Position numbers and translations under genes: made by a program. A DNA stretch of 64,000 nt from NCBI GenBank assembly GCA_025934735.1, contig JAICWP010000006.1:186001-250000 (forward strand), in the 5' to 3' direction. The notes beneath the pieces were generated by a model. It was not told the origin of the DNA. It did not search any database and saw only the letters and a program-made list of their open reading frames with translations. Below are positions 1 to 64,000 of this stretch, in pieces; position 1 is the first letter of the stretch; every line of letters begins with the position of its first letter. The DNA is from Terriglobales bacterium (lineage in GTDB: Bacteria > Acidobacteriota > Terriglobia > Terriglobales > Acidobacteriaceae).

Positions 1-926
1 TCGAGCGGATTTTCGTCCTGAGCGTAGCGCGCCTGCTTGATAGAGAGCTTCCCTTCCGAGGTGAAGAGCAGGCCGTGGCGGGCGGCGCGCGTGGGCAGGA
101 CGCAGTCCATCATGTCCACGCCCATGGCGGCGTACTGCACAATCTCTTCCGGCGTGCCCACGCCCATCAGGTAGCGGGGGCGGTCTTCCGGCAAATGAGG
201 CAGCGTGGCAGCGACGATTTCCTCAGTCGCAGCCCGCGGCTCGCCCACGCTCAGCCCGCCGATGGCATACCCGGGAACATCTATCTCCACGGTCCGCGCC
301 GCCGATTCGCGGCGCAGGTCAGGGTGCATGCCGCCCTGGACGATGCCGAAGAGAGCTTGGTGGCTGTCAGCCGCCGGCCATGGTACCTCTCCCTTATGCT
401 CCTCAAAGTAGCGCTTGCTGCGCTCCGCCCAGCGCAGCGTCAGTTCCATGGAGGCGCGGGCGCGCTGGCGATCGGCGGGATATTCGGTGCACTCGTCGAA
501 GGCCATGATGATGTCGGCTCCGAGGGCGATCTGGGCCGCAGTAGCCGTTTCCGGGCTCAGAAAATGAGACGAGCCATCCAGATGTGAGCGAAAAGCCACG
601 CCTTCCTCGCTCACTTTGCGCAGATCGCTGAGGCTGAAAACCTGGTAGCCGCCGGAGTCGGTAAGGATCGCGCGGGGCCAGGACATGAAACGATGCAAGC
701 CGCCCAGCTTGCGCACCTGCTCCACCCCCGGACGCAGGTAGAGGTGGTAGGTGTTGCTGAGCAGGATTTCGACGCCCAGATCCTCCAGCACATCCTGGGG
801 CACACCTTTGACGTTGGCGAGCGTGCCTACCGGCATGAAGACCGGTGTTTCCACCACACCGTGAGAGGTGAGCAACCGCCCAGCGCGCGCGGAGCCGAGG
901 CGAGCGTGGATGTCGAAGAAAGACAC
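1..926 (-). CDS. tgt: Queuine tRNA-ribosyltransferase, 3' part cut by window edge
   Basis: This enzyme exchanges guanine 34 of GUN-anticodon tRNAs for the queuosine precursor. The visible 308 codons show the family hallmarks: the SGGYQVFSL stretch, the catalytic AFDEC motif, [16 protein letters not shown], and MDCVLPTR near the end. The zinc-binding Cys/His residues of the C-terminus would lie beyond the left edge. A TGA stop abuts the GTG at 926, so GTG 926 is the earliest possible start, giving an N-terminus MSFFDIHAR. No good Shine-Dalgarno sequence is visible before it. It is transcribed leftward, like the three genes after it. Confidence 0.93.
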
Positions 927-1146
927 TCAGGAGGAATTGTAGCGAAAGGTCCGCGAGCAATTAGCACTTAGCGGTTGAACGCGGCCGCTAACCCCAAAGC
1001 CGAAAGGGCACGCAAGCGAGATGGTAGGAGCACGATTCCTACCATCTGTGTGGACCAAGTTCGCGGAACCCGTGTGGGGGCGGAGCTGTGCTCCGCCCAT
1101 GGATGGGGCAAAGCCCCGCCCCCATGCGAGCTGCAAGGGTGTCCAG
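927..1146. repeat. Intergenic hairpin cluster between tgt and the DinB-like gene
   Basis: No gene is seen here. Positions 1020-1046 form a perfect 10-bp stem with a 7-nt loop (GATGGTAGGA pairing with TCCTACCATC). Directly after it, 1078-1130 holds further GC hairpins of the type GGGGCaaaGCCCC. The same kind of hairpin recurs at 3289-3357. The cluster looks like a composite REP/BIME-type element rather than a terminator, because there is no T run. Confidence 0.55.
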
Positions 1147-1692
1147 CTAGCTGGCCAGGGCGCGCAGTTCGGGCAGGCGCTGCCGCATCTGCTCCAGATG
1201 GTGACGCTCGTGTCCGGCAAGGATGTAGAGCAGGGCACGGACCGAGACTTCCTTGCCGTCGGCCTTGCCGCGGCGGGCGAGGGCTTCCGCAGTCCAGCTG
1301 CGAAACAGGGCCAGGTTGGCGCGGCGCAGGTGCTCGAGCTCCTCAGCCAGGTCTTTCACCGTACGCTCGGTGAAATTTGATTCGCGCATGTAGTCGTCCT
1401 GGTCCCAGCCCGGCAGAGGCTGGGCGTCGGCACGGGCAAATCGCAAGGCGCGGCAGGAGAGAATGCGTTCGGCTTCGGAAAGATGCCCGATCACTTCCTT
1501 GAAGTTCCATTCCCCAGGCTTGCGCCGGGAACTTGCGTCGTGCTCCGAAAGCGGGCGCACGAAGGCGAGCGTATCTTCAATCTGCTTTTCGAGAAGATCC
1601 ACGATGTCGCCCTCGGGCACGCGCCGGATGTAGGTTTCGTGAGAAGGCGAGTATTCCGAAGCTTGCGGGCGGATGGTGCGGAAGCTGGACAT
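1147..1692 (-). CDS. DinB/YfiT-superfamily protein (putative metal-dependent thiol transferase fold)
   Basis: This 181-residue protein belongs to the DinB four-helix bundle superfamily. The metal-binding histidine pattern is visible: a first His in VIGHLSEAE near residue 70 and a second cluster HERHHLEQM near residue 160. These match the usual three-His site. Family members include bacillithiol S-transferases and uncharacterised detoxification proteins, so the reaction cannot be named. The length is normal for the family. ATG 1692 is used as the start, with only a weak ribosome-binding site. A second, more divergent DinB-fold gene lies at 40730-41305. Confidence 0.85.
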   Translation of the reverse strand: MSSFRTIRPQASEYSPSHETYIRRVPEGDIVDLLEKQIEDTLAFVRPLSEHDASSRRKPGEWNFKEVIGHLSEAERILSCRALRFARADAQPLPGWDQDDYMRESNFTERTVKDLAEELEHLRRANLALFRSWTAEALARRGKADGKEVSVRALLYILAGHERHHLEQMRQRLPELRALAS

Positions 1693-1823
1693 GGAGAAGC
1701 ATTCTACCGCGATGAGGCCGCGCTTTTGCCGCTGAGTAGCAAGCGGTCAGCATTCAGCCCGGCTCATACCACCGCCGTGCCATCAACGTTCGGGAGCCAA
1801 ATGCTAAATGCCAGTGCTAATTG

Positions 1824-2666
1824 CTACTCAAGCAGCTTCTGCATCTCCGCATACGTGACGGCACCCTCCAGCGACATGTAGGTGCCGCTCTGCTGTAGTT
1901 CCTGCGCCACGCGGCGCAGCGTGCCCAGTCCGGCCAGCATGGGCTTGGAGCCGAGGCTCACCCGGGCCACTCCCAGGCGCTGCAATTCGGAAATAGACGG
2001 TGAGCCAGGTCCGGCCAGGATGTTGATGGGAAATTTCAAGTCGTTCACGAAACGGGCGATCAGGCCGGGCTCTTTAATACCGGGCAGGAAGATGCAATCG
2101 GCGCCAGCATCGTGAAAGGCGAGGGCACGGCGCAGCGCATGATCGTAGCGTGATTCGGCCGCACCCACCGCATTCAGGTAAACGTCGGTGCGCGCGTTGA
2201 TGACCAGAGGGACGCCGGCCTTGCCGCCCGCTTCGCGCACCGCCTGGATCTCCTCCACCGCCAGGGAAAGGTCAGCAAGCTCAGTGTCGGATTCGTCCTG
2301 GCTGTCTTCCAGGTTCATGCCTATGGCTCCGGCCTCAATCACGGTCTGGGCGGTGTGGGCCGCATCTTCAGGGCGCGAGCCATAGCCGGACTCAACATCG
2401 GCGGTAACCGGCACTTTCACCGTTTTAGCAATCCGGGCCACTACCGCCAGCATTTCCTCGCGCGAGATGCGCTGGCCGTCAGGATAGCCCAGAGAAAACG
2501 CAATACCGGCGCTGCTGGTGGCGACCGCGGGCGCGCCCGCCGCTTCCAACACGCGGGCGCTGGCCACATCCCAACAGTTGGCGAGGACAAGAATCTCCGG
2601 ACCGCGATGGAGCCGGCGGAAGGCAGTGGCAAACGTTTTTTGCTGGTCAATGTTCATGTTGGCCAT
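1824..2666 (-). CDS. PEP mutase / isocitrate lyase superfamily enzyme
   Basis: This is a 280-residue (beta/alpha)8-barrel enzyme of the PEP mutase/isocitrate lyase superfamily. Visible signatures are the N-terminal LANCWDVASARVLE, TADVESGYG (metal-binding region), GMNLEDS and VINARTDVY. The KKCGH loop of true isocitrate lyases is absent. That points to the oxaloacetate hydrolase / 2-methylisocitrate lyase-like or phosphonate C-C hydrolase branch rather than the glyoxylate shunt. Substrate unknown. An alternative start is the ATG nine bases downstream (2657). It sits alone between leftward genes. Confidence 0.85.
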   Translation of the reverse strand: MANMNIDQQKTFATAFRRLHRGPEILVLANCWDVASARVLEAAGAPAVATSSAGIAFSLGYPDGQRISREEMLAVVARIAKTVKVPVTADVESGYGSRPEDAAHTAQTVIEAGAIGMNLEDSQDESDTELADLSLAVEEIQAVREAGGKAGVPLVINARTDVYLNAVGAAESRYDHALRRALAFHDAGADCIFLPGIKEPGLIARFVNDLKFPINILAGPGSPSISELQRLGVARVSLGSKPMLAGLGTLRRVAQELQQSGTYMSLEGAVTYAEMQKLLE

Positions 2667-2767
2667 TAGCTTCTAGCAACTGGCACTTAGCCCTGGAAGC
2701 GATTGAATCGAGCAAAACACCTCGGGATTATGCGCGGACTGCAACGGCCAAATGCCGATTGCTCATG

Positions 2768-3160
2768 CTACGTGCTACTTTTAGCTACCCGCTGCATAAA
2801 TTTCCCCAGGCTTACCAGGGCGCGGGTCACGGTGCCAGAACCGATCTCCTGATTGTCATCGCGCGCGCTCACCCGGAAAACATAGAACCGGCCATTGGCG
2901 GATTCGAGAGTGGCCTGCGCCTTGACCAGAGCGCCCACGCCGGTGGCGGCACGGTGCTCGATGTTGATAGCCGTGCCCACGGTAATCTCATCGCCTTCAC
3001 AGTAGGGCTGCAGCGCGCGGAAAGCCGCCACCTCCATCAAGCCAATCATGTGGGGCGTGGAAAAAACAGGCGGCAACGCCGCGTCATGGTGAGTGAGCGT
3101 GTGCTCGAATGCGACCTTCAGATCCGATTCGCCGCGCGCACCAGTGGGAACGGGTTTCAT
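2768..3160 (-). CDS. FlK-like hotdog thioesterase
   Basis: This is a small hotdog-fold protein of about 130 residues. The motif STPHMIGLMEVAA followed by GTAINIEHRAATGVG is characteristic of the fluoroacetyl-CoA thioesterase (FlK)-like family, whose members hydrolyse short acyl-CoAs. I chose ATG 3160 (MKPVPTGARGE) because FlK-like proteins begin close to this point. A TTG at 3178 would add six residues. Neither has a clear Shine-Dalgarno sequence. The natural substrate is not predictable; fluoroacetate is unlikely without context. Confidence 0.8.
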   Translation of the reverse strand: MKPVPTGARGESDLKVAFEHTLTHHDAALPPVFSTPHMIGLMEVAAFRALQPYCEGDEITVGTAINIEHRAATGVGALVKAQATLESANGRFYVFRVSARDDNQEIGSGTVTRALVSLGKFMQRVAKSST

Positions 3161-3178
3161 GGGCAACAAATCTATCAA

Positions 3179-3406
3179 GAGGGAGATGGGACTGCCAAAC
3201 TGCGGATGTGGTAGTTAGTGGTCCGGCGTTGGTCGTTAGTCGCTGCTCGTCGGGTTCGGAAGAACGCGGGTGCGACACTCCGCCAGGAAGGCGGGCCTTT
3301 GACCCGCCCTGGACGGGGCCAAGCCCCGTCCCCACACGGGGGCCAAGCCCCGTCCCCACACCAGTCATTTAGAATGGTGAGCAAGCGCGTGGGGATCATC
3401 GCAACA
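3179..3406. repeat. Intergenic GC-hairpin repeats upstream of mnmG
   Basis: Positions 3289-3357 contain three consecutive GC hairpins: GGCGGG with CCCGCC, then two copies of the GGGGCCAAGCCCCGTCCCC type. These are followed by the trailer CCCACAC. The same design occurs near 1078-1130, and shorter relatives are seen near 5426 and 24703. They lie just before mnmG, whose frame is open through them but almost certainly untranslated. Confidence 0.5.
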
Positions 3407-5398
3407 ATGCAGTTTACGGAACAATACGATGTGGTTGTAGTGGGCGCGGGACACGCCGGATGCGAGGCCGCGATGGCGGCGGCGCGCATGGGACTGCGGA
3501 CGGCGCTGTACACCCTGAACGTGGACCTGATTGCGCAGATGTCGTGCAACCCGGCGGTGGGCGGAATCGCCAAGGGCCACCTGGTGCGGGAGGTGGACGC
3601 GCTGGGCGGCATCATGGGCGAAGTCACCGATGCCGTAGGCATCCAGTTCCGATTGCTAAACACTTCGCGGGGCCCGGCGGTGTGGTCGCCGCGGGCGCAA
3701 TGCGACAAGCAGGCGTACCGCCTAAAGATGCGGGAGGTGCTGGATTCGCAGTCCAATCTGAAGGTCAAGCAGGCAGAAGTGGCCGAGCTAGTGGTGGAAA
3801 CCGCCGACGGCCCAAGGCCGGCGGCTGAGGGCAAACAGCTCATCTGCCGCGGCATCAAGCTTCGCGACGGCCGCACGGTGGGCGCGGGCGCAGTCATCAT
3901 TACCACCGGCACCTTCCTGAACGGGCTGATTCATTGCGGGGAGCAGCAGTACCCCGCAGGACGGAGCGGCGAGCCGCCGTCGGTGCTGCTGGGCGAGTCG
4001 CTGAAGCAGTTGGGGCTGCGCGGCTGCCGGCTGAAGACGGGCACGCCGCCGCGGCTGGACGGCCGCAGCATTGACTGGTCGCGCTTCCAGGCACAGCCGG
4101 GAGACGCCGATCCCACGCCGTTCAGCTTCCGCACGCGGCAGGTGGCCCATGCCGGCTCGCAGGTGCCGTGCTACATCGCTTACACCACCGAAGAAACACA
4201 CCGCATCATCCGTGAAAATGTGCACCGGTCGCCCATGTACAGCGGCCAGATCAAATCGATCGGGCCACGATACTGCCCTTCCATCGAGGACAAAATCGTC
4301 AAGTTCCCGGACAAGGAAACGCACCAGCTGTTCCTGGAGCCGGAGGGCCTGAACACGCACGAGATTTACGTCAATGGCATGAGCACTTCCCTGCCGGTGG
4401 ATGTGCAGCTGGCCATCATCAAGTCGGTGCCCGGGCTGGAGACGGCGGAGATGCTGCGCCCCGGCTACGCCATCGAATACGACTCAATTGACCCCACCGA
4501 GCTGCAGCGCACGCTGGAGACGAAGAAGATCGAGCGCCTGTTCCTGGCCGGGCAGATCAACGGAACCAGCGGGTACGAAGAGGCGGCGTGCCAAGGCATC
4601 ATGGCCGGCATCAACGCGGCCCTGAAGGTGAAGAGCGCGCCGGCGCTGACGCTGGACCGGACCGAAGGCTACACCGCGATCCTGATTGATGACCTGATCA
4701 GTAAGGGCACCAACGAACCTTACCGCATGTTCACCTCGCGGGCAGAGTTCCGGCTGCACCTGAGGATTGACAACGCCGACCGGCGCCTGACGCCGCACGG
4801 CCGCCGCGTGGGCCTGATCTCCGACGCCGCCTGGTCGGATTATGTTGCGAAACAGGACCGCATGGCCGCGCTCAAGCAGTTGCTGGATACAACGCGCGTA
4901 GCCGCTCTGCCGGGGCCGGTGTCGGAGAAGGTGGGCAACGTGGCGGGTGCGACTTTCGCTCAGCTCCTTAAGCGCCCGGAAATAGACATTGTGGAACTGG
5001 CTCCCGTGCTGCGCGAGTTGATGCCGCGCTTCTTTGACACCTGGGTGGGCCCAGACGACTCCGCGGGTGCGGCCGAGCCAAGCTCGGCCCTGCCGGCCAG
5101 CATCCGCAATGAACTGAAGTCGGTGGAAACCGAGATCAAGTACGCCGGCTACCTGGAGCAGCAACAGCGCTCCATTGAGCGCCTAAAGAAGGCCGAGCAG
5201 CGCACCATTCCGGAGTGGTTCGACTACCACAACGTAAGCGGGCTCTCGCGCGAGATGCAGGAGAAGCTGCAGCGGGTGCGGCCACGCACCCTGGGCCAGG
5301 CCAGCCGGATTCCCGGCGTAACCCCGGCAGCTGTGTCCCTGGTCAATGTGTACATTGAAATTCAGGCGCGGCGCGGGCCGGGTTCGTTCCCGGCCTGA
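3407..5398 (+). CDS. mnmG: tRNA uridine-5-carboxymethylaminomethyl modification enzyme MnmG (GidA)
   Basis: MnmG works with the GTPase MnmE to place the cmnm5 group on the wobble uridine of tRNAs, using FAD, NADH and methylene-tetrahydrofolate. The N-terminal FAD-binding motif [13 protein letters not shown], then [37 protein letters not shown] and [17 protein letters not shown]-type blocks are all present. The predicted 663 residues are slightly longer than usual (about 620-640), with insertions in the C-terminal tRNA-binding region near residue 560. ATG 3407 gives the classical [13 protein letters not shown] start. ATG 3374 in the same frame is possible. No mnmE is seen in the window. Confidence 0.95.
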
Positions 5399-5568
5399 AA
5401 CGCCCGTTTTGCCGATTCTGCCTGGGCGAAGCCCGGGCCCACACAGGCTGACCCTGGCCTGCTGCCCTGAAAAAGGTGCAGGACATCCCGCCCAAATGGC
5501 CGCCAATCCTACGGTTCAAGACTATCCGCGAGGGCTACTCACCCGTCGCCAAAATAAGGAGAATTGGT

Positions 5569-5973
5569 ATGCAATCGTTGTTTTCAAAATTTGCCAGCAT
5601 GGGCGTGCTGGCCCTGGGATTGGCCCTGGTACCGGCGACCCTGCCGGCGCAGACCAGCAGCGCCGCCGGAAGTGGTAATCAGGCCACCGCGCCGGCGCCG
5701 AGCCAGAACGGCAACGCGGCGAACAGCGCCAATAGCGACCAGAATGGCAACGCCGTGAACCCCAACAACAATCCGAATCAGGCCGCGGTACCGCCGGCGG
5801 GCACCGCCAGTACCAACAACACGAACGGCAACCATGGCGGCGGGGGCTGGGGTCTGTGGGGCCTGGTCGGACTGCTGGGATTGTTCGGGCTGGCAAAGGG
5901 GCGCGGACGCGCCACCAGCTACGTCGAGACTCGCGATCGCGACCGCGATATCAACGATCGGCGCGTAGCCTAA
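5569..5973 (+). CDS. Secreted low-complexity protein with C-terminal WGxxGxxG motif
   Basis: This 134-residue protein is predicted. It starts at ATG 5569 behind a good ribosome-binding site (AAGGAG, 5556-5561). An N-terminal signal peptide (about residues 1-27, ending ALPATLPAQ-like) is followed by a low-complexity Asn/Ala/Gln/Gly linker. A single hydrophobic segment GGWGLWGLVGLLGLFGLA and an Arg/Asp-rich tail (RDRDRDINDRR) close the protein. The tail matches the WGxxGxxG type of C-terminal membrane-anchor or sorting signals described in several environmental phyla. Function unknown. A strong terminator follows directly. Confidence 0.8.
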   Translation: MQSLFSKFASMGVLALGLALVPATLPAQTSSAAGSGNQATAPAPSQNGNAANSANSDQNGNAVNPNNNPNQAAVPPAGTASTNNTNGNHGGGGWGLWGLVGLLGLFGLAKGRGRATSYVETRDRDRDINDRRVA

Positions 5974-5993
5974 ACGCGCGGCAAAACGGAAAA

Positions 5994-6023
5994 GGCATCA
6001 GGGCACGCGCCTGATGCCTTTTT
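5994..6023 (+). terminator. Intrinsic terminator after the WGxxGxxG gene
   Basis: A perfect 9-bp stem GGCATCAGG / CCTGATGCC with a 7-nt loop is followed by TTTTT. On the opposite strand the stem is preceded by a run of A, so it may also serve the converging fmdB-like gene. Confidence 0.85.
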
Positions 6024-6057
6024 AACTTTCAGCTCGGGCGTGGTCAGCTCTCCGGAG

Positions 6058-6345
6058 TCAGCTCTTCTTCTTCTCCGCTTTGGGCTTCGATTCCTTCTTG
6101 TCTTCTTTGGTTTCGGTCTTGGTTTCGGCCTTGGAGCCGCCGTCGGTGCCGGAGCTCGCCGATGACTTGCGGGCGTAATCGGTAACGTACCAACCGGAGC
6201 CCTTGAACTGCACCGCCGGCGCATGCAGCACCTGCTCGACTTTGCCCTTGCACTCGGGACAAGCGGTCACCGGCTTGTCAGAGAACTTCTGGATACGCTC
6301 AAAACGATGCCCGCACTTCTTGCATTGGTACTCGTAAAGTGGCAC
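6058..6345 (-). CDS. FmdB-type zinc ribbon protein
   Basis: This 95-residue protein starts MPLYEYQCKKCGHRFE, the hallmark of the FmdB/CxxC_CxxC_SSSS zinc ribbon family. The four zinc ligands are two CxxC pairs (CKKC near residue 8 and CPEC near residue 34). A GSGWYVTDY block follows, and then a highly charged Lys/Glu/Ser tail. Members are found in most bacteria; the name derives from a putative regulator of formamidase or methylamidase genes, but the true role is unclear. It converges with the preceding gene over a shared terminator. Confidence 0.9.
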   Translation of the reverse strand: MPLYEYQCKKCGHRFERIQKFSDKPVTACPECKGKVEQVLHAPAVQFKGSGWYVTDYARKSSASSGTDGGSKAETKTETKEDKKESKPKAEKKKS

Positions 6346-6468
6346 CCCGACTCCTGCCAGCGAGAGATTCTGCTTGTGATTCTAGGGTGGGGGTGGCGGA
6401 ACGTCAATTGGGAGGCGGTTTCCGCCAACTCACAGCGGCTGGGCTCAGTGCCGGTGTAGACTCGGGCC

Positions 6469-7320
6469 ATGAGCGATGGGGAGAACAACGCGGCGCTGTT
6501 TCTGGTGGGCACGCCCATCGGCAATCTGGAGGACATTACGCTGCGCGCCCTGCGCACGCTCAAAGAGGTTGACCTGATCGCCTGCGAAGACACCCGGCAG
6601 ACGCAAAAGCTGCTGGCCCACTACAACGTCGGCACGCCGACTATCAGTTACCACGAACACAACGAGATGACGCGCTCGGCGGAGCTGGTGAAGAAGCTGG
6701 AGGAAGGCGCGCGGGTGGCGCTGGTCACCGATGCGGGCATGCCGGGCATCTCAGACCCCGGTTACCGTCTGATCGCGCTGGCCATTCGTCACCATATTCC
6801 CGTGGTGCCTATTCCGGGTCCGGCGGCATTTCTGGCGGCGCTGGTGGCCAGCGGATTGCCTACCGATTCCTTTCGCTTCAGCGGCTTTTTGCCGGCCAAA
6901 CAGGGGCAAAGGCGCGAGCTGCTGGAGAGCATCCGGGAATCGCCGCGCACGCAGGTGTTTTACGAGGCGCCGCACCGGATTAGCGAAGCGCTGGAAGACG
7001 TAGTGGCGGTGCTAGGTCCGGATCGCCCGGTGGTCATAGCCCGGGAAGTCACAAAGATGCATGAGGAATTCCTTCGTGGACGGGCGGAAGAGGTTCGGGA
7101 TGCCGCAGAGTTCCGCGAGTTGAAAGGTGAGATCACGCTGCTGATCGGCAAAGCGGAGGCCGGCGCTCGTCCCGCAGCAGGGACGCCGGCGGTTCGCGAG
7201 CGCTTTCGTCAGATTGTGGCCCAGGAGAAGCTGGATGAAAAAGCAGCGCTGAAAAAGGTGGCGAAGGAATTGGGCCTTTCCCGCAGTGAGGCGTACCGCG
7301 AACTACAACGCAGCAAGTAA
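6469..7320 (+). CDS. rsmI: 16S rRNA (cytidine1402-2'-O)-methyltransferase RsmI
   Basis: RsmI methylates the 2'-O of C1402 in the ribosomal decoding centre using S-adenosylmethionine. The 283-residue sequence carries the tetrapyrrole-methylase fold signatures: LFLVGTPIGNLEDIT at the start, IACEDTRQTQKLL, ALVTDAGMPGISDPG, IPGPAAFLAAL and FYEAPHRI. The C-terminal helical domain common to the family ends in SRSEAYREL. Start ATG 6469 follows the previous divergent gene by about 120 bp. Confidence 0.95.
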   Translation: MSDGENNAALFLVGTPIGNLEDITLRALRTLKEVDLIACEDTRQTQKLLAHYNVGTPTISYHEHNEMTRSAELVKKLEEGARVALVTDAGMPGISDPGYRLIALAIRHHIPVVPIPGPAAFLAALVASGLPTDSFRFSGFLPAKQGQRRELLESIRESPRTQVFYEAPHRISEALEDVVAVLGPDRPVVIAREVTKMHEEFLRGRAEEVRDAAEFRELKGEITLLIGKAEAGARPAAGTPAVRERFRQIVAQEKLDEKAALKKVAKELGLSRSEAYRELQRSK

Positions 7321-7713
7321 CAGGACCTTGGCCGAGGAACGCTTGTGGAATGCTCCTGGTCTATCCACACCTCCCGCTTTAAGGCTAAACGGGGCTACCG
7401 TCAGTCCGTGTCCTATCACGAAGGAATCAAAAGGGACGCTGGCTTAGCGGATAGCCGTTTGATGACTCTGCACGGGTCACTTGTTCGGTACTGGTTACCC
7501 TGCTGGACCAGCGTGCTATGCCTCCCGTAACTGTCTATCAACCGTCATTCCCACATCTAACCTCTTGCAAGTCAGCAATTTGGAACCGCGCTATAGAAAG
7601 CGTATGGCTTGATAGCAAGAGGGCACTTGAAGTTTGCCGTGAGGCGGCGGAACAGCTAAGCTGTGGAGGGAATTCCTCCGCTGCGCGGGACTGGAGGCGC
7701 CACCCAGAAACGC
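7321..7713 (+). other. Long untranslated leader before the GGDEF/HD-GYP gene
   Basis: No convincing gene lies in this stretch of nearly 400 bases. It contains several local hairpins around 7380-7470, for example ACGG-loop-CCGT, CGTG-loop-CACG and GGCT-loop-AGCC, and also the strings GGCTAAAC and GGGACGC. It could be a structured leader for the cyclic-di-GMP gene downstream, but I could not fit it to a known riboswitch class. Confidence 0.3.
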
Positions 7714-10700
7714 ATGGAGAGAATACTGGCCGGCATCGTCATCGTCCCGGGCGTAGTTGCCCTGCTGCTGTTCCTCGTCTTTACCTACCTCTACCAGCAG
7801 AGCCGGCAAGCCTACTTTCGCGCGTGGCAGATCGGGTGGGGAGCCTACTGCGCTTATTACGGGCTGGTGGCCATGGACTATTACGCGGCCCGGCCCTCCG
7901 TTGTGGTGTACTTCCTCTCCGACCTGCTGCTGGTGACGATGGCCATGGCCATCCTGATTTCCACGCGGCTGATGGAGCAGAAGTTCCGGTTGTTGCGTTC
8001 GGACTATGCTTTGGCCGCCGGACTGGTCGGCATCGCCCTGTGGGGCGTGATCTCCCGCTACAGCGAGGGCGTTTTCCGGCTGGACCTGGAGCCGCAACCC
8101 CACCTGCGGCTGGAAGTTGGCATCGCGGCGGTTCTGCTGTTTTGCGCGCTGCGTTTCTACCGTTACGCGCAGCAGCGCGATTCGCTGGGCTATCACCTGC
8201 TTTCGCTGGCATTAATCCTGTGGGCTGTGCTGCTGGCTTTCCGTCAATTCCACTACCGCTTTGAAGAACTGTTTGGCCGGTTCGGGCATTTCCTGGGCCC
8301 GGTGCCGCAAATGCTGCTCGGCATCGGCATGCTGATGGTGCTGTTCGAAAATGAGCGGCGCGCAGTGCAGGAGAATGCGCTCGCCTTCTCCACTTTGGAA
8401 GTAGACACCAGAACCCTGCTTTCACCAGAGGAATTGCGCCCGGGGATGGAGAAGATGTTGAGCCGCTTGGCGCGACTGGTGCCGGCTTCGCAAGCATGCC
8501 TGCTGGTGAACGAGCGCTGGAGCGCGGTGCTGCCCTCCGTCTCCGCCGGCTTCAGCGAGGAGTTTCTGCACCAAATGGAAGAATTGCGGGCCAGCGCATA
8601 CCTGACCGAACTGGCCTACCGCGGCGGAGGCGTAGCCACGCTGCGCAATCTGCCGCAAGGCACCGAACCCGTGGCCCCGGCGGCGGGCGGGCAACTCGCG
8701 AACTTGCAAGACACCCTGCTGAAAGAGGGTATCCGCAGCCTGACCGCGCTCAACCTGCAGACGCGGGAGAACAACTTCGGCGTGATCGTACTTCCGCATG
8801 CCGGCAAGCGGCTGTGCAGTTCCTCGCAGACGCGACTGCTGATGGGGGTGGCGCTGCAAATCGGCATGACCTTGGAAAACTATGGGGTCATGCACGAGGC
8901 GCACCGGCGCAGCAAGGAATACGAACTGTTGACCGAAATCGGTAAGGCCATCAGCTCGCGCCTGGACAAGGATGAAATCCTGCTGACGGTGCACAAAGAG
9001 CTGGGTCAACTGTTCGACACCAGCCATTTCTATATCGCTTTCCAGGAAGGGGACGAGATCCACTTCGAGCTGGAATTCACCGAGGGGCAGCAGCAAGGCA
9101 AACGCTCGCGTAAGGTGGCGAACGGGATTACCGAGTACATCATCCGCACGGGGCAGCCTCTGCTGGTGCGCTCGGAGATGGACAAAACCCGGGAGCGAAT
9201 CGGCGCCCGTTTCGTGCCCGGCCGCCCGGCCAAGTGTTTTGCCGGAGTGCCCATCCTCATCAATGGCAAGCCGGCCGGAGCCATGGCAGCGATGAACGTG
9301 GAGCGCGAGTTCGCCTACGAACAGCGCGACTTGGAACTGCTGCGCACCGTGGCCGGGCAGGTGGCAGTGGCGGTGGAGAACGCTCGCCTGTTTGCCGACC
9401 AGCAGGAGCGCGCCCGGCATCTGGCCTTCTTAAACAATATTTCCAAGACCGCGATTTCCAGCGAAGACGCCGAGCAGATGCTGGCGGAGATCGTGAGTGA
9501 AATCCAGAAGAATTTCCAGTTCGATCACATCGGCATCGGGATTCTGGATTACGCCACCAAGGACATCGAGATCAAGGCGGAGGCGGGCACCACGGCCAAG
9601 GCGCTGGGCAAGCGCATTCCGCTGGGGGTGGGGATTGTGGGCCGGGTGGCGCGTACTAACGAAATGGCGCTGGTGCATAACACCGATGAAGGGCACCTGT
9701 TGGGCATTCTGCGCGAATCGCGTTCCGTGCTCTGCCTGCCCATCACCTACGGCGATTCCATGCTGGGGGTGCTCAACGTAGAAAGCCAGCGGGAAAACGC
9801 TTTCAGCCAGCAGGACGTGCTCATCATGAACACCTTGGCCGACCTGCTGGCCACAGCCCTGCACAACGCTTTCGTATTCCAGAAGCTGCAGCAGCAATCC
9901 ATTACCGACGGGCTCACCGGCATCAAGACGCGGCGGTTTTTCTGGGAAGCGCTGACGGCGGAGTGGAGGCGCGCCTCGCGTTCCGGCCGGCCCTTCTCCG
10001 TGGTGATGATTGACCTGGACAAGTTCAAGCAGGTGAACGACACCATGGGCCATCTCGAAGGCGACCTGGTGCTGGCGCGGGTGGGCCGGCTGCTGGAGCA
10101 GAAATGCCGCCAATCGAACGTAGTAGCGCGCTACGGCGGCGACGAGTTTGTGATCCTGATGCCGGAAACCGGCGTGGAGCAGGCACAGATTCTTTCCGAG
10201 CGCCTGCGGCTGTGGATTGCCACCGATCCCATGCTCAGCGAACGCCAAATTACCGGCAGCTTCGGCGTGGCCAGCTTTCCGCTGCACGGTTCGACCGCGG
10301 AAGATTGCCTGCGGGTGGCCGATGCGGGGATGTACGTTTCCAAGCACGCGGGCGGCAACCGCGTGTCCACCGCAGAAGAATACGCCGAGGGCGAGACCTT
10401 GGCGGTGCAGCGGCAGCTGATCGCCGGTTACATCGAGGGCTTCCTGCAGCGCGAGCACACCGGGCCGGAATACGCTGAGGAACTGGTGGTCACGCTGAAG
10501 AAATTCTGCGGGCCGGAGGGTGAGTGCAACCCGGAAGTTCTGAAAGAGGCGATTGAAGTGCTGTGCCGCGCCGCCGAGACCCGGGAAGTGCACGCCGCCA
10601 GCCATGGCGAGTCAGTAGCCAGGTACGCCCGCATGGTGGGGCGCGCGCTGGGCATGGAACCCGACGAATTGGCCGACCTGGTTTACGCCGGGCGAGTGCA

Positions 10701-11112
10701 CGACGTGGGCAAGATCTTCCTGCCGGAAAAAATCCTGAACAAGCCCGGGGCGCTGACCGGCGACGAATACTACCTGGTGAAAATGCATCCCAAGGTGGGA
10801 GGAGAGATCCTAGCCACCGTTCCCGGAAGCCGGCGGCTGCGGGAGTGGGTGGAACATCATCATGAGAATTTTGACGGCAGCGGCTATCCCGGCGGGCTTC
10901 GCGGGGAGGAAATCCCGCTGGGAGCACGCATCCTCCACGTGGCGGATGCCTACGTCAACATGACCACGGAGCGCCCTTTTGCCGCCGCCCGCACTGCCGA
11001 AGCCGCCATGGCGGAACTGGAGGCCCTGAGCGGCACCCAGTTCGATGGCATGATTGTGCGCATCCTGGCCCGCCAACTGAAGGCGGAGAAAGCCACCACC
11101 CGCGGCAGCTAA
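7714..11112 (+). CDS. 7TM-GAF-GGDEF-HD-GYP cyclic-di-GMP signalling protein
   Basis: This very large membrane sensor is about 1132 residues from ATG 7714; a GTG at 7663 would add 17. Seven hydrophobic segments occupy about residues 3-222. Three GAF-like regions follow at about 240-730. A GGDEF diguanylate cyclase domain has an intact RYGGDEF near residue 808. A C-terminal HD-GYP phosphodiesterase domain has HDVGK near 996 and HHHENFDGSGYP near 1048. The sequence before GGDEF reads RQSN instead of RxxD, so the allosteric inhibition site appears lost. The protein could both make and degrade cyclic-di-GMP according to ligands bound by the membrane or GAF modules. Confidence 0.92.
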   Translation: MERILAGIVIVPGVVALLLFLVFTYLYQQSRQAYFRAWQIGWGAYCAYYGLVAMDYYAARPSVVVYFLSDLLLVTMAMAILISTRLMEQKFRLLRSDYALAAGLVGIALWGVISRYSEGVFRLDLEPQPHLRLEVGIAAVLLFCALRFYRYAQQRDSLGYHLLSLALILWAVLLAFRQFHYRFEELFGRFGHFLGPVPQMLLGIGMLMVLFENERRAVQENALAFSTLEVDTRTLLSPEELRPGMEKMLSRLARLVPASQACLLVNERWSAVLPSVSAGFSEEFLHQMEELRASAYLTELAYRGGGVATLRNLPQGTEPVAPAAGGQLANLQDTLLKEGIRSLTALNLQTRENNFGVIVLPHAGKRLCSSSQTRLLMGVALQIGMTLENYGVMHEAHRRSKEYELLTEIGKAISSRLDKDEILLTVHKELGQLFDTSHFYIAFQEGDEIHFELEFTEGQQQGKRSRKVANGITEYIIRTGQPLLVRSEMDKTRERIGARFVPGRPAKCFAGVPILINGKPAGAMAAMNVEREFAYEQRDLELLRTVAGQVAVAVENARLFADQQERARHLAFLNNISKTAISSEDAEQMLAEIVSEIQKNFQFDHIGIGILDYATKDIEIKAEAGTTAKALGKRIPLGVGIVGRVARTNEMALVHNTDEGHLLGILRESRSVLCLPITYGDSMLGVLNVESQRENAFSQQDVLIMNTLADLLATALHNAFVFQKLQQQSITDGLTGIKTRRFFWEALTAEWRRASRSGRPFSVVMIDLDKFKQVNDTMGHLEGDLVLARVGRLLEQKCRQSNVVARYGGDEFVILMPETGVEQAQILSERLRLWIATDPMLSERQITGSFGVASFPLHGSTAEDCLRVADAGMYVSKHAGGNRVSTAEEYAEGETLAVQRQLIAGYIEGFLQREHTGPEYAEELVVTLKKFCGPEGECNPEVLKEAIEVLCRAAETREVHAASHGESVARYARMVGRALGMEPDELADLVYAGRVHDVGKIFLPEKILNKPGALTGDEYYLVKMHPKVGGEILATVPGSRRLREWVEHHHENFDGSGYPGGLRGEEIPLGARILHVADAYVNMTTERPFAAARTAEAAMAELEALSGTQFDGMIVRILARQLKAEKATTRGS

Positions 11113-11346
11113 CGCTCGCCTTCCCCAGTCCGGCAACGTAAGCACCGCTGATTCGCCAATTCCGCTTATTCCAACAAACACGGCGTCGCCAAACAGGAAT
11201 TTATGCACAAGCGCAGGCGAGAAGCGCCACACTTCGCCCAGCCTGACTCCGCTGTGACTTTGGTTACGTGCTTTGCTGATGACGGATAGTCTACTGTTGC
11301 GTTCGAAGCCTAAACCCAGATAGCAACCGCTTGCCTGCTTGCCGTC
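11113..11346. other. Intergenic region without recognisable features
   Basis: This is about 230 bases between the signalling gene and the membrane glycosyltransferase gene. I see no terminator with a T run, no clear promoter and no repeat. Its base composition is more AT-rich than its left neighbour. Confidence 0.3.
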
Positions 11347-13143
11347 ATGAACACTTGTTTACGGATCCCTCCTGATCACAGACGAGCAGACCTTGAGCAT
11401 TCATCTTCAGCCATGCAGGTTAAGGGCAAGGATATTTCTGCGTTCATCATCCTCTCTGCGCTGCTGATCACGCTGGGAGTTTGGCTGGTGCTTGCCCGGG
11501 GCAAAATAGCGCAGCCGTTTGGGATGGATCCCCATGCCTGGGGTAGTGCTCATGCGGTTACCATCGCGCGTTCCTTCATCCAACGCGGATTCGGCTCGCG
11601 TGGCATTCCTATTCAGAACAACCTGCCGCCAGGAAACGATCCCGATTGGTATGTCCACTGGCCACCGCTGTACTACCTGCTGCTGGCGGCATGGTTACGC
11701 GTTTTTGGCAGAACGGAGGCTGCCGCCCGGGTATCAGCTTTGCTAATTTCGCTGGCCGAGGCCGCTGCTCTGGGATTGGTAGCCAACGCTGTCGCAGGCC
11801 GGCGAGCAGCCATTGTGGCTGCAACTGCCTTGCTGTGCTTGCCTGTTTTCTTCAGCTACTCCATGTTGGTCACCGGCCTCAACCTGGGGGTCGCCTGGAT
11901 GCTGCTGGCGCTATGGGGTTTCCTGCGGGCAAGTGAGAACCATGAAATTCAGCGGGGGTATAAGCGGGCTGGCATTATCAGTCTGGTCCTGGGAATTTTG
12001 TGCTCATGGGAACCTCTGCTGCTTTGCCCCGCGCTTTTGGCAGCCGCTATGCTGCAGCGCAACCGGGTGAGGCTGCGCTTGGCATTGGCGATGTTTTTGA
12101 CGGGACTGGGTACTGTAATCGGAGTGCTGGCCTACTACGTTTCGATGGTCCCTCGCATGCGAGCAGATTTGCTGGGGACAATCATGTATCGGGCGGGATT
12201 CGGCTACCAATCGCAATCGAATATTCCACTCCATGCTCTTGCCGACCAGGCGTGGTATCAGCATGACGTCGTTTCATGGCAGCGGATATTGCAATGTCTC
12301 AGCAGTCGAGCAACCGCCCTGGGACAAATGGGATTGTTTTGTGTGCTGGCGTGCCTGGTAGCGGTGCTCTGGCCTGACTTGCGCCGGCATAAGGCGGCAA
12401 TCGCTGTCCTCTCAATAGCCGCGGTGGTTTTTCTTCTGTGGCTGCCTAATTATCAGATGTCGGTTGCGCCGCTAGCAGAGTTTGTCGTGCTCCCCTGCCT
12501 TCTGCTGCTGCTTTGGCCTCGGCTAGCTCAAAGTAAGCGAGCCCTCGAGATGGTCGCCATATTGGCGGCGCCCTACCTGCTCTGGTGGGTCTTGATGGCT
12601 AACCATGCGATTATCCATGATTATGAATTGATGTTGTTCGCACCAGCGGCGGCGCTTTCCATCGCCATAGTGCTTACCAGTGGCGCCGCCATGATCGACG
12701 ATTATTTTATGCGTGGATGGAGGGGATTCGGCTACCTGGTCCTCCTTACAGCCTTGATCGCGTCCCTCTATTCCGCCCGCAACGTGTCACCCGATCCCTA
12801 TCTACAACGGAACGAAGCCGCTTATGGAGAAGCGATTCGGGCGGCAACGCCGGCGGATGCGATTGTACTGAGCCCGTCACCCTCGATGGTCCCGCTTTAT
12901 TACTCGGAGCGGCACATCATTCGACTGGTTGCCGATGATAGCGCAGTCGACCGTGTTCTCCCCGAGGTGCAGCGAGATTTCCCGGGCGCACCGATCTACG
13001 TGGCTGTTCCGGCGGTCCAGTTGCAGTCCTGGGGTTCGGGCACTCCCGGGTTGACAGCTCCGAAATCTGCCTTCCGGAGAACGTTAGCGCACTGCAAGCC
13101 GGCTGCAGCTCCTGCCCAAGTACAGCTGGTTCGTTGTCAATAA
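11347..13143 (+). CDS. Polytopic membrane glycosyltransferase-like protein (GT39/ArnT type)
   Basis: This protein has about 598 residues and roughly a dozen hydrophobic segments. After the first membrane segment comes a periplasmic stretch with acidic residues (FGMDPHAW, then DPDWYVHWPPLYYLLLAAW). The pattern of Asp followed by a PPL-containing aromatic motif at the start of a membrane helix resembles GT39/ArnT-like transferases that use polyprenyl-phosphate sugars. A periplasmic C-terminal domain is suggested after residue 470. Acceptor and donor are unknown. Alternative start ATG 11413 (MQVKGKD) would remove a hydrophilic leader. Codon use is less GC-rich than its neighbours. Confidence 0.65.
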   Translation: MNTCLRIPPDHRRADLEHSSSAMQVKGKDISAFIILSALLITLGVWLVLARGKIAQPFGMDPHAWGSAHAVTIARSFIQRGFGSRGIPIQNNLPPGNDPDWYVHWPPLYYLLLAAWLRVFGRTEAAARVSALLISLAEAAALGLVANAVAGRRAAIVAATALLCLPVFFSYSMLVTGLNLGVAWMLLALWGFLRASENHEIQRGYKRAGIISLVLGILCSWEPLLLCPALLAAAMLQRNRVRLRLALAMFLTGLGTVIGVLAYYVSMVPRMRADLLGTIMYRAGFGYQSQSNIPLHALADQAWYQHDVVSWQRILQCLSSRATALGQMGLFCVLACLVAVLWPDLRRHKAAIAVLSIAAVVFLLWLPNYQMSVAPLAEFVVLPCLLLLLWPRLAQSKRALEMVAILAAPYLLWWVLMANHAIIHDYELMLFAPAAALSIAIVLTSGAAMIDDYFMRGWRGFGYLVLLTALIASLYSARNVSPDPYLQRNEAAYGEAIRAATPADAIVLSPSPSMVPLYYSERHIIRLVADDSAVDRVLPEVQRDFPGAPIYVAVPAVQLQSWGSGTPGLTAPKSAFRRTLAHCKPAAAPAQVQLVRCQ

Positions 13144-13170
13144 TAGAGCGGGAAACAGTGCACCCTGCTT

Positions 13171-13198
13171 TTGCGGTTTGTGCGGCGGCCGATATATA
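13171..13198 (+). promoter_or_regulatory. Candidate sigma-70 promoter for the small basic protein gene
   Basis: The -35 box is TTGCGG (13171-13176) and the -10 box is TATATA (13193-13198), with a 16-bp spacer. This would start transcription about 45 bases upstream of ATG 13252. The proposal rests on consensus matching only. Confidence 0.45.
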
Positions 13199-13251
13199 AG
13201 AGAGTAGCGGGTCCGAGATAATTCCTACGTCCCCAGAGGAGAGCTTTTGTC

Positions 13252-13446
13252 ATGAGCACACCGAGCAGGAGAAGTGAGCTGCGGCGCCGGCGCGCCCGCC
13301 AGGAGAAGGTCACGTTGCTGCGCAAGCGCTATGGCGCCGCCAGTTCGGAGTCGGATCGAAACCGCATTCTGGAGAAAGTGAAGAAAGTGGCGCCGTCCAT
13401 CACCGCCGATCAGTTCACCAAGACCGCTTCCGCGGGCAAGAAGTAA
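13252..13446 (+). CDS. Small basic conserved protein (DUF6800-like)
   Basis: This is a 64-residue, strongly basic protein. It begins STPSRRSELRRRRARQEKV and continues with a Lys-rich helix and a short tail. The arrangement resembles the small DUF6800-type proteins of acidobacteria and planctomycetes, but I cannot verify membership. An excellent ribosome-binding site (GAGGAGAG, 13236-13243) and a promoter-like sequence upstream support expression. Its charge suggests nucleic-acid or ribosome binding; this is inference. Confidence 0.7.
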   Translation: MSTPSRRSELRRRRARQEKVTLLRKRYGAASSESDRNRILEKVKKVAPSITADQFTKTASAGKK

Positions 13447-13520
13447 CTGCCCGTGGAGAAAGCTGCTCCAGTGCAAGTCCTCCGGACCATCGCATCAACC
13501 GGGGCCGTCTGTGACGACAT

Positions 13521-13557
13521 CCCACTCAAGCCAAAACCGGGCTTGAGTGGGCCACCC
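13521..13557 (+). repeat. Hairpin repeat, CCCACTCAAGCC family, copy 1
   Basis: CCCACTCAAGCC is followed by a short spacer and then GGCTTGAGTGGG with the trailer CCACCC. Three more copies lie together at 21009-21197. Confidence 0.75.
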
Positions 13558-13589
13558 GTCCCACAACAGAACGGTACCGAACCGAGACA

Positions 13590-14414
13590 TTAGCGCTTCT
13601 TGGCTGGGGGCAGGTCTTTCGGGTTCCAGGTGACGTTAGCCTGGAACAGGGAGTCGGGCAGGTTCTGGTTATAAGAGGCGTTGCTGATGAAGCGCTGGTT
13701 GACCATGTCACCGTTGTGAAAGCGGCTGACACTCAAGGGCGTGGCCACCCCCTGAATCATCTTGTAGTTATCGTAGATTTCCACTTCCTCATTGCGATAG
13801 CGGTCGGCGTCGCGCCAGATAAACGACTTCTTGATGGGCAGGTGGGAGTCGTAATCCATATCAATGCTGACTGCCTCGTTTTGGGCGTTCATGATGGTCA
13901 CCTGTTGCGCCTGTTTTTGGGCCGCGATGACCTGGCCGTCGTAGAAAAGGGCGACTCCGGGTTCCTTGAGCCATTTGCGCAACACCCAGACGAGCGAGTA
14001 CTTGCGGCGCCGGAGGTAATCCTGCAGCGCCTTCTGCTCTTCGGGGGCGGTGCCGCGGAAGGTCACCTCGAAGCCCTGGTCACCATTGTTGATGATGATC
14101 CAGTCCCGCTTCTTGGTCAGTTCCACGCGTTCTTTGTCCGGATACTTCCAGAATAGCCAAAACTGCGCCGTGCCCGTGGGCTGGTCGTGATAAATGCTCC
14201 AGGAGCGGCCTTCCTCCCGCATGTCCTGCACATTCAGCCACGCTTGGCCCCCCAGGGCCTGAATCGCCTGATCAATCAGGGCCCGCGCTTTGCGCGCGTT
14301 CTGGTCCTGAGGGACGGACTCGGCCGGAGCCGCTGAGTTTGCGGGCTGGGAAGACGGCGCAGCCTGGGCGAAAGCGCCGAGGCTGAGGAGAAGAACGGCG
14401 ATCAGCAGTTTCAT
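13590..14414 (-). CDS. Exported LolA-like / outer-membrane lipoprotein-sorting-like protein
   Basis: This protein of about 274 residues starts MKLLIAVLLLSLGAFAQA, a clear signal peptide, at 14414. The open frame continues upstream to 14522, but that extension destroys the signal. The mature part begins with a Gln/Ala/Ser linker. It then has ALIDQAIQALGG and long alternating strands with WKYPDKERVE and SHLPIKKSF, like the half-barrel of LolA/LppX-type periplasmic proteins common in acidobacteria. It may carry lipids or be an uncharacterised periplasmic factor. Confidence 0.7.
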   Translation of the reverse strand: MKLLIAVLLLSLGAFAQAAPSSQPANSAAPAESVPQDQNARKARALIDQAIQALGGQAWLNVQDMREEGRSWSIYHDQPTGTAQFWLFWKYPDKERVELTKKRDWIIINNGDQGFEVTFRGTAPEEQKALQDYLRRRKYSLVWVLRKWLKEPGVALFYDGQVIAAQKQAQQVTIMNAQNEAVSIDMDYDSHLPIKKSFIWRDADRYRNEEVEIYDNYKMIQGVATPLSVSRFHNGDMVNQRFISNASYNQNLPDSLFQANVTWNPKDLPPAKKR

Positions 14415-14559
14415 GTAGTGTTTATGGTCCGTAGGCACTAGTCTGGCAATAATAAGCGGCAGCACTGCACGCGAGACCTTCGGGGGTGAAGCCCCCATAC
14501 AGGGAAACCCATGTTTTTTCACCTTTCGCGCAACCGAAGACTTCGGTGTCAGCCTGCTA

Positions 14560-15345
14560 TTAGCCTACCAGCACTGCGCCCCCGTTGACGTTGAAGATCT
14601 CTCCCGTAATGAAACCGGCATGTTCGGTGCAAAGGAAGAGGATGGGAGCGGCGACCTCCTCCGGACGAGCCACTCGGCGCAATGGAATAACGGAAAATAT
14701 GGCCTCTCGAGTGGCAGGGTCGCGCAGAGCGGGTCCGGACATGTCCGTCTCCACCCAGCCCGGAGCCACGCAGTTGACATAAATCCCGGAGGGCGCCAAT
14801 TCGGTGGAAAGGCCTTTGACCATGCTGATCAGGGCGCCCTTAGCCGCCGCGTAATCGCAGTGGAAGGCCTCGCCGCGCTGGCCGGCGGTGGAACTGACCA
14901 GCACGACGCTGCCAGCCGCCGGATGCCGCTTTTCCTGGGCCTTCATCTGCGCCACGGCGTGTTTGATGAGCCCGAAGACACTATCCAGGTCAATGGCCAG
15001 GGTACGACGCCATTGCTGGTCGCTCATGCGCTCCACAGGCACGGAATCAGCCACCCAGATCCCATGATTCGCCACCAGGATGTCGAGGCGGCCGAAGCGG
15101 CCCACCGTAGCGGCCACCAGTTCGGCCGCTGGTTGAACGCCATTGAGGTCGCAGGGCTGTGCCAGGCAGTTTTCCGCGCCGCATTGCCGCACCAGGTCTT
15201 CGGCTTCTGCTTTAGCTTTCTGGTAGTTGAAGGCCACCTTGGCCCCCGCAGAAACAAACATCTTGACGGTGGCGGCGCCTATGCCGCGCGAACCGCCGGT
15301 GATGAGTGCCACCCGGCCTTGGAGTGAGAGAGAGACCCCTGCCAT
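14560..15345 (-). CDS. Short-chain dehydrogenase/reductase, FabG-like
   Basis: This is a 261-residue classical SDR. The cofactor motif TGGSRGIG lies near residue 16, and NHG replaces the usual NAG at the structural motif. The catalytic Ser and YxxxK are in the SSTAGQ...YAAAK block. The C-terminus reads FITGEIFNVNGG. The product could be a 3-oxoacyl-ACP reductase or a related alcohol/ketone reductase. It is the last leftward chromosomal gene before the accessory island, whose repeat-bounded region begins about 145 bp upstream of its start codon. Confidence 0.88.
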   Translation of the reverse strand: MAGVSLSLQGRVALITGGSRGIGAATVKMFVSAGAKVAFNYQKAKAEAEDLVRQCGAENCLAQPCDLNGVQPAAELVAATVGRFGRLDILVANHGIWVADSVPVERMSDQQWRRTLAIDLDSVFGLIKHAVAQMKAQEKRHPAAGSVVLVSSTAGQRGEAFHCDYAAAKGALISMVKGLSTELAPSGIYVNCVAPGWVETDMSGPALRDPATREAIFSVIPLRRVARPEEVAAPILFLCTEHAGFITGEIFNVNGGAVLVG

Positions 15346-15490
15346 AACAACAACTTACCATTTGGAGTTGAGGATTGCAGATTGGAAGATTGGCGATTGC
15401 AGACCACAAAGGCGGTGGCATGACAGCGTTTTTGTGCTTTCGGCGCCGGTCTCAGTCGCTGATGACGCACTTGGTACCTGATCCCCAGGG

Positions 15491-15508
15491 GCCACGAAGT
15501 GTGGCTTT
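15491..15508 (+). repeat. Outer direct repeat of the island, left copy (18 bp)
   Basis: GCCACGAAGTGTGGCTTT occurs here and again exactly at 18488-18505. The first 15 bases form a hairpin (GCCAC-gaagt-GTGGC). Confidence 0.8.
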
Positions 15509-15553
15509 GCCCAGTAATCATTAACACGCGGGCAATTGTTTGGCAGGAACCAA

Positions 15554-15568
15554 GGTTTTTGGGCAGGA
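15554..15568 (+). repeat. Inner direct repeat of the island, left copy (15 bp)
   Basis: GGTTTTTGGGCAGGA occurs here and again exactly at 18436-18450. The core TTGGGCAGGA appears a third time at 18461-18470. The intervening 2.9 kb contains all the accessory genes. Confidence 0.7.
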
Positions 15569-15582
15569 GAGAGGAGAAGCAA

Positions 15583-15846
15583 ATGGAAATAGGAATCGAT
15601 CCCTCCGTAGGGAAGGTTTTGGAGTTTATGGAGAGAAACGTTGAGGCAGACAGACTGGTACGTGTGGCTGCCGCAATAGCGGCGATAGCGCCGGTCCTGT
15701 GGTCAGACGTGGTCCCCCTAGGGCGGAATCCGGCGTTGTTCCTTAGCCCTGAATCCAGCCGTGGGCAACGATCAACTGCCACACAATTGCACCCTGTGCG
15801 GGAGTGTGCTGGTGATGGTTCTGAGGGGGTAGAGGGTAGCCAGTAA
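15583..15846 (+). pseudogene. Possible truncated gene at the island's left end
   Basis: ATG 15583 follows a strong ribosome-binding site (GAGGAG, 15571-15576). It opens a frame whose first 45-50 codons look protein-like: MEIGIDPSVGKVLEFMERNVE, then an Ala/Val-rich hydrophobic helix. After about 15742 the frame runs antisense through the 3' end of the zinc-ribbon gene at 15743-15982 and becomes compositionally odd. I read this as either a small gene or the 5' remnant of a gene interrupted by the island. No family is recognised. Confidence 0.3.
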
Positions 15847-15982
15847 CAGACGTGACCTCATGGCCGCACTTAGTGCAGCGATAAATGCCGGAATACGGGG
15901 TGTTGGTTGAGGGATGGTAACCCTGGTCGTAGGCGGATTTATTGGCATGAGTTAAGAACTGAGCGTATTTGTATTCGGCCAT
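15743..15982 (-). CDS. Small zinc-ribbon protein downstream of the transposase
   Basis: This 79-residue protein has one CxxC pair (YRCTKCGHEV) followed by GYPLPPQNHHQHTPAQG and WQLIVAHGW. The LPPQNHHQH block is typical of a small, widespread family of uncharacterised zinc-ribbon-like proteins. Here the second metal pair would have to come from the histidines. Its start codon lies inside the end of the transposase gene (31-bp overlap), so the two are probably co-transcribed. It ends in TAA. Confidence 0.65.
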   Translation of the reverse strand: MAEYKYAQFLTHANKSAYDQGYHPSTNTPYSGIYRCTKCGHEVTSVTGYPLPPQNHHQHTPAQGAIVWQLIVAHGWIQG

Positions 15983-17211
15983 GCGAGCACCCCGTTTGGT
16001 GGCTTTCCCCGGAACACCGGGTCAATGCCGAGTTCGTACATCTCGTGGATGAGGACAACTAGATTGTGGCAGAGAATCTTGCACAGGGTTTCATTGACCA
16101 TCGCAACATCCGTCTTACTGCGGAGAGAGTCGCCGAATTTCCGCTTAATCATACTAAAAGTAGATTCGATATTGGAACGCTTGTGGTAATGCTCAAGAAA
16201 TTCTTCGCGCCTATACATGAAATAGTGGAACATCTGCCCAAATGTTCCACCTACGCCACCCGTAGCGTTCCCACGAAAAGAGATGAACGGAGTACCGCCG
16301 AATTTGTGAACAATGTCTGTGCTGATATTGCCGCCGTATGCCTTATCCGCGGATACCTCGGAAATACTGAAATTCTTGGCAGTCGCTTCTATCAAAGCCG
16401 GGAACTGGCGCACGTCGCTAGCGCGCTTGTCGGCAATCTCTACGGCGGTAACGATGTTAGTTTTCACGCCGCACATCACATGGCACTTGACCCACTCCCG
16501 CTGTTCCTTGTCCTTGCCATACTTCACGTCAAACCAGCGTGCAAAGCGAGTGGTCATAAATCCCGAAGAATCTACGGCGAAGTCAGTCTCAATCGCACGC
16601 AGTGGCAGGCTGCTGGTCGTAATCAGGTCGCGCAGCAGCGGCGTCATTTCAGGATTTTCAAGGTAATTGAAAATCGAGTTGTAGTGCGGAGCCTTGGCGA
16701 TAAAACCCTTTGCTTGGGCATCGCGCAAGTCGGTCATAAAACGACGAGCGCTAACCGTGGAGTAAACCTTGAATGTCACGCTGAAGATGGCATCGGACAG
16801 GGGAAGATTGGGACGCCCTGCGCGTTTAACTTGTGGCTGGTCAATGGTACGGCACAAATCGGCCAGCAGGAATTGGAACCTGTCTTTTTCGTTCGTCTGA
16901 GCGGAATTGTAAGCGGGCCACACCTGCGGATAGGTGGGGCGGCTGCTGGCAATAGCGACCGCTTCCGTAACCGTAGTGCTTCCGTCCTCGTTTTCTTCCC
17001 GCCGCATCACAAAAATTGCCGCATAGATGTGCTTGCATTTCTGGCGGTGCGTTTCCCAATCAGGGCAAGAGCAACTCGGCTGGTTTCCCTCAATGTGGCT
17101 GACCATGTAGAAGCCGTGCCCGGTTTGGGAAGGTACCTTCCATCGTTCCCCGTAACGTGTGATTCTGGCGGTGGCTGCGAGTACGATGCCGCGCTGCTCT
17201 CTCAGGTCCAT
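15952..17211 (-). CDS. SWIM zinc finger-DDE transposase
   Basis: This 419-residue protein has an N-terminal SWIM-type zinc finger (C47, C49, C59, H61 in a CxCP...CxH pattern) joined to a DDE transposase. The catalytic triad is probably D214 (AVDSSGF), D289 (ADKAYGG) and E349 (NIESTFSMIKRKFG). The E block matches the IS4/IS5/IS1182-like RNase-H-fold DDE domain. A good ribosome-binding site (GTGAGG) and a near-consensus promoter precede ATG 17211. The gene ends in TAA. The intact catalytic triad suggests it is, or recently was, active. I did not find unambiguous terminal inverted repeats for a simple insertion sequence. Confidence 0.85.
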   Translation of the reverse strand: MDLREQRGIVLAATARITRYGERWKVPSQTGHGFYMVSHIEGNQPSCSCPDWETHRQKCKHIYAAIFVMRREENEDGSTTVTEAVAIASSRPTYPQVWPAYNSAQTNEKDRFQFLLADLCRTIDQPQVKRAGRPNLPLSDAIFSVTFKVYSTVSARRFMTDLRDAQAKGFIAKAPHYNSIFNYLENPEMTPLLRDLITTSSLPLRAIETDFAVDSSGFMTTRFARWFDVKYGKDKEQREWVKCHVMCGVKTNIVTAVEIADKRASDVRQFPALIEATAKNFSISEVSADKAYGGNISTDIVHKFGGTPFISFRGNATGGVGGTFGQMFHYFMYRREEFLEHYHKRSNIESTFSMIKRKFGDSLRSKTDVAMVNETLCKILCHNLVVLIHEMYELGIDPVFRGKPPNGVLAWPNTNTLSS

Positions 17212-17235
17212 AGCTACCTCACTTACCTGAGAAAT

Positions 17236-17264
17236 ATATTACTAACCAGGGATATATCTGTCAA
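17236..17264 (-). promoter_or_regulatory. Near-consensus promoter of the transposase gene
   Basis: Read on the minus strand, TTGACA (17259-17264) and TAATAT (17236-17241) are separated by 17 bp. The predicted start site is near 17229, about 18 bases before ATG 17211. The -35 box is half of a perfect dyad shared with the divergent promoter. Confidence 0.75.
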
Positions 17265-17281
17265 GGAAAATCTACTTGACA
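17259..17281. promoter_or_regulatory. Dyad covering both divergent -35 boxes (candidate operator)
   Basis: TGTCAAG (17259-17265) and CTTGACA (17275-17281) form a perfect 7-bp inverted repeat with a 9-bp spacer. Each arm contains one -35 hexamer. A 12-bp direct repeat AATATATTACTA also flanks it (17233-17244 and 17281-17292). One protein dimer bound here could silence both directions. Confidence 0.5.
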
Positions 17282-17303
17282 ATATATTACTATCGTGTAT
17301 ATT
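17276..17303 (+). promoter_or_regulatory. Near-consensus promoter giving a probable leaderless transcript
   Basis: TTGACA (17276-17281) and TATATT (17298-17303) are separated by 16 bp. The expected transcription start, about seven bases after the -10 box, falls on the ATG at 17310. Confidence 0.7.
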
Positions 17304-17309
17304 AGTTGT

Positions 17310-17468
17310 ATGGGCATGGTTACACTCCACAAAAAGGGGTATAAATGTAACCGCTGCTCCCATGAGTGGGAGCCTCGTAAGGCTACGCAGGGCGAACCGC
17401 GAGTGTGCCCGAAGTGCAAAAGCCCATACTGGAACAAACCACGCAAGAATAAGCGCCCTGCGTCATAG
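17310..17468 (+). CDS. 52-residue zinc-ribbon protein, probably leaderless
   Basis: This is a short gene encoding MGMVTLHKKGYKCNRCSHEW, an Arg/Lys linker, VCPKCKSPYW and a basic tail ending KRPAS. Two CxxC pairs (C13/C16 and C33/C36) form a rubredoxin-like zinc ribbon. Comparable tiny proteins with a YKC-x2-C...CPKCKSPYW pattern are common in environmental bacteria and have no known function. There is no Shine-Dalgarno sequence, because the promoter -10 box ends only six bases upstream of the ATG. An internal ATG at 17316 is an alternative. It ends at TAG and converges on the tRNA pair. Confidence 0.75.
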   Translation: MGMVTLHKKGYKCNRCSHEWEPRKATQGEPRVCPKCKSPYWNKPRKNKRPAS

Positions 17469-17486
17469 TGCTCTTTGTAAAGAGTT

Positions 17487-17574
17487 TGGCGGAGAGACAG
17501 GGAGTCGAACCCCCGGTGCGTACACACCGGCCAGAGCTTTGCAGGCTCCTAGCTGCCAGCAGCGATGCCTCTCC
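17487..17574 (-). tRNA. Non-canonical 9/3 tRNA (allo-tRNA), anticodon GCA, serine-type identity elements
   Basis: The 88-nt gene includes an encoded CCA (17487-17489). The acceptor stem pairs 9 bp (17566-17574 with 17491-17499, one G-U). The D stem has 4 bp with a 4-nt loop CTGG. The anticodon stem has 5 bp with loop CTGCAAA, anticodon GCA at 17540-17542. A long variable arm has a 6-bp stem (17525-17530 with 17513-17518). The T stem is only 3 bp (17500-17502 with 17510-17512) around loop TTCGACT. The discriminator is G73. Canonical tRNAs have a 7/5 branch; 8/4 and 9/3 tRNAs have been described in Acidobacteria as possible suppressors. Long variable arm plus G73 suggests charging by SerRS, which ignores the anticodon. 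CysRS normally needs U73. It would then insert serine at UGC/UGU. Confidence 0.85.
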
Positions 17575-17582
17575 GATCAAAA

Positions 17583-17662
17583 TGGTCGCCCCAGCCGGAT
17601 TTCGATACCGGCATCTCCGGTTTTAAAGACCGGCGTCCTAGGCGCAGTTAGACGATGGGGCG
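17583..17662 (-). tRNA. Atypical tRNA with anticodon UUA (reads stop codon UAA)
   Basis: This is a 77-nt tRNA plus encoded CCA (17583-17585), with A73. The acceptor stem has 7 bp (CGCCCCA/TGGGGCG). The D arm GTCT...GGAC resembles that of glutamate tRNAs. The anticodon stem is a perfect 5 bp around CTTTAAA, so positions 34-36 are TTA (17624-17626). The variable loop is short. The T arm (17594-17612) has a perfect 5-bp GCCGG/CCGGC stem, but the loop is 9 nt, TATCGAAAT, instead of 7. The D loop lacks the GG pair that normally docks on the T loop. UUA is the complement of UAA, so if charged it would be an ochre suppressor. The amino acid cannot be assigned. It lies 8 bases upstream of the second tRNA, on the same strand. 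Confidence 0.8.
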
Positions 17663-17670
17663 GTCATGGT

Positions 17671-17713
17671 GCAGGTGGGGAAGGCGCTCTGCAAACGTTT
17701 ATTCCCCACCTGC
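17671..17713. repeat. Perfect 12-bp inverted repeat before the tRNA pair
   Basis: GCAGGTGGGGAA (17671-17682) pairs perfectly with TTCCCCACCTGC (17702-17713). The 19-nt loop contains the palindrome AAACGTTT. It lies between the winged-helix gene and the first tRNA. There is no T run, so it may be a processing or attenuation hairpin or a recombination site rather than a simple terminator. Confidence 0.75.
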
Positions 17714-17727
17714 CACGCAAGTTCACA

Positions 17728-18177
17728 TCAAAACGGAATGTCTTCGTCGGTAATCTGCGTCCCTTTCTTCCACCTGTAATAAGTCTTGTCATCCTTCCCG
17801 GTTCTTGCCTCAAGCTCTCCTTGGTCGGCCAGACGCTTCATCGTCGTGTGAATGACTGCAAGTGGATTCTTGTAATCCTCCAATCGAAACTTTTCCTTCT
17901 GCAGCGTGGTTCGGACCGTCAACGGCGACCAGTAAGAATCGGGGTGGCTTTCAGCGCGGCCTTTCATTACGCTGCGAATCGCATCGGTGATGCCGATTGC
18001 CTCCGGCTCGAAATCTTCACCGAGCAGTTCGCTGACGCTGACTACTGTCTTGTTGAGAACGCCGAGGCGCGCGGAGATTTCGAGCAAACGGCTTTCCAAT
18101 GTGCCTTGTTCATCGAGCAACTGTTCCATCTCCGATCTGGCAGCCTCGAGAGTGTGTTTGTAGAGCTGGTCGTTCAT
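17728..18177 (-). CDS. Coiled-coil / winged-helix-like protein upstream of suppressor tRNAs
   Basis: This 149-residue protein has residues 1-60 predicted as an amphipathic coiled coil (EAARSEMEQLLDEQGTLESRL). A C-terminal domain follows, with a helix GITDAIRSVM, a helix-turn-helix-like stretch and a basic wing KDDKTYYRWKKG. This looks like a winged-helix DNA- or RNA-binding domain, although no family is recognised. It is followed on the same strand, after 65 bp, by the UUA and GCA tRNAs, so it may be co-transcribed with them. It starts at ATG 18177 behind GGTGA and ends in TGA. The divergent 18212 gene begins only 34 bp away. Confidence 0.65.
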   Translation of the reverse strand: MNDQLYKHTLEAARSEMEQLLDEQGTLESRLLEISARLGVLNKTVVSVSELLGEDFEPEAIGITDAIRSVMKGRAESHPDSYWSPLTVRTTLQKEKFRLEDYKNPLAVIHTTMKRLADQGELEARTGKDDKTYYRWKKGTQITDEDIPF

Positions 18178-18211
18178 CGCGTGTCACCTAACCTAAGTAG
18201 CTGGAGTTTAC

Positions 18212-18475
18212 ATGAACTGCGACAAAAAGCAATTACAGAGTGAAGAAGTGAAAGAAATTTCCACTAATGTCGGCGGATCTTCGCCTAAAATTCGCCATAG
18301 TAATTGGCAGCAAGCCGCTGAAGATGCACGGCTTAAGATAAAAGCCCTTCAAGGTAAAATCCGTGGTCTGAGACGAGCGATTCGGACCTTTGAGAAATTT
18401 GACAAGGAGGGAAAGCCATGGCCGGGGACGGACGGGGTTTTTGGGCAGGATCGGGAGTTATTGGGCAGGAGCTAA
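18212..18475 (+). CDS. Small coiled-coil protein at the island's right end
   Basis: This 87-residue protein has a central amphipathic helix (WQQAAEDARLKIKALQGKI, then RGLRRAIRTFEKF) followed by a Gly/Pro turn GKPWPG. I recognise no family. GGAG upstream of ATG 18212 serves as the ribosome-binding site. The last codons run through the right copy of the 15-bp direct repeat, so the C-terminal tail may have been created at the integration boundary. It ends in TAA, after which the same frame stays open for about 50 more codons. It is divergent from the 149-residue gene, sharing a 34-bp start-to-start gap. Confidence 0.55.
   Translation: MNCDKKQLQSEEVKEISTNVGGSSPKIRHSNWQQAAEDARLKIKALQGKIRGLRRAIRTFEKFDKEGKPWPGTDGVFGQDRELLGRS
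18436..18450 (+). repeat. Inner direct repeat of the island, right copy (15 bp)
   Basis: Exact copy of the sequence at 15554-15568. A partial third copy (10 bp) follows 20 bp later at 18461-18470. Confidence 0.7.
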
Positions 18476-18484
18476 TTTGTGGGC

Positions 18485-18508
18485 AAAGCCACGAAGTGTG
18501 GCTTTTTT
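18485..18508 (+). terminator. Intrinsic terminator overlapping the right outer repeat
   Basis: AAAGCCAC-gaagt-GTGGCTTT continues into a run of six T. It contains the right copy of the 18-bp repeat (18488-18505). It should insulate lpxC from transcription out of the island. Confidence 0.75.
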
Positions 18509-18573
18509 GCCACAGACAGACCCGCAACCAGGGCGGTAATCTGCTCATCAGAAAACAGATACATTGGAGGGCT

Positions 18574-19485
18574 TTGCCACAGGAACAGACAATTCGCCAT
18601 GCCGTGGAATGCGGCGGAGTAGGGTTGCACAGCGGTGCCCCGGTGAACCTGCGCATGCTCCCCGCCCCGGCCGGTTCGGGGATCGTGTTTCGGCGAGTGG
18701 ACCTGGACAATTTCAGCGTCGAGGCCAGCAGCCGCAACGTGGCCCGGGTGAGCTACGCAACCAGCCTGATGAAGAAAGGTGTGCTGATTTCGACCACCGA
18801 GCACCTGCTTTCGGCCTTCATTGGGCTTGGCATTGATAACGCGATTGTGGAGCTGGATAACCTGGAGCTGCCCATTCTGGACGGCAGCGCCCGGCCATTC
18901 GTGGAAATGATCCAGCAAGCCGGCATCCGGCAACAGCGCCGCCCCCGCACCTACCTGCGTATTCGCCGCAAACTGGAGTTGCGCGAAGGCAATAAGTTCA
19001 TCGCGGTTTACCCCGGCAACGCGTATTCGGTTTCCTACAGCATCAATTTTCCGCATCCGCTGGTGGGCCATGAGACCTTCCAGGTTGAGCTTAGCGACGG
19101 GCAATATGTTCAGGAGATCGCATCGGCGCGCACCTTCGGTTCGCGGCAGGAGGAACAGGCCATGCGCGACCAGGGCTTGATCCGCGGGGCCGCGCTGGAA
19201 AACTGCATTGTGCTTACCCGGGAGGGGGTCGAAAACCCGCCATTGCGCTTCGGCGATGAGTTTGTGCGGCACAAGGTGTTGGACCTGATCGGGGACCTGG
19301 CACTGCTGGGCAAACAGATTTTAGGTTCGGTGGTGGCCGACCGCGCCGGGCACGCCATGCATACCGCGCTGGTGTCGCGCCTGTTGAAAGATCCCAGCCT
19401 GTGGGAGGAGATCGCACTCGAAGATGTCCCCGGCTCAGGCTCACACAAAACGACGACCAGCAGTTTCACTGCCGCCGCCGATTGA
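18574..19485 (+). CDS. lpxC: UDP-3-O-acyl-N-acetylglucosamine deacetylase LpxC
   Basis: LpxC catalyses the first committed step of lipid A synthesis, a zinc-dependent deacetylation. The protein has EQTIRHAVECGGVGLHSG at the N-terminus, the first zinc His in STTEHLLSAF (near residue 77), and the second site HKVLDLIGDL. LELPILDGSARPF is also present. I set the start at TTG 18574 (MPQEQTIR...), three bases after GGAGG, because this restores the usual LpxC N-terminus. The open frame continues upstream to 18418 through the island repeats and terminator, which cannot belong to the native protein. About 303 residues is normal. Confidence 0.93.
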   Translation: MPQEQTIRHAVECGGVGLHSGAPVNLRMLPAPAGSGIVFRRVDLDNFSVEASSRNVARVSYATSLMKKGVLISTTEHLLSAFIGLGIDNAIVELDNLELPILDGSARPFVEMIQQAGIRQQRRPRTYLRIRRKLELREGNKFIAVYPGNAYSVSYSINFPHPLVGHETFQVELSDGQYVQEIASARTFGSRQEEQAMRDQGLIRGAALENCIVLTREGVENPPLRFGDEFVRHKVLDLIGDLALLGKQILGSVVADRAGHAMHTALVSRLLKDPSLWEEIALEDVPGSGSHKTTTSSFTAAAD

Positions 19486-19539
19486 CCCGCGACTGATCAT
19501 ACAAAGAATTCCAACCCTTCCAGAGCTTTTCCCCGGCTG

Positions 19540-20244
19540 TTAGCCAGGGACGACATTGAGGATGGGCTCGCGTTCCTGCATTTTCTGCACCAGCCAGTTT
19601 TCCAGCTGCTCGCGAGCGTTCAACGTCAACTCGAGGAAACGGACGCCACCTTTGCCGGAAGCATCACTCCAGGCGAGTTCGGCTTTCGGAGAAAGCGTGA
19701 TGTCGGTACCGGGAAGGGTGAACTGGACGCGGTAGAGATCGTTGGGCAGGGCGGCGGCCGCCTGAATGGCCATCCCACCTTCGCTGAGATTGCACGCGCT
19801 GACCTGCAGTTTGCGGCCGTTTCCGTAATTGAGCTTGACAGGAATTTCCACCGGCATGCGGAAATAGCGCCGCCGCTCGCGGTGCATCAACCCATAGGCA
19901 GCATGGAAAGAACGCAAGGCGTTGGTGATAGTGATCGGCTTCTGCAGCACGAAACCGGCGCCCATCTGGAAGACGGTACGCACGTTGTTGACGCCGTTCA
20001 GAATGGCAAAGGTGACGCTGCTCTTGTTGCTGCGCTCCTGACGCACCTGCTGCAAAACGTCAGTGCCGCCGGGCATATCGTCGCAATCAATGATGATGGC
20101 GTCAAACTTTTTGGCGGCCATGATCTCGCGGGCGGCTTCGGTCCCGGCGCACACATGCACGCTGACATCCAACTTGCTCAGAGCAGAGCGCAGAACACGG
20201 AGCGTATCGGGGTCGCGGGAAACGACAAGCGCTTCCAGGGTCAT
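19540..20244 (-). CDS. Receiver-like domain fused to a PilZ domain
   Basis: This 234-residue protein has an N-terminal CheY-like domain (about residues 1-120). The phosphoacceptor region reads IIIDCDDMPGG and the conserved Lys is in VLQKPIT. The acidic pair at the end of the first strand is reduced (VVSRDPD). A C-terminal PilZ domain (about 125-225) has the cyclic-di-GMP-binding RRRYFR and NLSEGG motifs. It probably links cyclic-di-GMP to motility, polysaccharide or secretion outputs. It is a possible effector for the GGDEF proteins elsewhere in the window. Confidence 0.88.
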   Translation of the reverse strand: MTLEALVVSRDPDTLRVLRSALSKLDVSVHVCAGTEAAREIMAAKKFDAIIIDCDDMPGGTDVLQQVRQERSNKSSVTFAILNGVNNVRTVFQMGAGFVLQKPITITNALRSFHAAYGLMHRERRRYFRMPVEIPVKLNYGNGRKLQVSACNLSEGGMAIQAAAALPNDLYRVQFTLPGTDITLSPKAELAWSDASGKGGVRFLELTLNAREQLENWLVQKMQEREPILNVVPG

Positions 20245-20376
20245 AGCAAGACGATCTTATTCAGCGAAGAGGCAGGCAGAAAGTAACGAAAGACGGAGTC
20301 GGCCAGCCGCCGTCAGTCTGGTTATTTGGCCGCATCTGGCTTGAAATGGCAGTGCGAAGTTTGCAAGGATGCTGGC

Positions 20377-20904
20377 GTGCGCAAGCTGGTTTACCTGTCG
20401 CTAGGCTCGAACCTGGGAGACCGGGAGGCCAACCTGCGACAGGCGATGGAGCGCCTGGGCACGCTGGGCGAAGTGGTGGCGGTTTCCTCGTTCTATGAAA
20501 CCGAACCAGTGGACGTCGTGCGCCAGCCCTGGTTCGTAAACTGCGCCGTAGGCCTGCAGACGGAAAAGATGCCCAGGCAATTGCTTGCCGCCTTGCAGGG
20601 GATTGAAAAGGAGATGGGACGGCGGCGCCAGCAGCCCAAGGGGCCGCGCATAATTGACCTGGATATTCTGCTGTTCGGCAACTCCATTGTAGACACGGGC
20701 GGGCTGACCATTCCCCATCCAGCGCTGCATCAGCGGCGGTTTGTGCTGGAACCGCTGGCGGAGATCGCGCCCGAGCAGCGCCATCCGGTGTTCAAGCGCA
20801 CCATTCGTGAGTTGCGGGATGCCCTGCCGGCGGGACCGCCCGCGGTTCGGAAACTGGACAAACTTCATTCGCCGCGGATTAACGCGGATCAACGCGGATC
20901 CTGA
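20377..20904 (+). CDS. folK: 2-amino-4-hydroxy-6-hydroxymethyldihydropteridine pyrophosphokinase
   Basis: FolK transfers pyrophosphate from ATP to 6-hydroxymethyl-dihydropterin in folate synthesis. Signatures are YLSLGSNLGDRE, SSFYETEPV, PWFVNCAV, GPRIIDLDILLFG and IPHPALHQRRFVLEPL. GTG 20377 is chosen as the start because AAGGA lies 7 bases upstream and the protein then begins VRKLVYLSLGSNLG. The last eight or so codons (SPRINADQRGS) are encoded by a GCGGAT-type repeat, so the natural C-terminus has probably been replaced or extended by repeat sequence. Confidence 0.93.
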   Translation: MRKLVYLSLGSNLGDREANLRQAMERLGTLGEVVAVSSFYETEPVDVVRQPWFVNCAVGLQTEKMPRQLLAALQGIEKEMGRRRQQPKGPRIIDLDILLFGNSIVDTGGLTIPHPALHQRRFVLEPLAEIAPEQRHPVFKRTIRELRDALPAGPPAVRKLDKLHSPRINADQRGS

Positions 20905-21308
20905 TCCGAATCCTTTCGCCCCGCGGGGGCTCCGTCTAATTTCCGCCGTGTCTCACCGGGGCTACATTCTTGCGCCGCTTCGCGGCTGAAACCCCACCGT
21001 GGGCATAGCCCACTCAAGCCAACGGAAGGCTTGAATGGGCCACCCAGGCTTTATGAAGGCTCCCATCTTTATTGATTGAAAGTGACCGGTGGCCCACTCA
21101 AGCGTTTTTGCTTGAGTGGGAAACTCGGCTGATTTTTGCTGCTGGCTCACCGCAGCGTAGCCCACTCAAGCCAACCGAAGGCTTGAATGGGCCACCCAGC
21201 CGGGATCTTTGGAATGGCAGTACTCGGTGCGGTAAAGCCCAGCTACTGAGGCGCCCTCTTTAGCCGGGCTTTTCTACGAATTCCGAGATAGCGAAAAGCT
21301 GAGAACTC
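20905..21308. repeat. Intergenic cluster of three CCCACTCAAGCC hairpin repeats
   Basis: No gene is seen in these 400 bases. Hairpin copies lie at 21009-21045, 21093-21120 and 21161-21197, all of the type CCCACTCAAGC-loop-GCTTGARTGGG with the trailer CCACCC on two of them. The start of the region (20872-20900) carries tandem CGCGGATNAA units. These look like mobile, REP-like intergenic repeats. Confidence 0.75.
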
Positions 21309-21965
21309 CTATGGCATGATGATGCGGTTGGGCGTCTCGGCGGGAGTTTCGATGAGCGACTCCTTTTCCGGAAACTGCGAGAACAGCGAGTCAATCAGGG
21401 CGCGCGATTTGGGCCGACCGGAGGTGCGGGCATGGGCCATGCGCACCAGGAACACCAACGCGCGCAACACGTCAGAATCGCGCAAGCTGCTAAAGCCGCG
21501 GTGCTTCTGCTCGAGTTCGTGGTATTCCTTAAGAGTCTTCTCCAATTCCGCCACTACGGCCTGCTGGCCCAGGCTGCCGGCGGAAACCTGGTAGTGCAAG
21601 CCGGAGTTGGCCAGAGTTTCATAAGTGCGGGCAGCGGCGGTGAGCGCGGCGATCATATCCTGGTCATTGATGGCACGGTCAGCACGCGCGCTCTTGGCCA
21701 GGGCGAAACTCAAGCCCACCAGCAGGTGTTCGTTTTCATATACAAACTGCCTCGGCACTTCCACTTGAGCGAAGAGAGCAGCGGGGTCCAGTTCCTCGGC
21801 GGAGCGCGGCTTTTCGTGCTCGCGCGCCTGCTGCAGGTAAACGCAGTCGCTGGGGCAGTCAATGCTGACTTCGCGGGCCTGCCCGCAACATTGGGCGCAA
21901 ATGCGGTCGTGCAGGGCGGGGCAAAAACGCTTTTCCTTCCGGGCATGGCAAAGGGCGCAGCTCAC
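21309..21965 (-). CDS. Hypothetical protein with N-terminal cysteine-rich zinc-binding motif
   Basis: This 218-residue protein starts MSCALCHARKEKRFCPALHD and continues ICAQCCGQAREVSIDCPSDC. That gives about nine cysteines in the first 45 residues, likely one or two zinc sites. The remainder is helical, with an Ala-rich region and a long charged helix (ELEKTLKEYHELEQKHRG). The Cys module resembles the RFCPA...ICxxCC pattern seen in uncharacterised acidobacterial proteins. No enzyme motif is visible. Confidence 0.7.
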   Translation of the reverse strand: MSCALCHARKEKRFCPALHDRICAQCCGQAREVSIDCPSDCVYLQQAREHEKPRSAEELDPAALFAQVEVPRQFVYENEHLLVGLSFALAKSARADRAINDQDMIAALTAAARTYETLANSGLHYQVSAGSLGQQAVVAELEKTLKEYHELEQKHRGFSSLRDSDVLRALVFLVRMAHARTSGRPKSRALIDSLFSQFPEKESLIETPAETPNRIIMP

Positions 21966-22242
21966 GAATCTCTTATCTCCTGAGTTTCATTATTACATCC
22001 GGGAACGAGTTGCGGCCCGGAAGGGAAGGGTAAGGGTCAGTGAGGGGTACCCCTTCTGCAGCCGCCATCCATGCGCCCATTTTGGTCCCGACCGGCCTGA
22101 AGCCCCCATTTTTAGTGCAAAATCGAGCCCTAAGGCGAAAAAACCGCATAAAACGCGGCTTGAACGCTTCTTTTCCACAGGAGCCGTGGTATAAGATGGC
22201 CGCTAACGAGCAATTCTGAGTTCAATTCAAGGAGGGAAAGTT

Positions 22243-22536
22243 ATGGCTGCAGGCATGACCAAGACCCAATTGGTGCGTCACCTGGCCGAGAAGCTGGAAA
22301 CCAACAACAAGACCGCGGCGGCATTTCTTCAGACGCTGACCGACACCGCCATCAAAGAAGCCAAGAAAAATGGCATGTTCGTGCTGCCCGGACTGGGCCG
22401 CCTGAAGAAGGTAAACCGCAAGGCGCGCATGGGCCGCAATCCGCAAACCGGCGAACCCATCAAGATTCCTGCCAAGACCACGGCAAAGTTCTACCTGGCC
22501 AAGGCAGTGAAGGACTCTATCGCGCCGAAGAAGTAG
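22243..22536 (+). CDS. HU-family DNA-binding protein
   Basis: This is a 97-residue nucleoid protein. It begins with a helical TKTQLVRHLAEKLETNNKTA dimerisation part. Next comes the beta-arm region GMFVLPGLGRLKKVNRKARMGRNPQTGEPIKIPAK, in which the usual RNPxTG motif is intact, and then a Lys-rich end. A strong AAGGAGGG ribbon precedes ATG 22243 and a TATAAG box lies about 50 bases upstream, both fitting high expression. Its own terminator follows. HU bends DNA and could also assist transposition of the nearby element. Confidence 0.93.
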   Translation: MAAGMTKTQLVRHLAEKLETNNKTAAAFLQTLTDTAIKEAKKNGMFVLPGLGRLKKVNRKARMGRNPQTGEPIKIPAKTTAKFYLAKAVKDSIAPKK

Positions 22537-22554
22537 TTCAGGGTTCTGATTGAG

Positions 22555-22580
22555 AGGCCGGCCGCCTGGCCGGCCTTTTT
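22555..22580 (+). terminator. Intrinsic terminator of the HU gene
   Basis: AGGCCGG pairs with CCGGCCT around an 8-nt loop, followed by TTTTTCTTTTT. Confidence 0.85.
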
Positions 22581-22865
22581 CTTTTTCACTTCCATGTCCG
22601 CGCGGATCAACGCGGAGAGATGCGGATGAAAGTTTTTGAAATATCACTCTCAGCAGGTGCGCGAGCCGAGTTTGCGAGAGAGTGCGGGTCGAAGGACCGG
22701 CGGTTGGCCACCTTTCAACTATAGGTCCCAGGGAGTTCTCACATGGACCGAAACGCCCTTCGGCAACTCGGGAGTCCAACTGGGTAGGGGTGTTTCGACT
22801 CGGGCATGCGCCCTCGCTCAACATGACCGCTTGTAACTGCTGATTTTCAATTTCCAATTAAGCGA
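22581..22865. other. Intergenic region with a GCGGAT repeat
   Basis: A degenerate copy of the CGCGGATCAACGCGGA repeat lies at 22598-22626, related to those near 20872 and 28577. The remaining 230 bases show no gene, promoter or hairpin that I can support. Confidence 0.4.
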
Positions 22866-24170
22866 TTACTCAATTTTCTTCACCACCTGTCCGCCTTTCA
22901 TCACGAACTTCACCCGCTCCAGGGTGGTCACGTCCTGGAGCGGATCGCCTTCGACGGCGATCAGGTCGGCGTAGTGGCCGGGTTCGAGGCTGCCGACGCG
23001 ATCCGACCAGCCCAGCAGGTCAGCGGCATTGATGGTGGCGGCCTGAATGGCCTGCAGCGGCGTGAGCCCCAGCTTGACCATCACAGCAAATTCATGCGCG
23101 TTGAGGCCATGAGGATAGACGGCAGCGTCGGTGCCGAAGGCCACCGTCACCCCGCTGGCGAAGGCGTGGGCGAGGTGTTCACGCGCGGCGGGCATCACCT
23201 CTTTAGCTTTGACCAACAGGAAATCGGGCACATGCAGTTGCTCGGCATTCTGCAGGAACCAGTCGCCGAGATAAAGAGTGGGCACCAGATAGGTGCCGTG
23301 CTGCTTCATGGCTGCGATGCCGGCATCATCAATGTAGGAGCCGTGCTCGATGGAGTCCACGCCGGCCTCCGTGGCCCACAAGATGCCTTGCGCCCCATGG
23401 GCGTGGGCAGCGACCTTGCGGCCCAAGCGGTGAGCGTCCGCCACAATGGCCTTCATCTCCTCCAGCGTGTACTGCGAGGCTTGCGGGTTATCGCCTTTGG
23501 AGAGCACGCCGCCGGTGGCGCAGACCTTGACCACATCAGCGCCGTACTTAATCACTTCACGCACCTTGTGCTGCACCGCTTCTATGCCGTCGGCTACGCC
23601 ATCGCTCTGGTGGGGGTACTCGTAGGGGAGCAGGTTGTTGTCGCAGTGGCCACCGGTAATGCTGAGAGGCGGGCCGCTCACCAGCATGCGCGGGCCAGGA
23701 ACGTCGCCGGCATTGATGGCATCGCGCAAGGCCACATCCGCGTATCCTTCCGCGCCCACGTTGCGCACCGTGGTGAAGCCCGCCTCCAGCGTCACCCGGG
23801 CATTGCGCGCGCCCAGAAGCGCCGAACGGGGCACGGAAATGCCCAGTGACGAGTAGCCGAAGTGGTAGGGATCCATGGTGAGGTGGGTGTGGGCGTCAAT
23901 CAGGCCGGGCATGACGGTCAGGTTGGGCAGCTCAATGCGGGTGGCGCCGGGAGGCACTTTGGCCTGGGCGGCAGGGGTAACGCTCACAATGCGACCGTTC
24001 TCGATCACGATGAGCTGGTCGGTAAGGGTCCGGCCGCTGCGCACGTGCAGCAGGCGCGCGGCATGGACCACGACGGGAGCAGGGTTCTGAGCGGCGGCCT
24101 GAGTTTGCCCCGACGCCCAAGTTGCCAACAACAGCACGGCCAGAGTCGACATCCGTTTCAGGTTGTTCAT
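22866..24170 (-). CDS. Exported metal-dependent amidohydrolase (imidazolonepropionase/prolidase-like)
   Basis: This 434-residue protein has a signal peptide (residues 1-27, ending at Ala-rich QAAAQ). The binuclear amidohydrolase signature is complete: DAHTHL, a bridging Lys in VVKVCATGG, metal His in AHAHG and SIEHG, and the catalytic Asp in FGTDAA. Enzymes of this branch hydrolyse Xaa-Pro/Arg/Lys dipeptides or cyclic amides in the periplasm. Its start overlaps the DoxX stop (TGA/ATG overlap), so the two genes are translationally coupled. A paralogue lies at 25309-26625. Confidence 0.9.
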
Positions 24171-24679
24171 TCACCCCTCGCAAGAGAGTCCAGGACCGAT
24201 TTCTTATGCCGCTCCAGCACGCCATCCATGCCCCAAGTGCGGCCGGCGCCGGCGGTAAAGAAGATCAGAAAAAGAAACAGCAAGGGCAGATGATCGAGTT
24301 CGGCTCCAAGATAGCGCCACGCGGGCACATTGTGGCCAGGCTCCCACCACGTGGCCAGAACAAGATTAATCATGTGCAGCACACCGAGGACTGAGGCGGC
24401 GCGCACCCAGAGGCCCAGTACCAGCGAGATTCCAATGAAAGCCTCAGCCGCGCCCACCGCGTATCCGAAGAAGACATGATGAGGGAGTACGACGCTTTGC
24501 AGGAAACGGGCATAGAAGCCGACCGCACCCTGGGAGATAAATTCGTGCAGCCACTGCTGAGGAAAGGCGATGCGGGCAAAAACTGAGTCGGCCAGCTTGT
24601 ATTCGCCAAAAAAGAGGAAGAACACGCCGGTGGCGATGCGGACGGCGGCCAGGGTCTTAGCGGAGGTGTGGTTGTGCAT
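24167..24679 (-). CDS. DoxX-family membrane protein
   Basis: This 170-residue protein has four hydrophobic segments. The first carries [16 protein letters not shown], the typical DoxX start (a glycine-rich first helix followed by FFGxxK). A central [18 protein letters not shown] matches the DoxX/SURF4-like pattern. DoxX relatives participate in thiosulfate:quinone oxidoreduction or redox stress, but many have no assigned role. The gene is coupled to the amidohydrolase. Confidence 0.88.
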
Positions 24680-24746
24680 TCAGCAGTCAGCCGCTTTCAC
24701 CGCACGGGCCCACGCGGGCGAGGCCCGCGCCACACAAGATATCTCG

Positions 24747-25187
24747 TTAGTCGCCGCCGATGCCGTCGCTGCTGGTGTACTGCTCCAGGGCATCGAGTTC
24801 GCGCGTTAGATCGTCCACGCGCGCCTGCAGCAGATTGCGAATGGAGAGCATGCCCAGCAGTTTGCCCTCATCGTCCACCACCGGCAGGTGGCGGTAGTGC
24901 TGCTCGACCATGGTGGCCAGGGCCTCGCCGGCGCCGGTGTTCAGGGTTGCCATTTCCACCGGAGTGGTCATGACCTCGCGCACCGGGACGCTGGCGGGGG
25001 AGCGGCCGCTGAGCGACAGTTTCTGGAGCACATCGCGCTCGGTGAAGATGCCGGCCACGCGCCGCTCGCCATCCACCACCGAGACCGCGCCCACATGCAG
25101 GTCGAGCATCATGTTGATGGCATCGGCCACGTTGGCCTCCAGGGGCACCGCCGCAATTTCGCGGTCGCACAGTTCCAGGACGTTCAT
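24747..25187 (-). CDS. Stand-alone tandem CBS domain protein
   Basis: This 146-residue protein consists of two CBS motifs. The first has VADAINMMLDLHVGAVSVVD and GIFTERDVL, the second EALATMVEQHYRHLPVVD and GMLSIRNLL. Together they form a Bateman module that binds adenosyl nucleotides. It probably acts as an energy or ligand sensor for a partner. A related protein is encoded at 32547-32936. Confidence 0.92.
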   Translation of the reverse strand: MNVLELCDREIAAVPLEANVADAINMMLDLHVGAVSVVDGERRVAGIFTERDVLQKLSLSGRSPASVPVREVMTTPVEMATLNTGAGEALATMVEQHYRHLPVVDDEGKLLGMLSIRNLLQARVDDLTRELDALEQYTSSDGIGGD

Positions 25188-25308
25188 AGAGCCTCCTCGT
25201 CCCGCCGCTCTTGAATCGAAGCATTATCGTCGGAAGCGGGGCAGAGTCAAGGAGAAACGCTGACGGCCGTTGGCCCTCGGCGAAGGCCAAGGGCAATTTT
25301 CGCACAGC

Positions 25309-26625
25309 TCACTTCAGCTCGTTCTTGTACACCTGCCCGCCCTTCATAACGAAGCCTACGTGCTCCAGCTGGTTGATGTCGTGCAAGGGGTCGCCGGAAA
25401 CAGCAACGATATCGGCATAGGAACCGGGAACGATCACTCCGATCTGGCCCTGCATATCCAGCAACTCGGCGGCGCGCTCGGTGGCGCTGCGGATGGCGTC
25501 CATCGGGGACATGCCGAACTCGACCATGCGCCCGAACTCCTGGGCGATAGGCTCGGTCCACTTGATTCCGCCCATGTCGGTGCCAAAGGCAATCTTGAGC
25601 CCCGCTTTCATGGCGTTTTGGAATGAGGCCTGATGGTCGGAAGCGCGCTTGCGATCGCGCTGGCCGTCGGGAGTGTCGGCGGGCGCCCAATCCGTGTAAT
25701 AGACGCTCAGCGTGGGCACGTACCAGGTGCCCTGGCGCTTCATTTGGGCGATAGCGGAGTCGTCGAGCTCAAGGCCGTGCTCAATCGAATCGCAGCCGCC
25801 ATCGAGCGCGCGGTGCAGGCCGATGCCGCCGTAAGCGTGACAGGCCACCTTTTTCTGCCAGCCGTGGGTTTCGTCCACAATTGCCTTGAGTTCTTCGACA
25901 GTGAGCGTGGGCTGCGAAACCAGGTTGCCTTGCTTGTCCAGCCAAGAGCGGTGGGTCATGTACACCTTGATCCAGTCGGCGCCGTGGTCAAGCTGTTCGC
26001 GCGCCGCCTTGCGGGCTTCTACCGGCCCATCCACAATTTGCACGCCTTTAGGCATGGTCAACTCAGGCGCATAGCCCTCCAGGGGATAGCCGCCAGTGGT
26101 GGAAATAGCCCGCGTGGAGATGAACAGGCGCGGGCCGGGAATATAGCCTTCATTGATAGCCTGCTTGATGCCCACGTCGAGGTAGCCGGCGCCCTCTGTT
26201 TCCATGTCGCGCAGCGTGGTGAAACCTTCTTCGAGGGCGCGACGGACGGCCACCGTGCCACGAGCCGCGCGCAGGCCCAGAGGATACTTGAGGATGTTGG
26301 CATCGTAGCCGCCTTCGGCCGGATCTTCGCCCTGCAGCAGGATGTGGGTGTGAGTGTCAATGAGGCCGGGAAGCACCGTAGCGCGCGAAAGGTCAATGAC
26401 AGAGGCCCCCGCAGGTATACGGGCGCCCGCGGCGCCGACACTCTCCACCTTGTCGCCGCGAATGACGATGATCTGGTTGTGCAGAGGCGAGTCGGCGCGC
26501 GGGTCAATCAACGTGCCGGCACGAATCACGGTCACTTGCGCCGGGTTGACCAGCGGCGCCAGCTTCTGCGCGAAGGCCGCGCTCGCTAAAGCCAAGCAGA
26601 TTCCGAGTGTTGCGAAAAAGCGCAT
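25309..26625 (-). CDS. Exported metal-dependent amidohydrolase, paralogue of the 22866 gene
   Basis: ATG 26625 follows GGAGGT closely and begins MRFFATLGICLALASAAFAQ, a clear signal peptide. The open frame extends upstream to 26880 but is not translated in my reading. The 438-residue protein has DTHTHI, KVYMTHRSW for the bridging Lys, HAYGG, SIEHGLE and FGTDMGG. It is the same branch as the protein at 22866-24170, with the same C-terminal GGQVYKN-type ending. The pair suggests a duplicated periplasmic peptidase or amidase. Confidence 0.9.
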   Translation of the reverse strand: MRFFATLGICLALASAAFAQKLAPLVNPAQVTVIRAGTLIDPRADSPLHNQIIVIRGDKVESVGAAGARIPAGASVIDLSRATVLPGLIDTHTHILLQGEDPAEGGYDANILKYPLGLRAARGTVAVRRALEEGFTTLRDMETEGAGYLDVGIKQAINEGYIPGPRLFISTRAISTTGGYPLEGYAPELTMPKGVQIVDGPVEARKAAREQLDHGADWIKVYMTHRSWLDKQGNLVSQPTLTVEELKAIVDETHGWQKKVACHAYGGIGLHRALDGGCDSIEHGLELDDSAIAQMKRQGTWYVPTLSVYYTDWAPADTPDGQRDRKRASDHQASFQNAMKAGLKIAFGTDMGGIKWTEPIAQEFGRMVEFGMSPMDAIRSATERAAELLDMQGQIGVIVPGSYADIVAVSGDPLHDINQLEHVGFVMKGGQVYKNELK

Positions 26626-26723
26626 GTGCACCTCCTGCGGGAGCGGGAATAATAACACCCCACGGAGCGGCGGAAGTCGGCCTTGCGGCATTGCCGACGC
26701 CTGACTGCTGAGTCCTGGGTTCC

Positions 26724-27485
26724 TCAATCCGCAGTGCCGCCGCCATCTACAACGAGAGCCGCGCCCGTCATGAAAGAAGAATCGTCGCTGGCCAGGAAGA
26801 GCACGGCTCTGGCGATCTCGTCGGAGGTACCGACGCGACCCATGGGGCGGTTGGCGGCGCCGGCCAGATAATCCTGCCACTTCAGTCCGCGCATGCGGGC
26901 ATCTTCGGGGAGCATGGGCGTATCCACGTCGCCGGGGCAGATGCAGTTCACACGAATGCCCTGGCGGCCATGGTCAATGGCCATGGCTTTGGTCAGCAGC
27001 ACCACGCCGCCTTTGGAGGCGCAATAGGCCACGGCCGCGTCTCCGCCGACCAGGCCCCAGCCGGAGCTGTTGTTGATGATCACGCCGCCGCCCTGCTCGA
27101 TCATGGCCGGCAAGACGTATTTCGACATGAGGAAGGTGCCCTTCAAATTGACGTCAATCTGCTGGTCCCATTCCTCCTCGGTGCAGTCGAGCGCCGTATG
27201 CGGGTAATAGATGCCGGCATTGTTGAAGAGCACGTCGAGGCGGCCGAATGCCTTCAGGGTTTCGTCCACGGCGCGACGGCATTGCTCGGCAGAGCGGACG
27301 TCGGACTGCAGGAAGATGGCTTGGCCGCCGGCGGCTTCGATCTTGCCAGCCAGCTTCTGCCCGCGCTCCAGGCTGCGGCCGGTAATGGCCACGCGGGCGC
27401 CTTCCTGGGAGAACAGCAGGGCGGTGGCCTCGCCGATCCCTGAGGTGCCGCCAGTAATGAGGGCTACTTTGTCGGGTAATCGCAT
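26724..27485 (-). CDS. Short-chain dehydrogenase/reductase
   Basis: This 253-residue classical SDR has TGGTSGIG at residue 11, NNAG, the catalytic Ser in NNSSGWG, YCASK and ICPGDVDTPM. The C-terminus GAALVVDGGGTAD is typical of glucose 1-dehydrogenase/FabG-like enzymes. Substrate unknown. It shares the strand with the amidohydrolase but is separated by about 100 bp. Confidence 0.9.
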   Translation of the reverse strand: MRLPDKVALITGGTSGIGEATALLFSQEGARVAITGRSLERGQKLAGKIEAAGGQAIFLQSDVRSAEQCRRAVDETLKAFGRLDVLFNNAGIYYPHTALDCTEEEWDQQIDVNLKGTFLMSKYVLPAMIEQGGGVIINNSSGWGLVGGDAAVAYCASKGGVVLLTKAMAIDHGRQGIRVNCICPGDVDTPMLPEDARMRGLKWQDYLAGAANRPMGRVGTSDEIARAVLFLASDDSSFMTGAALVVDGGGTAD

Positions 27486-27683
27486 ATGTGCGGCAAACAG
27501 ATTACCTGATCGCCACGCAGGGCGGTTCGTTTAGGCTTCGGCTGTTGGCTCTTGGCTCTTGGCAAGCGGCCAAAGAACTGCGGGCGGCCACAACCAGAGA
27601 CGGATGGGGTGCGGATCGAAATAACAAAGGCCCTTCCCCGAAGACTCGGCTGGGTTTGGGTCCTCACTCGTGAGTACTCGCTG

Positions 27684-28490
27684 CTATTCCACATCCTTGG
27701 CCCAGGCGGGAGCAATAGGACGAACGATATCCACACCGGCCAGGATGAGCAGCAAGGCGATAGGAGGGAGAAGACAGTGGGTCTGCCATTTCGAGTTGAG
27801 GACGGCACCGGAGACGGCGCCGGCCACAAAAGCAATCCAGGAGCCGGTCATGAGGGCCAGCGCCTGGGCGGATTTTTGCCGAGGCGTGAGGCGCAGCACA
27901 ATCCCGATACGACGCCGAAGCCGGCCGCGGGTCCGGTCGTGTAGCCAGAACATATAGACCGCGAGCGCCTCCGCCAGCGTGGTGAGCGAACCAGTAACGT
28001 GGGTGGTGCGAAGTGAGAGCGCGCCCACATGGCTGATGGTGGCATTCTGCAGGCCCATGGCAATCGCAGGCAGAGCAACCATCAGGTAGAACAACGGAGC
28101 GGACTGGGTCCGCACCTGGCCGCCATCGAGGTGGGCAAGGCTCAGGGGGATGAAGGCGGCGAGCAGGGCGGCTTCGAGGGCGTAGGTGATAGAAGAGGTG
28201 GCCACGATTCCGGCACGCTTGCCGCTCTCGTGAATAATGGCGCAGAAGACCAGGCCGGCCACGAACATCAGTATCGGCCAGCCTTCGCGCGCTACTTCAC
28301 TCCAGCTGCGCAGCGCCGCGTGCAGCCCCACGCCGACCGTGTTGCCGCTCATGTTAGAGGTGTAGATGTGGGAGAGCACGAGGTAACCGACCGCATCCAC
28401 AAATCCCGCCACCCAAGTGATAGCCAGCGCCAGCACGGCTTTCTCTTTGGCCGATAACGGCTGCGGCTTGCGAGTGTGGCTGCCCTCCAT
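27684..28490 (-). CDS. DUF1275 (YoaK-type) membrane protein
   Basis: This 268-residue protein has about six membrane segments. VAGFVDAVGYLVL, SNMSGNTVGVG and GLQNATISHVG...THVTGSLTTLAEAL are the defining motifs of DUF1275/YoaK. These are widespread inner-membrane proteins of unknown transport function. It starts at ATG 28490 after a basic N-terminal tail. Confidence 0.9.
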   Translation of the reverse strand: MEGSHTRKPQPLSAKEKAVLALAITWVAGFVDAVGYLVLSHIYTSNMSGNTVGVGLHAALRSWSEVAREGWPILMFVAGLVFCAIIHESGKRAGIVATSSITYALEAALLAAFIPLSLAHLDGGQVRTQSAPLFYLMVALPAIAMGLQNATISHVGALSLRTTHVTGSLTTLAEALAVYMFWLHDRTRGRLRRRIGIVLRLTPRQKSAQALALMTGSWIAFVAGAVSGAVLNSKWQTHCLLPPIALLLILAGVDIVRPIAPAWAKDVE

Positions 28491-28750
28491 CTGTGGTTGA
28501 GATGCGATGATGGTCCGGCGGTATTGCTACCAGACGTACGGCGTCGGCGCTTGACTGGCAGCTACTTCGTTCACCGCGGATGACGCGAATGTACGCGGAT
28601 GTTTACAGGTGCTGAATGCGAGCCCTGAGCGCCACGGCCGAATCCCCGTCCCTCCGAAAGGTCTGTGGATTAGGTGACTCCCGACTACTGCTTCCGCCGC
28701 GGCTGTGAAATACTGCTTGCGCGCAAGCACCTCAATTCCGGAGAACCTAC
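28491..28750. other. Divergent intergenic region with a GCGGAT repeat
   Basis: The region lies between oppositely oriented genes. Positions 28575-28600 read CGCGGATGACGCGAATG, followed by TACGCGGATG, another member of the GCGGAT repeat family. No clear promoter was recognised. Confidence 0.4.
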
Positions 28751-29713
28751 ATGAGCCCTCTTTCGCGCCGGTCTTTTCTTAAAAGCTCCCTGGGTATGGC
28801 GGCCGTTGCGTCCGCCGTGCCGGCAATAGGATTTCTGGGCGGCGAATTGGAAGCCGCGCCGCACGGCCCGCACATGACCTTTCCTACGGCGGTGCGCGAG
28901 CGCATCTCCGTGGCATCCTGGCCGTTTCGCTTCTGGATTGATAGCCCCACCAACACCTACCGCGACCGCAAGAAGCCGGGCATGACCCTATTGGAATTTC
29001 CCGCCATGGTAGTGAAGGAGTTCAAGGTCAATAAAATCGAGCCGCTGGGCGAGCACTTCGCCTCCACCGACGCCGCCTACCTGGACCAGTTCCGCCAGGC
29101 GGTGCAGAAGGCCGGCTGCCATATCGTGGACATTCCCATGGGCGGCGAAGAGAGCTACTACGATCCCGATCCCGCAGTGCGGCAGAAAGCCATTGACCTG
29201 GGCAAGAAGTGGGTGGATATCGCCGTGGCGGTCGGCTCGCCAAGCATTCGCAACCATATTGGCCGCTCCAAAAGTTCCAAGCCGGATGTAGCGCAAACCG
29301 CCGAGTCGCTGGCCCAGGTGGTTCATTACGCAGCCTCCAAGAACGTGGTGGTTAACCTGGAAAACGACGACCTTGTCAGTGAGGACGCATTTTTCATTGT
29401 CAACCTGGTGAAGAAGGTAAATAGCCCGTGGCTGCACGCTCTGCCTGATTTTTGTAATTCCATGCTCACCGGCAATGCCGATTTCGATTACAAGGCGGTG
29501 ACGGCCATGTTCCGCCATGCCTACAACATCTGCCACGTGAAGGACTCCGAGGAGGGCGATGGCGGCAAGGTATACCGCATTGATATTCCCAAGACCTTCG
29601 GCATTCTGAAAGCCAGCGGGTTCCGCGGCTACTGCTCGATGGAGTGGGAAGGCGGCCCCGACTCCTACGGGGGAACGCACAAGCTGATTAACGACACGCT
29701 GAAATACCTGTAA
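28751..29713 (+). CDS. Tat-exported sugar phosphate isomerase/epimerase-like TIM-barrel protein
   Basis: This 320-residue protein has a twin-arginine signal SRRSFLKSSLGMAAVASAV. A xylose-isomerase-like (AP endonuclease 2) TIM barrel follows. Metal ligands are plausible in VVVNLENDD (Glu), LHALPDFCN (Asp), CHVKDS (His/Asp) and YCSMEWEGG (Glu). Periplasmic proteins of this type are abundant in acidobacteria and act on sugars or inositols, but the substrate cannot be given. Confidence 0.85.
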   Translation: MSPLSRRSFLKSSLGMAAVASAVPAIGFLGGELEAAPHGPHMTFPTAVRERISVASWPFRFWIDSPTNTYRDRKKPGMTLLEFPAMVVKEFKVNKIEPLGEHFASTDAAYLDQFRQAVQKAGCHIVDIPMGGEESYYDPDPAVRQKAIDLGKKWVDIAVAVGSPSIRNHIGRSKSSKPDVAQTAESLAQVVHYAASKNVVVNLENDDLVSEDAFFIVNLVKKVNSPWLHALPDFCNSMLTGNADFDYKAVTAMFRHAYNICHVKDSEEGDGGKVYRIDIPKTFGILKASGFRGYCSMEWEGGPDSYGGTHKLINDTLKYL

Positions 29714-29827
29714 GTGGCGCAGTTCCGCGGGGTTGCGAAAGCCCCGCGGGGCTTGGTCTTTGGTGACGTTTCCGAAGGGATACGCGCTTGGTACTGTGCC
29801 CTCCGGAGACGTTCCATTAACCAAGCC

Positions 29828-30220
29828 ATGTCAAAACCAGCGCAACTTTCCATTCTTTACGCCGAAGATGATCTTGAATTGCTTGCCTCACAGGCGTCCC
29901 AGATGCAGAAGGCCGGGCATGCAGTGGACCAGGTAACTGGCCGCAAAGCGGTGGAGGAGTCGGTCCGCCGCAAGAGCTATGACCTGGTGATCCTGGGCGA
30001 TACGCTGAACAAGAACGATCGCCACCATCTGCCCTACATGGTGAAGAAGACGAACCAGGCCACCAAAATACTGGTGCTGCACTCCACACACGGGCACCCC
30101 AGCGTGGACAAAGAGATTGATTCGCCCTACAGCCCGGAAAAGCTGATGGAGGCGATCGCTTCTTTTGCTCCGCCACAGGCTGACAAAGCTGCCGCGGCAG
30201 TCGCCGGCGCCCGCCGCTAG
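29828..30220 (+). CDS. Degenerate response-regulator receiver domain
   Basis: This 130-residue single-domain protein from ATG 29828 has the CheY fold start LSILYAEDDLELLA with the acidic pair intact. However, the phosphoacceptor region reads VILGDTLN, with Gly where Asp is expected. The conserved Lys-Pro near the end is replaced by SPYSPEKL. It probably does not take part in ordinary phosphotransfer. The tail is Ala-rich. It lies upstream of a glycosyltransferase on the same strand. Confidence 0.75.
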   Translation: MSKPAQLSILYAEDDLELLASQASQMQKAGHAVDQVTGRKAVEESVRRKSYDLVILGDTLNKNDRHHLPYMVKKTNQATKILVLHSTHGHPSVDKEIDSPYSPEKLMEAIASFAPPQADKAAAAVAGARR

Positions 30221-30333
30221 GTGCAGATTTGGACCGTGCACCATTAGGTGAGTTGCGCTCCCCCGCACGCCTGCGCCCACGTGATTCTTAATAGCCTCCA
30301 ACTCCCCCTTCCACCTAAAATCATGTCTATTCG

Positions 30334-31407
30334 ATGGCCAACATTCTCTATGGCGTGAACGGCGAAGGCTCAGGGCATTCCACCCGCGCCGCAGAAATCA
30401 TCACTCACCTCGAGCAGCAGGGCCACAGGGTGCATGTGGTTTCGTTCGACCGCGGTCTGCGTAATCTGAAAACCGACTTTGAGGTCACAGAAATTTACGG
30501 TTTGCGCCTGGCCTACGTGCGCAACCAGGTTCGCTACAGGAAGACAATTGTGGCCAACCTGCTGAAAGCGCCGCGGGCCGGCAAAAGCATCAAGCACCTG
30601 ACAAAGATGGTGGAGCAGTGGGGCATTGAGCTGGTCATCACGGATTTTGAGCCGCTTTCCTGTCGCGTGGCCCACCACTTGCACCTGCCCGTTATTTCCC
30701 TAGACAACCAGCACCTGCTGACCCGCGCGGAAATTTCCTATCCGCGCGAGTGCCGCAACGATGCGGCCGCTGCCAAACTGGTGACGCGGGTGATGACCCA
30801 TGGCTGCGATGCCTACCTGGTTATCTCGTTTTTCGAGGCGCCGCTGCGGCGCAAGGACACGTTCCTGTTCCCGCCCATCCTGCGCCAGGAGGTGCTGCAG
30901 GCGCGATCCACAACCGGCGATTACGTCCTGGTATACGTAACCGCACCCTCGGCGGAACTGATGGAGCTGCTCGGCCTTGTTCGCCAGCGATTCGTCTGCT
31001 ACGGATTCAATCGGGAGGGCCAAGAGGGCAACCTGCTCTTCCGCAAGCCCAGCCTGGAAGGCTTTCTGGCGGATCTGGCAGGGTGCAAAGCCTTGCTGGC
31101 CAACTCGGGGTTTTCTCTCATCAGCGAAGCCCTGCAACTGCGCAAGCCTTACCTCGCGTGGCCGGTGAAGCGGCAATTCGAGCAGGTGTTTAACGCTTAT
31201 TACATCCAGAAGATGGGCTACGGCGTTTACTGGGACGATTTGAACAAGGAGCGTATCGAAGCGTTTCTGTTCAACCTTGAGGAATACCGGGAGAATCTGG
31301 CTGGCTATCCCGCGCAAGACAACTCCCGCATTTTCGCAAAACTGGATGAGCTGATCGGGCGGTACGCATCAAAGCAACTGGTGCGCAAGACAGCGTCTGG
31401 CAACTAG
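30334..31407 (+). CDS. MJ1255/VC2487-family glycosyltransferase
   Basis: This 357-residue protein of the GT-B fold starts ILYGVNGEGSGHSTRAAEI, the glycine-rich first loop typical of the MJ1255/VC2487 family and of MurG-like transferases. VITDFEPLSCRVAHH and the donor-side ANSGFSLISEALQLRKPYLAWPVKRQFEQVFNA-type block (with the acidic/aromatic pair near residue 285) follow. It is cytoplasmic and transfers a sugar, perhaps to a lipid or glycan. Acceptor unknown. Confidence 0.85.
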   Translation: MANILYGVNGEGSGHSTRAAEIITHLEQQGHRVHVVSFDRGLRNLKTDFEVTEIYGLRLAYVRNQVRYRKTIVANLLKAPRAGKSIKHLTKMVEQWGIELVITDFEPLSCRVAHHLHLPVISLDNQHLLTRAEISYPRECRNDAAAAKLVTRVMTHGCDAYLVISFFEAPLRRKDTFLFPPILRQEVLQARSTTGDYVLVYVTAPSAELMELLGLVRQRFVCYGFNREGQEGNLLFRKPSLEGFLADLAGCKALLANSGFSLISEALQLRKPYLAWPVKRQFEQVFNAYYIQKMGYGVYWDDLNKERIEAFLFNLEEYRENLAGYPAQDNSRIFAKLDELIGRYASKQLVRKTASGN

Positions 31408-31432
31408 CAACTCGCTCTTGGCCCTTGGCTGT

Positions 31433-32389
31433 TTACTTGGCAAGTGCCGCTTGCAGCTTCTTCAAGGGAATGTTCCGGCCGCAAAGCAGAATGGCCACGT
31501 TTTTGCCCACATAATCCTTGGCGCGCTGCAGATAGGCCGCGACAGGCAGCGCGGCCGCACCTTCCACGGCCCAGCGCTCCTTATCGAGGATCAGTTTCAG
31601 GGCGGCAAGGATGTCAGCCTCTGAGACCAGCACGCAGTCGTCAATCAGGCGGCGGCACAGCTCGAGCGTAATGGCGCCCTCCTCCACCCCCCCGGCGGTG
31701 CTGTCGGAGAGCGTTTCCTTTTCCGGAACATCCATTACGCGGCCTGCCTTCATGCACTCATACATGACGGGCGAGTTCTCCGGCCAGCAGCCCACGATTT
31801 TCACCTTTGGATTAATCTCCTTGAGGTAGCTGGCAATGCCTGAAATCAGTCCGCCTCCGCCGACGGAGATGAACACCGCATCCAAGTCCGGCTGCTGACG
31901 CTCCAGTTCCACGCCCAGCGTGCCCTGACCGGCGATGACCTGCTGATCGTTATAAGGGGAAATGAAGACTTGGCCCGTCTGCTGTGAAACCTCGCGCGCT
32001 TTGTTCTCCGCATGCACGGGATTTTCGCCGTAGAAGATGGTGGTACCGCCAAACGAGCGAATCAGTTCCACCTTTTCCGAGAGCGCGCCCTCTTTCATGT
32101 AAATGGTGGCGCCCGCGCCCAGTTTGCTGGCGGCATAGGAGACGGCCATACCGTGGTTGCCGGTGGAGGCCGCGATCACTCCGCGCCGGAGTTGTTCAGG
32201 AGAGAGCGACAGCAGCTTGTTGGTGGCCCCGCGCAGCTTGAATGAGCCGGTGTGCTGCAGGTGCTCCAGCTTGAGGTACACGTTCGCTCCGCCGGCCTCA
32301 CTGAGGAAATGCGAACGCTCCAGCGGAGTTTCGAGCACCTGGGACCGAATGCGCTTATCCGCGGACAGAATTTCTTTCTTCCAGTCCAT
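31433..32389 (-). CDS. Threonine/serine dehydratase-like PLP enzyme
   Basis: This fold-type II PLP enzyme has about 318 residues from ATG 32389 (an ATG at 32404 adds five). The PLP Lys is in TGSFKLRGA, the phosphate-binding loop is SVGGGGLISG, and STGNHGMAV is present. It lacks the C-terminal ACT domain of biosynthetic IlvA, so it resembles catabolic threonine ammonia-lyase or the related EutB-like family. It would release ammonia and a 2-oxo acid. Confidence 0.88.
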   Translation of the reverse strand: MDWKKEILSADKRIRSQVLETPLERSHFLSEAGGANVYLKLEHLQHTGSFKLRGATNKLLSLSPEQLRRGVIAASTGNHGMAVSYAASKLGAGATIYMKEGALSEKVELIRSFGGTTIFYGENPVHAENKAREVSQQTGQVFISPYNDQQVIAGQGTLGVELERQQPDLDAVFISVGGGGLISGIASYLKEINPKVKIVGCWPENSPVMYECMKAGRVMDVPEKETLSDSTAGGVEEGAITLELCRRLIDDCVLVSEADILAALKLILDKERWAVEGAAALPVAAYLQRAKDYVGKNVAILLCGRNIPLKKLQAALAK

Positions 32390-32546
32390 AGTTCTTTTTA
32401 ACATGCGCGCGAAACATGGCAGCGTGGGTTCCTCGCCGGATCTTCTTTACAAATGAGGGTGGCAGGATGGATGCACGCCCTAATCGAGTGTCCCACGGCA
32501 CCAGTCGCAATCGGGTAAAATCACGGGTTGATTAAAGGAGTAGCAG

Positions 32547-32936
32547 ATGGCAAGTGTAGCGGATGTGGTGAAAACGCGGCTCACTCACAGCGCCAGTCCT
32601 GAGATGACGGTGCTGGAAGCGGCCCGCATCATGACCGAGCGCAACATCGGGGCTCTGCCCGTGCTGCGCGAAGGGCGACTGGTGGGGATTTTCTCCGAAC
32701 GCGACGTGATGACGCGCGTAGTCGCCGCGGGACGCAGCCCGGGCAGCACCCGGCTTTCAGAGGTGATGACCCCCTATCCCCGAACCGTCTCGCCCGAGGA
32801 GACTGTTGAGAACTGCCTGTTCATGATGAAAGAATTCGGGTTTCGCCACCTCCCCATCTGCGCCGGGGACGAGTTTGTCGGTCTGGTTTCGGTGCGCGAC
32901 CTGATGCTGTTCGACCACCGCGCGCGCCCCGCCTAG
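32547..32936 (+). CDS. Tandem CBS domain protein
   Basis: This 129-residue two-CBS module has EAARIMTERNIGALPVLR and GIFSERDVMTR in the first motif, and ENCLFMMKEFGFRHLPI and GLVSVRDLML in the second. It is likely an adenosyl-ligand sensor. GGAGTAGCAG precedes ATG 32547. It is convergent with the AhpD-like gene with one base between them. Confidence 0.92.
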   Translation: MASVADVVKTRLTHSASPEMTVLEAARIMTERNIGALPVLREGRLVGIFSERDVMTRVVAAGRSPGSTRLSEVMTPYPRTVSPEETVENCLFMMKEFGFRHLPICAGDEFVGLVSVRDLMLFDHRARPA

Positions 32937-32937
32937 A

Positions 32938-33414
32938 CTAGCGCGTACCTGTCTTCATTTCCGCCGGACGATGGTAGCTGCCGGGAACAGCGCGGAAACT
33001 GATGGCCAGGCGATTCCAGCTGTTAATCGCGATCACAGCCAGAGTCAAATCCACCAATTCCTTTTCGCTGAACTGGCCACGAGCCAACTCAAATACGTCG
33101 TCCGGCACGTGGTCCTTGCCCACCAGGGTGACGGCTTCGGTCCACGCCAGGGCGGCGCGCTCGCGGTCGGTAAAGAAGGGCGTTTCCTCCCACACGGAAA
33201 CCGCATAGAGGCGCTGCTCGGTCTCGCCTTCAGCGCGGGCGTCCTTGGTGTGCATGTCCACGCAATAGGCGCAGCCATTGAGTTGGGACGCGCGCAACCG
33301 GACCAGCTCCAGCAGCTTAAGTTCGAGCCCGCAGTGGCGGACATATTGCTCGAGTGCGTACACCGCGCGATAACCTTCGGGAGAAAGCTTTCCGACGTCC
33401 AACCTGGATTGCAT
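32938..33414 (-). CDS. AhpD/carboxymuconolactone decarboxylase-family protein
   Basis: This 158-residue alkylhydroperoxidase-like protein carries the redox motif GCAYCVDMHTKDA (CxxC plus His three residues on). WTEAVTLVG and VAINSWNRLAI complete the family pattern. Such proteins reduce peroxides using thiol partners; some are decarboxylases. The CxxC is intact, so peroxidase activity is possible. Confidence 0.9.
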   Translation of the reverse strand: MQSRLDVGKLSPEGYRAVYALEQYVRHCGLELKLLELVRLRASQLNGCAYCVDMHTKDARAEGETEQRLYAVSVWEETPFFTDRERAALAWTEAVTLVGKDHVPDDVFELARGQFSEKELVDLTLAVIAINSWNRLAISFRAVPGSYHRPAEMKTGTR

Positions 33415-33670
33415 TGTGATCTCCTTTTCTGCCGCTTAATTGGCCGTAGTAGTTTTCATTGATTTCGATGAAGCGCTTCCGGACAACGACTCTAAAATAT
33501 CGTAAAACGATAAGCCGTGACGAAAGTCACAGCGACGGAGCAGCCCGTTCATTTATAAGAGGAAAGATAATCAACGCAGAGTTCACGCATTCTGGCGTTA
33601 AGGCTCTTGAGTGCTTAGGCAGCTCCACTGCAAGCTCCGCCGGCAAGTGGTAGTTTAGTCAGTTGGTCAG
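33415..33670. other. Divergent intergenic region upstream of the nitrate cluster
   Basis: About 255 bases lie between the AhpD-like gene and the nitrate cluster. It is AT-richer than its surroundings, with tracts such as CTAAAATATCG and TTTATAAGAGG that could contain promoter elements. I do not see a specific regulator site that I can name. Confidence 0.35.
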
Positions 33671-35908
33671 GTGACAATAGTGCGTAACTCCTCTCCCCGA
33701 CCCGGGCCGCAACTCGCACTGGCAACCATTTCATTTGCCATCTGCTTTGCCGCCTGGGGACTCATAAGCGCCTTTGCCCCGCGTTTTCGCGAGTTGCTGC
33801 ATCTGAGCGCGACGCAGGCGGCGTTCCTGGTTTCGGTGCCGGTGCTGCTGGGAGCGGTAGCGCGAATCCCCCTCGGTATGATGGCCGACCGTTTCGGCGG
33901 CCGGGCGGTATTCAGCGGCCTGATGTTAGCGGTAGCCGTGCCGGTGTTCTGGGTGACCCGCGCCGGCGCCTACCATCCTTTACTGGTTGTCGCGTTCTTC
34001 CTGGGATTGGCGGGCTCGTCGTTCGCGGTGGGCGTACCCTTCATCTCCCGCTGGTACTCGCAGGAACGTCAGGGCGGCGCGCTGGGCGTCTACGGAATCG
34101 GTAACATCGGGCAGTCAGCAGCGGTATTCGGTGGCCCGGTACTGGCCATTGCCGTCGGCGTGCACAACGTGTTCCGTGGCATGGCAGTGCTGCTGGTGGT
34201 TTGGGCAATCGTGTTCGCCATCCTGGCCCGCAACCCGCAAGGCGCGGCCCGCCCTAAGACTCTGGGTGAAATGCTGGCGGTGCTGGGGAAGCGGCCGCTG
34301 GCCTGGCTGCTCGCCGCGTTTTATTTCCTGACCTTCGGCGGATTTGTCGCGTTTTCCATTTATCTGCCTAGCCTGCTGCGCGCCGATTTCGGTCTGGGCC
34401 TGATTGACGCCGGCTTCCGCACCGCCGGCTTCGTGGTGCTGGCCACAATGGCGCGGCCGGTGGGCGGCTGGCTGGCCGACCAGATCGGCGGGGCGCGCGT
34501 GCTCTCTGTGGTCTTTCTCGGAATCATTCCCTTCGCGCTGCTGCTGATGTGGACGGCGATGGCGCCTTTCACGGTGGGAGCGCTGGGTTGTGCCCTGCTG
34601 CTGGGCATCGGCAACGGAGCGGTGTTCAAGCTGGTGCCGCAATATTTCCCGGTTGAAACCGGGACCGTAACGGGCCTGGTGGGCGCGCTGGGCGGACTGG
34701 GAGGTTTCTTCCCGCCCATCCTGCTGGGATTTTTCCGCGACCACACCGGGCGGGTGTGGCCGGGATTCGTGCTGCTGGCGGCAGCTTCTGCCGTGCTCTA
34801 CTGGGCCAACCGGCGGGTGTTCGTGCCCCGCCAGGAGAGCCTGGAAGAACTGCTGGCGCCGGAATTGACGCGCACTGCCGACCGCCTGCGCGCCGGCGCT
34901 TGGGCAACGCTGTGGACCGGCCTGCTGGTCGCAGCCATTGTGGTGGGCTCGCGCAACCTGGAGAACTTCGATCCCGCGCTGGTGGCCTACACGTTCGCCA
35001 TCATCTTCGCCACCTGGGGCGTGGTGTACCACTACAACGTGTGGCTGAGCAAGCCGACCACGCGCATTTACTGGAACCGGGGCTGGCAGCTGTTCCTGCA
35101 GCGGGGCCCACTGCGCAGCCTGGTCCGGCTGCTGGGCCTGGCGGGCACGCACATTTTCGGGCAGCTCTTCATTCGCCGGCGCTCGCGCCTGCGCTGGTGG
35201 ATGCACCAGCTGATTTTCTGGGGCTGCATTCTGGCGGTGATCATCACCTTCCCGCTGGTGTTTGGCTGGATTTCGTTCCGCAGCGCGCTGAATGACCAGA
35301 TGACTTACGTGGGCTACCTGTTCGGCGTGCCGGCATTTCGCTTCCCTGCCCTGTCCTTCCAGGCTGAAATCGCGTTTCATGGCCTCGACATCGCGGCCTT
35401 CCTGGTGCTGGGCGGAATCTTTCTTTCGCTGTGGCGGCGAATGCGGGACCGAGGCGCGCAGGCAGTGCAGAGCTTCGCGCTGGATTTTTTTCCTATTATC
35501 TTGCTGTTCGCCATCTGCATTACCGGCCTGGCGTTGACGGCGTCGCAAGCCTGGCTGCGCGGTGAATACTACAGCTTCCTTTCCATCACGCACGCCATCG
35601 TAGTGATTGCGGCGCTGCTCTACCTGCCCTTCGGCAAGTTCTTCCACATTTTTCAGCGGCCGGCGCAACTGGGCGTGAAGCTTTATCACCAGGCGGGCGA
35701 CGAAGATGCGGGCGCACTGTGCGCGCGCTGCGGCCAACGCTTCGCCTCGCGCATGCAGATTGACGACCTGAAACGCGCGCTGCCGAGGATGAATTTCAAT
35801 TATGCAATGCCCGGCCCGGCAGGTAATTGGCAGGAGCTGTGCCCTGCGTGCAAGCGCATTACGCTTTCGCGGGCACAACTGCGGCTGAAGGAGGAGGCGC
35901 GTGGCTAA
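33671..35908 (+). CDS. NarK-type nitrate transporter fused to a cytochrome-b-like membrane domain and zinc ribbon
   Basis: This is a 745-residue fusion. Residues 1-400 are a major facilitator with the NarK/NNP signature: PLGMMADRFGG, GNIGQSAAV, PVGGWLADQIGG and GNGAVFKLVPQYFP. Residues 410-680 form about six more membrane segments with histidines in WWMHQLIFWG, FHGLDIAAF, SITHAIVV and FFHIFQRP, resembling the haem-ligating NarI/cytochrome-b membrane unit. The C-terminus carries two CxxC pairs (CARC, CPAC). The fusion may couple nitrate import to electron delivery from quinol. GTG 33671 is the chosen start. The end overlaps the reductase gene by 8 bases. Confidence 0.85.
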   Translation: MTIVRNSSPRPGPQLALATISFAICFAAWGLISAFAPRFRELLHLSATQAAFLVSVPVLLGAVARIPLGMMADRFGGRAVFSGLMLAVAVPVFWVTRAGAYHPLLVVAFFLGLAGSSFAVGVPFISRWYSQERQGGALGVYGIGNIGQSAAVFGGPVLAIAVGVHNVFRGMAVLLVVWAIVFAILARNPQGAARPKTLGEMLAVLGKRPLAWLLAAFYFLTFGGFVAFSIYLPSLLRADFGLGLIDAGFRTAGFVVLATMARPVGGWLADQIGGARVLSVVFLGIIPFALLLMWTAMAPFTVGALGCALLLGIGNGAVFKLVPQYFPVETGTVTGLVGALGGLGGFFPPILLGFFRDHTGRVWPGFVLLAAASAVLYWANRRVFVPRQESLEELLAPELTRTADRLRAGAWATLWTGLLVAAIVVGSRNLENFDPALVAYTFAIIFATWGVVYHYNVWLSKPTTRIYWNRGWQLFLQRGPLRSLVRLLGLAGTHIFGQLFIRRRSRLRWWMHQLIFWGCILAVIITFPLVFGWISFRSALNDQMTYVGYLFGVPAFRFPALSFQAEIAFHGLDIAAFLVLGGIFLSLWRRMRDRGAQAVQSFALDFFPIILLFAICITGLALTASQAWLRGEYYSFLSITHAIVVIAALLYLPFGKFFHIFQRPAQLGVKLYHQAGDEDAGALCARCGQRFASRMQIDDLKRALPRMNFNYAMPGPAGNWQELCPACKRITLSRAQLRLKEEARG

Positions 35909-38153
35909 ACCACCGGCATCGCTGCGCCAGCTCACCTCGCAATTCGGCCCGCACCTGAACTACACACCTGCTGGCGGATGGCGGGAGGAATCCACCCATC
36001 CCTATCACCTGGTCAAGACGCATTGCTGCTTCTGCGGCCAGCAGTGTGGCATTCAGCTGAAGGTGGAGGAGGAAAACCAGCGCGTAATCGGTTTCGAGCC
36101 CTGGGAGGAGTTCCCCTTCAACCGCGGCATGCTCTGTCCCAAGGGTGTGAAGCGGTACCTGCAGAGCGAGCACCCCGACCGCCTTCTCGACCCGCTGATG
36201 CGCGCCGAACAGGGCTTTCGCAGGGCGACCTGGGAAGAGGCGCTGGATTTAACGGCGACCCGCTTGCGTGACCTGCAGGAAAAGTACGGGAAGGATGCGG
36301 TCGCGGTTTATGGCGGCGCCTCGCTAACCACGGAGAAAACGTATTTGGTCGGCAAGTTTGCGCGGGTGGCGCTGGGCACGCGTCACGTGGACTACAACGG
36401 GCGGTTGTGCATGGTCTCCGCCGGGCACGCCTACAAGCCGGCCTTCGGCGTGGACCGCAGCCTGATTCCCTGGGAAGACATTCCCAAAGCCCAGGTGCTG
36501 CTGATTGTAGGCGCCAACATCGGGGATTGTGCTCCCATCACCACCGATTATGTGTGGCGCTGCCGGGATAATGGCGGCAAGCTCATCGTGGTAGACCCGC
36601 GGCTTACGCCCATCGCGCGCAATGCCGACCTATTCCTGCCGGTACGGCCGGGCACCGACCTGGCGCTGCTGATGGCCATGCTGCACGTGGTGCTGCGCGA
36701 CGGTTTGGAGAACCGGGACTTTATCGCGGAGCACACCACCGGATTCGAGGCGGTAGCGGAGTCGGTGAAGGCGTGGGATCCGCGGCGCGCGGCGGAGATG
36801 ACGGGCGTTCCTCCGGAAAATATTGAAAAGGCAGCGCACTGGTTTGCGAAGGCGGAGCGCGCGATCGCACTGCACGCGCGCGGCATTGAGCACCATTCCA
36901 AAGGAGTGGAGAACTGCACCGCGGTGATTAATCTTTGCTTGGCCACAGGGCAGATCGGGCGCGAAGGCACAGGCTGCTCGATGATCACCGGCCAGGGCAA
37001 TGGCCAGGGGGGCCGCGAACAGGGGCAGAAATGCGACCAACTTCCGGGCCAACGTCAGATTGATGATCCCGAGGCCCGGCGGCATGTGGCCAGCGTTTGG
37101 GGAATCGGTGAGGATGAGATTCCCGGCAAGGGACTGACGGCCGAGGAAATCATGGAAGCCATCCACCGGGGCGAAATCAAAGGGCTGCTCTCGATGTGCT
37201 TCAATCCTATCGTCTCTTTGCCCGACGCGAACTTCACCCGCGAGGCGCTGGAGAAGCTGGAGTTCTTCGGCGTGATTGATTTCTTCCTGTCCGAGACGGC
37301 GCAATTCGCCGACGTCGTCCTGGCGGGCAGCCTGCACGAAGAGGAAGAAGGACTCAGCTGCAGCGCGGAAGGACGAGTGATTCACATACAAAAAGCGGTG
37401 AACCCGCCGGGCAACGCCCGCGCCGACTGCTCAATTCTGTGCGACCTGGCGCGGCGACTTGGCAAGGAAAAGTATTTTCCCTTCACCTCCATGCGCGAAA
37501 TTCTGGATGAGATGCGGGAGGCTTCGCGCGGCGGAGTGGCCGACTATTACGGAATCACCTACGAGAAGGTGGACCGGCAACTGGGCGTGTTCTGGCCCTG
37601 TCCCACGCCGGATCACCCGGGCACGCCACGCCTGATTGAGGGCGGCAAGTCGTTCCACCCCGACGGCAAGTGCCGGTTCCGGGTAACCGAGTGGCGGCCC
37701 AGCGGCGACCCGCTGGACGAGAATTTCCCCATCCTGCTGACCACGGGACGCGTGGTGAGCCAGTACCTTTCGGGAGCACAGACACGGCGCATCGGCGAAC
37801 TCACCGACCAGTACCCGAATCCGCGAGTCGAGATTCACCCCCGGCTGGCAGACCAGCACGGCATCCGCGATGGCGACTGGGTGACGGTCACGACCCGGCG
37901 CAGCTCGGTGACACTGCAGGCCATGGTGGTGAAGACCATCCGCCCGGACACCATTTTCATTCCCTACCACTGGCCGTTCGACCGCAGCGTGAACCGGCTG
38001 ACACACCGCACGCTGGATCCGCAGAGCAAAATTCCGGAATTTAAGGTTTCCGCTTGCCGTATTCAGAAAGCAGAGCGGCCCCCGGAATGGTGGCTGGAGC
38101 GCGAGGCGGAGAGCAATGGCAGCAAACCGGTGGAAGGGAGGAAGCGGGCGTAA
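35901..38153 (+). CDS. Molybdopterin nitrate reductase catalytic subunit (NasA/NapA-like)
   Basis: This 750-residue molybdo-bis(PGD) oxidoreductase has an N-terminal 4Fe-4S site (CCFCGQQCG and MLCPKG, about residues 42-80). The probable molybdenum-coordinating Cys is in GRLCMVSA, near residue 167. [21 protein letters not shown] is the typical nitrate reductase/formate dehydrogenase segment. A C-terminal cofactor-binding domain ([12 protein letters not shown] and [13 protein letters not shown]) ends the protein. No Tat signal is seen, so it acts in the cytoplasm, which favours assimilatory nitrate reduction. The neighbours supply transport and electron transfer. Confidence 0.88.
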
Positions 38154-38770
38154 TGTTCGGCTACGAATTTTACGTGGACCCTTCGCGCTGCATCGGCTGC
38201 CAGTCCTGCATGAAAGCCTGCGAGGAATGCGAGACGCACCGCGGGAAATCCATGATCAACTTCGACTTCATTGACCGGCGGGAGACCATCGGCACCGCGG
38301 CTTACGTTTGCTGGCACTGCGACGATCCGACGTGTGCCGAGGTGTGCCCGGCCGACGCGATCAAAAAAGGCGAGGACGGGGTGGTGCACTCGTCGCTGAA
38401 GCCGCGCTGCATCGCCTGCTGGAACTGTGTGCTGGCCTGCCCCTTCGGCATCCCCAAGGAAGTTCCTGAATATGAACAGATGATGAAATGCGACATGTGC
38501 TACGACCGTACTTCCACAGGCAAGCGGCCCATGTGTGCCACCGTGTGTCCCAGCCAGGCGCTGGCCTATGTGCGCCCGGAGGAGATTGCCAGCCGCCGGG
38601 AGAAGCCCAGCAATACTTTTTATTTCGGCGAGCAGCGCGTGACCACGAAGGTGTTCATGATGGTGCCGCCGGAGCAGAATTCCGTTTCCATTGATGTGAT
38701 GGACTACATATGGGAGGGCGAGGATGAGCCTGTTTCGCCGACCGAGCGCGGATCCCCTCTGGCGGGATGA
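38153..38770 (+). CDS. Four-cluster 4Fe-4S ferredoxin subunit (NarH/DmsB-like)
   Basis: This 205-residue protein has four cysteine motifs for 4Fe-4S clusters: [41 protein letters not shown], and CDMCY with CATVCP. The set is that of DmsB/NrfC/HycB-type electron carriers. The TAATG overlap with the reductase gene implies coupled translation. It presumably passes electrons from the membrane/Rieske part to the molybdoenzyme. Confidence 0.9.
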
Positions 38771-39248
38771 GTTCTCGGTATTCAGCGACGACGAACGCTA
38801 CGTGACCCGCCGCCAATTCGCCAAGTTCCTGGTGCTGGCCAGCCTGGGGATGTTCGTCGGGAATTTGTGGATCCTGGTCCGCTCCTGGTTCACCCGCCAA
38901 CCCGTATACCCCGCCGCCGCCATTGCGCGAGCGGATGAGATCCCGGTGGGCGGAGTGAAACTCTTTCTTTATCCCACGCCCAAAGACCAGTGCATCCTGG
39001 TGCGCACGGGAGCGGATGAGTATGCGGCCTACAGTCAGAAGTGCACACATCTTTCCTGCGCAGTTTTCTACTCCGCCCAGCACGGACGCTTAGAATGCCC
39101 TTGCCACAACGGAGCGTTCTCGGTGCGCGACGGTTCGGTTCTGCAAGGACCGCCGCCGCGACCGCTGCCTCGCGTGGTGCTGGAACGGCGCGGCAACGAA
39201 CTGGTGGCGCTGGGCTTGAAAATTCAACCGGAGGCACAGCATGGCTGA
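38724..39248 (+). CDS. Membrane-anchored Rieske 2Fe-2S protein
   Basis: This 174-residue protein has one N-terminal hydrophobic segment (about residues 30-52) preceded by an RRQF motif. A Rieske domain follows, with ligands in CTHLSC (Cys, His) and CPCHNGAF (Cys, His). It overlaps the previous gene by 47 bases and the next by 8. In this cluster it may link the quinone pool to the ferredoxin subunit. Confidence 0.9.
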
Positions 39249-39483
39249 AGCGCCGCAAACCGGGCAGAACAAGGGCCTGACCGCCATTGACGGGGCCATG
39301 GCGCTTATCGTGATCCTGCTGCTGGTGCAAATCTGGCTGCTGACCACCACACTCGAAACATTCCTCGCCGGCTACAAGGAAACCGCGCTGCCCGCCGCCA
39401 TCGTCTCGGGGCTGATCTTGGCGGCTTGCGTAGGGTTGTATTTCTTTATTGACCGGATCGATTTTGAGCACAGGACCCGCTGA
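39241..39483 (+). CDS. Small two-helix membrane protein (DUF6755-like)
   Basis: This 80-residue protein has two hydrophobic helices: ALIVILLLVQIWLLTTTLE, and AAIVSGLILAACVGLYFF. It looks like the DUF6755 proteins that accompany Rieske genes in similar clusters. It may be an assembly or anchor subunit. It overlaps the Rieske gene by 8 bases. Confidence 0.75.
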   Translation: MAEAPQTGQNKGLTAIDGAMALIVILLLVQIWLLTTTLETFLAGYKETALPAAIVSGLILAACVGLYFFIDRIDFEHRTR

Positions 39484-39564
39484 GTTCGGCGGGCGCAACC
39501 GACAGCCCGTTTTGCGGATCAGAGCCTTAGCAATTGCGGCGCAGTCCCCGAAAAAAGGATTGGC

Positions 39565-39714
39565 ATGGTCAATCACGACAATATCCTCATGGATGAAGAA
39601 AAGCGGAAGCGGGAAGCAATGCTCGATAAGACGCTGGCGGACTCGTTTCCGGCGAGCGATCCGCTTTCCACGGACCCAAATCCCTGTCCCGACGACGGTG
39701 AGCAGGCAGCCTGA
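39565..39714 (+). CDS. Small conserved protein with SFPASDP motif
   Basis: This is a 49-residue gene with an AGGA ribosome-binding site six bases before ATG 39565. The core LDKTLADSFPASDPLSTDP matches a recurrent small-protein motif (LD-x-LxxSFPASDPP) found widely in bacteria and of unknown function. A charged helix DEEKRKREAM precedes the motif. Short length limits certainty. Confidence 0.7.
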   Translation: MVNHDNILMDEEKRKREAMLDKTLADSFPASDPLSTDPNPCPDDGEQAA

Positions 39715-39728
39715 CCAATCGGCCAAGC

Positions 39729-40562
39729 TCACAAGGGAGCGCGCAGGTTCAGACCGGGGCGGTCGGAGCGTCGCGGCTTCTGGGCGTACATGTCTTCATC
39801 CGCAGCTTGTATGAGGGCATCCATGGACATGCCGGGTAGGAAGGTAGCCAGACCACAGCTCAAACCCAGAGTGATGGCGCTATCGTGGCGAGCGTTGCGC
39901 GCGTCCACGAAACGCTGCAGGCGGTCCACAGCTATGCGCGCCTGGGACAGGTCGGTATCTGGCATGAGCGCAATGAATTCGTCGCCGCCGTAACGCACCA
40001 CGGAATCAGACGCGCGAAAGTTTCTCTGCAACAGGTGGGCCACCTCTACCAGGATACGGTCGCCTTCCACATGGCCGATTCGGCTATTAATCAGTTTGAA
40101 ATCGTTCACATCAGCCATCATGATGGTGAAGCGGCCCTTGGTGCGCTCCAATCGGGCAATCTCCCGCAGCAGGGTCTCATCCAGCCAGCGCCGATTGAAG
40201 ATGCCGGTGAGCGCGTCAGTGCGCGCTGTGCGTTCCGCAATCTGAAGCTGATGAACCAATTCGCGGCGGGTGCGTACCAGTTGCAGCCGCTGATTGAACA
40301 GGTAAACGTTGGAAAGGACGAGCATCGCGACGAGGCCGAAGAACAGCTGCGGAATATTCGCCTGGCGCGAAAGAGTCGCCGAGACCTCCCACAGCAACTG
40401 CGGCATGAGCAGCGCCAGGAAACCCGCCGCCATGACCACCAACAGTCCCGCCCCAATGCACCACAACTGCAGGTCGCGCCAGTCCAGGGCGAGAATCTGC
40501 TTTTCAATGCTCTCGGGGGCCTCCGGCGCAGCGGTGGGAGGTGGCGCCGCATCTATATCCAT
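39729..40562 (-). CDS. Membrane-bound diguanylate cyclase
   Basis: About 277 residues from ATG 40562, which follows GGAG six bases away; a TTG at 40574 is a less likely start. Two hydrophobic helices (about residues 35-55 and 75-95) precede a coiled-coil linker and a GGDEF domain (about 110-270). The active site reads RYGGDEF and the product-inhibition motif is RASD five residues earlier, so the I-site is intact, unlike in the large GGDEF/HD-GYP protein. It synthesises cyclic-di-GMP. Confidence 0.92.
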   Translation of the reverse strand: MDIDAAPPPTAAPEAPESIEKQILALDWRDLQLWCIGAGLLVVMAAGFLALLMPQLLWEVSATLSRQANIPQLFFGLVAMLVLSNVYLFNQRLQLVRTRRELVHQLQIAERTARTDALTGIFNRRWLDETLLREIARLERTKGRFTIMMADVNDFKLINSRIGHVEGDRILVEVAHLLQRNFRASDSVVRYGGDEFIALMPDTDLSQARIAVDRLQRFVDARNARHDSAITLGLSCGLATFLPGMSMDALIQAADEDMYAQKPRRSDRPGLNLRAPL

Positions 40563-40729
40563 GAGCAACTCCAAGCCTAGCTGTTCGATTGTTAAGCCAT
40601 TACACTGCGGAGCGACGCGGCAGGCAAGCCTGGGAACCTGTGGGGTTAATGCCGCATGAGGGACACCTTACGCCGCAGGCGGCGGGCGAGCGCGGGTCAC
40701 TACGTAGCAAAAAATGGAGGGGACATCCC

Positions 40730-41305
40730 ATGCCCATCAGTTACCCCGTTTCCGCGATACCGGATGCGCAGGTTCCACGCGCCTCGTCTCCTGTGTTTCA
40801 GCACTTGCTGGACACTTATGCCAGTGAGACCAATAAGGTAATCGCGGTGTGGCGCTGTTTTTCCGATGCCGACCTCGGCTGGCGGCCGCACCCGCGATCG
40901 CAATCCGTGGAGGAAATTTTCAAGCACCAGTTGCTTTCGGAAAGGCGGTTTTTTGGCGAATTTCTCAGCGCGCCCGAACCGCCGCCCTCGGAAGTGCTGC
41001 CGGCGCCGGCGGACGTGGAACGCTTCATCCGGCGTATGCAGGAGCTGGCGACACCGCGCTTAACGTTCCTGGCGACCCGGACAGAAGGGTGGTGGCTGCA
41101 GGCGGTTCCGTTTTTCGACGTCACCCGGCAGAGGATCTGGATTTTCTGGCGGCGGGTGCTGCACACGTGCCACCATCGCACCCAGCTGAGCGTTTACCTG
41201 CGCCTGATGGATCGGGCCGTACCTGCAACCTACGGCCCCACTGCGGATGTCACCTGGAAGGGAGCTGACCCCACCAAATCTGTGGAAGCGGCGGGGCGGA
41301 AGTGA
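40730..41305 (+). CDS. DinB-superfamily protein
   Basis: This 191-residue DinB-fold protein starts at ATG 40730 behind GGAGGGG. The three metal ligands are likely His in IFKHQLLSE and the HTCHHRTQL cluster near residue 150. It is a distant relative of the protein at 1147-1692. Its stop abuts the end of nuoN (convergent). Confidence 0.85.
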   Translation: MPISYPVSAIPDAQVPRASSPVFQHLLDTYASETNKVIAVWRCFSDADLGWRPHPRSQSVEEIFKHQLLSERRFFGEFLSAPEPPPSEVLPAPADVERFIRRMQELATPRLTFLATRTEGWWLQAVPFFDVTRQRIWIFWRRVLHTCHHRTQLSVYLRLMDRAVPATYGPTADVTWKGADPTKSVEAAGRK

Positions 41306-42748
41306 TCAACCGGGCAGCGCCGCGCGAATTACATGCAGCAGGGGCGCGGGATACACGCCCAGCCAGATCAGGAGAAGCGTAAGGACCACCAGGACGGAGG
41401 AGCCAAACGCCATGCGGGGCGCCACCTCGGCCGGCCGCTCTGCAGTTTCTGGCGCCCCGGCGTACAGGGCAAAGATCACCCGCAGGTAGTAGAACGCCCC
41501 AATTGAACTGCTGATCACCAGAACGATGATGAGCGGCCAGGCAGAGGAGGAAGCGCCCGCGGCTACCACATAGAACTTGCCGATAAACCCGGCAGTGACG
41601 GGTATGCCGATCAGCGACAGCAGCATGGCGGTCATAACGCCGGCCAGGGCCGGGCGTCGCCAGAACAGCCCGCGATAGGCCTGCAGCGATTCGGCGTCGT
41701 TCTCGCCGTTGGAAAGCACGGTCACAACGCCGAAGGCGCCAATAATGGTCACGAAATAGGCGATTAGATAAAACGTGACCGCCTCCACCGCCAACATGCC
41801 GCTGGCGATAAACGCCACCAGCGCGTACCCCATATGAGCGATAGAAGAGTAGGCCAGGATGCGTTTCACGTTCGACTGGAGCAAGGCCAGCAAATTGCCG
41901 CCCAGCATGGAAGCAATCGCGATGATTGTGAACACCGCGACGATTGGCGCGTAGTTGTGCAATTCCAAGCGGTAAAAATAACGCAGGAGCAATGCAAACA
42001 TGCCGCCCTTGGAAACGGTGGCGATGAAGGCGGCTACCGGCGGCGGCGCGCCCTGGTAAACATCGGGCGTCCACATATGGAAGGGCACCAACGCCAGCTT
42101 GAAACCCATGCCGGTGATGACCATGGCCAGGCCGGGCAGCAGCAAGGTTCGGTTGGGTCCGGCGGTTTCCATCATCAACTCGGCCATGTGCCCGAATTCC
42201 ATGGTGCCCACCGCGGCGTAAATCAGCGCCATGCCGAACAGGAGGAACGCGGCGGAAGCGGCCGCCAGCACCAGGTATTTGATGCCGGCTTCCAGCGCGG
42301 TCTTGCGCGAATAGATGTAGGCGTTTAGCGCGTAAAGCGAGATGCTCAGGATTTCCAGTCCGAGAAAGAACGAAACAAAATGACTGCTGGCGGCCAGCAC
42401 CGCCGCGCCCAGGGCCGCGGTCACCAGCAGAATGTAGAACTCTTCTTTTTCGACCGCGTGCTGTTCCAGATAGCCATAGGCCAGTCCTGCCACCGCGATG
42501 GTGGCGGCGATGATCATTCCGAAGTAAACCAGCGCGTACTGGTCAATCCTCAAAAGAGCAGTCACCCGCTGAGGCACGACATCGGCGGCGATCCATAACG
42601 ACCCAAAGGAGGCTGCCAGCCCGAGCAACGTCAGTCCGAGCGCCATGCGGTGGCTGCGATGAACGGCAATGATGAGCATGAGCGCCACGGGCGTGCCCGC
42701 CAGCAACACCAGCGGCAGGATCGCAACCAGTCCGGCGGCGCTGATCAT
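41306..42748 (-). CDS. nuoN: NADH-quinone oxidoreductase subunit N
   Basis: This 480-residue antiporter-like proton-pumping subunit has about 14 membrane helices. The sequence has the NuoN/M/L core: FLGLEILSISLYAL (with the conserved Glu), LLFGMALIYA, a lysine in the TKGG-equivalent VSKGGMFAL segment and VKRILAYSSIAHMGY. It is the last gene of the operon, overlapping nuoM by 4 bases. Confidence 0.95.
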   Translation of the reverse strand: MISAAGLVAILPLVLLAGTPVALMLIIAVHRSHRMALGLTLLGLAASFGSLWIAADVVPQRVTALLRIDQYALVYFGMIIAATIAVAGLAYGYLEQHAVEKEEFYILLVTAALGAAVLAASSHFVSFFLGLEILSISLYALNAYIYSRKTALEAGIKYLVLAAASAAFLLFGMALIYAAVGTMEFGHMAELMMETAGPNRTLLLPGLAMVITGMGFKLALVPFHMWTPDVYQGAPPPVAAFIATVSKGGMFALLLRYFYRLELHNYAPIVAVFTIIAIASMLGGNLLALLQSNVKRILAYSSIAHMGYALVAFIASGMLAVEAVTFYLIAYFVTIIGAFGVVTVLSNGENDAESLQAYRGLFWRRPALAGVMTAMLLSLIGIPVTAGFIGKFYVVAAGASSSAWPLIIVLVISSSIGAFYYLRVIFALYAGAPETAERPAEVAPRMAFGSSVLVVLTLLLIWLGVYPAPLLHVIRAALPG

Positions 42749-44249
42749 TGCTGCCCTCCTTCGTAGGCCTGGTATTGCTGCGAAGCAGTCTGCTGCAACT
42801 TATCCATGGTTACAGTAAAGGTGTTCAGCACAGGCTGAGGGAAAAGGCCAAGCCAGAGCAGAATCAAAATCATGGGAGCGACAATGACCACCTCGCGTGC
42901 AAACAGGTCGTGCAGTTCCCAGTGATGAATGTTGCTCCCGTGGAAGGCGCGCTGAATAAATTTCAAGCCATAGAGAGTGGAAAAGAGGACGCCGATTGCG
43001 GCAGCGACAGTCAGGCCGACGCTCACCTTATAGGTGCCGAGCAGAATCAGAAATTCGCCGACAAAGTCGCCCAATCCTGGCAGGCCGATGGAGGCCATGG
43101 CGAAGAACATGGCAGCGCCACTCAAGCGCGGTATGGTTTGCCAGAGACCGCCCATGCGATCCATTTCGCGGGTGTGAATGCGTTCCTGCAGAGCGCCCAC
43201 CAAAACGAACAGTGCGCCGGTGCTGATGCCGTGGGCAATGATGGTGATCAGCGCGCCTTCCAGTGCCAGCTTGTTCCCAACAAAAATGGCCAGCAGGACA
43301 AAGCCGAGGTGGCTGACGCTGGTATAGGCCACCAGGCGCTTGAGGTCGGTCTGGGCGAACGCCAGCACCGCGCCATAAAGAATGCCGATCACGGCCAGGA
43401 TGGTCGCCACGGGAGAGAACCAGTGCGCCGCCGCGGGGAACAGCGGCACCACGAAGCGCAGCAGGCCGTAAGCGCCGGTCTTGAGCAGCAATCCGGCTAA
43501 AATCACGCTGCCGGCGGTAGGGGCTTCGGTGTGCGCGTCCGGAAGCCAGGTGTGCACCGGCACCATGGGCAGCTTCACCGCAAAGGCGATAAAGAAGCCG
43601 AGCATCACCCAGATAGCTACGTGCAGCGGCATGGACGTGCCGATCAGGTCGGAGTACTCGAAGCTGTAAACTCCGGTGGCGCTGTGATGGATGAAGTAGA
43701 GGGCCAGGATGGAAATCAGCATCAGCAGGCCGCTGAGCTGCGTGAACAAGAAGAATTTAACTGCCGCATACACCCGCCGCTCATGTCCCCAGATGGCGAT
43801 CAGGAAGTACATGGGAATGAGCATCAGTTCCCAGGCGAAGTAGAAGAGGAACAGGTCCATCGCCAGGAAGACGCCCGTAATGCCCGCCAGTACCCAGAGC
43901 AGGTTCAGGTGGAAGAAGCCCACGCCTTCGCGAATTTCCGTCCACGAGGCCAGCACGGAAACGATGCCGAGGAAAAACGTAAGCACCACCAGCAGCAGGC
44001 TGAGGCCGTCAATAGCCAGATGGAAGTGGATACCAGCGTCGGGGAACCAGGTCCAGTTCACCTGTCGCAGCCAGTCCTGCTGCTGGAGCAAGTTAACGGG
44101 ATAGTTGCGGATCCACAGCGCCAGGCTGAGAATAAAATCGGCGGCCGTGACGGCCAACGCGATCCACCGGCAAACGGCGGTGCTCCAGCGCGCCACTACC
44201 CAGCAGGCAGCGCCGCCGACTACCAGGATCGCAATGAACCAGACCAGGA

Positions 44250-44253
<4 letters not shown>
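42745..44253 (-). CDS. nuoM: NADH-quinone oxidoreductase subunit M
   Basis: This 502-residue antiporter-like subunit has about 14 helices. Key features are YFAWELMLIPMYFLIAIWG with the conserved Glu, LPDAHTEAPTAGSVILAGLLLKTGAYG, and LKRLVAYTSVSHLGFV. The order L-M-N and the 4-base overlaps indicate tight coupling. Confidence 0.96.
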
Positions 44254-46142
<1,889 letters not shown>

Positions 46143-46143
46143 G

Positions 46144-46452
46144 CTACCCTTTCATTTCGCTGGCGCTATCGGTATCGAGCACCCCGTGCTGGTGGTAGAG
46201 GCGCAAGAGCAGCGCCAGGCCGACCGACACCTCCGACGCCGCCATGGCCAGAATAAAAAGGAACATCACCTGGCCGTCCGCTTGCACCCAATGCGCGCCC
46301 GCCGCAATGAAGGCGAGGCCGGCGGCATTGAGCATGATCTCAATGGACATGAGCGTGAAGACGAGGTTACGCCGCACCAGCAGGCCGATCGTGCCCAGCG
46401 CGAACAAGATCCCCGCCAGCAGCAGCCCGTGTTGCATCGGTATTGTCGGCAT
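46144..46452 (-). CDS. nuoK: NADH-quinone oxidoreductase subunit K
   Basis: This 102-residue subunit has three helices. [37 protein letters not shown] and [15 protein letters not shown] carry the conserved membrane glutamates. I chose ATG 46452 because GGAG lies 7 bases upstream. The longer open frame to 46545 runs inside nuoJ. Even with this start it overlaps nuoJ by 86 bases. Confidence 0.92.
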
Positions 46453-46960
46453 CCGGATTCTCCAAAGCTTCGGGCTTGCGATAGCCCAGGTGATAGGCGC
46501 CCACCAGGGCGCCCAGCAGCAGCATGGAAGCCAGTTCCACGCCAATCAGGTAAGGGCCAAACAGAGCCAATCCCACTTCCCTGGGCTCGACATACTGGAT
46601 GGCGTGCACTTCCACCGGCGGCCGCGACAGCAGGTACACGACCTCGGCGATCAAAATGGCAGCCAGAATTTCCGGGCCGATCCACATGCCCGGGCTCAAC
46701 CACTTGCCTTCCATTTCCACCGCGCGCTCGCCAAGGTTGAGCATCATGACCACGAAGATGAACAACACCATGATGGCGCCGGCATAGATGATGACTTCCA
46801 GGGCGGCGATGAAGGGCGCGCCCAGAATGTAAAAGATGACCGCTATCGAGAGCAGCGACACAACGAAGTAGAGCAGGGCGTGAACGGCGTTCAGCCGGGT
46901 GATGGTCATCACCGTGGCCAAAATAGCAACCGCCCCCGAGATGTAGAACAGCAGGTACAC
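46367..46960 (-). CDS. nuoJ: NADH-quinone oxidoreductase subunit J
   Basis: This 197-residue subunit has five helices and the conserved [20 protein letters not shown] block. The last 28 or so residues (after ALENPDADN) are hydrophilic, lie within the nuoK overlap and are unusual for NuoJ. They may be a real extension or a frame-read artefact of the overlap. Confidence 0.93.
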
Positions 46961-46969
46961 AGGCGCGTC

Positions 46970-47485
46970 CTAGGGCAGCAAGCTGCGCAGATCAGTGGGC
47001 GGAGCTTCGCGCTCGGCTTGGCCCTTGTCTTTGCCGCCGATTTTGACTCCGGCCACTCGCCAGAAGTTGTAATCCGGGTACTTACCGGGGCCGCTGATCA
47101 GCAGGTGTTCCTTTTCATAAACCATGTTCTGGCGGCTGTATTCCCCCATTTCTATGTCCGGCGTGAGCTGGATGGCATAGGTTGGGCAAGCCTCCTCGCA
47201 GTAGCCGCAGAAGATGCAGCGCGAAAAATTGATGCGGAAAAATTCCGGATAGCGCCGGCCGGTGGAATCTTCCGTCGCCTGCAGGGCGATGCAATCCACG
47301 GGGCAGGCGACCGCGCAGAGATAGCAGGCCACGCAGCGCTCGCCGCCTTCGGGATCGCGGGAGAGGATGATACGACCGCGGTAGCGAGCCGAAAGATAGG
47401 CCTTCTGCTCGGGATACTGAATGGTCACGCGCTTGCGGAAGGCGTGCAGAAAAACATCCCACAAAGTTCGGATTATGCTCAGCAT
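46970..47485 (-). CDS. nuoI: NADH-quinone oxidoreductase subunit I
   Basis: This 171-residue ferredoxin-like subunit carries clusters N6a and N6b. The two motifs are [16 protein letters not shown] and [16 protein letters not shown]. An N-terminal amphipathic helix attaches it to the membrane arm. Its C-terminal tail is longer than in E. coli. Confidence 0.95.
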
Positions 47486-47518
47486 GAATTAAGGTTCCCC
47501 TTCGCGCACATAAGCACC

Positions 47519-48472
47519 TCAGTGAAAAAACGCCAGCTTGACCGCGCCCGTGACCAGCAGGTTGGCCAGAGACAGCGGCAGCATGAGCTTCCATCCCCAC
47601 GCCATCAACTGGTCGAAGCGGGGCCGGGGCAGCGCGGCCCGCAGCAGAATGAAAAAACCCAAAAAGAAACACGTCTTAATGAAGTACCAGACGATCGGCG
47701 GGAGCACCGGCCCCCGCCATCCGCCAAAAAAAAGCACCGTAATCATGGATGAAACCAGCAGGATGCCGATGTACTCGCCCACAAAAAACATGCCGAACTT
47801 CATGCCGGAGTATTCGGAGTGGAAGCCGGCTACAAGTTCGCTCTCCGATTCCGGCAGGTCAAAGGGCAGGCGCCGCGTTTCCGCGATGCCGGCAATCATG
47901 AACAGCACAAAGCCCAGGAACTGCGGCACCACGAACCACATGTGACGCTGCGCGTTGACGATGTCCACCAGGTCGAAGGACCCGGCCAGCAGCACCGTGC
48001 CCATGAGAGACAAGCCCATGAACACTTCGTAGCTGAGCATTTGCGCCGCGGCCCGCATGCCGCCCAGCAGCGCGTACTTGTTGTCCGAGGCCCAGCCCGC
48101 CAGCACGATGCTGTACACCCCCAGCGAAGACATGCCGAGGAAGAAGAGCACCGCGATGTTCAGGTCGCTGATGATGATGCCGGGGGCGAAGGGCACAACC
48201 ACGAAGGACATCAGCACGGTGAACATCACAATGGCCGGGGCCATGATGAACACCCACTTATCGGCGAAGGGCGGGACCCAGTCCTCTTTGAAGAACAGCT
48301 TGATCATGTCGGCCAGGGTCTGCATCAGGCCGAAGGGGCCAACCCGGTTAGGGCCATAGCGATCCTGCCAGAGCGCGAGCAGGCGGCGTTCTGCCCACAC
48401 CAGGCCGCCAGCGATTGTCAGCGCGCCAAACAGCACCGCTATGAGGGTCACGGCTGGGTAGGGACTAATCAT
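47519..48472 (-). CDS. nuoH: NADH-quinone oxidoreductase subunit H
   Basis: This 317-residue subunit has eight helices and forms part of the quinone channel. The conserved RYGPNRVGPFGLMQTLAD loop, EETRRLPFDLPE-type block (here AETRRLPFDLPESESELVAG) and EYSGMKFGMFFVGEY are present. It overlaps nuoG by 4 bases. Confidence 0.96.
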   Translation of the reverse strand: MISPYPAVTLIAVLFGALTIAGGLVWAERRLLALWQDRYGPNRVGPFGLMQTLADMIKLFFKEDWVPPFADKWVFIMAPAIVMFTVLMSFVVVPFAPGIIISDLNIAVLFFLGMSSLGVYSIVLAGWASDNKYALLGGMRAAAQMLSYEVFMGLSLMGTVLLAGSFDLVDIVNAQRHMWFVVPQFLGFVLFMIAGIAETRRLPFDLPESESELVAGFHSEYSGMKFGMFFVGEYIGILLVSSMITVLFFGGWRGPVLPPIVWYFIKTCFFLGFFILLRAALPRPRFDQLMAWGWKLMLPLSLANLLVTGAVKLAFFH

Positions 48473-51201
48473 GCGGCGCGCTCCGGCCCTCCTTCCACGG
48501 GTAATTGTGCCGGCTGCAGCGTGCCCCAGGCGGGCAGGTGGACGCCCACCACCGGCGGCACTCCCACCAGCAGCGCGGCAATTCCCTTGGGCATGTCAGG
48601 GCGCACGCGCACCTGAACTCGGTAGCTGCTACCATCCACTTTCACCTCCGCCAGTGACTCCGGCCGGAGAGCCAGGAGCACGGCATCTTCCGGGTTCATC
48701 GCGATGTAGGGCTTGGGCGCCACCTCAGCAATTGCTGCAGAGTGCAGGCTCTGCTCATCACTGCCAAAAATGTGGTAGGCGGGAACCACCAGCCACTCTC
48801 CTTCGCGCGGCGCAAACGCCTGGGGAACGCGTATGAAATAGCCAGATCCGTCCGAAGCTCCGGACTCGATCAGCCGCGCACCGGGGTCGCCCCCGCGCAG
48901 AGGGCCGGCAATTTCCTTCTGGTAAAAATTCGTGGACTGGATCGAATTCCAACCGGGCGTCCAGAAAAACGGGATCAGGGCCGAGGGTGGCTGGTCGGGA
49001 AATCCTTCCATGGAAAAAGAGAGCGGGGAGTCGGGGTCGTCGGGAGGTTTGGGCTCGCTCACGTTGATATTGGCGTGCATGGCGGTGCGCCCGCTGTAGC
49101 GATGGGGCTCACGCGGCACCTTCTCGCCCGCCAGGCGCAGGCCGGAAAACGGCGCCGCGTTCACAATGCCGGCCAAAGCTGGAATGGCGTTCGAGAGAGC
49201 AATAATTACGTCGTCGAGTTCCTTCCAGTCGGCCATCTCTGAGTTCTCGCGGAGGGCGCCGAGATCGCACAGCCAGCGCCAGCTTTCCTGGATATCGCCG
49301 CTGGGAACGAATACCTGAAAAAAGCGCTGGGCTCGGCCTTCGCTGCTGACCAGCGTGCCGTCGGATTCCGCGAAGGTGCCGGCAGGCAGAACCAGTTCGG
49401 CGCGCTCGGTGGTTGCATTAGTAAGGCAATCAAGCGCGATCACATGAAAGGCCCGCTCAAAAAATTCGCGCAGAGCGGGTTGCGGCATGTGCCGGCCGAG
49501 GTCGTTCTCCAGAACAATCACAGCATCCGCGTCCTTCACCGCAGCGAACGCTGCGCTGAGCGGAGCGGCGCCCATCAGCGCCAGTCCCATGCTGTTACAC
49601 TCGGGCACGGTGAAGCTCAGGCGTGCCTCTTTGCCGACGGTGTCCAGCGCCCGCGCCACGTTGGCGGCGGCTTCGATAACTGATTCGCTATTCAGCCCGC
49701 CGCCCGCGATGATCAGGGGGCGGTGCGCAGTCTTTAGTGCCTGGGCAATTTGGGCAGCCAGGGCGACCGCCTCGCCGGACATGCTGGTGGCCGGCGCACT
49801 CGTGTCAAGAGCACGAGCAACGGCAAATCCGAGCCGTGCGATGTCGGTGGGCGCGGCGCGAAATGTGCGCGCGGCGATATCGTCCAAACGCGTGGCATGC
49901 GTTGAGGCGATAAACAGCGGGCCCTTGTCGTCCTGCACCGCCTCACGCACCGCATGGTCGAGCCAGCGAGGAATCCTCATCTTGTCGGTGGCGGCAAAAG
50001 GCTGCTGCCGCACCGACTGCCGCAGGGCGAGAGCCAGGCGCGGGGCAAAATTGGTGGGGTCTTCCCCCAAAACCAGCACCGCATCGCATTGCTCGATTTC
50101 GCGCAGCGACGGCGTGCGCGCGGGCGTGCTCCGCAAAACCTGGATCATCTTCGTGAGCAGCCGGTGTTCGTCATCCGCCATTCCGGCAAAGAAATGGTCC
50201 GGCCCAACCAGCGTTCGCAGGGCGAAATTGGCTTCCAGCGAGGCCCGAGGGGAACCGATGCCGATCACGTTCTGCTTTCCGGCGAGCAGTTCGCGCGCTG
50301 CCCGCAAAGCCTCCGCCCGGCTGACCGGTTGAGCCACCCCTTCCCTGCGCAAAAGCGGCTGGCGGATGCGCTGGGGACTATTTACGCACTCGTAACCGTA
50401 GCGTCCGCGGTCGCAGAGAAAATAGCCATTCACCTCGCCGTTGTAGCGGTTCACGATGCGGCGCAGCATGCCATAGCGCTCGCCCGGGCTGGTATTGCAG
50501 CCGAGCCCGCAATGGGTGCAGATGGAGGGCGCGAACTGCAGGTCCCACTTGCGTGTGTAGTGGTGTTTCAGGGTCGCATCGGTGAAGACGCCCGTGGGGC
50601 AGACCTCCACCAGGTTGCCGCTGAATTCGTTTTCCAGCACGCCATCCTTGTGGCGGCCAAAGAAAACCAGGTCGCGCAGCGCGAAGGAGTTGAAGTCACG
50701 GCCGCCCGCGTACTCGCGGTAGAAGCGCACGCAGCGGTAGCACTGGATGCAACGGTTCATCTCCTGATTGACGAACGGCCCCAGGTACTGGTTGCGGAAG
50801 GTGCGCTTGTCGTAGGGATAGCGGCGGTAGTCATGCCCGGTCATCACGGTCATGTCTTGCAGGTGGCATTCGCCGCCTTCGTCGCACACCGGGCAGTCAT
50901 GCGGGTGGTTGGTCATCAGGCCTTCGATCACGCCGGCGCGGAATTTGGTGGCATCGGGATCGTGGATCGCGATGCGAGTGCCGTCGGCGGCGGGCGTCAT
51001 GCAGGCCATCACCAGCTTGCCTCGGGTGTCGTTCTCATCACGGAACTGCTTGACCGCGCACTGGCGGCAGGCGCCCACGGAGCCCATGGCGGGATGCCAG
51101 CAGAAATAGGGCAGGTTGAAGCCCAGCGTGAGCGAGGTAAACAGCATGTTCTGCGCCGGGTCAGCCGTGTACGGCTTGTCGTCTATGTAAACCGTGGCCA
51201 T
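48469..51201 (-). CDS. nuoG: NADH-quinone oxidoreductase subunit G
   Basis: This is the 910-residue largest peripheral subunit. The N-terminal 2Fe-2S domain (CWHPAMGSVGACRQC), the His/Cys site HPHDCPVCDEGGEC, CIQCYRC...CPTG and the additional N7 site CTHCGLGC plus a distal Cys are visible. The N7 site is a mark of the E. coli-like NuoG branch. The rest is a molybdopterin-oxidoreductase-like fold without cofactor. It is slightly longer than usual, ending in a second, less conserved domain. Confidence 0.95.
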   Translation of the reverse strand: MATVYIDDKPYTADPAQNMLFTSLTLGFNLPYFCWHPAMGSVGACRQCAVKQFRDENDTRGKLVMACMTPAADGTRIAIHDPDATKFRAGVIEGLMTNHPHDCPVCDEGGECHLQDMTVMTGHDYRRYPYDKRTFRNQYLGPFVNQEMNRCIQCYRCVRFYREYAGGRDFNSFALRDLVFFGRHKDGVLENEFSGNLVEVCPTGVFTDATLKHHYTRKWDLQFAPSICTHCGLGCNTSPGERYGMLRRIVNRYNGEVNGYFLCDRGRYGYECVNSPQRIRQPLLRREGVAQPVSRAEALRAARELLAGKQNVIGIGSPRASLEANFALRTLVGPDHFFAGMADDEHRLLTKMIQVLRSTPARTPSLREIEQCDAVLVLGEDPTNFAPRLALALRQSVRQQPFAATDKMRIPRWLDHAVREAVQDDKGPLFIASTHATRLDDIAARTFRAAPTDIARLGFAVARALDTSAPATSMSGEAVALAAQIAQALKTAHRPLIIAGGGLNSESVIEAAANVARALDTVGKEARLSFTVPECNSMGLALMGAAPLSAAFAAVKDADAVIVLENDLGRHMPQPALREFFERAFHVIALDCLTNATTERAELVLPAGTFAESDGTLVSSEGRAQRFFQVFVPSGDIQESWRWLCDLGALRENSEMADWKELDDVIIALSNAIPALAGIVNAAPFSGLRLAGEKVPREPHRYSGRTAMHANINVSEPKPPDDPDSPLSFSMEGFPDQPPSALIPFFWTPGWNSIQSTNFYQKEIAGPLRGGDPGARLIESGASDGSGYFIRVPQAFAPREGEWLVVPAYHIFGSDEQSLHSAAIAEVAPKPYIAMNPEDAVLLALRPESLAEVKVDGSSYRVQVRVRPDMPKGIAALLVGVPPVVGVHLPAWGTLQPAQLPVEGGPERAA

Positions 51202-51203
51202 GC

Positions 51204-52475
51204 CTATTTCCAGGGACAGCGTTTGTCGTGTATGTGGCGCTCAAAATCTTCGCGAAAGTACTTGAGCGCGCTCTGCAGCGGTTCAGCCGATCCCGGCGCC
51301 AAAGCGCAAAATGTGTTTCCGGGAGCGTTGAACCAGGTCTGGTACGCCAGCTTTTCCAAGTCCCCTTCCCTGCCCCGGCCTTCCTCCAGGGCGCGCAGCG
51401 TGCGCTCCGTCCAGTTCAAACCGCTCCAGCAGGGCGTGCACCAGCCGCACGATTCTTGCGCGAAAAACTTTTCCAGGTTCCAGACCATGCCCACGGGACA
51501 AGTCTTGTCGTCGAGCACGATCATGGTGCCGGTGCCCATGCGGCTGCCGGCCTTCTGCACGGCGGTGAAGTCCATGGGCACGTCGAGGTGTTCCTCGGTC
51601 AGAAAATCAGTGGAAGCGCCGCCCGGCAGCAATCCGCGAAAGCGCAAACCCTCGCGCATGCCGCCGGCGTATTCTTCCAGCAACTCGCGCACGGTGGTGC
51701 CCATGGGCAGCTCCCACAAGCCGGGACGCTTAACCTTGCCGCTGGCGCCGTAAAGCTTGGTGCCGCCATCAGCGGTGCGGCTCAGCTTCTTGAACCATTC
51801 GGCGCCGTTATTGACGATGTGGGGCAGGGTGCAAAGCGTTTCCACGTTCTGCACGATGCTGGGCTTGCCGAACAGCCCAGACACCTGCGGGAAGGGCGGC
51901 TTGGTACGAGGGTTGGCGCGCTTGCCCTCCAATGCGTTGAGCAGCCCGGTTTCCTCGCCGCACATGTAGCGGCCGGCACTGGTGTGCAGGTGCATTTCCA
52001 GGCTGTAGCCCGAGCCAAAGATGTTTCTTCCTAGATAGCGCGCCTCGCAGGCCTCCGCTAGCGCTTTTTGCAGCCGCCGCGCCGACTCGACGTACTCACC
52101 TCGCAAAAAAATGTAGGCCACCTCCGCCTGAATGGCCCAGGCGGCGATGCTCATGCCTTCGATCAATTGATGGGGTGTGGCCTCCAGCAGCAGGCGGTCC
52201 TTAAAGGTGCCCGGTTCCATCTCGTCGGCGTTGCAGATCAGGTACTTGGGATGGGGCGCATCCGGCCCCATGGGCACGAAGCTCCACTTCATGCCGGTAG
52301 GGAATCCGGCGCCGCCGCGGCCGCGCAGAGTGGAATCCTTCACCAGTTGCTGAACTTCGCGCGGATCCATGCGCAGCACGCGGCGCATGCCCTGGTAGCC
52401 GCCCACAGCCTCATAGGCGCGGAGGTCCAGCATCTCGCCATCGCGACGAACGTGTTGGGTGAGCGGTTTCTCCAC
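51204..52475 (-). CDS. nuoF: NADH-quinone oxidoreductase subunit F
   Basis: This subunit holds FMN and the first 4Fe-4S cluster (N3) and oxidises NADH. Visible are GRGGAGFPTGMKWSF, CNADEMEPGTFKDR, GAGAYICGEET-like AGRYMCGEETGLLNALEG and ESCGWCTPC with a distal Cys. GTG 52475 is chosen; it lies two bases after the nuoE stop. The open frame extends upstream over nuoE. About 423 residues. Confidence 0.94.
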   Translation of the reverse strand: MEKPLTQHVRRDGEMLDLRAYEAVGGYQGMRRVLRMDPREVQQLVKDSTLRGRGGAGFPTGMKWSFVPMGPDAPHPKYLICNADEMEPGTFKDRLLLEATPHQLIEGMSIAAWAIQAEVAYIFLRGEYVESARRLQKALAEACEARYLGRNIFGSGYSLEMHLHTSAGRYMCGEETGLLNALEGKRANPRTKPPFPQVSGLFGKPSIVQNVETLCTLPHIVNNGAEWFKKLSRTADGGTKLYGASGKVKRPGLWELPMGTTVRELLEEYAGGMREGLRFRGLLPGGASTDFLTEEHLDVPMDFTAVQKAGSRMGTGTMIVLDDKTCPVGMVWNLEKFFAQESCGWCTPCWSGLNWTERTLRALEEGRGREGDLEKLAYQTWFNAPGNTFCALAPGSAEPLQSALKYFREDFERHIHDKRCPWK

Positions 52476-52476
52476 G

Positions 52477-52944
52477 CTACTTGTAGTTCTCCAGCGCCTG
52501 TTCGGCTTTTTCGGGATCAAGGTCCCGGTGCAAGTCTTCATCCACCATCATGGCGGGCGCGTGGTCGCACGCGCCAAGACAGACAATTGGCAGCAGCGTG
52601 AAACGCCCGTCTGCCGTGGTCTCGCCCAGGCGCGCGCCCAGCTTGCTGCACAGGCGCTCGCGCAGACGGTCGTAGCCCATGATCCAGCAGCTCACGCTGT
52701 CGCACAGCAGCACTACGTGCCGGCCTACTGGCTTCCGGAACAGCAGGTTGTAAAAGGTGGCTACGCCATCCAGTTCATCAAGCGACATTTCCAGCAGCTG
52801 GGCAATATCCTCCAGGCTCTCGTCCGATATCCAGCCGCGATGGCGCTGCACGATCTTCATGGCATCAATGCAGACTGCGCGCCTGGTGGGGTAGCGCGGG
52901 AACTCGGCCTCAATCTCTCTTCGTTCTTCGGCGCTCAGCGGCAA
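52477..52944 (-). CDS. nuoE: NADH-quinone oxidoreductase subunit E
   Basis: This thioredoxin-fold subunit holds the 2Fe-2S cluster N1a. The ligands are CDSVSC and CLGAC. TTG 52944 follows GGAGGG by six bases and is the best start (about 155 residues). The frame is open further to 52989, overlapping nuoCD. Confidence 0.93.
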   Translation of the reverse strand: MPLSAEERREIEAEFPRYPTRRAVCIDAMKIVQRHRGWISDESLEDIAQLLEMSLDELDGVATFYNLLFRKPVGRHVVLLCDSVSCWIMGYDRLRERLCSKLGARLGETTADGRFTLLPIVCLGACDHAPAMMVDEDLHRDLDPEKAEQALENYK

Positions 52945-52957
52945 GTCTTTCCCTCCT

Positions 52958-54712
52958 TCATCGGTCCACGTCAGCCAGCACGTAATCAAAACTGCCCAGA
53001 ATGGCGAGCAAGTCGGAAACGATCAGCCCGCGGCAGGTGCGCGGCAGGATCTGCAGGTGAGGAAACGACGGCGTGCGAATCCGCGTGCGGTAGGAATTGG
53101 TGCTGCCGTCGCTCACCAGGTAATAGCCGTTGTTGCCCTTGCTGGCCTCAATGGCACCGAGCGCTTCTCCGGGCGGAATCACCGGGCCCCAGCTCACACT
53201 CAGGAAATGGGTGATCAGCGTCTCGATGTCGTGCATGGTGTAGTTCTTGTTGGGCGGCGTGGCCAGCGGGCTGTCCGATTTGTACGGCCCCCCAGGCATG
53301 TTGTTTACGCATTGCTCGACAATGCGCAGGCTCTGCCGCATCTCTTCCACACGCACCTGGGCGCGGGCATAGCAGTCACCACCCTGGGCGGTGGGAACGT
53401 CGAACTGAAACTGGTCGTAAACTGAATATGGCTGCTTTTTGCGGAAGTCCCACTCCAGGCCGGTGGCGCGCAGGTTGGGCCCGGTGACGCCCCATTCGAT
53501 AGCCTCATCTTTGGTGATCACGCCCACGCCCACAGTGCGCCCCTTAAAGATGCGGTTCTCCATGATTTCGTGGTCGTACTCGCGCAACTTGGACGGAAGA
53601 TAGGCGATGAAGTCGTGGAACATCTGTTCCCAGCCAACCGGCAAATCCTGGGCCACCCCGCCGATGCGGAACCAGTTGGGATGCATGCGGGCTCCGCACA
53701 CCGCCTCCACGATGCCCAGCGCGCGCTCGCGGTCATTGAAGGTGTAGAAAACGGGCGATAGTTGGCCCACGTCTTGAGCGAACGTGCCGTACCACACCAG
53801 GTGGCTGATGATGCGGTACAACTCCGCCATCATCACCCGGATCACCTGCGCGCGCGGCGGCACCTGGATGTCGGCCAGCTTTTCCACCGCGGTGAGATAG
53901 GCGAAGTTGTTGATCACGCCGCTGAGGTAATCCACGCGGTCGGTGTAAGGGATGTAGGTGTGCCAGGTCTGGCGCTCACCCATCTTCTCGGCGCCGCGAT
54001 GGTGGTATCCGATATCCGGCACCGCGTCCACAATCTGCTCGCCATCCAGCTGCAGGATGATTCGTAATACACCGTGAGTCCCTGGATGCTGCGGTCCCAC
54101 GTTGAGAAACATGTAGTCAGCGCCGCCGTGGCTGGTCTGCATACCCCATTCTTCCGGCTTGAACTGAAGCGCCTCCTGCTCCCGCCCTTCCTTCTTTTCG
54201 TCAAGCTGGTAGGGACCCATTTCAGTGGCGCGCGCGGGATGATCCTTGCGCAGCGGGTGTCCCTTCCAGGTGCGCGGCATCAGGATCCGCACCAGGTGGG
54301 GGTGGCCCTCAAAAACGACGCCAAACATGTCCCAGGCTTCGCGCTCATACCAGTTGGCGGCGGGAAAAACACTGGTAATGGTGGGCAGCGACAGGCGGTC
54401 TGCGGTTAACGGAACCTTGATGCGAATGTATTGGTTGCGGTCGAAGGAAAGCAGGTGGTAGACCACCGTGGAGCTACTCTCCGGCTGGCCATCGCGATGC
54501 GTGCGCACCCGCTCGTCAATCACGGTCAGGTCGTAAAGCATCTTGTAGGGCTCAGCGATTTCATTCTTGAGAAAACCAATAACTTCGCGGACCTTTTCCT
54601 TCGGCGTCCAGAAAGTGGGAATGGAATCGCGGGTGGGTTGCGGAATGATTGCCGCCGGGCCGAACTTCTCCTGCAGCTCGTCAAGGACTGTCGTGCTGGC
54701 AACCAGGGGCAT
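52958..54712 (-). CDS. nuoCD: NADH-quinone oxidoreductase fused subunits C and D
   Basis: This is a 584-residue fusion. Residues 1-170 are NuoC (30 kDa subunit; [17 protein letters not shown] and [15 protein letters not shown]). Residues 200-584 are NuoD (49 kDa; [25 protein letters not shown] and a C-terminus ending YVLADVDR). NuoD lines the quinone-reduction site with NuoB. The fusion is characteristic of E. coli-type complex I. Confidence 0.96.
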
Positions 54713-54715
54713 CTT

Positions 54716-55357
54716 TCAGATTTCGTCGGGAGTTTTGAGGTTTGTGACCTTCCTTCTCTGCTCCAGTTTGAGGTCGCGCAAGGAGGGAAGCGTTGCGCGC
54801 TCCACTTCCTGCGGCCCAATCGCCCAGCTCAGCGGGCGCCGCTCGGTGCCCACCGCCTTCTGCAACAGCACCAGCCCTTCCATGAACGCTTCCGGGCGCG
54901 GCGGGCACCCGGGCACGTACACGTCCACGGGAAGGAACTTGTCCACGCCCTGAACCACGCTGTAGATGTCGTACATCCCACCGGAGTTGGCGCACGAGCC
55001 CATGGAAATGATCCAGCGCGGCTCCATCATCTGTTCGTAAAGACGCTGGATGATGGGCGCCATCTTGATAAACACGGTGCCCGCGATCACCATCAGGTCG
55101 GCCTCGCGCGGGGTACCGCGAATCACCTCCGCGCCAAAACGAGCGACATCGTATTTGCTGGTCAGGCTGGTGGCCATTTCCACGTAGCAGCACGAGAGTC
55201 CGAAGTTGAACGGCCAAATGGAATTCTTGCGTCCCCAAGCCAGCAGGTCTTGCAGGCGCGACATCACCAGGCTGCGGCGCACGGTTTCCGCCAGTGGCGC
55301 GTTCTCCACCTGCCTCAAACTTTCCGTGGCGCCCGGCTTGGTAAGAGACCAGTGCAT
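54716..55357 (-). CDS. nuoB: NADH-quinone oxidoreductase subunit B
   Basis: This subunit holds the terminal 4Fe-4S cluster N2. Ligands lie in [17 protein letters not shown] and [12 protein letters not shown] 55357 overlaps the nuoA stop by one base (TGATG), so translation is coupled. 213 residues. The open frame upstream over nuoA is not the gene. Confidence 0.95.
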
Positions 55358-55749
55358 CAGATTCCCCGAGACGACCTGCGCCGCGGCCGCAACGGCGGCG
55401 GGTTCCAGTCCAGCGCGCCCAGCTTCCACAGGTAAGCCAGAGTCACCAGCAGCACGCCGATGAATATGACGACTTCCCAGTACCCTGCCCAGCCCAGTTC
55501 GGTAGCAGCGATCACCCAGGAGTAAATGAACGCCGCTTCCAAATCGAAAACGACAAAGAACATGGCCACCAGGTAGAACCGGGCTGACAGGCGCACGCGG
55601 GCGGAGCCTTCCGAAAGGATGCCGCCTTCATAGGGTGCGCCGGTCGCCGGCTCGCGGTGGTGCGGCCCCAGCAGCCAGGAGATGAGCAGAATCACCCCAA
55701 TGACGAACAGCAGAACCAGGAAATAGACACCCAATGCCCAGAGAGTCAC
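55357..55749 (-). CDS. nuoA: NADH-quinone oxidoreductase subunit A
   Basis: This 130-residue subunit has three helices. The conserved [38 protein letters not shown]-type block follows the first helix. GTG 55749 starts the first gene of the nuo operon, which runs A-B-CD-E-F-G-H-I-J-K-L-M-N over 14.4 kb. Confidence 0.95.
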
Positions 55750-55978
55750 GTTGCCTCGCAGGCGGTCTTCAGCCGCGGTGCTGTGCCGGCCGGATCACCT
55801 CTGTTTGCATAGATTCCCGGCCAGCGGCTTGGGTTGGTAATTGAAGACGATGCGTAATGCCGCAACTTCGCGGCGCCTGAAAGTATATGCACGCGCCCAC
55901 AACGCTGTCGAACCCCGCCGCATAGGCTGGCGGTACAGCAGCTTCTTCGACGCGAGTGGTACAGTTATTTACTTGCCG

Positions 55979-56935
55979 ATGAAAACAACTTACATTGCTG
56001 CCCTGCTGCTCTGTTCGTTCGCCGCCCCGCTGAGCGCCCAAACCGCGCCCCGTAAATTTGAACTGCAGGCCAACTCGCCGCAGTTCTGGAAATTGCTGGA
56101 CCGCAATTCCAAGCTCACGAAGGTTGCCGGCGGGTTCGGCTTCACCGAAGGCCCGGTGTGGGACCCGGCTGGGTTCCTGTACGTCAGCGATGAAACCCTG
56201 AATAAGATTTTTCGTGTTTATCTGGATGGGAGGAAAGAACCCCTGATTCTGCTTGGCGATCCTGACGGCAACACGTTTGACCGTGAGCACCGCCTGCTCG
56301 ATTGTGCCAGCGTTCTGCGAGCGATTATCCGCATCACACCCGATGCGCAGTACACCGTCCTCGCCGACCGCTATGACGGCAAACGCTTCAACAGTCCTAA
56401 TGATGTTGTGATCGGCCCCGACGGCGCGATTTACTTCACCGATCCTACCCTTGATTTGCCCAAAGGACAAAAGCAGGAGATTCCGTTCCAGGGCGTATAC
56501 CGCCTGGACAGCAGGGGCAATGTGCAGTTGCTGACCAAAGATCTTTCGCAGCCCAACGGCTTGGCCTTCACGCCCGACGGCAAACGCTTTTTCGTGGACG
56601 ACAGCGAGAAGAGAAACATTCGCGTATACGAGGTTGGCCGGGACGGAGCCCTGAGCAACGGCCGTATTTTTGGCGAAGAGCCCGGCGGCCCGGATGACGG
56701 CGTGCCCGACGGCATGCGCTTTGACCGGCGGGGCTACCTGTTCGTTACCGGGCCAAAAGGCATATGGGTATGGGATAGCCAGGGCCACCACCTGGGGACC
56801 ATCGTGCTGCCGGAGCAGCCTGCCAACCTGGCCTGGGGCGACAAGGATTACGGCACGCTCTACATCACGGCCACCACTTCGGTGTACCGACTGCGCACCA
56901 GGACGCGCGGCTTTGTGCCGTATCTGGCCCACTGA
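55979..56935 (+). CDS. Exported SMP-30/gluconolactonase-like protein
   Basis: This 318-residue protein from ATG 55979 has a signal peptide (residues 1-21). A six-bladed propeller of the SMP-30 family carries the metal ligands in TEGPVWD (Glu), NSPNDVV (Asn) and GVPDGMRFD (Asp). The enzyme hydrolyses sugar lactones. Its neighbours (NagB-like, RidA) suggest sugar or amino-sugar catabolism. Confidence 0.9.
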
Positions 56936-56955
56936 ACCACCTGCAACCCGGACCC

Positions 56956-57732
56956 ATGATGCGAGTGCAGATTTTCGACAACAAGCTCTCTCTGGCCCAA
57001 GCAGCCGCCCACCAAGCAGCCGCAGCCATCGGCCGAGCCCTGGCGGAGCGCGGCCAAGCTCGCATTGTGGCTGCGACCGGAGTCTCGCAGTTCGAATTTC
57101 TGGAGGCGCTCACCAAGGCGCCAGGAATTAACTGGGCAAATGTCGAGCTTTTTCACCTCGATGAATATGTTGGCGTGCCCATCACGCATCCGGCCAGTTT
57201 CCGCAAATTCCTGCTTGACCGGCTGGTCTCGAAAACCGGGATTCGTAAGCTTCATTTTCTGGACGGAGATGTGCCGGAGCCTGGGCAAGTAGTGCGGCGG
57301 GTAGGAGATGAGCTGACTGCCTCGCCCGTGGACGTCCTCTTTGCCGGCATCGGCGAAAACGGCCACTTGGCATTCAACGATCCGCCCGCCGATTTTGAAA
57401 CGGAACAGCCGTACCTGATCGTCAAACTCGATGACGCCTGCCGCCGACAGCAGGTGGGCGAGGGCTGGTTTGCAAACCTTTCGGAGGTCCCGCGCCAGGC
57501 TATTTCCATGTCCGTGCGCCAGATTCTCAAAGCCCGGGAAATTGTCGTGGTTGCGCCCGAGCAGCGCAAGGCGCAGGCGGTGAAAGCCAGCTTGGAAGGC
57601 GGAATCACGCCGCTGGTTCCCGCCTCCATTCTGCGCAATCATGACAACACGGCTATGTACCTGGACAAAGATTCCGCCAGCCTGCTGAGCGAGGAAATCC
57701 GTCGTAACAATAATCCTTTTATGAAGCCGTGA
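56956..57732 (+). CDS. Glucosamine-6-phosphate deaminase-like protein (NagB family)
   Basis: This 258-residue protein has [21 protein letters not shown] and [14 protein letters not shown], the conserved active-site loops of NagB. Next to RidA it fits a small catabolic unit. Family members include 6-phosphogluconolactonases, so the exact substrate is not certain. Adjacent methionine codons at 56956 and 56959 give alternative starts. Confidence 0.85.
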
Positions 57733-57746
57733 AAGGAACAGAGAGC

Positions 57747-58199
57747 ATGGCCAAATATGTAATTCAGAGCAAACGCGGCGCTCCTCCGCTGGGCGCCTAT
57801 TCGCAGGGATGGCGCGCAGGCGACTTCATCTTCGTGACCGGCTCCGGACCCATTGACCCGATCTCCGGCAAGCTAGTCGGGGATTCAATCGAGCAGCAGA
57901 CGGAGCAGACCATCACCAATCTGGAGGCTATCCTCGAGGCGGACGGCGCCACGCTGGCGGATGTTGTCAAAGTTAGCGTCCACTTGCACGACCCCAGCCT
58001 GTTCCCGCGCTACAACGCCGTGTACGCGCGCCGTTTTTCCAGGCCATATCCCGTGCGCACCACTGTGGGCAGCAATCTGGGCGCTATGCCCGGCATGTTG
58101 ATCGAGATTGACTGCATCGCTTACAAACCGCAAGCAAGGAAAGCTGCGGGCAAGGGCCGCTCAGGCACCAGGAAGCGGACTCGCAAGGCGAGTCGGTAA
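57747..58199 (+). CDS. RidA-family enamine/imine deaminase
   Basis: This 150-residue RidA-like protein has GAYSQGWRAGDFIFVTGSGP, a central NLEAILEADGA and RTTVGSNL near the C-terminus with the arginine that binds the substrate carboxylate. It hydrolyses reactive 2-aminoacrylate-type enamines. The C-terminus carries a Lys/Arg-rich tail (RKRTRKASR) not usual for the family. ATG 57747 follows AAAGGA. It overlaps nothing; the GTG at 57729 inside the previous gene is less likely. Confidence 0.9.
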   Translation: MAKYVIQSKRGAPPLGAYSQGWRAGDFIFVTGSGPIDPISGKLVGDSIEQQTEQTITNLEAILEADGATLADVVKVSVHLHDPSLFPRYNAVYARRFSRPYPVRTTVGSNLGAMPGMLIEIDCIAYKPQARKAAGKGRSGTRKRTRKASR

Positions 58200-58268
58200 C
58201 GTACTCGAATCGCCTGCTCGAAAGGTCAAACAGAATTTAGCAATGGCCACAATTTTGTTGCGAAAACG

Positions 58269-59462
58269 TCAGCGGCTGAGCGGAACTGCCTTCTCCACCA
58301 TGGCCAGCAGCGGCGCTTCGCGGCCGCGGGCGGAAACCTTTTCGACGGTTTCGATCTCGCCGCCGCGCACCAGCAGAGCGCAATCAAAGTTGTTGACCGT
58401 GGGGCACACGTGCCGGGGCAGAAGATACAGAATCTCCCCGGGCTGAGGAACATGCGCTTCCTCCGCCACCGCGAACGGTAAATGCTCTTCGCTGGGCGAA
58501 AGCGGCGTCAGTTCCGGATGACCGACCACCACGCAGGTGGGCACGCCGGCATCAGCGGAAACCGTCTTGTGTCCGGCGTCGCAGGTCACAATGCCGGCTC
58601 TGGGCCGGCTGACCACGCGGGCAACCACCATCGCCGCCGGACGGTAGCCGTACTCCGCGGGTAATTGCGCCAGGCACGTGGCATCGCAATAAGTAATGGT
58701 GCCCGGCGAGACGCGGTGCACAAATCGCTGATCACGGAAACCGGCGTACGCGAGTGACGCAGGAAAGCTCGGCGTGCCGGCCGTGACTACTTCTGGGACG
58801 CGTATTCCAGCGTGCTCGAGGGCGGCCACAACTTTCAGCAGCTGATCATAGCCGCGGTGCGCCGCCTGTGTGCGCTCTTCGAACTCGAGCCCGCCCAGCT
58901 GGCCATCGTAGTAATGCAGGCCGCGGAATTCGAGGCCATTAACGCCAATGTTCCGCGCCAAGGCAAGAATTTCCGGGATGGAATTCTGCTCAATCCCGGT
59001 GCGATTCATGCCCGGATTGATGTCCAGGAAAACCCCCACCCGGCTCTCGCGCCATTGCCGCACCTGCTCGTCATTTTCGGCCAGCACGGAAATGCGCACC
59101 CGCGGGAATTGGGCGGCCAGTTCCTGCACTCGGCGCGCATTCGCGCCCATGGAGGGATAAGCAAGCAGCACATCCTCGGCGCCGCATTCGCAGGCGGTAA
59201 GCAACTCAAGCGTCGTAGCACACTTAAAATTGCGGACGCCCCGCTTCACCAGCAGGCGCAGCGTGTAGCCCAGCTTGGCGGTCTTGATGTGAACTCGCCA
59301 GCGCGCCGGATCCCCATCCAGCAGCGCGAGGGTCCGCTCCAGATTCGAAGCCAAAATTTCGGGATAGATAACCAGGGCCGGCGTGAGCACATCGTCCATC
59401 GTGCCGACGCGGTACTCCTCCGCCCAGGGAAACTCGGCCAGCATTGTCTTCTGCGCAGCCAT
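58269..59462 (-). CDS. D-threonine aldolase / D-serine dehydratase-like PLP enzyme
   Basis: This 397-residue fold-type III PLP enzyme has its PLP Lys in HIKTAKLG (near residue 59). The C-terminal metal-binding HVC motif in PRHVCPTVNNFD matches D-threonine aldolase and eukaryote-type D-serine dehydratase, which need a divalent metal. It probably cleaves or dehydrates a D-3-hydroxy amino acid. Confidence 0.88.
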   Translation of the reverse strand: MAAQKTMLAEFPWAEEYRVGTMDDVLTPALVIYPEILASNLERTLALLDGDPARWRVHIKTAKLGYTLRLLVKRGVRNFKCATTLELLTACECGAEDVLLAYPSMGANARRVQELAAQFPRVRISVLAENDEQVRQWRESRVGVFLDINPGMNRTGIEQNSIPEILALARNIGVNGLEFRGLHYYDGQLGGLEFEERTQAAHRGYDQLLKVVAALEHAGIRVPEVVTAGTPSFPASLAYAGFRDQRFVHRVSPGTITYCDATCLAQLPAEYGYRPAAMVVARVVSRPRAGIVTCDAGHKTVSADAGVPTCVVVGHPELTPLSPSEEHLPFAVAEEAHVPQPGEILYLLPRHVCPTVNNFDCALLVRGGEIETVEKVSARGREAPLLAMVEKAVPLSR

Positions 59463-59714
59463 GCGGCTTCGATCATAGCGCCATCACGGAAAATCCACCA
59501 CAGCCCGCAACGCAAGTTGATGATTCTCGATTGACGACTAAAAGCGCACGACCGGCCGGTACTGCCCGATTCACCGTCGAGCTCCAGGTCTATGAACATC
59601 AATTCTTCAGCGTATTTTTCTAAGTTGATTTTCTCCGGGTCTCTGTGTCTACGTGGTGCAAACCGGGTTGTTTGACCAGCCCTCACGCCGATAGTAGGCT
59701 CTCAACACCTTTCC
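59463..59714. other. Divergent intergenic region
   Basis: About 250 bases lie between the PLP enzyme and the permease gene. No hairpin with a T run, no repeat and no clear promoter can be supported. Confidence 0.3.
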
Positions 59715-61145
59715 ATGTCCAGCACAGGTTCCAAGCCGACCGCCAGCATCAAAACCCCGGGCCTGGTGCGCGGATTGGGACTGTGGTCGGCCACCGCCAT
59801 CGTCATCGGCGACACCATCGGCACCGGTGTTTTTCTGGTCACCAGCGACATGGCCCGAGCGGTCGGTTCGGCAACGCTGGTCTTTGCCGCCTGGATCGTG
59901 GGTGGGCTGATCGTCCTGTTCGGCGCCTTCTGCTATGCGGAATTAGGAGCCATGTTTCCCAAGGCTGGCGGGCCCTATGTTTACCTGGATCGTGGCTTGG
60001 GACCACTCTGGGGATTTCTGTTCGGCTGGATGAGCTCATTCCTGGAGCGGCCGGTTGGGATGGCTACCCTGGCTGCCGGCTTCGTCCGCTTCCTCGGCTT
60101 TCTGCTGCCAGGAGTCGCCGCCCCCCTGTTCACCACACACGTGGGAACTTATGCATTCACTTTCACCGTTGCCCAACCGCTGGCCGCTGCGGTGGTTGTG
60201 GTTGTCACGGTCATCAACTACCTCAGCGTGAGTATGGGTGGCGCCATCCAGATATTGCTGACGTCTCTGAAGGTCGGTGCCATTGTGCTCATCGTAGTGC
60301 TGGGCTTGGCGCTTGCAAAGCACAGCGCCGGGGCCGCTTCCCCCATAATCGCGCATGCCGGCCTGGGCGCGCTGGGAGCTTTTCTCACCGCGTTGGTGCC
60401 CGCCATGTGGGCTTATAACGGCTTTAATGATCTCGGCGATGTCGGCGAAGAAATCGAGCAGCCACACCGGAACATTCCTCGCGCCATCATTTTCGGCCTG
60501 CTCACCGTAGCTGCACTGTACCTGCTGGCCAATGTGGTGTACTTCCACACCTTGTCTTTCACTCAGCTGGCGCTGTCGCAGCACGTGGCTTCAGACGTGG
60601 TGCAGTCCTTTGCCGGCCGCCAGGGCGCCGCCTGGCTCACCGTTGCCATGGCCATCTCCGCGTTGGGTGCGCTCCACGTGGTCGTGTTGACCGGCGCTCG
60701 CATCCCTTACGCCATGGCCCGCGACCGTCTTTTCTTCGGCTTTACCGAACGCATTCATCCCCGGTTTCACACGCCCAGCGGCGCACTCATCTTCCTCGGG
60801 GCCGTGGCGGCGGCGCTGGCGCTGACCGGCACTTTTGAGGAGCTGTATTCGCTGTTTGTCTTTGCCGTGTGGATCTTTTTTGCTCTGGTTGCGCTCGCGC
60901 TCATTCGCCTGCGTCGCAAGGAACCGGGGCTGCCGCGGCCCTATCGGGCGACGGGTTATCCGTGGACGCCGCTCATCTTCTTCATTGCCGCCGTCGCTTT
61001 GACGGTAAACCTCTGGCTGGTACGCCCGGTTCGCTCTTCACTCGGACTCGCTGTCATCCTGGCGGGTATTCCCTTCTTTTATCGCTGGCGTAAGACCATG
61101 GCTCTCGGCGCGCGTATCAACGTCGAAGGTGAGAGGGCGCCATGA
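59715..61145 (+). CDS. APC-family amino-acid permease
   Basis: This 476-residue permease has 12 predicted helices. GLWSATAIVIGDTIGTGVFL in the first segment and GAFCYAELGAMFPKAGGPYVYL in the second are typical of L-type (LAT/YfnA-like) amino-acid permeases. A second conserved loop, FNDLGDVGEEIEQPHRNIPRAI, follows in the middle. The substrate is probably an amino acid. The 3' end overlaps the methyltransferase by 4 bases. Confidence 0.9.
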   Translation: MSSTGSKPTASIKTPGLVRGLGLWSATAIVIGDTIGTGVFLVTSDMARAVGSATLVFAAWIVGGLIVLFGAFCYAELGAMFPKAGGPYVYLDRGLGPLWGFLFGWMSSFLERPVGMATLAAGFVRFLGFLLPGVAAPLFTTHVGTYAFTFTVAQPLAAAVVVVVTVINYLSVSMGGAIQILLTSLKVGAIVLIVVLGLALAKHSAGAASPIIAHAGLGALGAFLTALVPAMWAYNGFNDLGDVGEEIEQPHRNIPRAIIFGLLTVAALYLLANVVYFHTLSFTQLALSQHVASDVVQSFAGRQGAAWLTVAMAISALGALHVVVLTGARIPYAMARDRLFFGFTERIHPRFHTPSGALIFLGAVAAALALTGTFEELYSLFVFAVWIFFALVALALIRLRRKEPGLPRPYRATGYPWTPLIFFIAAVALTVNLWLVRPVRSSLGLAVILAGIPFFYRWRKTMALGARINVEGERAP

Positions 61146-61717
61146 ACCTCCTGCATCACTGGCTGCTGAATTCGGATTACTGGAAGCGCACGGTCATGGA
61201 GGAAATCGTGCCCTGGGGTTTGGCCGGAGTCGAACTCGGCGACAACATTCTGGAAATCGGGCCTGGACCGGGCGTCACGACGGACCTGCTCCGCCGCTCG
61301 CACGCCCGCCTCACCTGCGTCGAAATTGATGCCGGACTGGCGGACGGCCTGCGCCGCAGGTTGGGCGAAGGCAATGTCACGGTCATCAACGGCGATGCCA
61401 CTGCCCTCCCCTTTCCGGATGATTCCTTTACAGGCGCTGCGGCATTCACCATGCTTCACCACGTGCCTTCGCCGAAGTTGCAGGACCGAATCCTCGCGGA
61501 GGTGTGCCGGGTGCTGCGGCCGGGCGGAATGTTTGCCGGCACCGACAGCCGCTGGAGCCTGGTGATGCCCATCGTGCACCTCTTTGACACCATGGTGCTG
61601 GTGCCGCCGGAGACCATGGGGGCTCGCCTTCAGGCCGCCGGCTTTATCAACGTAGCGGTCGAAACTGCTAAATCCCGCTTCCGCTTTTCCGCGCGCAAGC
61701 CTTCCACGAGAAGCTAA
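61142..61717 (+). CDS. SAM-dependent methyltransferase
   Basis: This 191-residue class I methyltransferase has motif I ILEIGPGPGVTTDLL, motif II-like CVEIDAGLAD, motif III GDATALPFPDDSF and post-motif VLRPGGMFAGT. The substrate is unknown. It is coupled to the permease by an ATGA overlap. Confidence 0.88.
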   Translation: MNLLHHWLLNSDYWKRTVMEEIVPWGLAGVELGDNILEIGPGPGVTTDLLRRSHARLTCVEIDAGLADGLRRRLGEGNVTVINGDATALPFPDDSFTGAAAFTMLHHVPSPKLQDRILAEVCRVLRPGGMFAGTDSRWSLVMPIVHLFDTMVLVPPETMGARLQAAGFINVAVETAKSRFRFSARKPSTRS

Positions 61718-61824
61718 GGCTAAGTCTCTGCGCCTCCAAGCCGCTGCCGGCGCGAGAAAACATTCCAGCCTCTTTCTATCTCTAAACAAGTGGGCTGAAG
61801 TCCAGCCGATGCTCGGAGGTGCTC

Positions 61825-62598
61825 ATGCGAAAAACGGCTTTCTTGATGGCTGTCCTGCTGCTCTCCGCTGTCTGGGTAGTCGCACAGACTGCGGGTACGG
61901 GTCAGGCGGGCACGCCCACACAATCACCGTCTCAAAACAGCTCTATGCAGAATAGCGGCGCGGCACCGGCTCCTCAGACAGGGACCGCGACGGGACAGAA
62001 CCCGGGAAACAGCCAGACCGGAACCAATCCCACCGCCACAACTACTCCCAACACGCAAACCGCTCCACAGACTGGCACTGCGACCCAACCCGGCGCCACG
62101 AACCAGGCGGGGGCCACTCCCCAAGCCGCGGCCGGACCGCAGACCACCATTGAAGGCTGCCTGAGCGGCACCCCCGGTCAGTACAGCCTGGTCACCAAAT
62201 CCGGCCAGGTGTATGCGTTGAGCGGCGATGGTTCCATGCTCGGCGATCATGTCGGCCAGGACGTGAAGGTCACGGGCGCGGAGAGCAGCGGCGGCGCAGC
62301 CGGCGCGGCCTCTTCAACTCCGGGGACCGCAGCGGGGAATACGAGCGGTGGAACGCCTTATGGTTCCACCGGCACTGCCACCTCGCAACCAGGCGCAGCC
62401 ACGCAGGCACAGCCGGGGGCGATGGCGGGTCAAACCAACACTGGTCAGCCGGGCAGCAGTTCAGGTTCCGCGGCCAATTCGCCGGCGGCCTCGGCACAGC
62501 CTCAAGCGGGAACGCCGGCCATGGGTAGTGGGCCGCGATTCCAGGTCAGCAATCTGGAAAAAGTTTCCGGCTTCTGCAACATGCCTCAGCTGCACTAA
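61825..62598 (+). CDS. Secreted low-complexity protein with DUF5818-like core
   Basis: This protein of about 257 residues from ATG 61825 lies behind GGAGGT. It has a signal peptide (1-22), then long Thr/Gln/Gly/Ala/Pro-rich stretches. A central 50-residue core has TIEGCLSGTPGQYSLVTKSG, then YALSGDGSMLGDHVGQDVKVTG. This core pattern recurs in acidobacterial secreted proteins (DUF5818-like). Function unknown; low complexity suggests an extracellular or envelope role. Confidence 0.75.
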   Translation: MRKTAFLMAVLLLSAVWVVAQTAGTGQAGTPTQSPSQNSSMQNSGAAPAPQTGTATGQNPGNSQTGTNPTATTTPNTQTAPQTGTATQPGATNQAGATPQAAAGPQTTIEGCLSGTPGQYSLVTKSGQVYALSGDGSMLGDHVGQDVKVTGAESSGGAAGAASSTPGTAAGNTSGGTPYGSTGTATSQPGAATQAQPGAMAGQTNTGQPGSSSGSAANSPAASAQPQAGTPAMGSGPRFQVSNLEKVSGFCNMPQLH

Positions 62599-62619
62599 GG
62601 AACGGAAATGATCAACTGG

Positions 62620-62647
62620 ACCGGCGCACCCTGCGCCGGTTTTTTTT
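62620..62647 (+). terminator. Intrinsic terminator of the secreted protein gene
   Basis: ACCGGCGCA pairs perfectly with TGCGCCGGT around a 3-nt loop, followed by a run of seven T. Confidence 0.9.
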
Positions 62648-62648
62648 G

Positions 62649-63143
62649 CTAGCGAGCCAGCCCTTCGGCAATGTCGCCGGCAATGGGCAATTTGAAGCGC
62701 TCGCCCTGATACGCCTTGATCATGCAGTAGATCCACAGCACCAGGCTCACAATACCCAGCGCCCACAGCATGAACAGCCCGCCGGCCCAGCGAGCATTCA
62801 TCCCTCCGTGCCATCCTCCTCCCCACCACCAGCCGAGTCCGAACACAATCGCGATAACGCCGCGCAAGATGTGCAGCCCGCCGAAGGTAACGATGGACTG
62901 CGCCGCGTGATAGCGCACGTAGGGACGGCGGTCAATGAGGTAGAAGATGATCCCCGTCAGCCAGCCCAGCACGTAGCTGAGCAGCGCCGCTGTATTTTCC
63001 GAAAGCCCCGAATGCACTTGCGCCACAGGAACTGGAGCGGGTGCTGCCGTGCCCGCGAGCGTCGCGGCTTGCGGCTGTCCGCAAACCTGGCAGAAGCGCG
63101 CTGTATCCGGCAGATTGGCGCCACACTTGGTGCAGTAGGCCAT
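62649..63143 (-). CDS. DUF4870-type membrane protein with N-terminal zinc ribbon
   Basis: This 164-residue protein from ATG 63143 follows GAGGTGAG. A zinc ribbon (AYCTKCGANL...CQVCGQ) leads into three or four hydrophobic segments containing LSYVLGWLTGIIFYLID and VRYHAAQSI, typical of DUF4870. Unknown function; such proteins are common envelope proteins. Confidence 0.85.
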   Translation of the reverse strand: MAYCTKCGANLPDTARFCQVCGQPQAATLAGTAAPAPVPVAQVHSGLSENTAALLSYVLGWLTGIIFYLIDRRPYVRYHAAQSIVTFGGLHILRGVIAIVFGLGWWWGGGWHGGMNARWAGGLFMLWALGIVSLVLWIYCMIKAYQGERFKLPIAGDIAEGLAR

Positions 63144-63277
63144 AGGCTCACCTCGCGAGGATGGACTCGCAGCCACAGAGGGCAATTCAGCCTACCCCGC
63201 CTCGGGCGAGTTTGTACAGAAGGGGCAAATTGGGATTGTAAGGAGTGACAAAGCTGTTATCGCCAGCAATGACCGGT

Positions 63278-63871
63278 TTATTCCGGCGTGCTCGGGTGCC
63301 GTTCACGTAACTCGCTGGCCGTGCGGGTAGCGATCTGATCCATTAGCCGGGATACGAGCGCATCTTCGGTAACAGTGTCTTCAGCAGTGACAATACCGGA
63401 TGTCCACGACTCCGGATCTCCGCCGCGCATTATTCGATAGTTCACGGTTGCATCGTGCCGGAGCCGGCGCAGAGCTGCAGAATCGTACACCTTCCCGATA
63501 GTTACACTGGTGCCGATGGCGCCTGGCGGGGTGGTGCCAACCCTGGGCGTTCCAACCGGCTGTACGTCTACCAGTTCGGTATAAAGAACGAAGCCGCAGT
63601 CTTCCTTCTGCGCCTTCGGATCGGGACCGCTGGTGGAGTCGAGCGCAACCGCCGTAATCCGCGCTGCCGTGCCCTTCTTGACCTCTTTCTTTTTGTTTGT
63701 CCTCTCCAGCGCCCTGATCAATTCCTTCTGCTGCCATTCCGCACTCACTGCCTGATGGGAGCGGTTCTCCAGCACAGCGACACACACTCGGATCGGCTCC
63801 TGGTTCTGAGCGGCAAGCGCGAGTGGGCATGAGAAAACAATCGCGAGCAGGGGAAGCATCAGGTGCCGCAT
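63278..63871 (-). CDS. Exported hypothetical protein
   Basis: This 197-residue protein has a signal peptide (MRHLMLPLLAIVFSCPLALAA). The mature part begins with alternating strands RVCVAVLENRS followed by a Lys-rich segment. A later stretch TEDALVSRLMDQIATRTASEL is helical. It resembles secreted acidobacterial proteins of unknown function that share an N-terminal CsgG/curli-like 'VAVLENRS' start; this link is tentative. Confidence 0.65.
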   Translation of the reverse strand: MRHLMLPLLAIVFSCPLALAAQNQEPIRVCVAVLENRSHQAVSAEWQQKELIRALERTNKKKEVKKGTAARITAVALDSTSGPDPKAQKEDCGFVLYTELVDVQPVGTPRVGTTPPGAIGTSVTIGKVYDSAALRRLRHDATVNYRIMRGGDPESWTSGIVTAEDTVTEDALVSRLMDQIATRTASELRERHPSTPE

Positions 63872-64000
63872 GGGCTTGCCTCCATTCCACCGGACATCGG
63901 AATTGTACCTCCTGCTTGGGAAAACCTATAGCGGAACTGATCCGTAGCTATGGGATTGCACATGTTGCCCGCCTCATATGAGCAGAGACAACCGGTGACC
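63872..64000. other. Right window edge, no gene recognised
   Basis: The last 130 bases show no open frame or motif I can support. They may contain the upstream region of the 63278-63871 gene. Confidence 0.3.

What the first reader, a model, noticed from the sequence alone, without database searches (positions are those of the whole stretch)
17487..17574. A 9/3 tRNA with cysteine anticodon GCA but serine-type identity elements
Read on the minus strand, the sequence pairs as a 9-bp acceptor stem and a 3-bp T stem, still 12 bp in total, instead of the canonical 7/5. It has a 4-nt D loop, a long variable arm, G73 and an encoded CCA. SerRS recognises the long variable arm and does not read the anticodon, while CysRS normally requires U73. 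The simplest inference is a tRNA that inserts serine at UGC/UGU codons, a missense suppressor. Tailed 8/4 and 9/3 tRNAs are known from Acidobacteria as allo-tRNAs; an instance inside a transposase island is notable.
Basis: partly seen in the sequence, partly recalled or inferred. Interest (0 to 1): 0.92.

Follow-up and report, generated by a model that had tools for sequence, protein, structure and literature searches.

The report
Transposon-borne mismatched suppressor tRNA pair
A bacterial jumping gene carries, just ahead of its transposase, two odd transfer RNAs, one built to be loaded with serine but to read cysteine codons, and related jumping genes in other bacteria and in archaea carry other mismatched tRNAs at the same place, which suggests that mobile DNA spreads genes able to misread the genetic code.

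Summary
Window 17487-17574(-) is an 88-nt 9/3 tRNA: anticodon GCA, long variable arm, 4-nt D loop, G73, encoded CCA. Seven 9/3 relatives confirm the fold by covariation, including acceptor pairs 8 and 9. Its acceptor pairs 1-3 and G73 match the host's tRNASer, not its tRNACys. Charging with serine and missense reading of UGC/UGU is the best inference; neither was shown.

A second irregular tRNA (17583-17662, ochre anticodon UUA) lies 8 nt upstream. Both belong to a block (hairpin, tRNAs, convergent zinc-ribbon ORF, SWIM-DDE transposase) whose homology to an 82%-identical element begins at the hairpin. Of 96 related transposase loci with enough upstream sequence, 20 have a tRNA-like gene 100-650 nt upstream, always on the transposase strand (23 found, 0.4 expected). 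Where the body can be typed, the anticodon is foreign: Ser bodies with GCA, UAA or GUC, Leu bodies with GUC or GGA, His-type bodies with CGU. The tree needs at least 13 gains or losses.

Allo-tRNAs are known and a transposon link had been suspected; the specific, widespread, diverse association appears new. Its benefit is unknown; the transposases do not need these tRNAs to be decoded.

The parts
17487..17574 (-). 9/3 tRNA, anticodon GCA (Cys codons), Ser-type body: 9-bp acceptor, 3-bp T stem, 4-bp D stem with 4-nt loop, long variable arm, G73, encoded CCA
   Evidence: covariation; host tRNASer/tRNACys comparison
17583..17662 (-). second tRNA-like gene, anticodon UUA (ochre), C1-G72, A73, encoded CCA, Glu-like D arm, irregular 9-nt T loop
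   Evidence: RF00005 45.8 bits; nearest host tRNA is Glu(ttc) at a low score; counterpart with anticodon UGC at the same place in L095
17671..17713 (-). conserved GC-rich hairpin just upstream of the tRNAs (GCAGGTGGGG...CCCCACCTGC)
   Evidence: fold z -3.8; window/L095 homology starts here; similar hairpins in L095, L096, L097, L093 and L099
15952..17211 (-). transposase, 419 aa, SWIM zinc finger plus DDE_Tnp_1, IS5-like
   Evidence: Pfam DDE_Tnp_1 1.7e-17 and SWIM 2.7e-06; NCBIfam IS5_2 at 103.5 bits, below cut-off 140
17295..17468 (+). small zinc-ribbon ORF (57 aa as listed, probable start near 17310-17316), convergent with the tRNAs, divergent from the transposase
   Evidence: conserved in many relatives
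17236..17303 (.). back-to-back promoter-like sites: + strand 17276-17303 (11/12) for the zinc-ribbon ORF, - strand 17264-17236 (10/12) for the transposase
   Evidence: consensus scan only
16019..17721 (.). conserved block shared with the 82%-identical element in L095; approximate core of the mobile unit; true ends not found
   Evidence: blastn; no terminal inverted repeats found

Best explanation
The feature is a tRNA cassette carried by an IS5-like transposon (SWIM-DDE transposase). Shown: a 9/3 fold under selection for pairing; a Ser-type acceptor and G73; membership of a conserved block of hairpin, tRNA(s), zinc-ribbon ORF and transposase; other mismatched tRNAs at the same place in relatives. 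Inferred: the 9/3 tRNA is processed, charged with serine by the host SerRS (which does not read the anticodon) and delivered by EF-Tu, so that serine is inserted at some UGC/UGU codons; the neighbouring UUA tRNA may read UAA. The element would thus carry portable informational suppressors as optional cargo. The transposase itself does not need them.
For: Acceptor pairs 1-3 and G73 as in host tRNASer and unlike host tRNACys. Covariation of the 9/3 fold. 23 tRNA-like hits 100-650 nt upstream of related transposases, all on the transposase strand, against 0.38 expected. The same tandem (C1-G72/A73 tRNA plus 9/3 GCA tRNA) in L095, and 9/3 GCA in L096. Ser(GCA) also occurs on a 7/5 body in L097 and probably in the archaeal L171. 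Leu bodies with GUC and GGA, His-type bodies with CGU, and 8-nt anticodon loops elsewhere. At least 13 label changes on the tree. From the literature: two allo-tRNAs (one 8/4, one 9/3) put Ser into sfGFP in E. coli (PMC7609411).
Against: No transcript, charging or proteome data. About four fifths of the related transposase loci lack such a tRNA, so it is dispensable. Misreading Cys as Ser should harm the zinc-binding Cys residues of the element's own transposase and zinc ribbon. Nematode nev-tRNAs are matured and mischarged in vitro, yet gave no detectable mistranslation in vivo (PMC4300185). Irregular allo-tRNAs from soil were not charged by E. coli synthetases (PMC7609411). Several upstream members have irregular T loops.
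Confidence: 0.55

Rival explanations
1. The tRNA-like genes act mainly as RNA structures, not decoders. Hairpin and tRNA(s) sit upstream of the transposase on its strand, and RNase P/Z cutting of read-through transcripts would shield the transposase from outside promoters, or the tRNA-like RNA regulates transposition.
For: Constant position and strand; hairpin upstream in many elements; the transposase has its own promoter-like site downstream of the tRNAs; some members have irregular T or anticodon loops.
Against: A pure cleavage device would not need foreign anticodons, an intact 7-nt anticodon loop, encoded CCA, or acceptor ends matching the host tRNASer. GCA recurs on different Ser bodies.
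Confidence: 0.25
2. Selenocysteine recoding: Ser-tRNA(GCA) is converted by SelA and Sec is inserted at Cys codons.
For: tRNA-Sec model score 43.6 bits; the host has a tRNA-Sec and selA; engineered 9/3 allo-tRNAs can be used for Sec incorporation (PMC7590224).
Against: 12-bp rather than 13-bp acceptor branch, a 4-bp D stem, a score below the family cut-off; does not explain the UAA, GUC or Leu/His-body relatives.
Confidence: 0.06
3. Pseudogenes or relics: tRNA copies picked up by transposons and decaying, with no function.
For: Patchy distribution; degenerate members such as L138 and L148; a remnant without transposase in G100.
Against: Covariation with 98.5% of cells paired; both loops and CCA kept although the tRNA itself is about 25% diverged between window and L095; the same mismatch combinations recur.
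Confidence: 0.1
4. The transposon simply inserts next to host tRNA genes.
For: Many mobile elements target tRNA genes (general knowledge).
Against: The window/L095 homology runs through both tRNAs and stops upstream of them at the hairpin; the Acidobacterial tRNAs are not host isoacceptors; the 9/3 tRNA has no second copy in the host genome.
Confidence: 0.04

Closest known systems
Allo-tRNA (8/4 and 9/3 tRNAs of Mukai et al. 2017, as reviewed in PMC7609411)
   Same: 12-bp acceptor branch in 9/3 form, long variable arm, Ser identity elements, non-Ser anticodon, Acidobacterial setting; the review reports an allo-tRNA(UAU) pseudogene overlapping a transposon-related ORF and polycistrons of irregular tRNAs in soil transcriptomes.
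   Different: GCA anticodon (9/3 anticodons listed there: Arg, Leu, ochre); defined place in a SWIM-DDE transposon; tandem with a Glu-like ochre tRNA; the same slot holds Leu-, His-, Cys- and Arg-like bodies in other phyla and tRNAs in archaea.
Nematode nev-tRNAs (PMC4300185)
   Same: Long-variable-arm body charged with Leu in vitro despite foreign anticodons.
   Different: Nuclear genes of nematodes, not reported there as transposon cargo; no mistranslation detected in vivo.
Bacterial tRNASec (RF01852)
   Same: 9/3 tRNAs score 35-46 bits with its model; long variable arm, 4-nt D loop, G73.
   Different: Below the family cut-off, GCA anticodon, shorter acceptor branch and D stem; the host has a separate true tRNASec.

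Membership tests
allo-tRNA | 12-bp acceptor branch in 8/4 or 9/3 form | tested here: met
   9/3 by sequence and covariation
allo-tRNA | SerRS identity elements (long variable arm, G73, Ser-like acceptor) | tested here: met
   host tRNASer comparison
allo-tRNA | anticodon not for serine | tested here: met
   GCA
allo-tRNA | long D stem like tRNASec (described for 9/3 species in PMC7590224; not the defining trait) | tested here: inconclusive
   4-bp stem with 4-nt loop in all five transposon-type 9/3 genes aligned
allo-tRNA | charged with Ser and active in translation | not testable with these tools
   needs biochemistry
tRNACys | U73 and Cys-type acceptor | tested here: not met
   G73 and GGAGAGG; host tRNACys has U73 and GGCGCGG
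tRNASec | Rfam gathering score, UCA anticodon, longer acceptor branch | tested here: not met
   43.6 against 47 bits, GCA, 12 bp
IS5-family transposase | NCBIfam curated cut-off (IS5_2, 140 bits) | tested here: not met
   103.5 bits, best family but below cut-off; Pfam DDE_Tnp_1 and SWIM met

The most novel reading that the evidence does not exclude
A transposon lineage spread over bacteria and archaea repeatedly acquires body/anticodon-mismatched tRNAs (missense, nonsense and four-base/frameshift types) in one fixed cargo slot, forming mobile informational suppressors that alter decoding in their hosts or regulate the element through controlled mistranslation.
Probability: 0.4. Interest if true: 0.93.

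Novelty: new variant of a known kind. Interest (0 to 1): 0.78.

Why it matters
What allo-tRNAs are for has been open since their description. Tying them to a specific transposon slot, with Ser-, Leu- and His-type bodies bearing foreign anticodons and other members with enlarged anticodon loops, makes the question testable: mobile elements may spread suppressor tRNAs between genomes, a route to codon ambiguity. It also supplies a natural source of diverse non-canonical tRNA scaffolds for genetic-code engineering.

Tried and rejected
Transposase needs the tRNA to be decoded: rejected; the transposase ORFs of tRNA-bearing loci have no frameshift or premature stop, and no convincing Ser/Leu/His-for-X substitution at a conserved column. 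Insertion beside host tRNAs: rejected. Terminal inverted repeats and element ends: not found. Plasmid and phage collections: no related transposase. Isotype calls by nearest host tRNA: weak outside Acidobacteria; leave-one-out 26/33, and few of the ordinary control tRNAs from other organisms were typed correctly (2 of 6, leaving out L121, which itself lies upstream of a second transposase copy), so identities outside Acidobacteria rest on discriminator, G-1:C73 and variable arm. Literature searches for transposon-borne suppressor tRNAs found nothing specific, but the library lacks most subscription papers, and the 2017 allo-tRNA paper itself could not be read.

Full report
Observation. The 88-nt gene at 17487-17574(-) is as described. 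The Rfam tRNA model does not report it; the tRNA-Sec model does so below its cut-off. A 7/5 reading would force a G-G mismatch into the T stem. Because folding energy alone is weak evidence (z -1.6), I tested the fold by comparison.

Neighbour. At 17583-17662(-), 8 nt upstream, lies a second tRNA-like gene whose loop CUUUAAA gives anticodon UUA, that is, the ochre codon UAA. It has C1-G72, A73, encoded CCA, a D arm like the host's tRNA-Glu(ttc), and a 9-nt T loop. Its amino-acid identity is unclear: C1-G72/A73 occurs in the host's tRNAPro, and the same combination is described as an archaeal-type TyrRS identity in PMC7590224.

Host tRNAs. The host has 42 Rfam tRNA hits including the UUA gene, two ordinary tRNACys genes with U73, a true tRNASec and selA. 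The tRNASer genes recovered from the host and from six other Acidobacterial genomes begin GGAG, end in G73, and share pairs 1-3 with the 9/3 tRNA; in the window the first six pairs are identical to the host's Ser set.

Relatives. Transposase homologues in G005 (63% identical) and G028 (59%) also have a Ser-body tRNA just upstream, with GCA (Cys) and GUC (Asp) anticodons and very long variable arms. Scans of genome and viral collections gave 80 and 23 loci. The closest, L095 (Acidobacteriaceae bacterium SbA1, 82% over its best segment), has the same tandem: a C1-G72/A73 tRNA with anticodon UGC and a 9/3 GCA tRNA. L096 has a 9/3 GCA tRNA; L099 a His-like tRNA with AGU plus a 9/3 UAA tRNA.

Statistics. 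With a general tRNA model, 23 hits at E of 0.01 or less fall 100-650 nt upstream of the transposase, all on its strand, in 20 loci (96 loci have enough upstream sequence); 13 lie elsewhere, which predicts 0.38 in the upstream strip. L183 and L184 are near-identical viral contigs, and homologous loci are not independent, so the Poisson figure overstates the case. On a tree of 95 transposases the tRNA label needs 15 changes, at least 13 on well-supported branches, and is clustered (0/500 shuffles as low): tRNAs are gained or lost repeatedly in one slot. The label set used for the tree was a little wider than the 20 loci (it adds weak or ARAGORN-only cases such as L148 and L149, the second copy in L121, and the window itself).

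Diversity. Ser-type: window, L095, L096 and L097 (GCA), L099 (UAA), L093 (GUC), L178 (UAG, with C33), probably archaeal L171 (GCA). Leu-type with A73: L105 (GUC), L160 (GGA). His-type with G-1:C73: L100 and L153 (CGU); L099's first tRNA has C73 but no encoded G-1. Cys-type with U73: L183/L184 with an 8-nt anticodon loop that ARAGORN reads as a four-base anticodon, and L143 with a similar loop but farther upstream. SerRS does not read the anticodon; LeuRS and, largely, HisRS are likewise known for weak anticodon dependence (general knowledge). Typing outside Acidobacteria is weak.

Structure proof. Seven 9/3 genes aligned to a model built from window and L099: 98.5% of cells paired, 15 of 28 pairs with double-sided changes (shuffles 8.6), covariation score 0.53 against 0.25 shuffled, and much lower values (0.06-0.15) when the partner is slid. 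The alignment was fitted to the model, so this leans towards the structure, but the defining pairs 8 and 9 vary in compensated fashion. Pairs 1-3 never vary.

Element anatomy. Window/L095 homology spans hairpin to transposase (16019-17721) and stops at the hairpin. A zinc-ribbon ORF runs convergent to the tRNAs and divergent from the transposase, with back-to-back promoter-like sites. The zinc-ribbon ORF is conserved also where tRNAs are absent. Ends and target duplications were not found.

Function tests. The transposases of tRNA-bearing loci are intact and show no convincing substitution that the tRNA would repair. The tRNA would, if anything, misread the transposase's own eight Cys codons, all UGC. 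So the tRNAs act on something else, act at low level, or act as RNA. I commit to optional mobile suppressor cargo (0.55) over an RNA-structural role (0.25).

Second transposon family. In G433 and G267, 9/3 allo-tRNAs with loop CUUAUAA (UAU) lie near IS1595-type transposases, and a less regular UAU-type relative lies near another in the window's own genome. This agrees with the reported Edaphobacter allo-tRNA(UAU) beside a transposon ORF (PMC7609411). Association of such tRNAs with transposons is therefore not limited to one family.

Novelty. Allo-tRNAs and a suspected transposon tie are known from the literature; the defined slot in SWIM-DDE elements, the GCA 9/3 form, the tandem with an ochre tRNA and the range of bodies were not found in the papers I could search.

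Noticed in passing
L211 about 4948-5035 (own genome C43:88947-89034), L214, L215: Allo-tRNA(UAU)-like genes lie within a few kb of IS1595-type transposases; in L211 an Abi_2-like ORF lies just upstream.
   Followed up: partly
own genome C8:90264-90361 (L069): A degenerate second tRNASec-like sequence whose 3' half repeats the true tRNASec at C8:60465; the 5' half is replaced.
   Followed up: no
L183/L184 4788-4862; L143 143-217; L127 1920-1992: tRNA-like genes with 8-nt anticodon loops near related transposases, resembling +1 frameshift suppressors; the transposase ORFs there are unbroken.
   Followed up: partly
L213 (G100) around 4385-4650 on the minus strand: Remnant with hairpin, tRNA (anticodon ACU), 9/3 UAA tRNA and a zinc-ribbon fragment but no transposase nearby.
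   Followed up: partly
window 15491-15569 and 18438-18505: Flanking direct repeats (GCCACGAAGTGTGGCTTT, TTGGGCAGGAG) about 2.9-3.0 kb apart on either side of the element; the same hairpin-like repeat occurs in L095 near 6258.
   Followed up: no
window 17728-18177(-): 149-aa ORF without Pfam match ending just upstream of the hairpin; G005 has a different small ORF at the same place.
   Followed up: no
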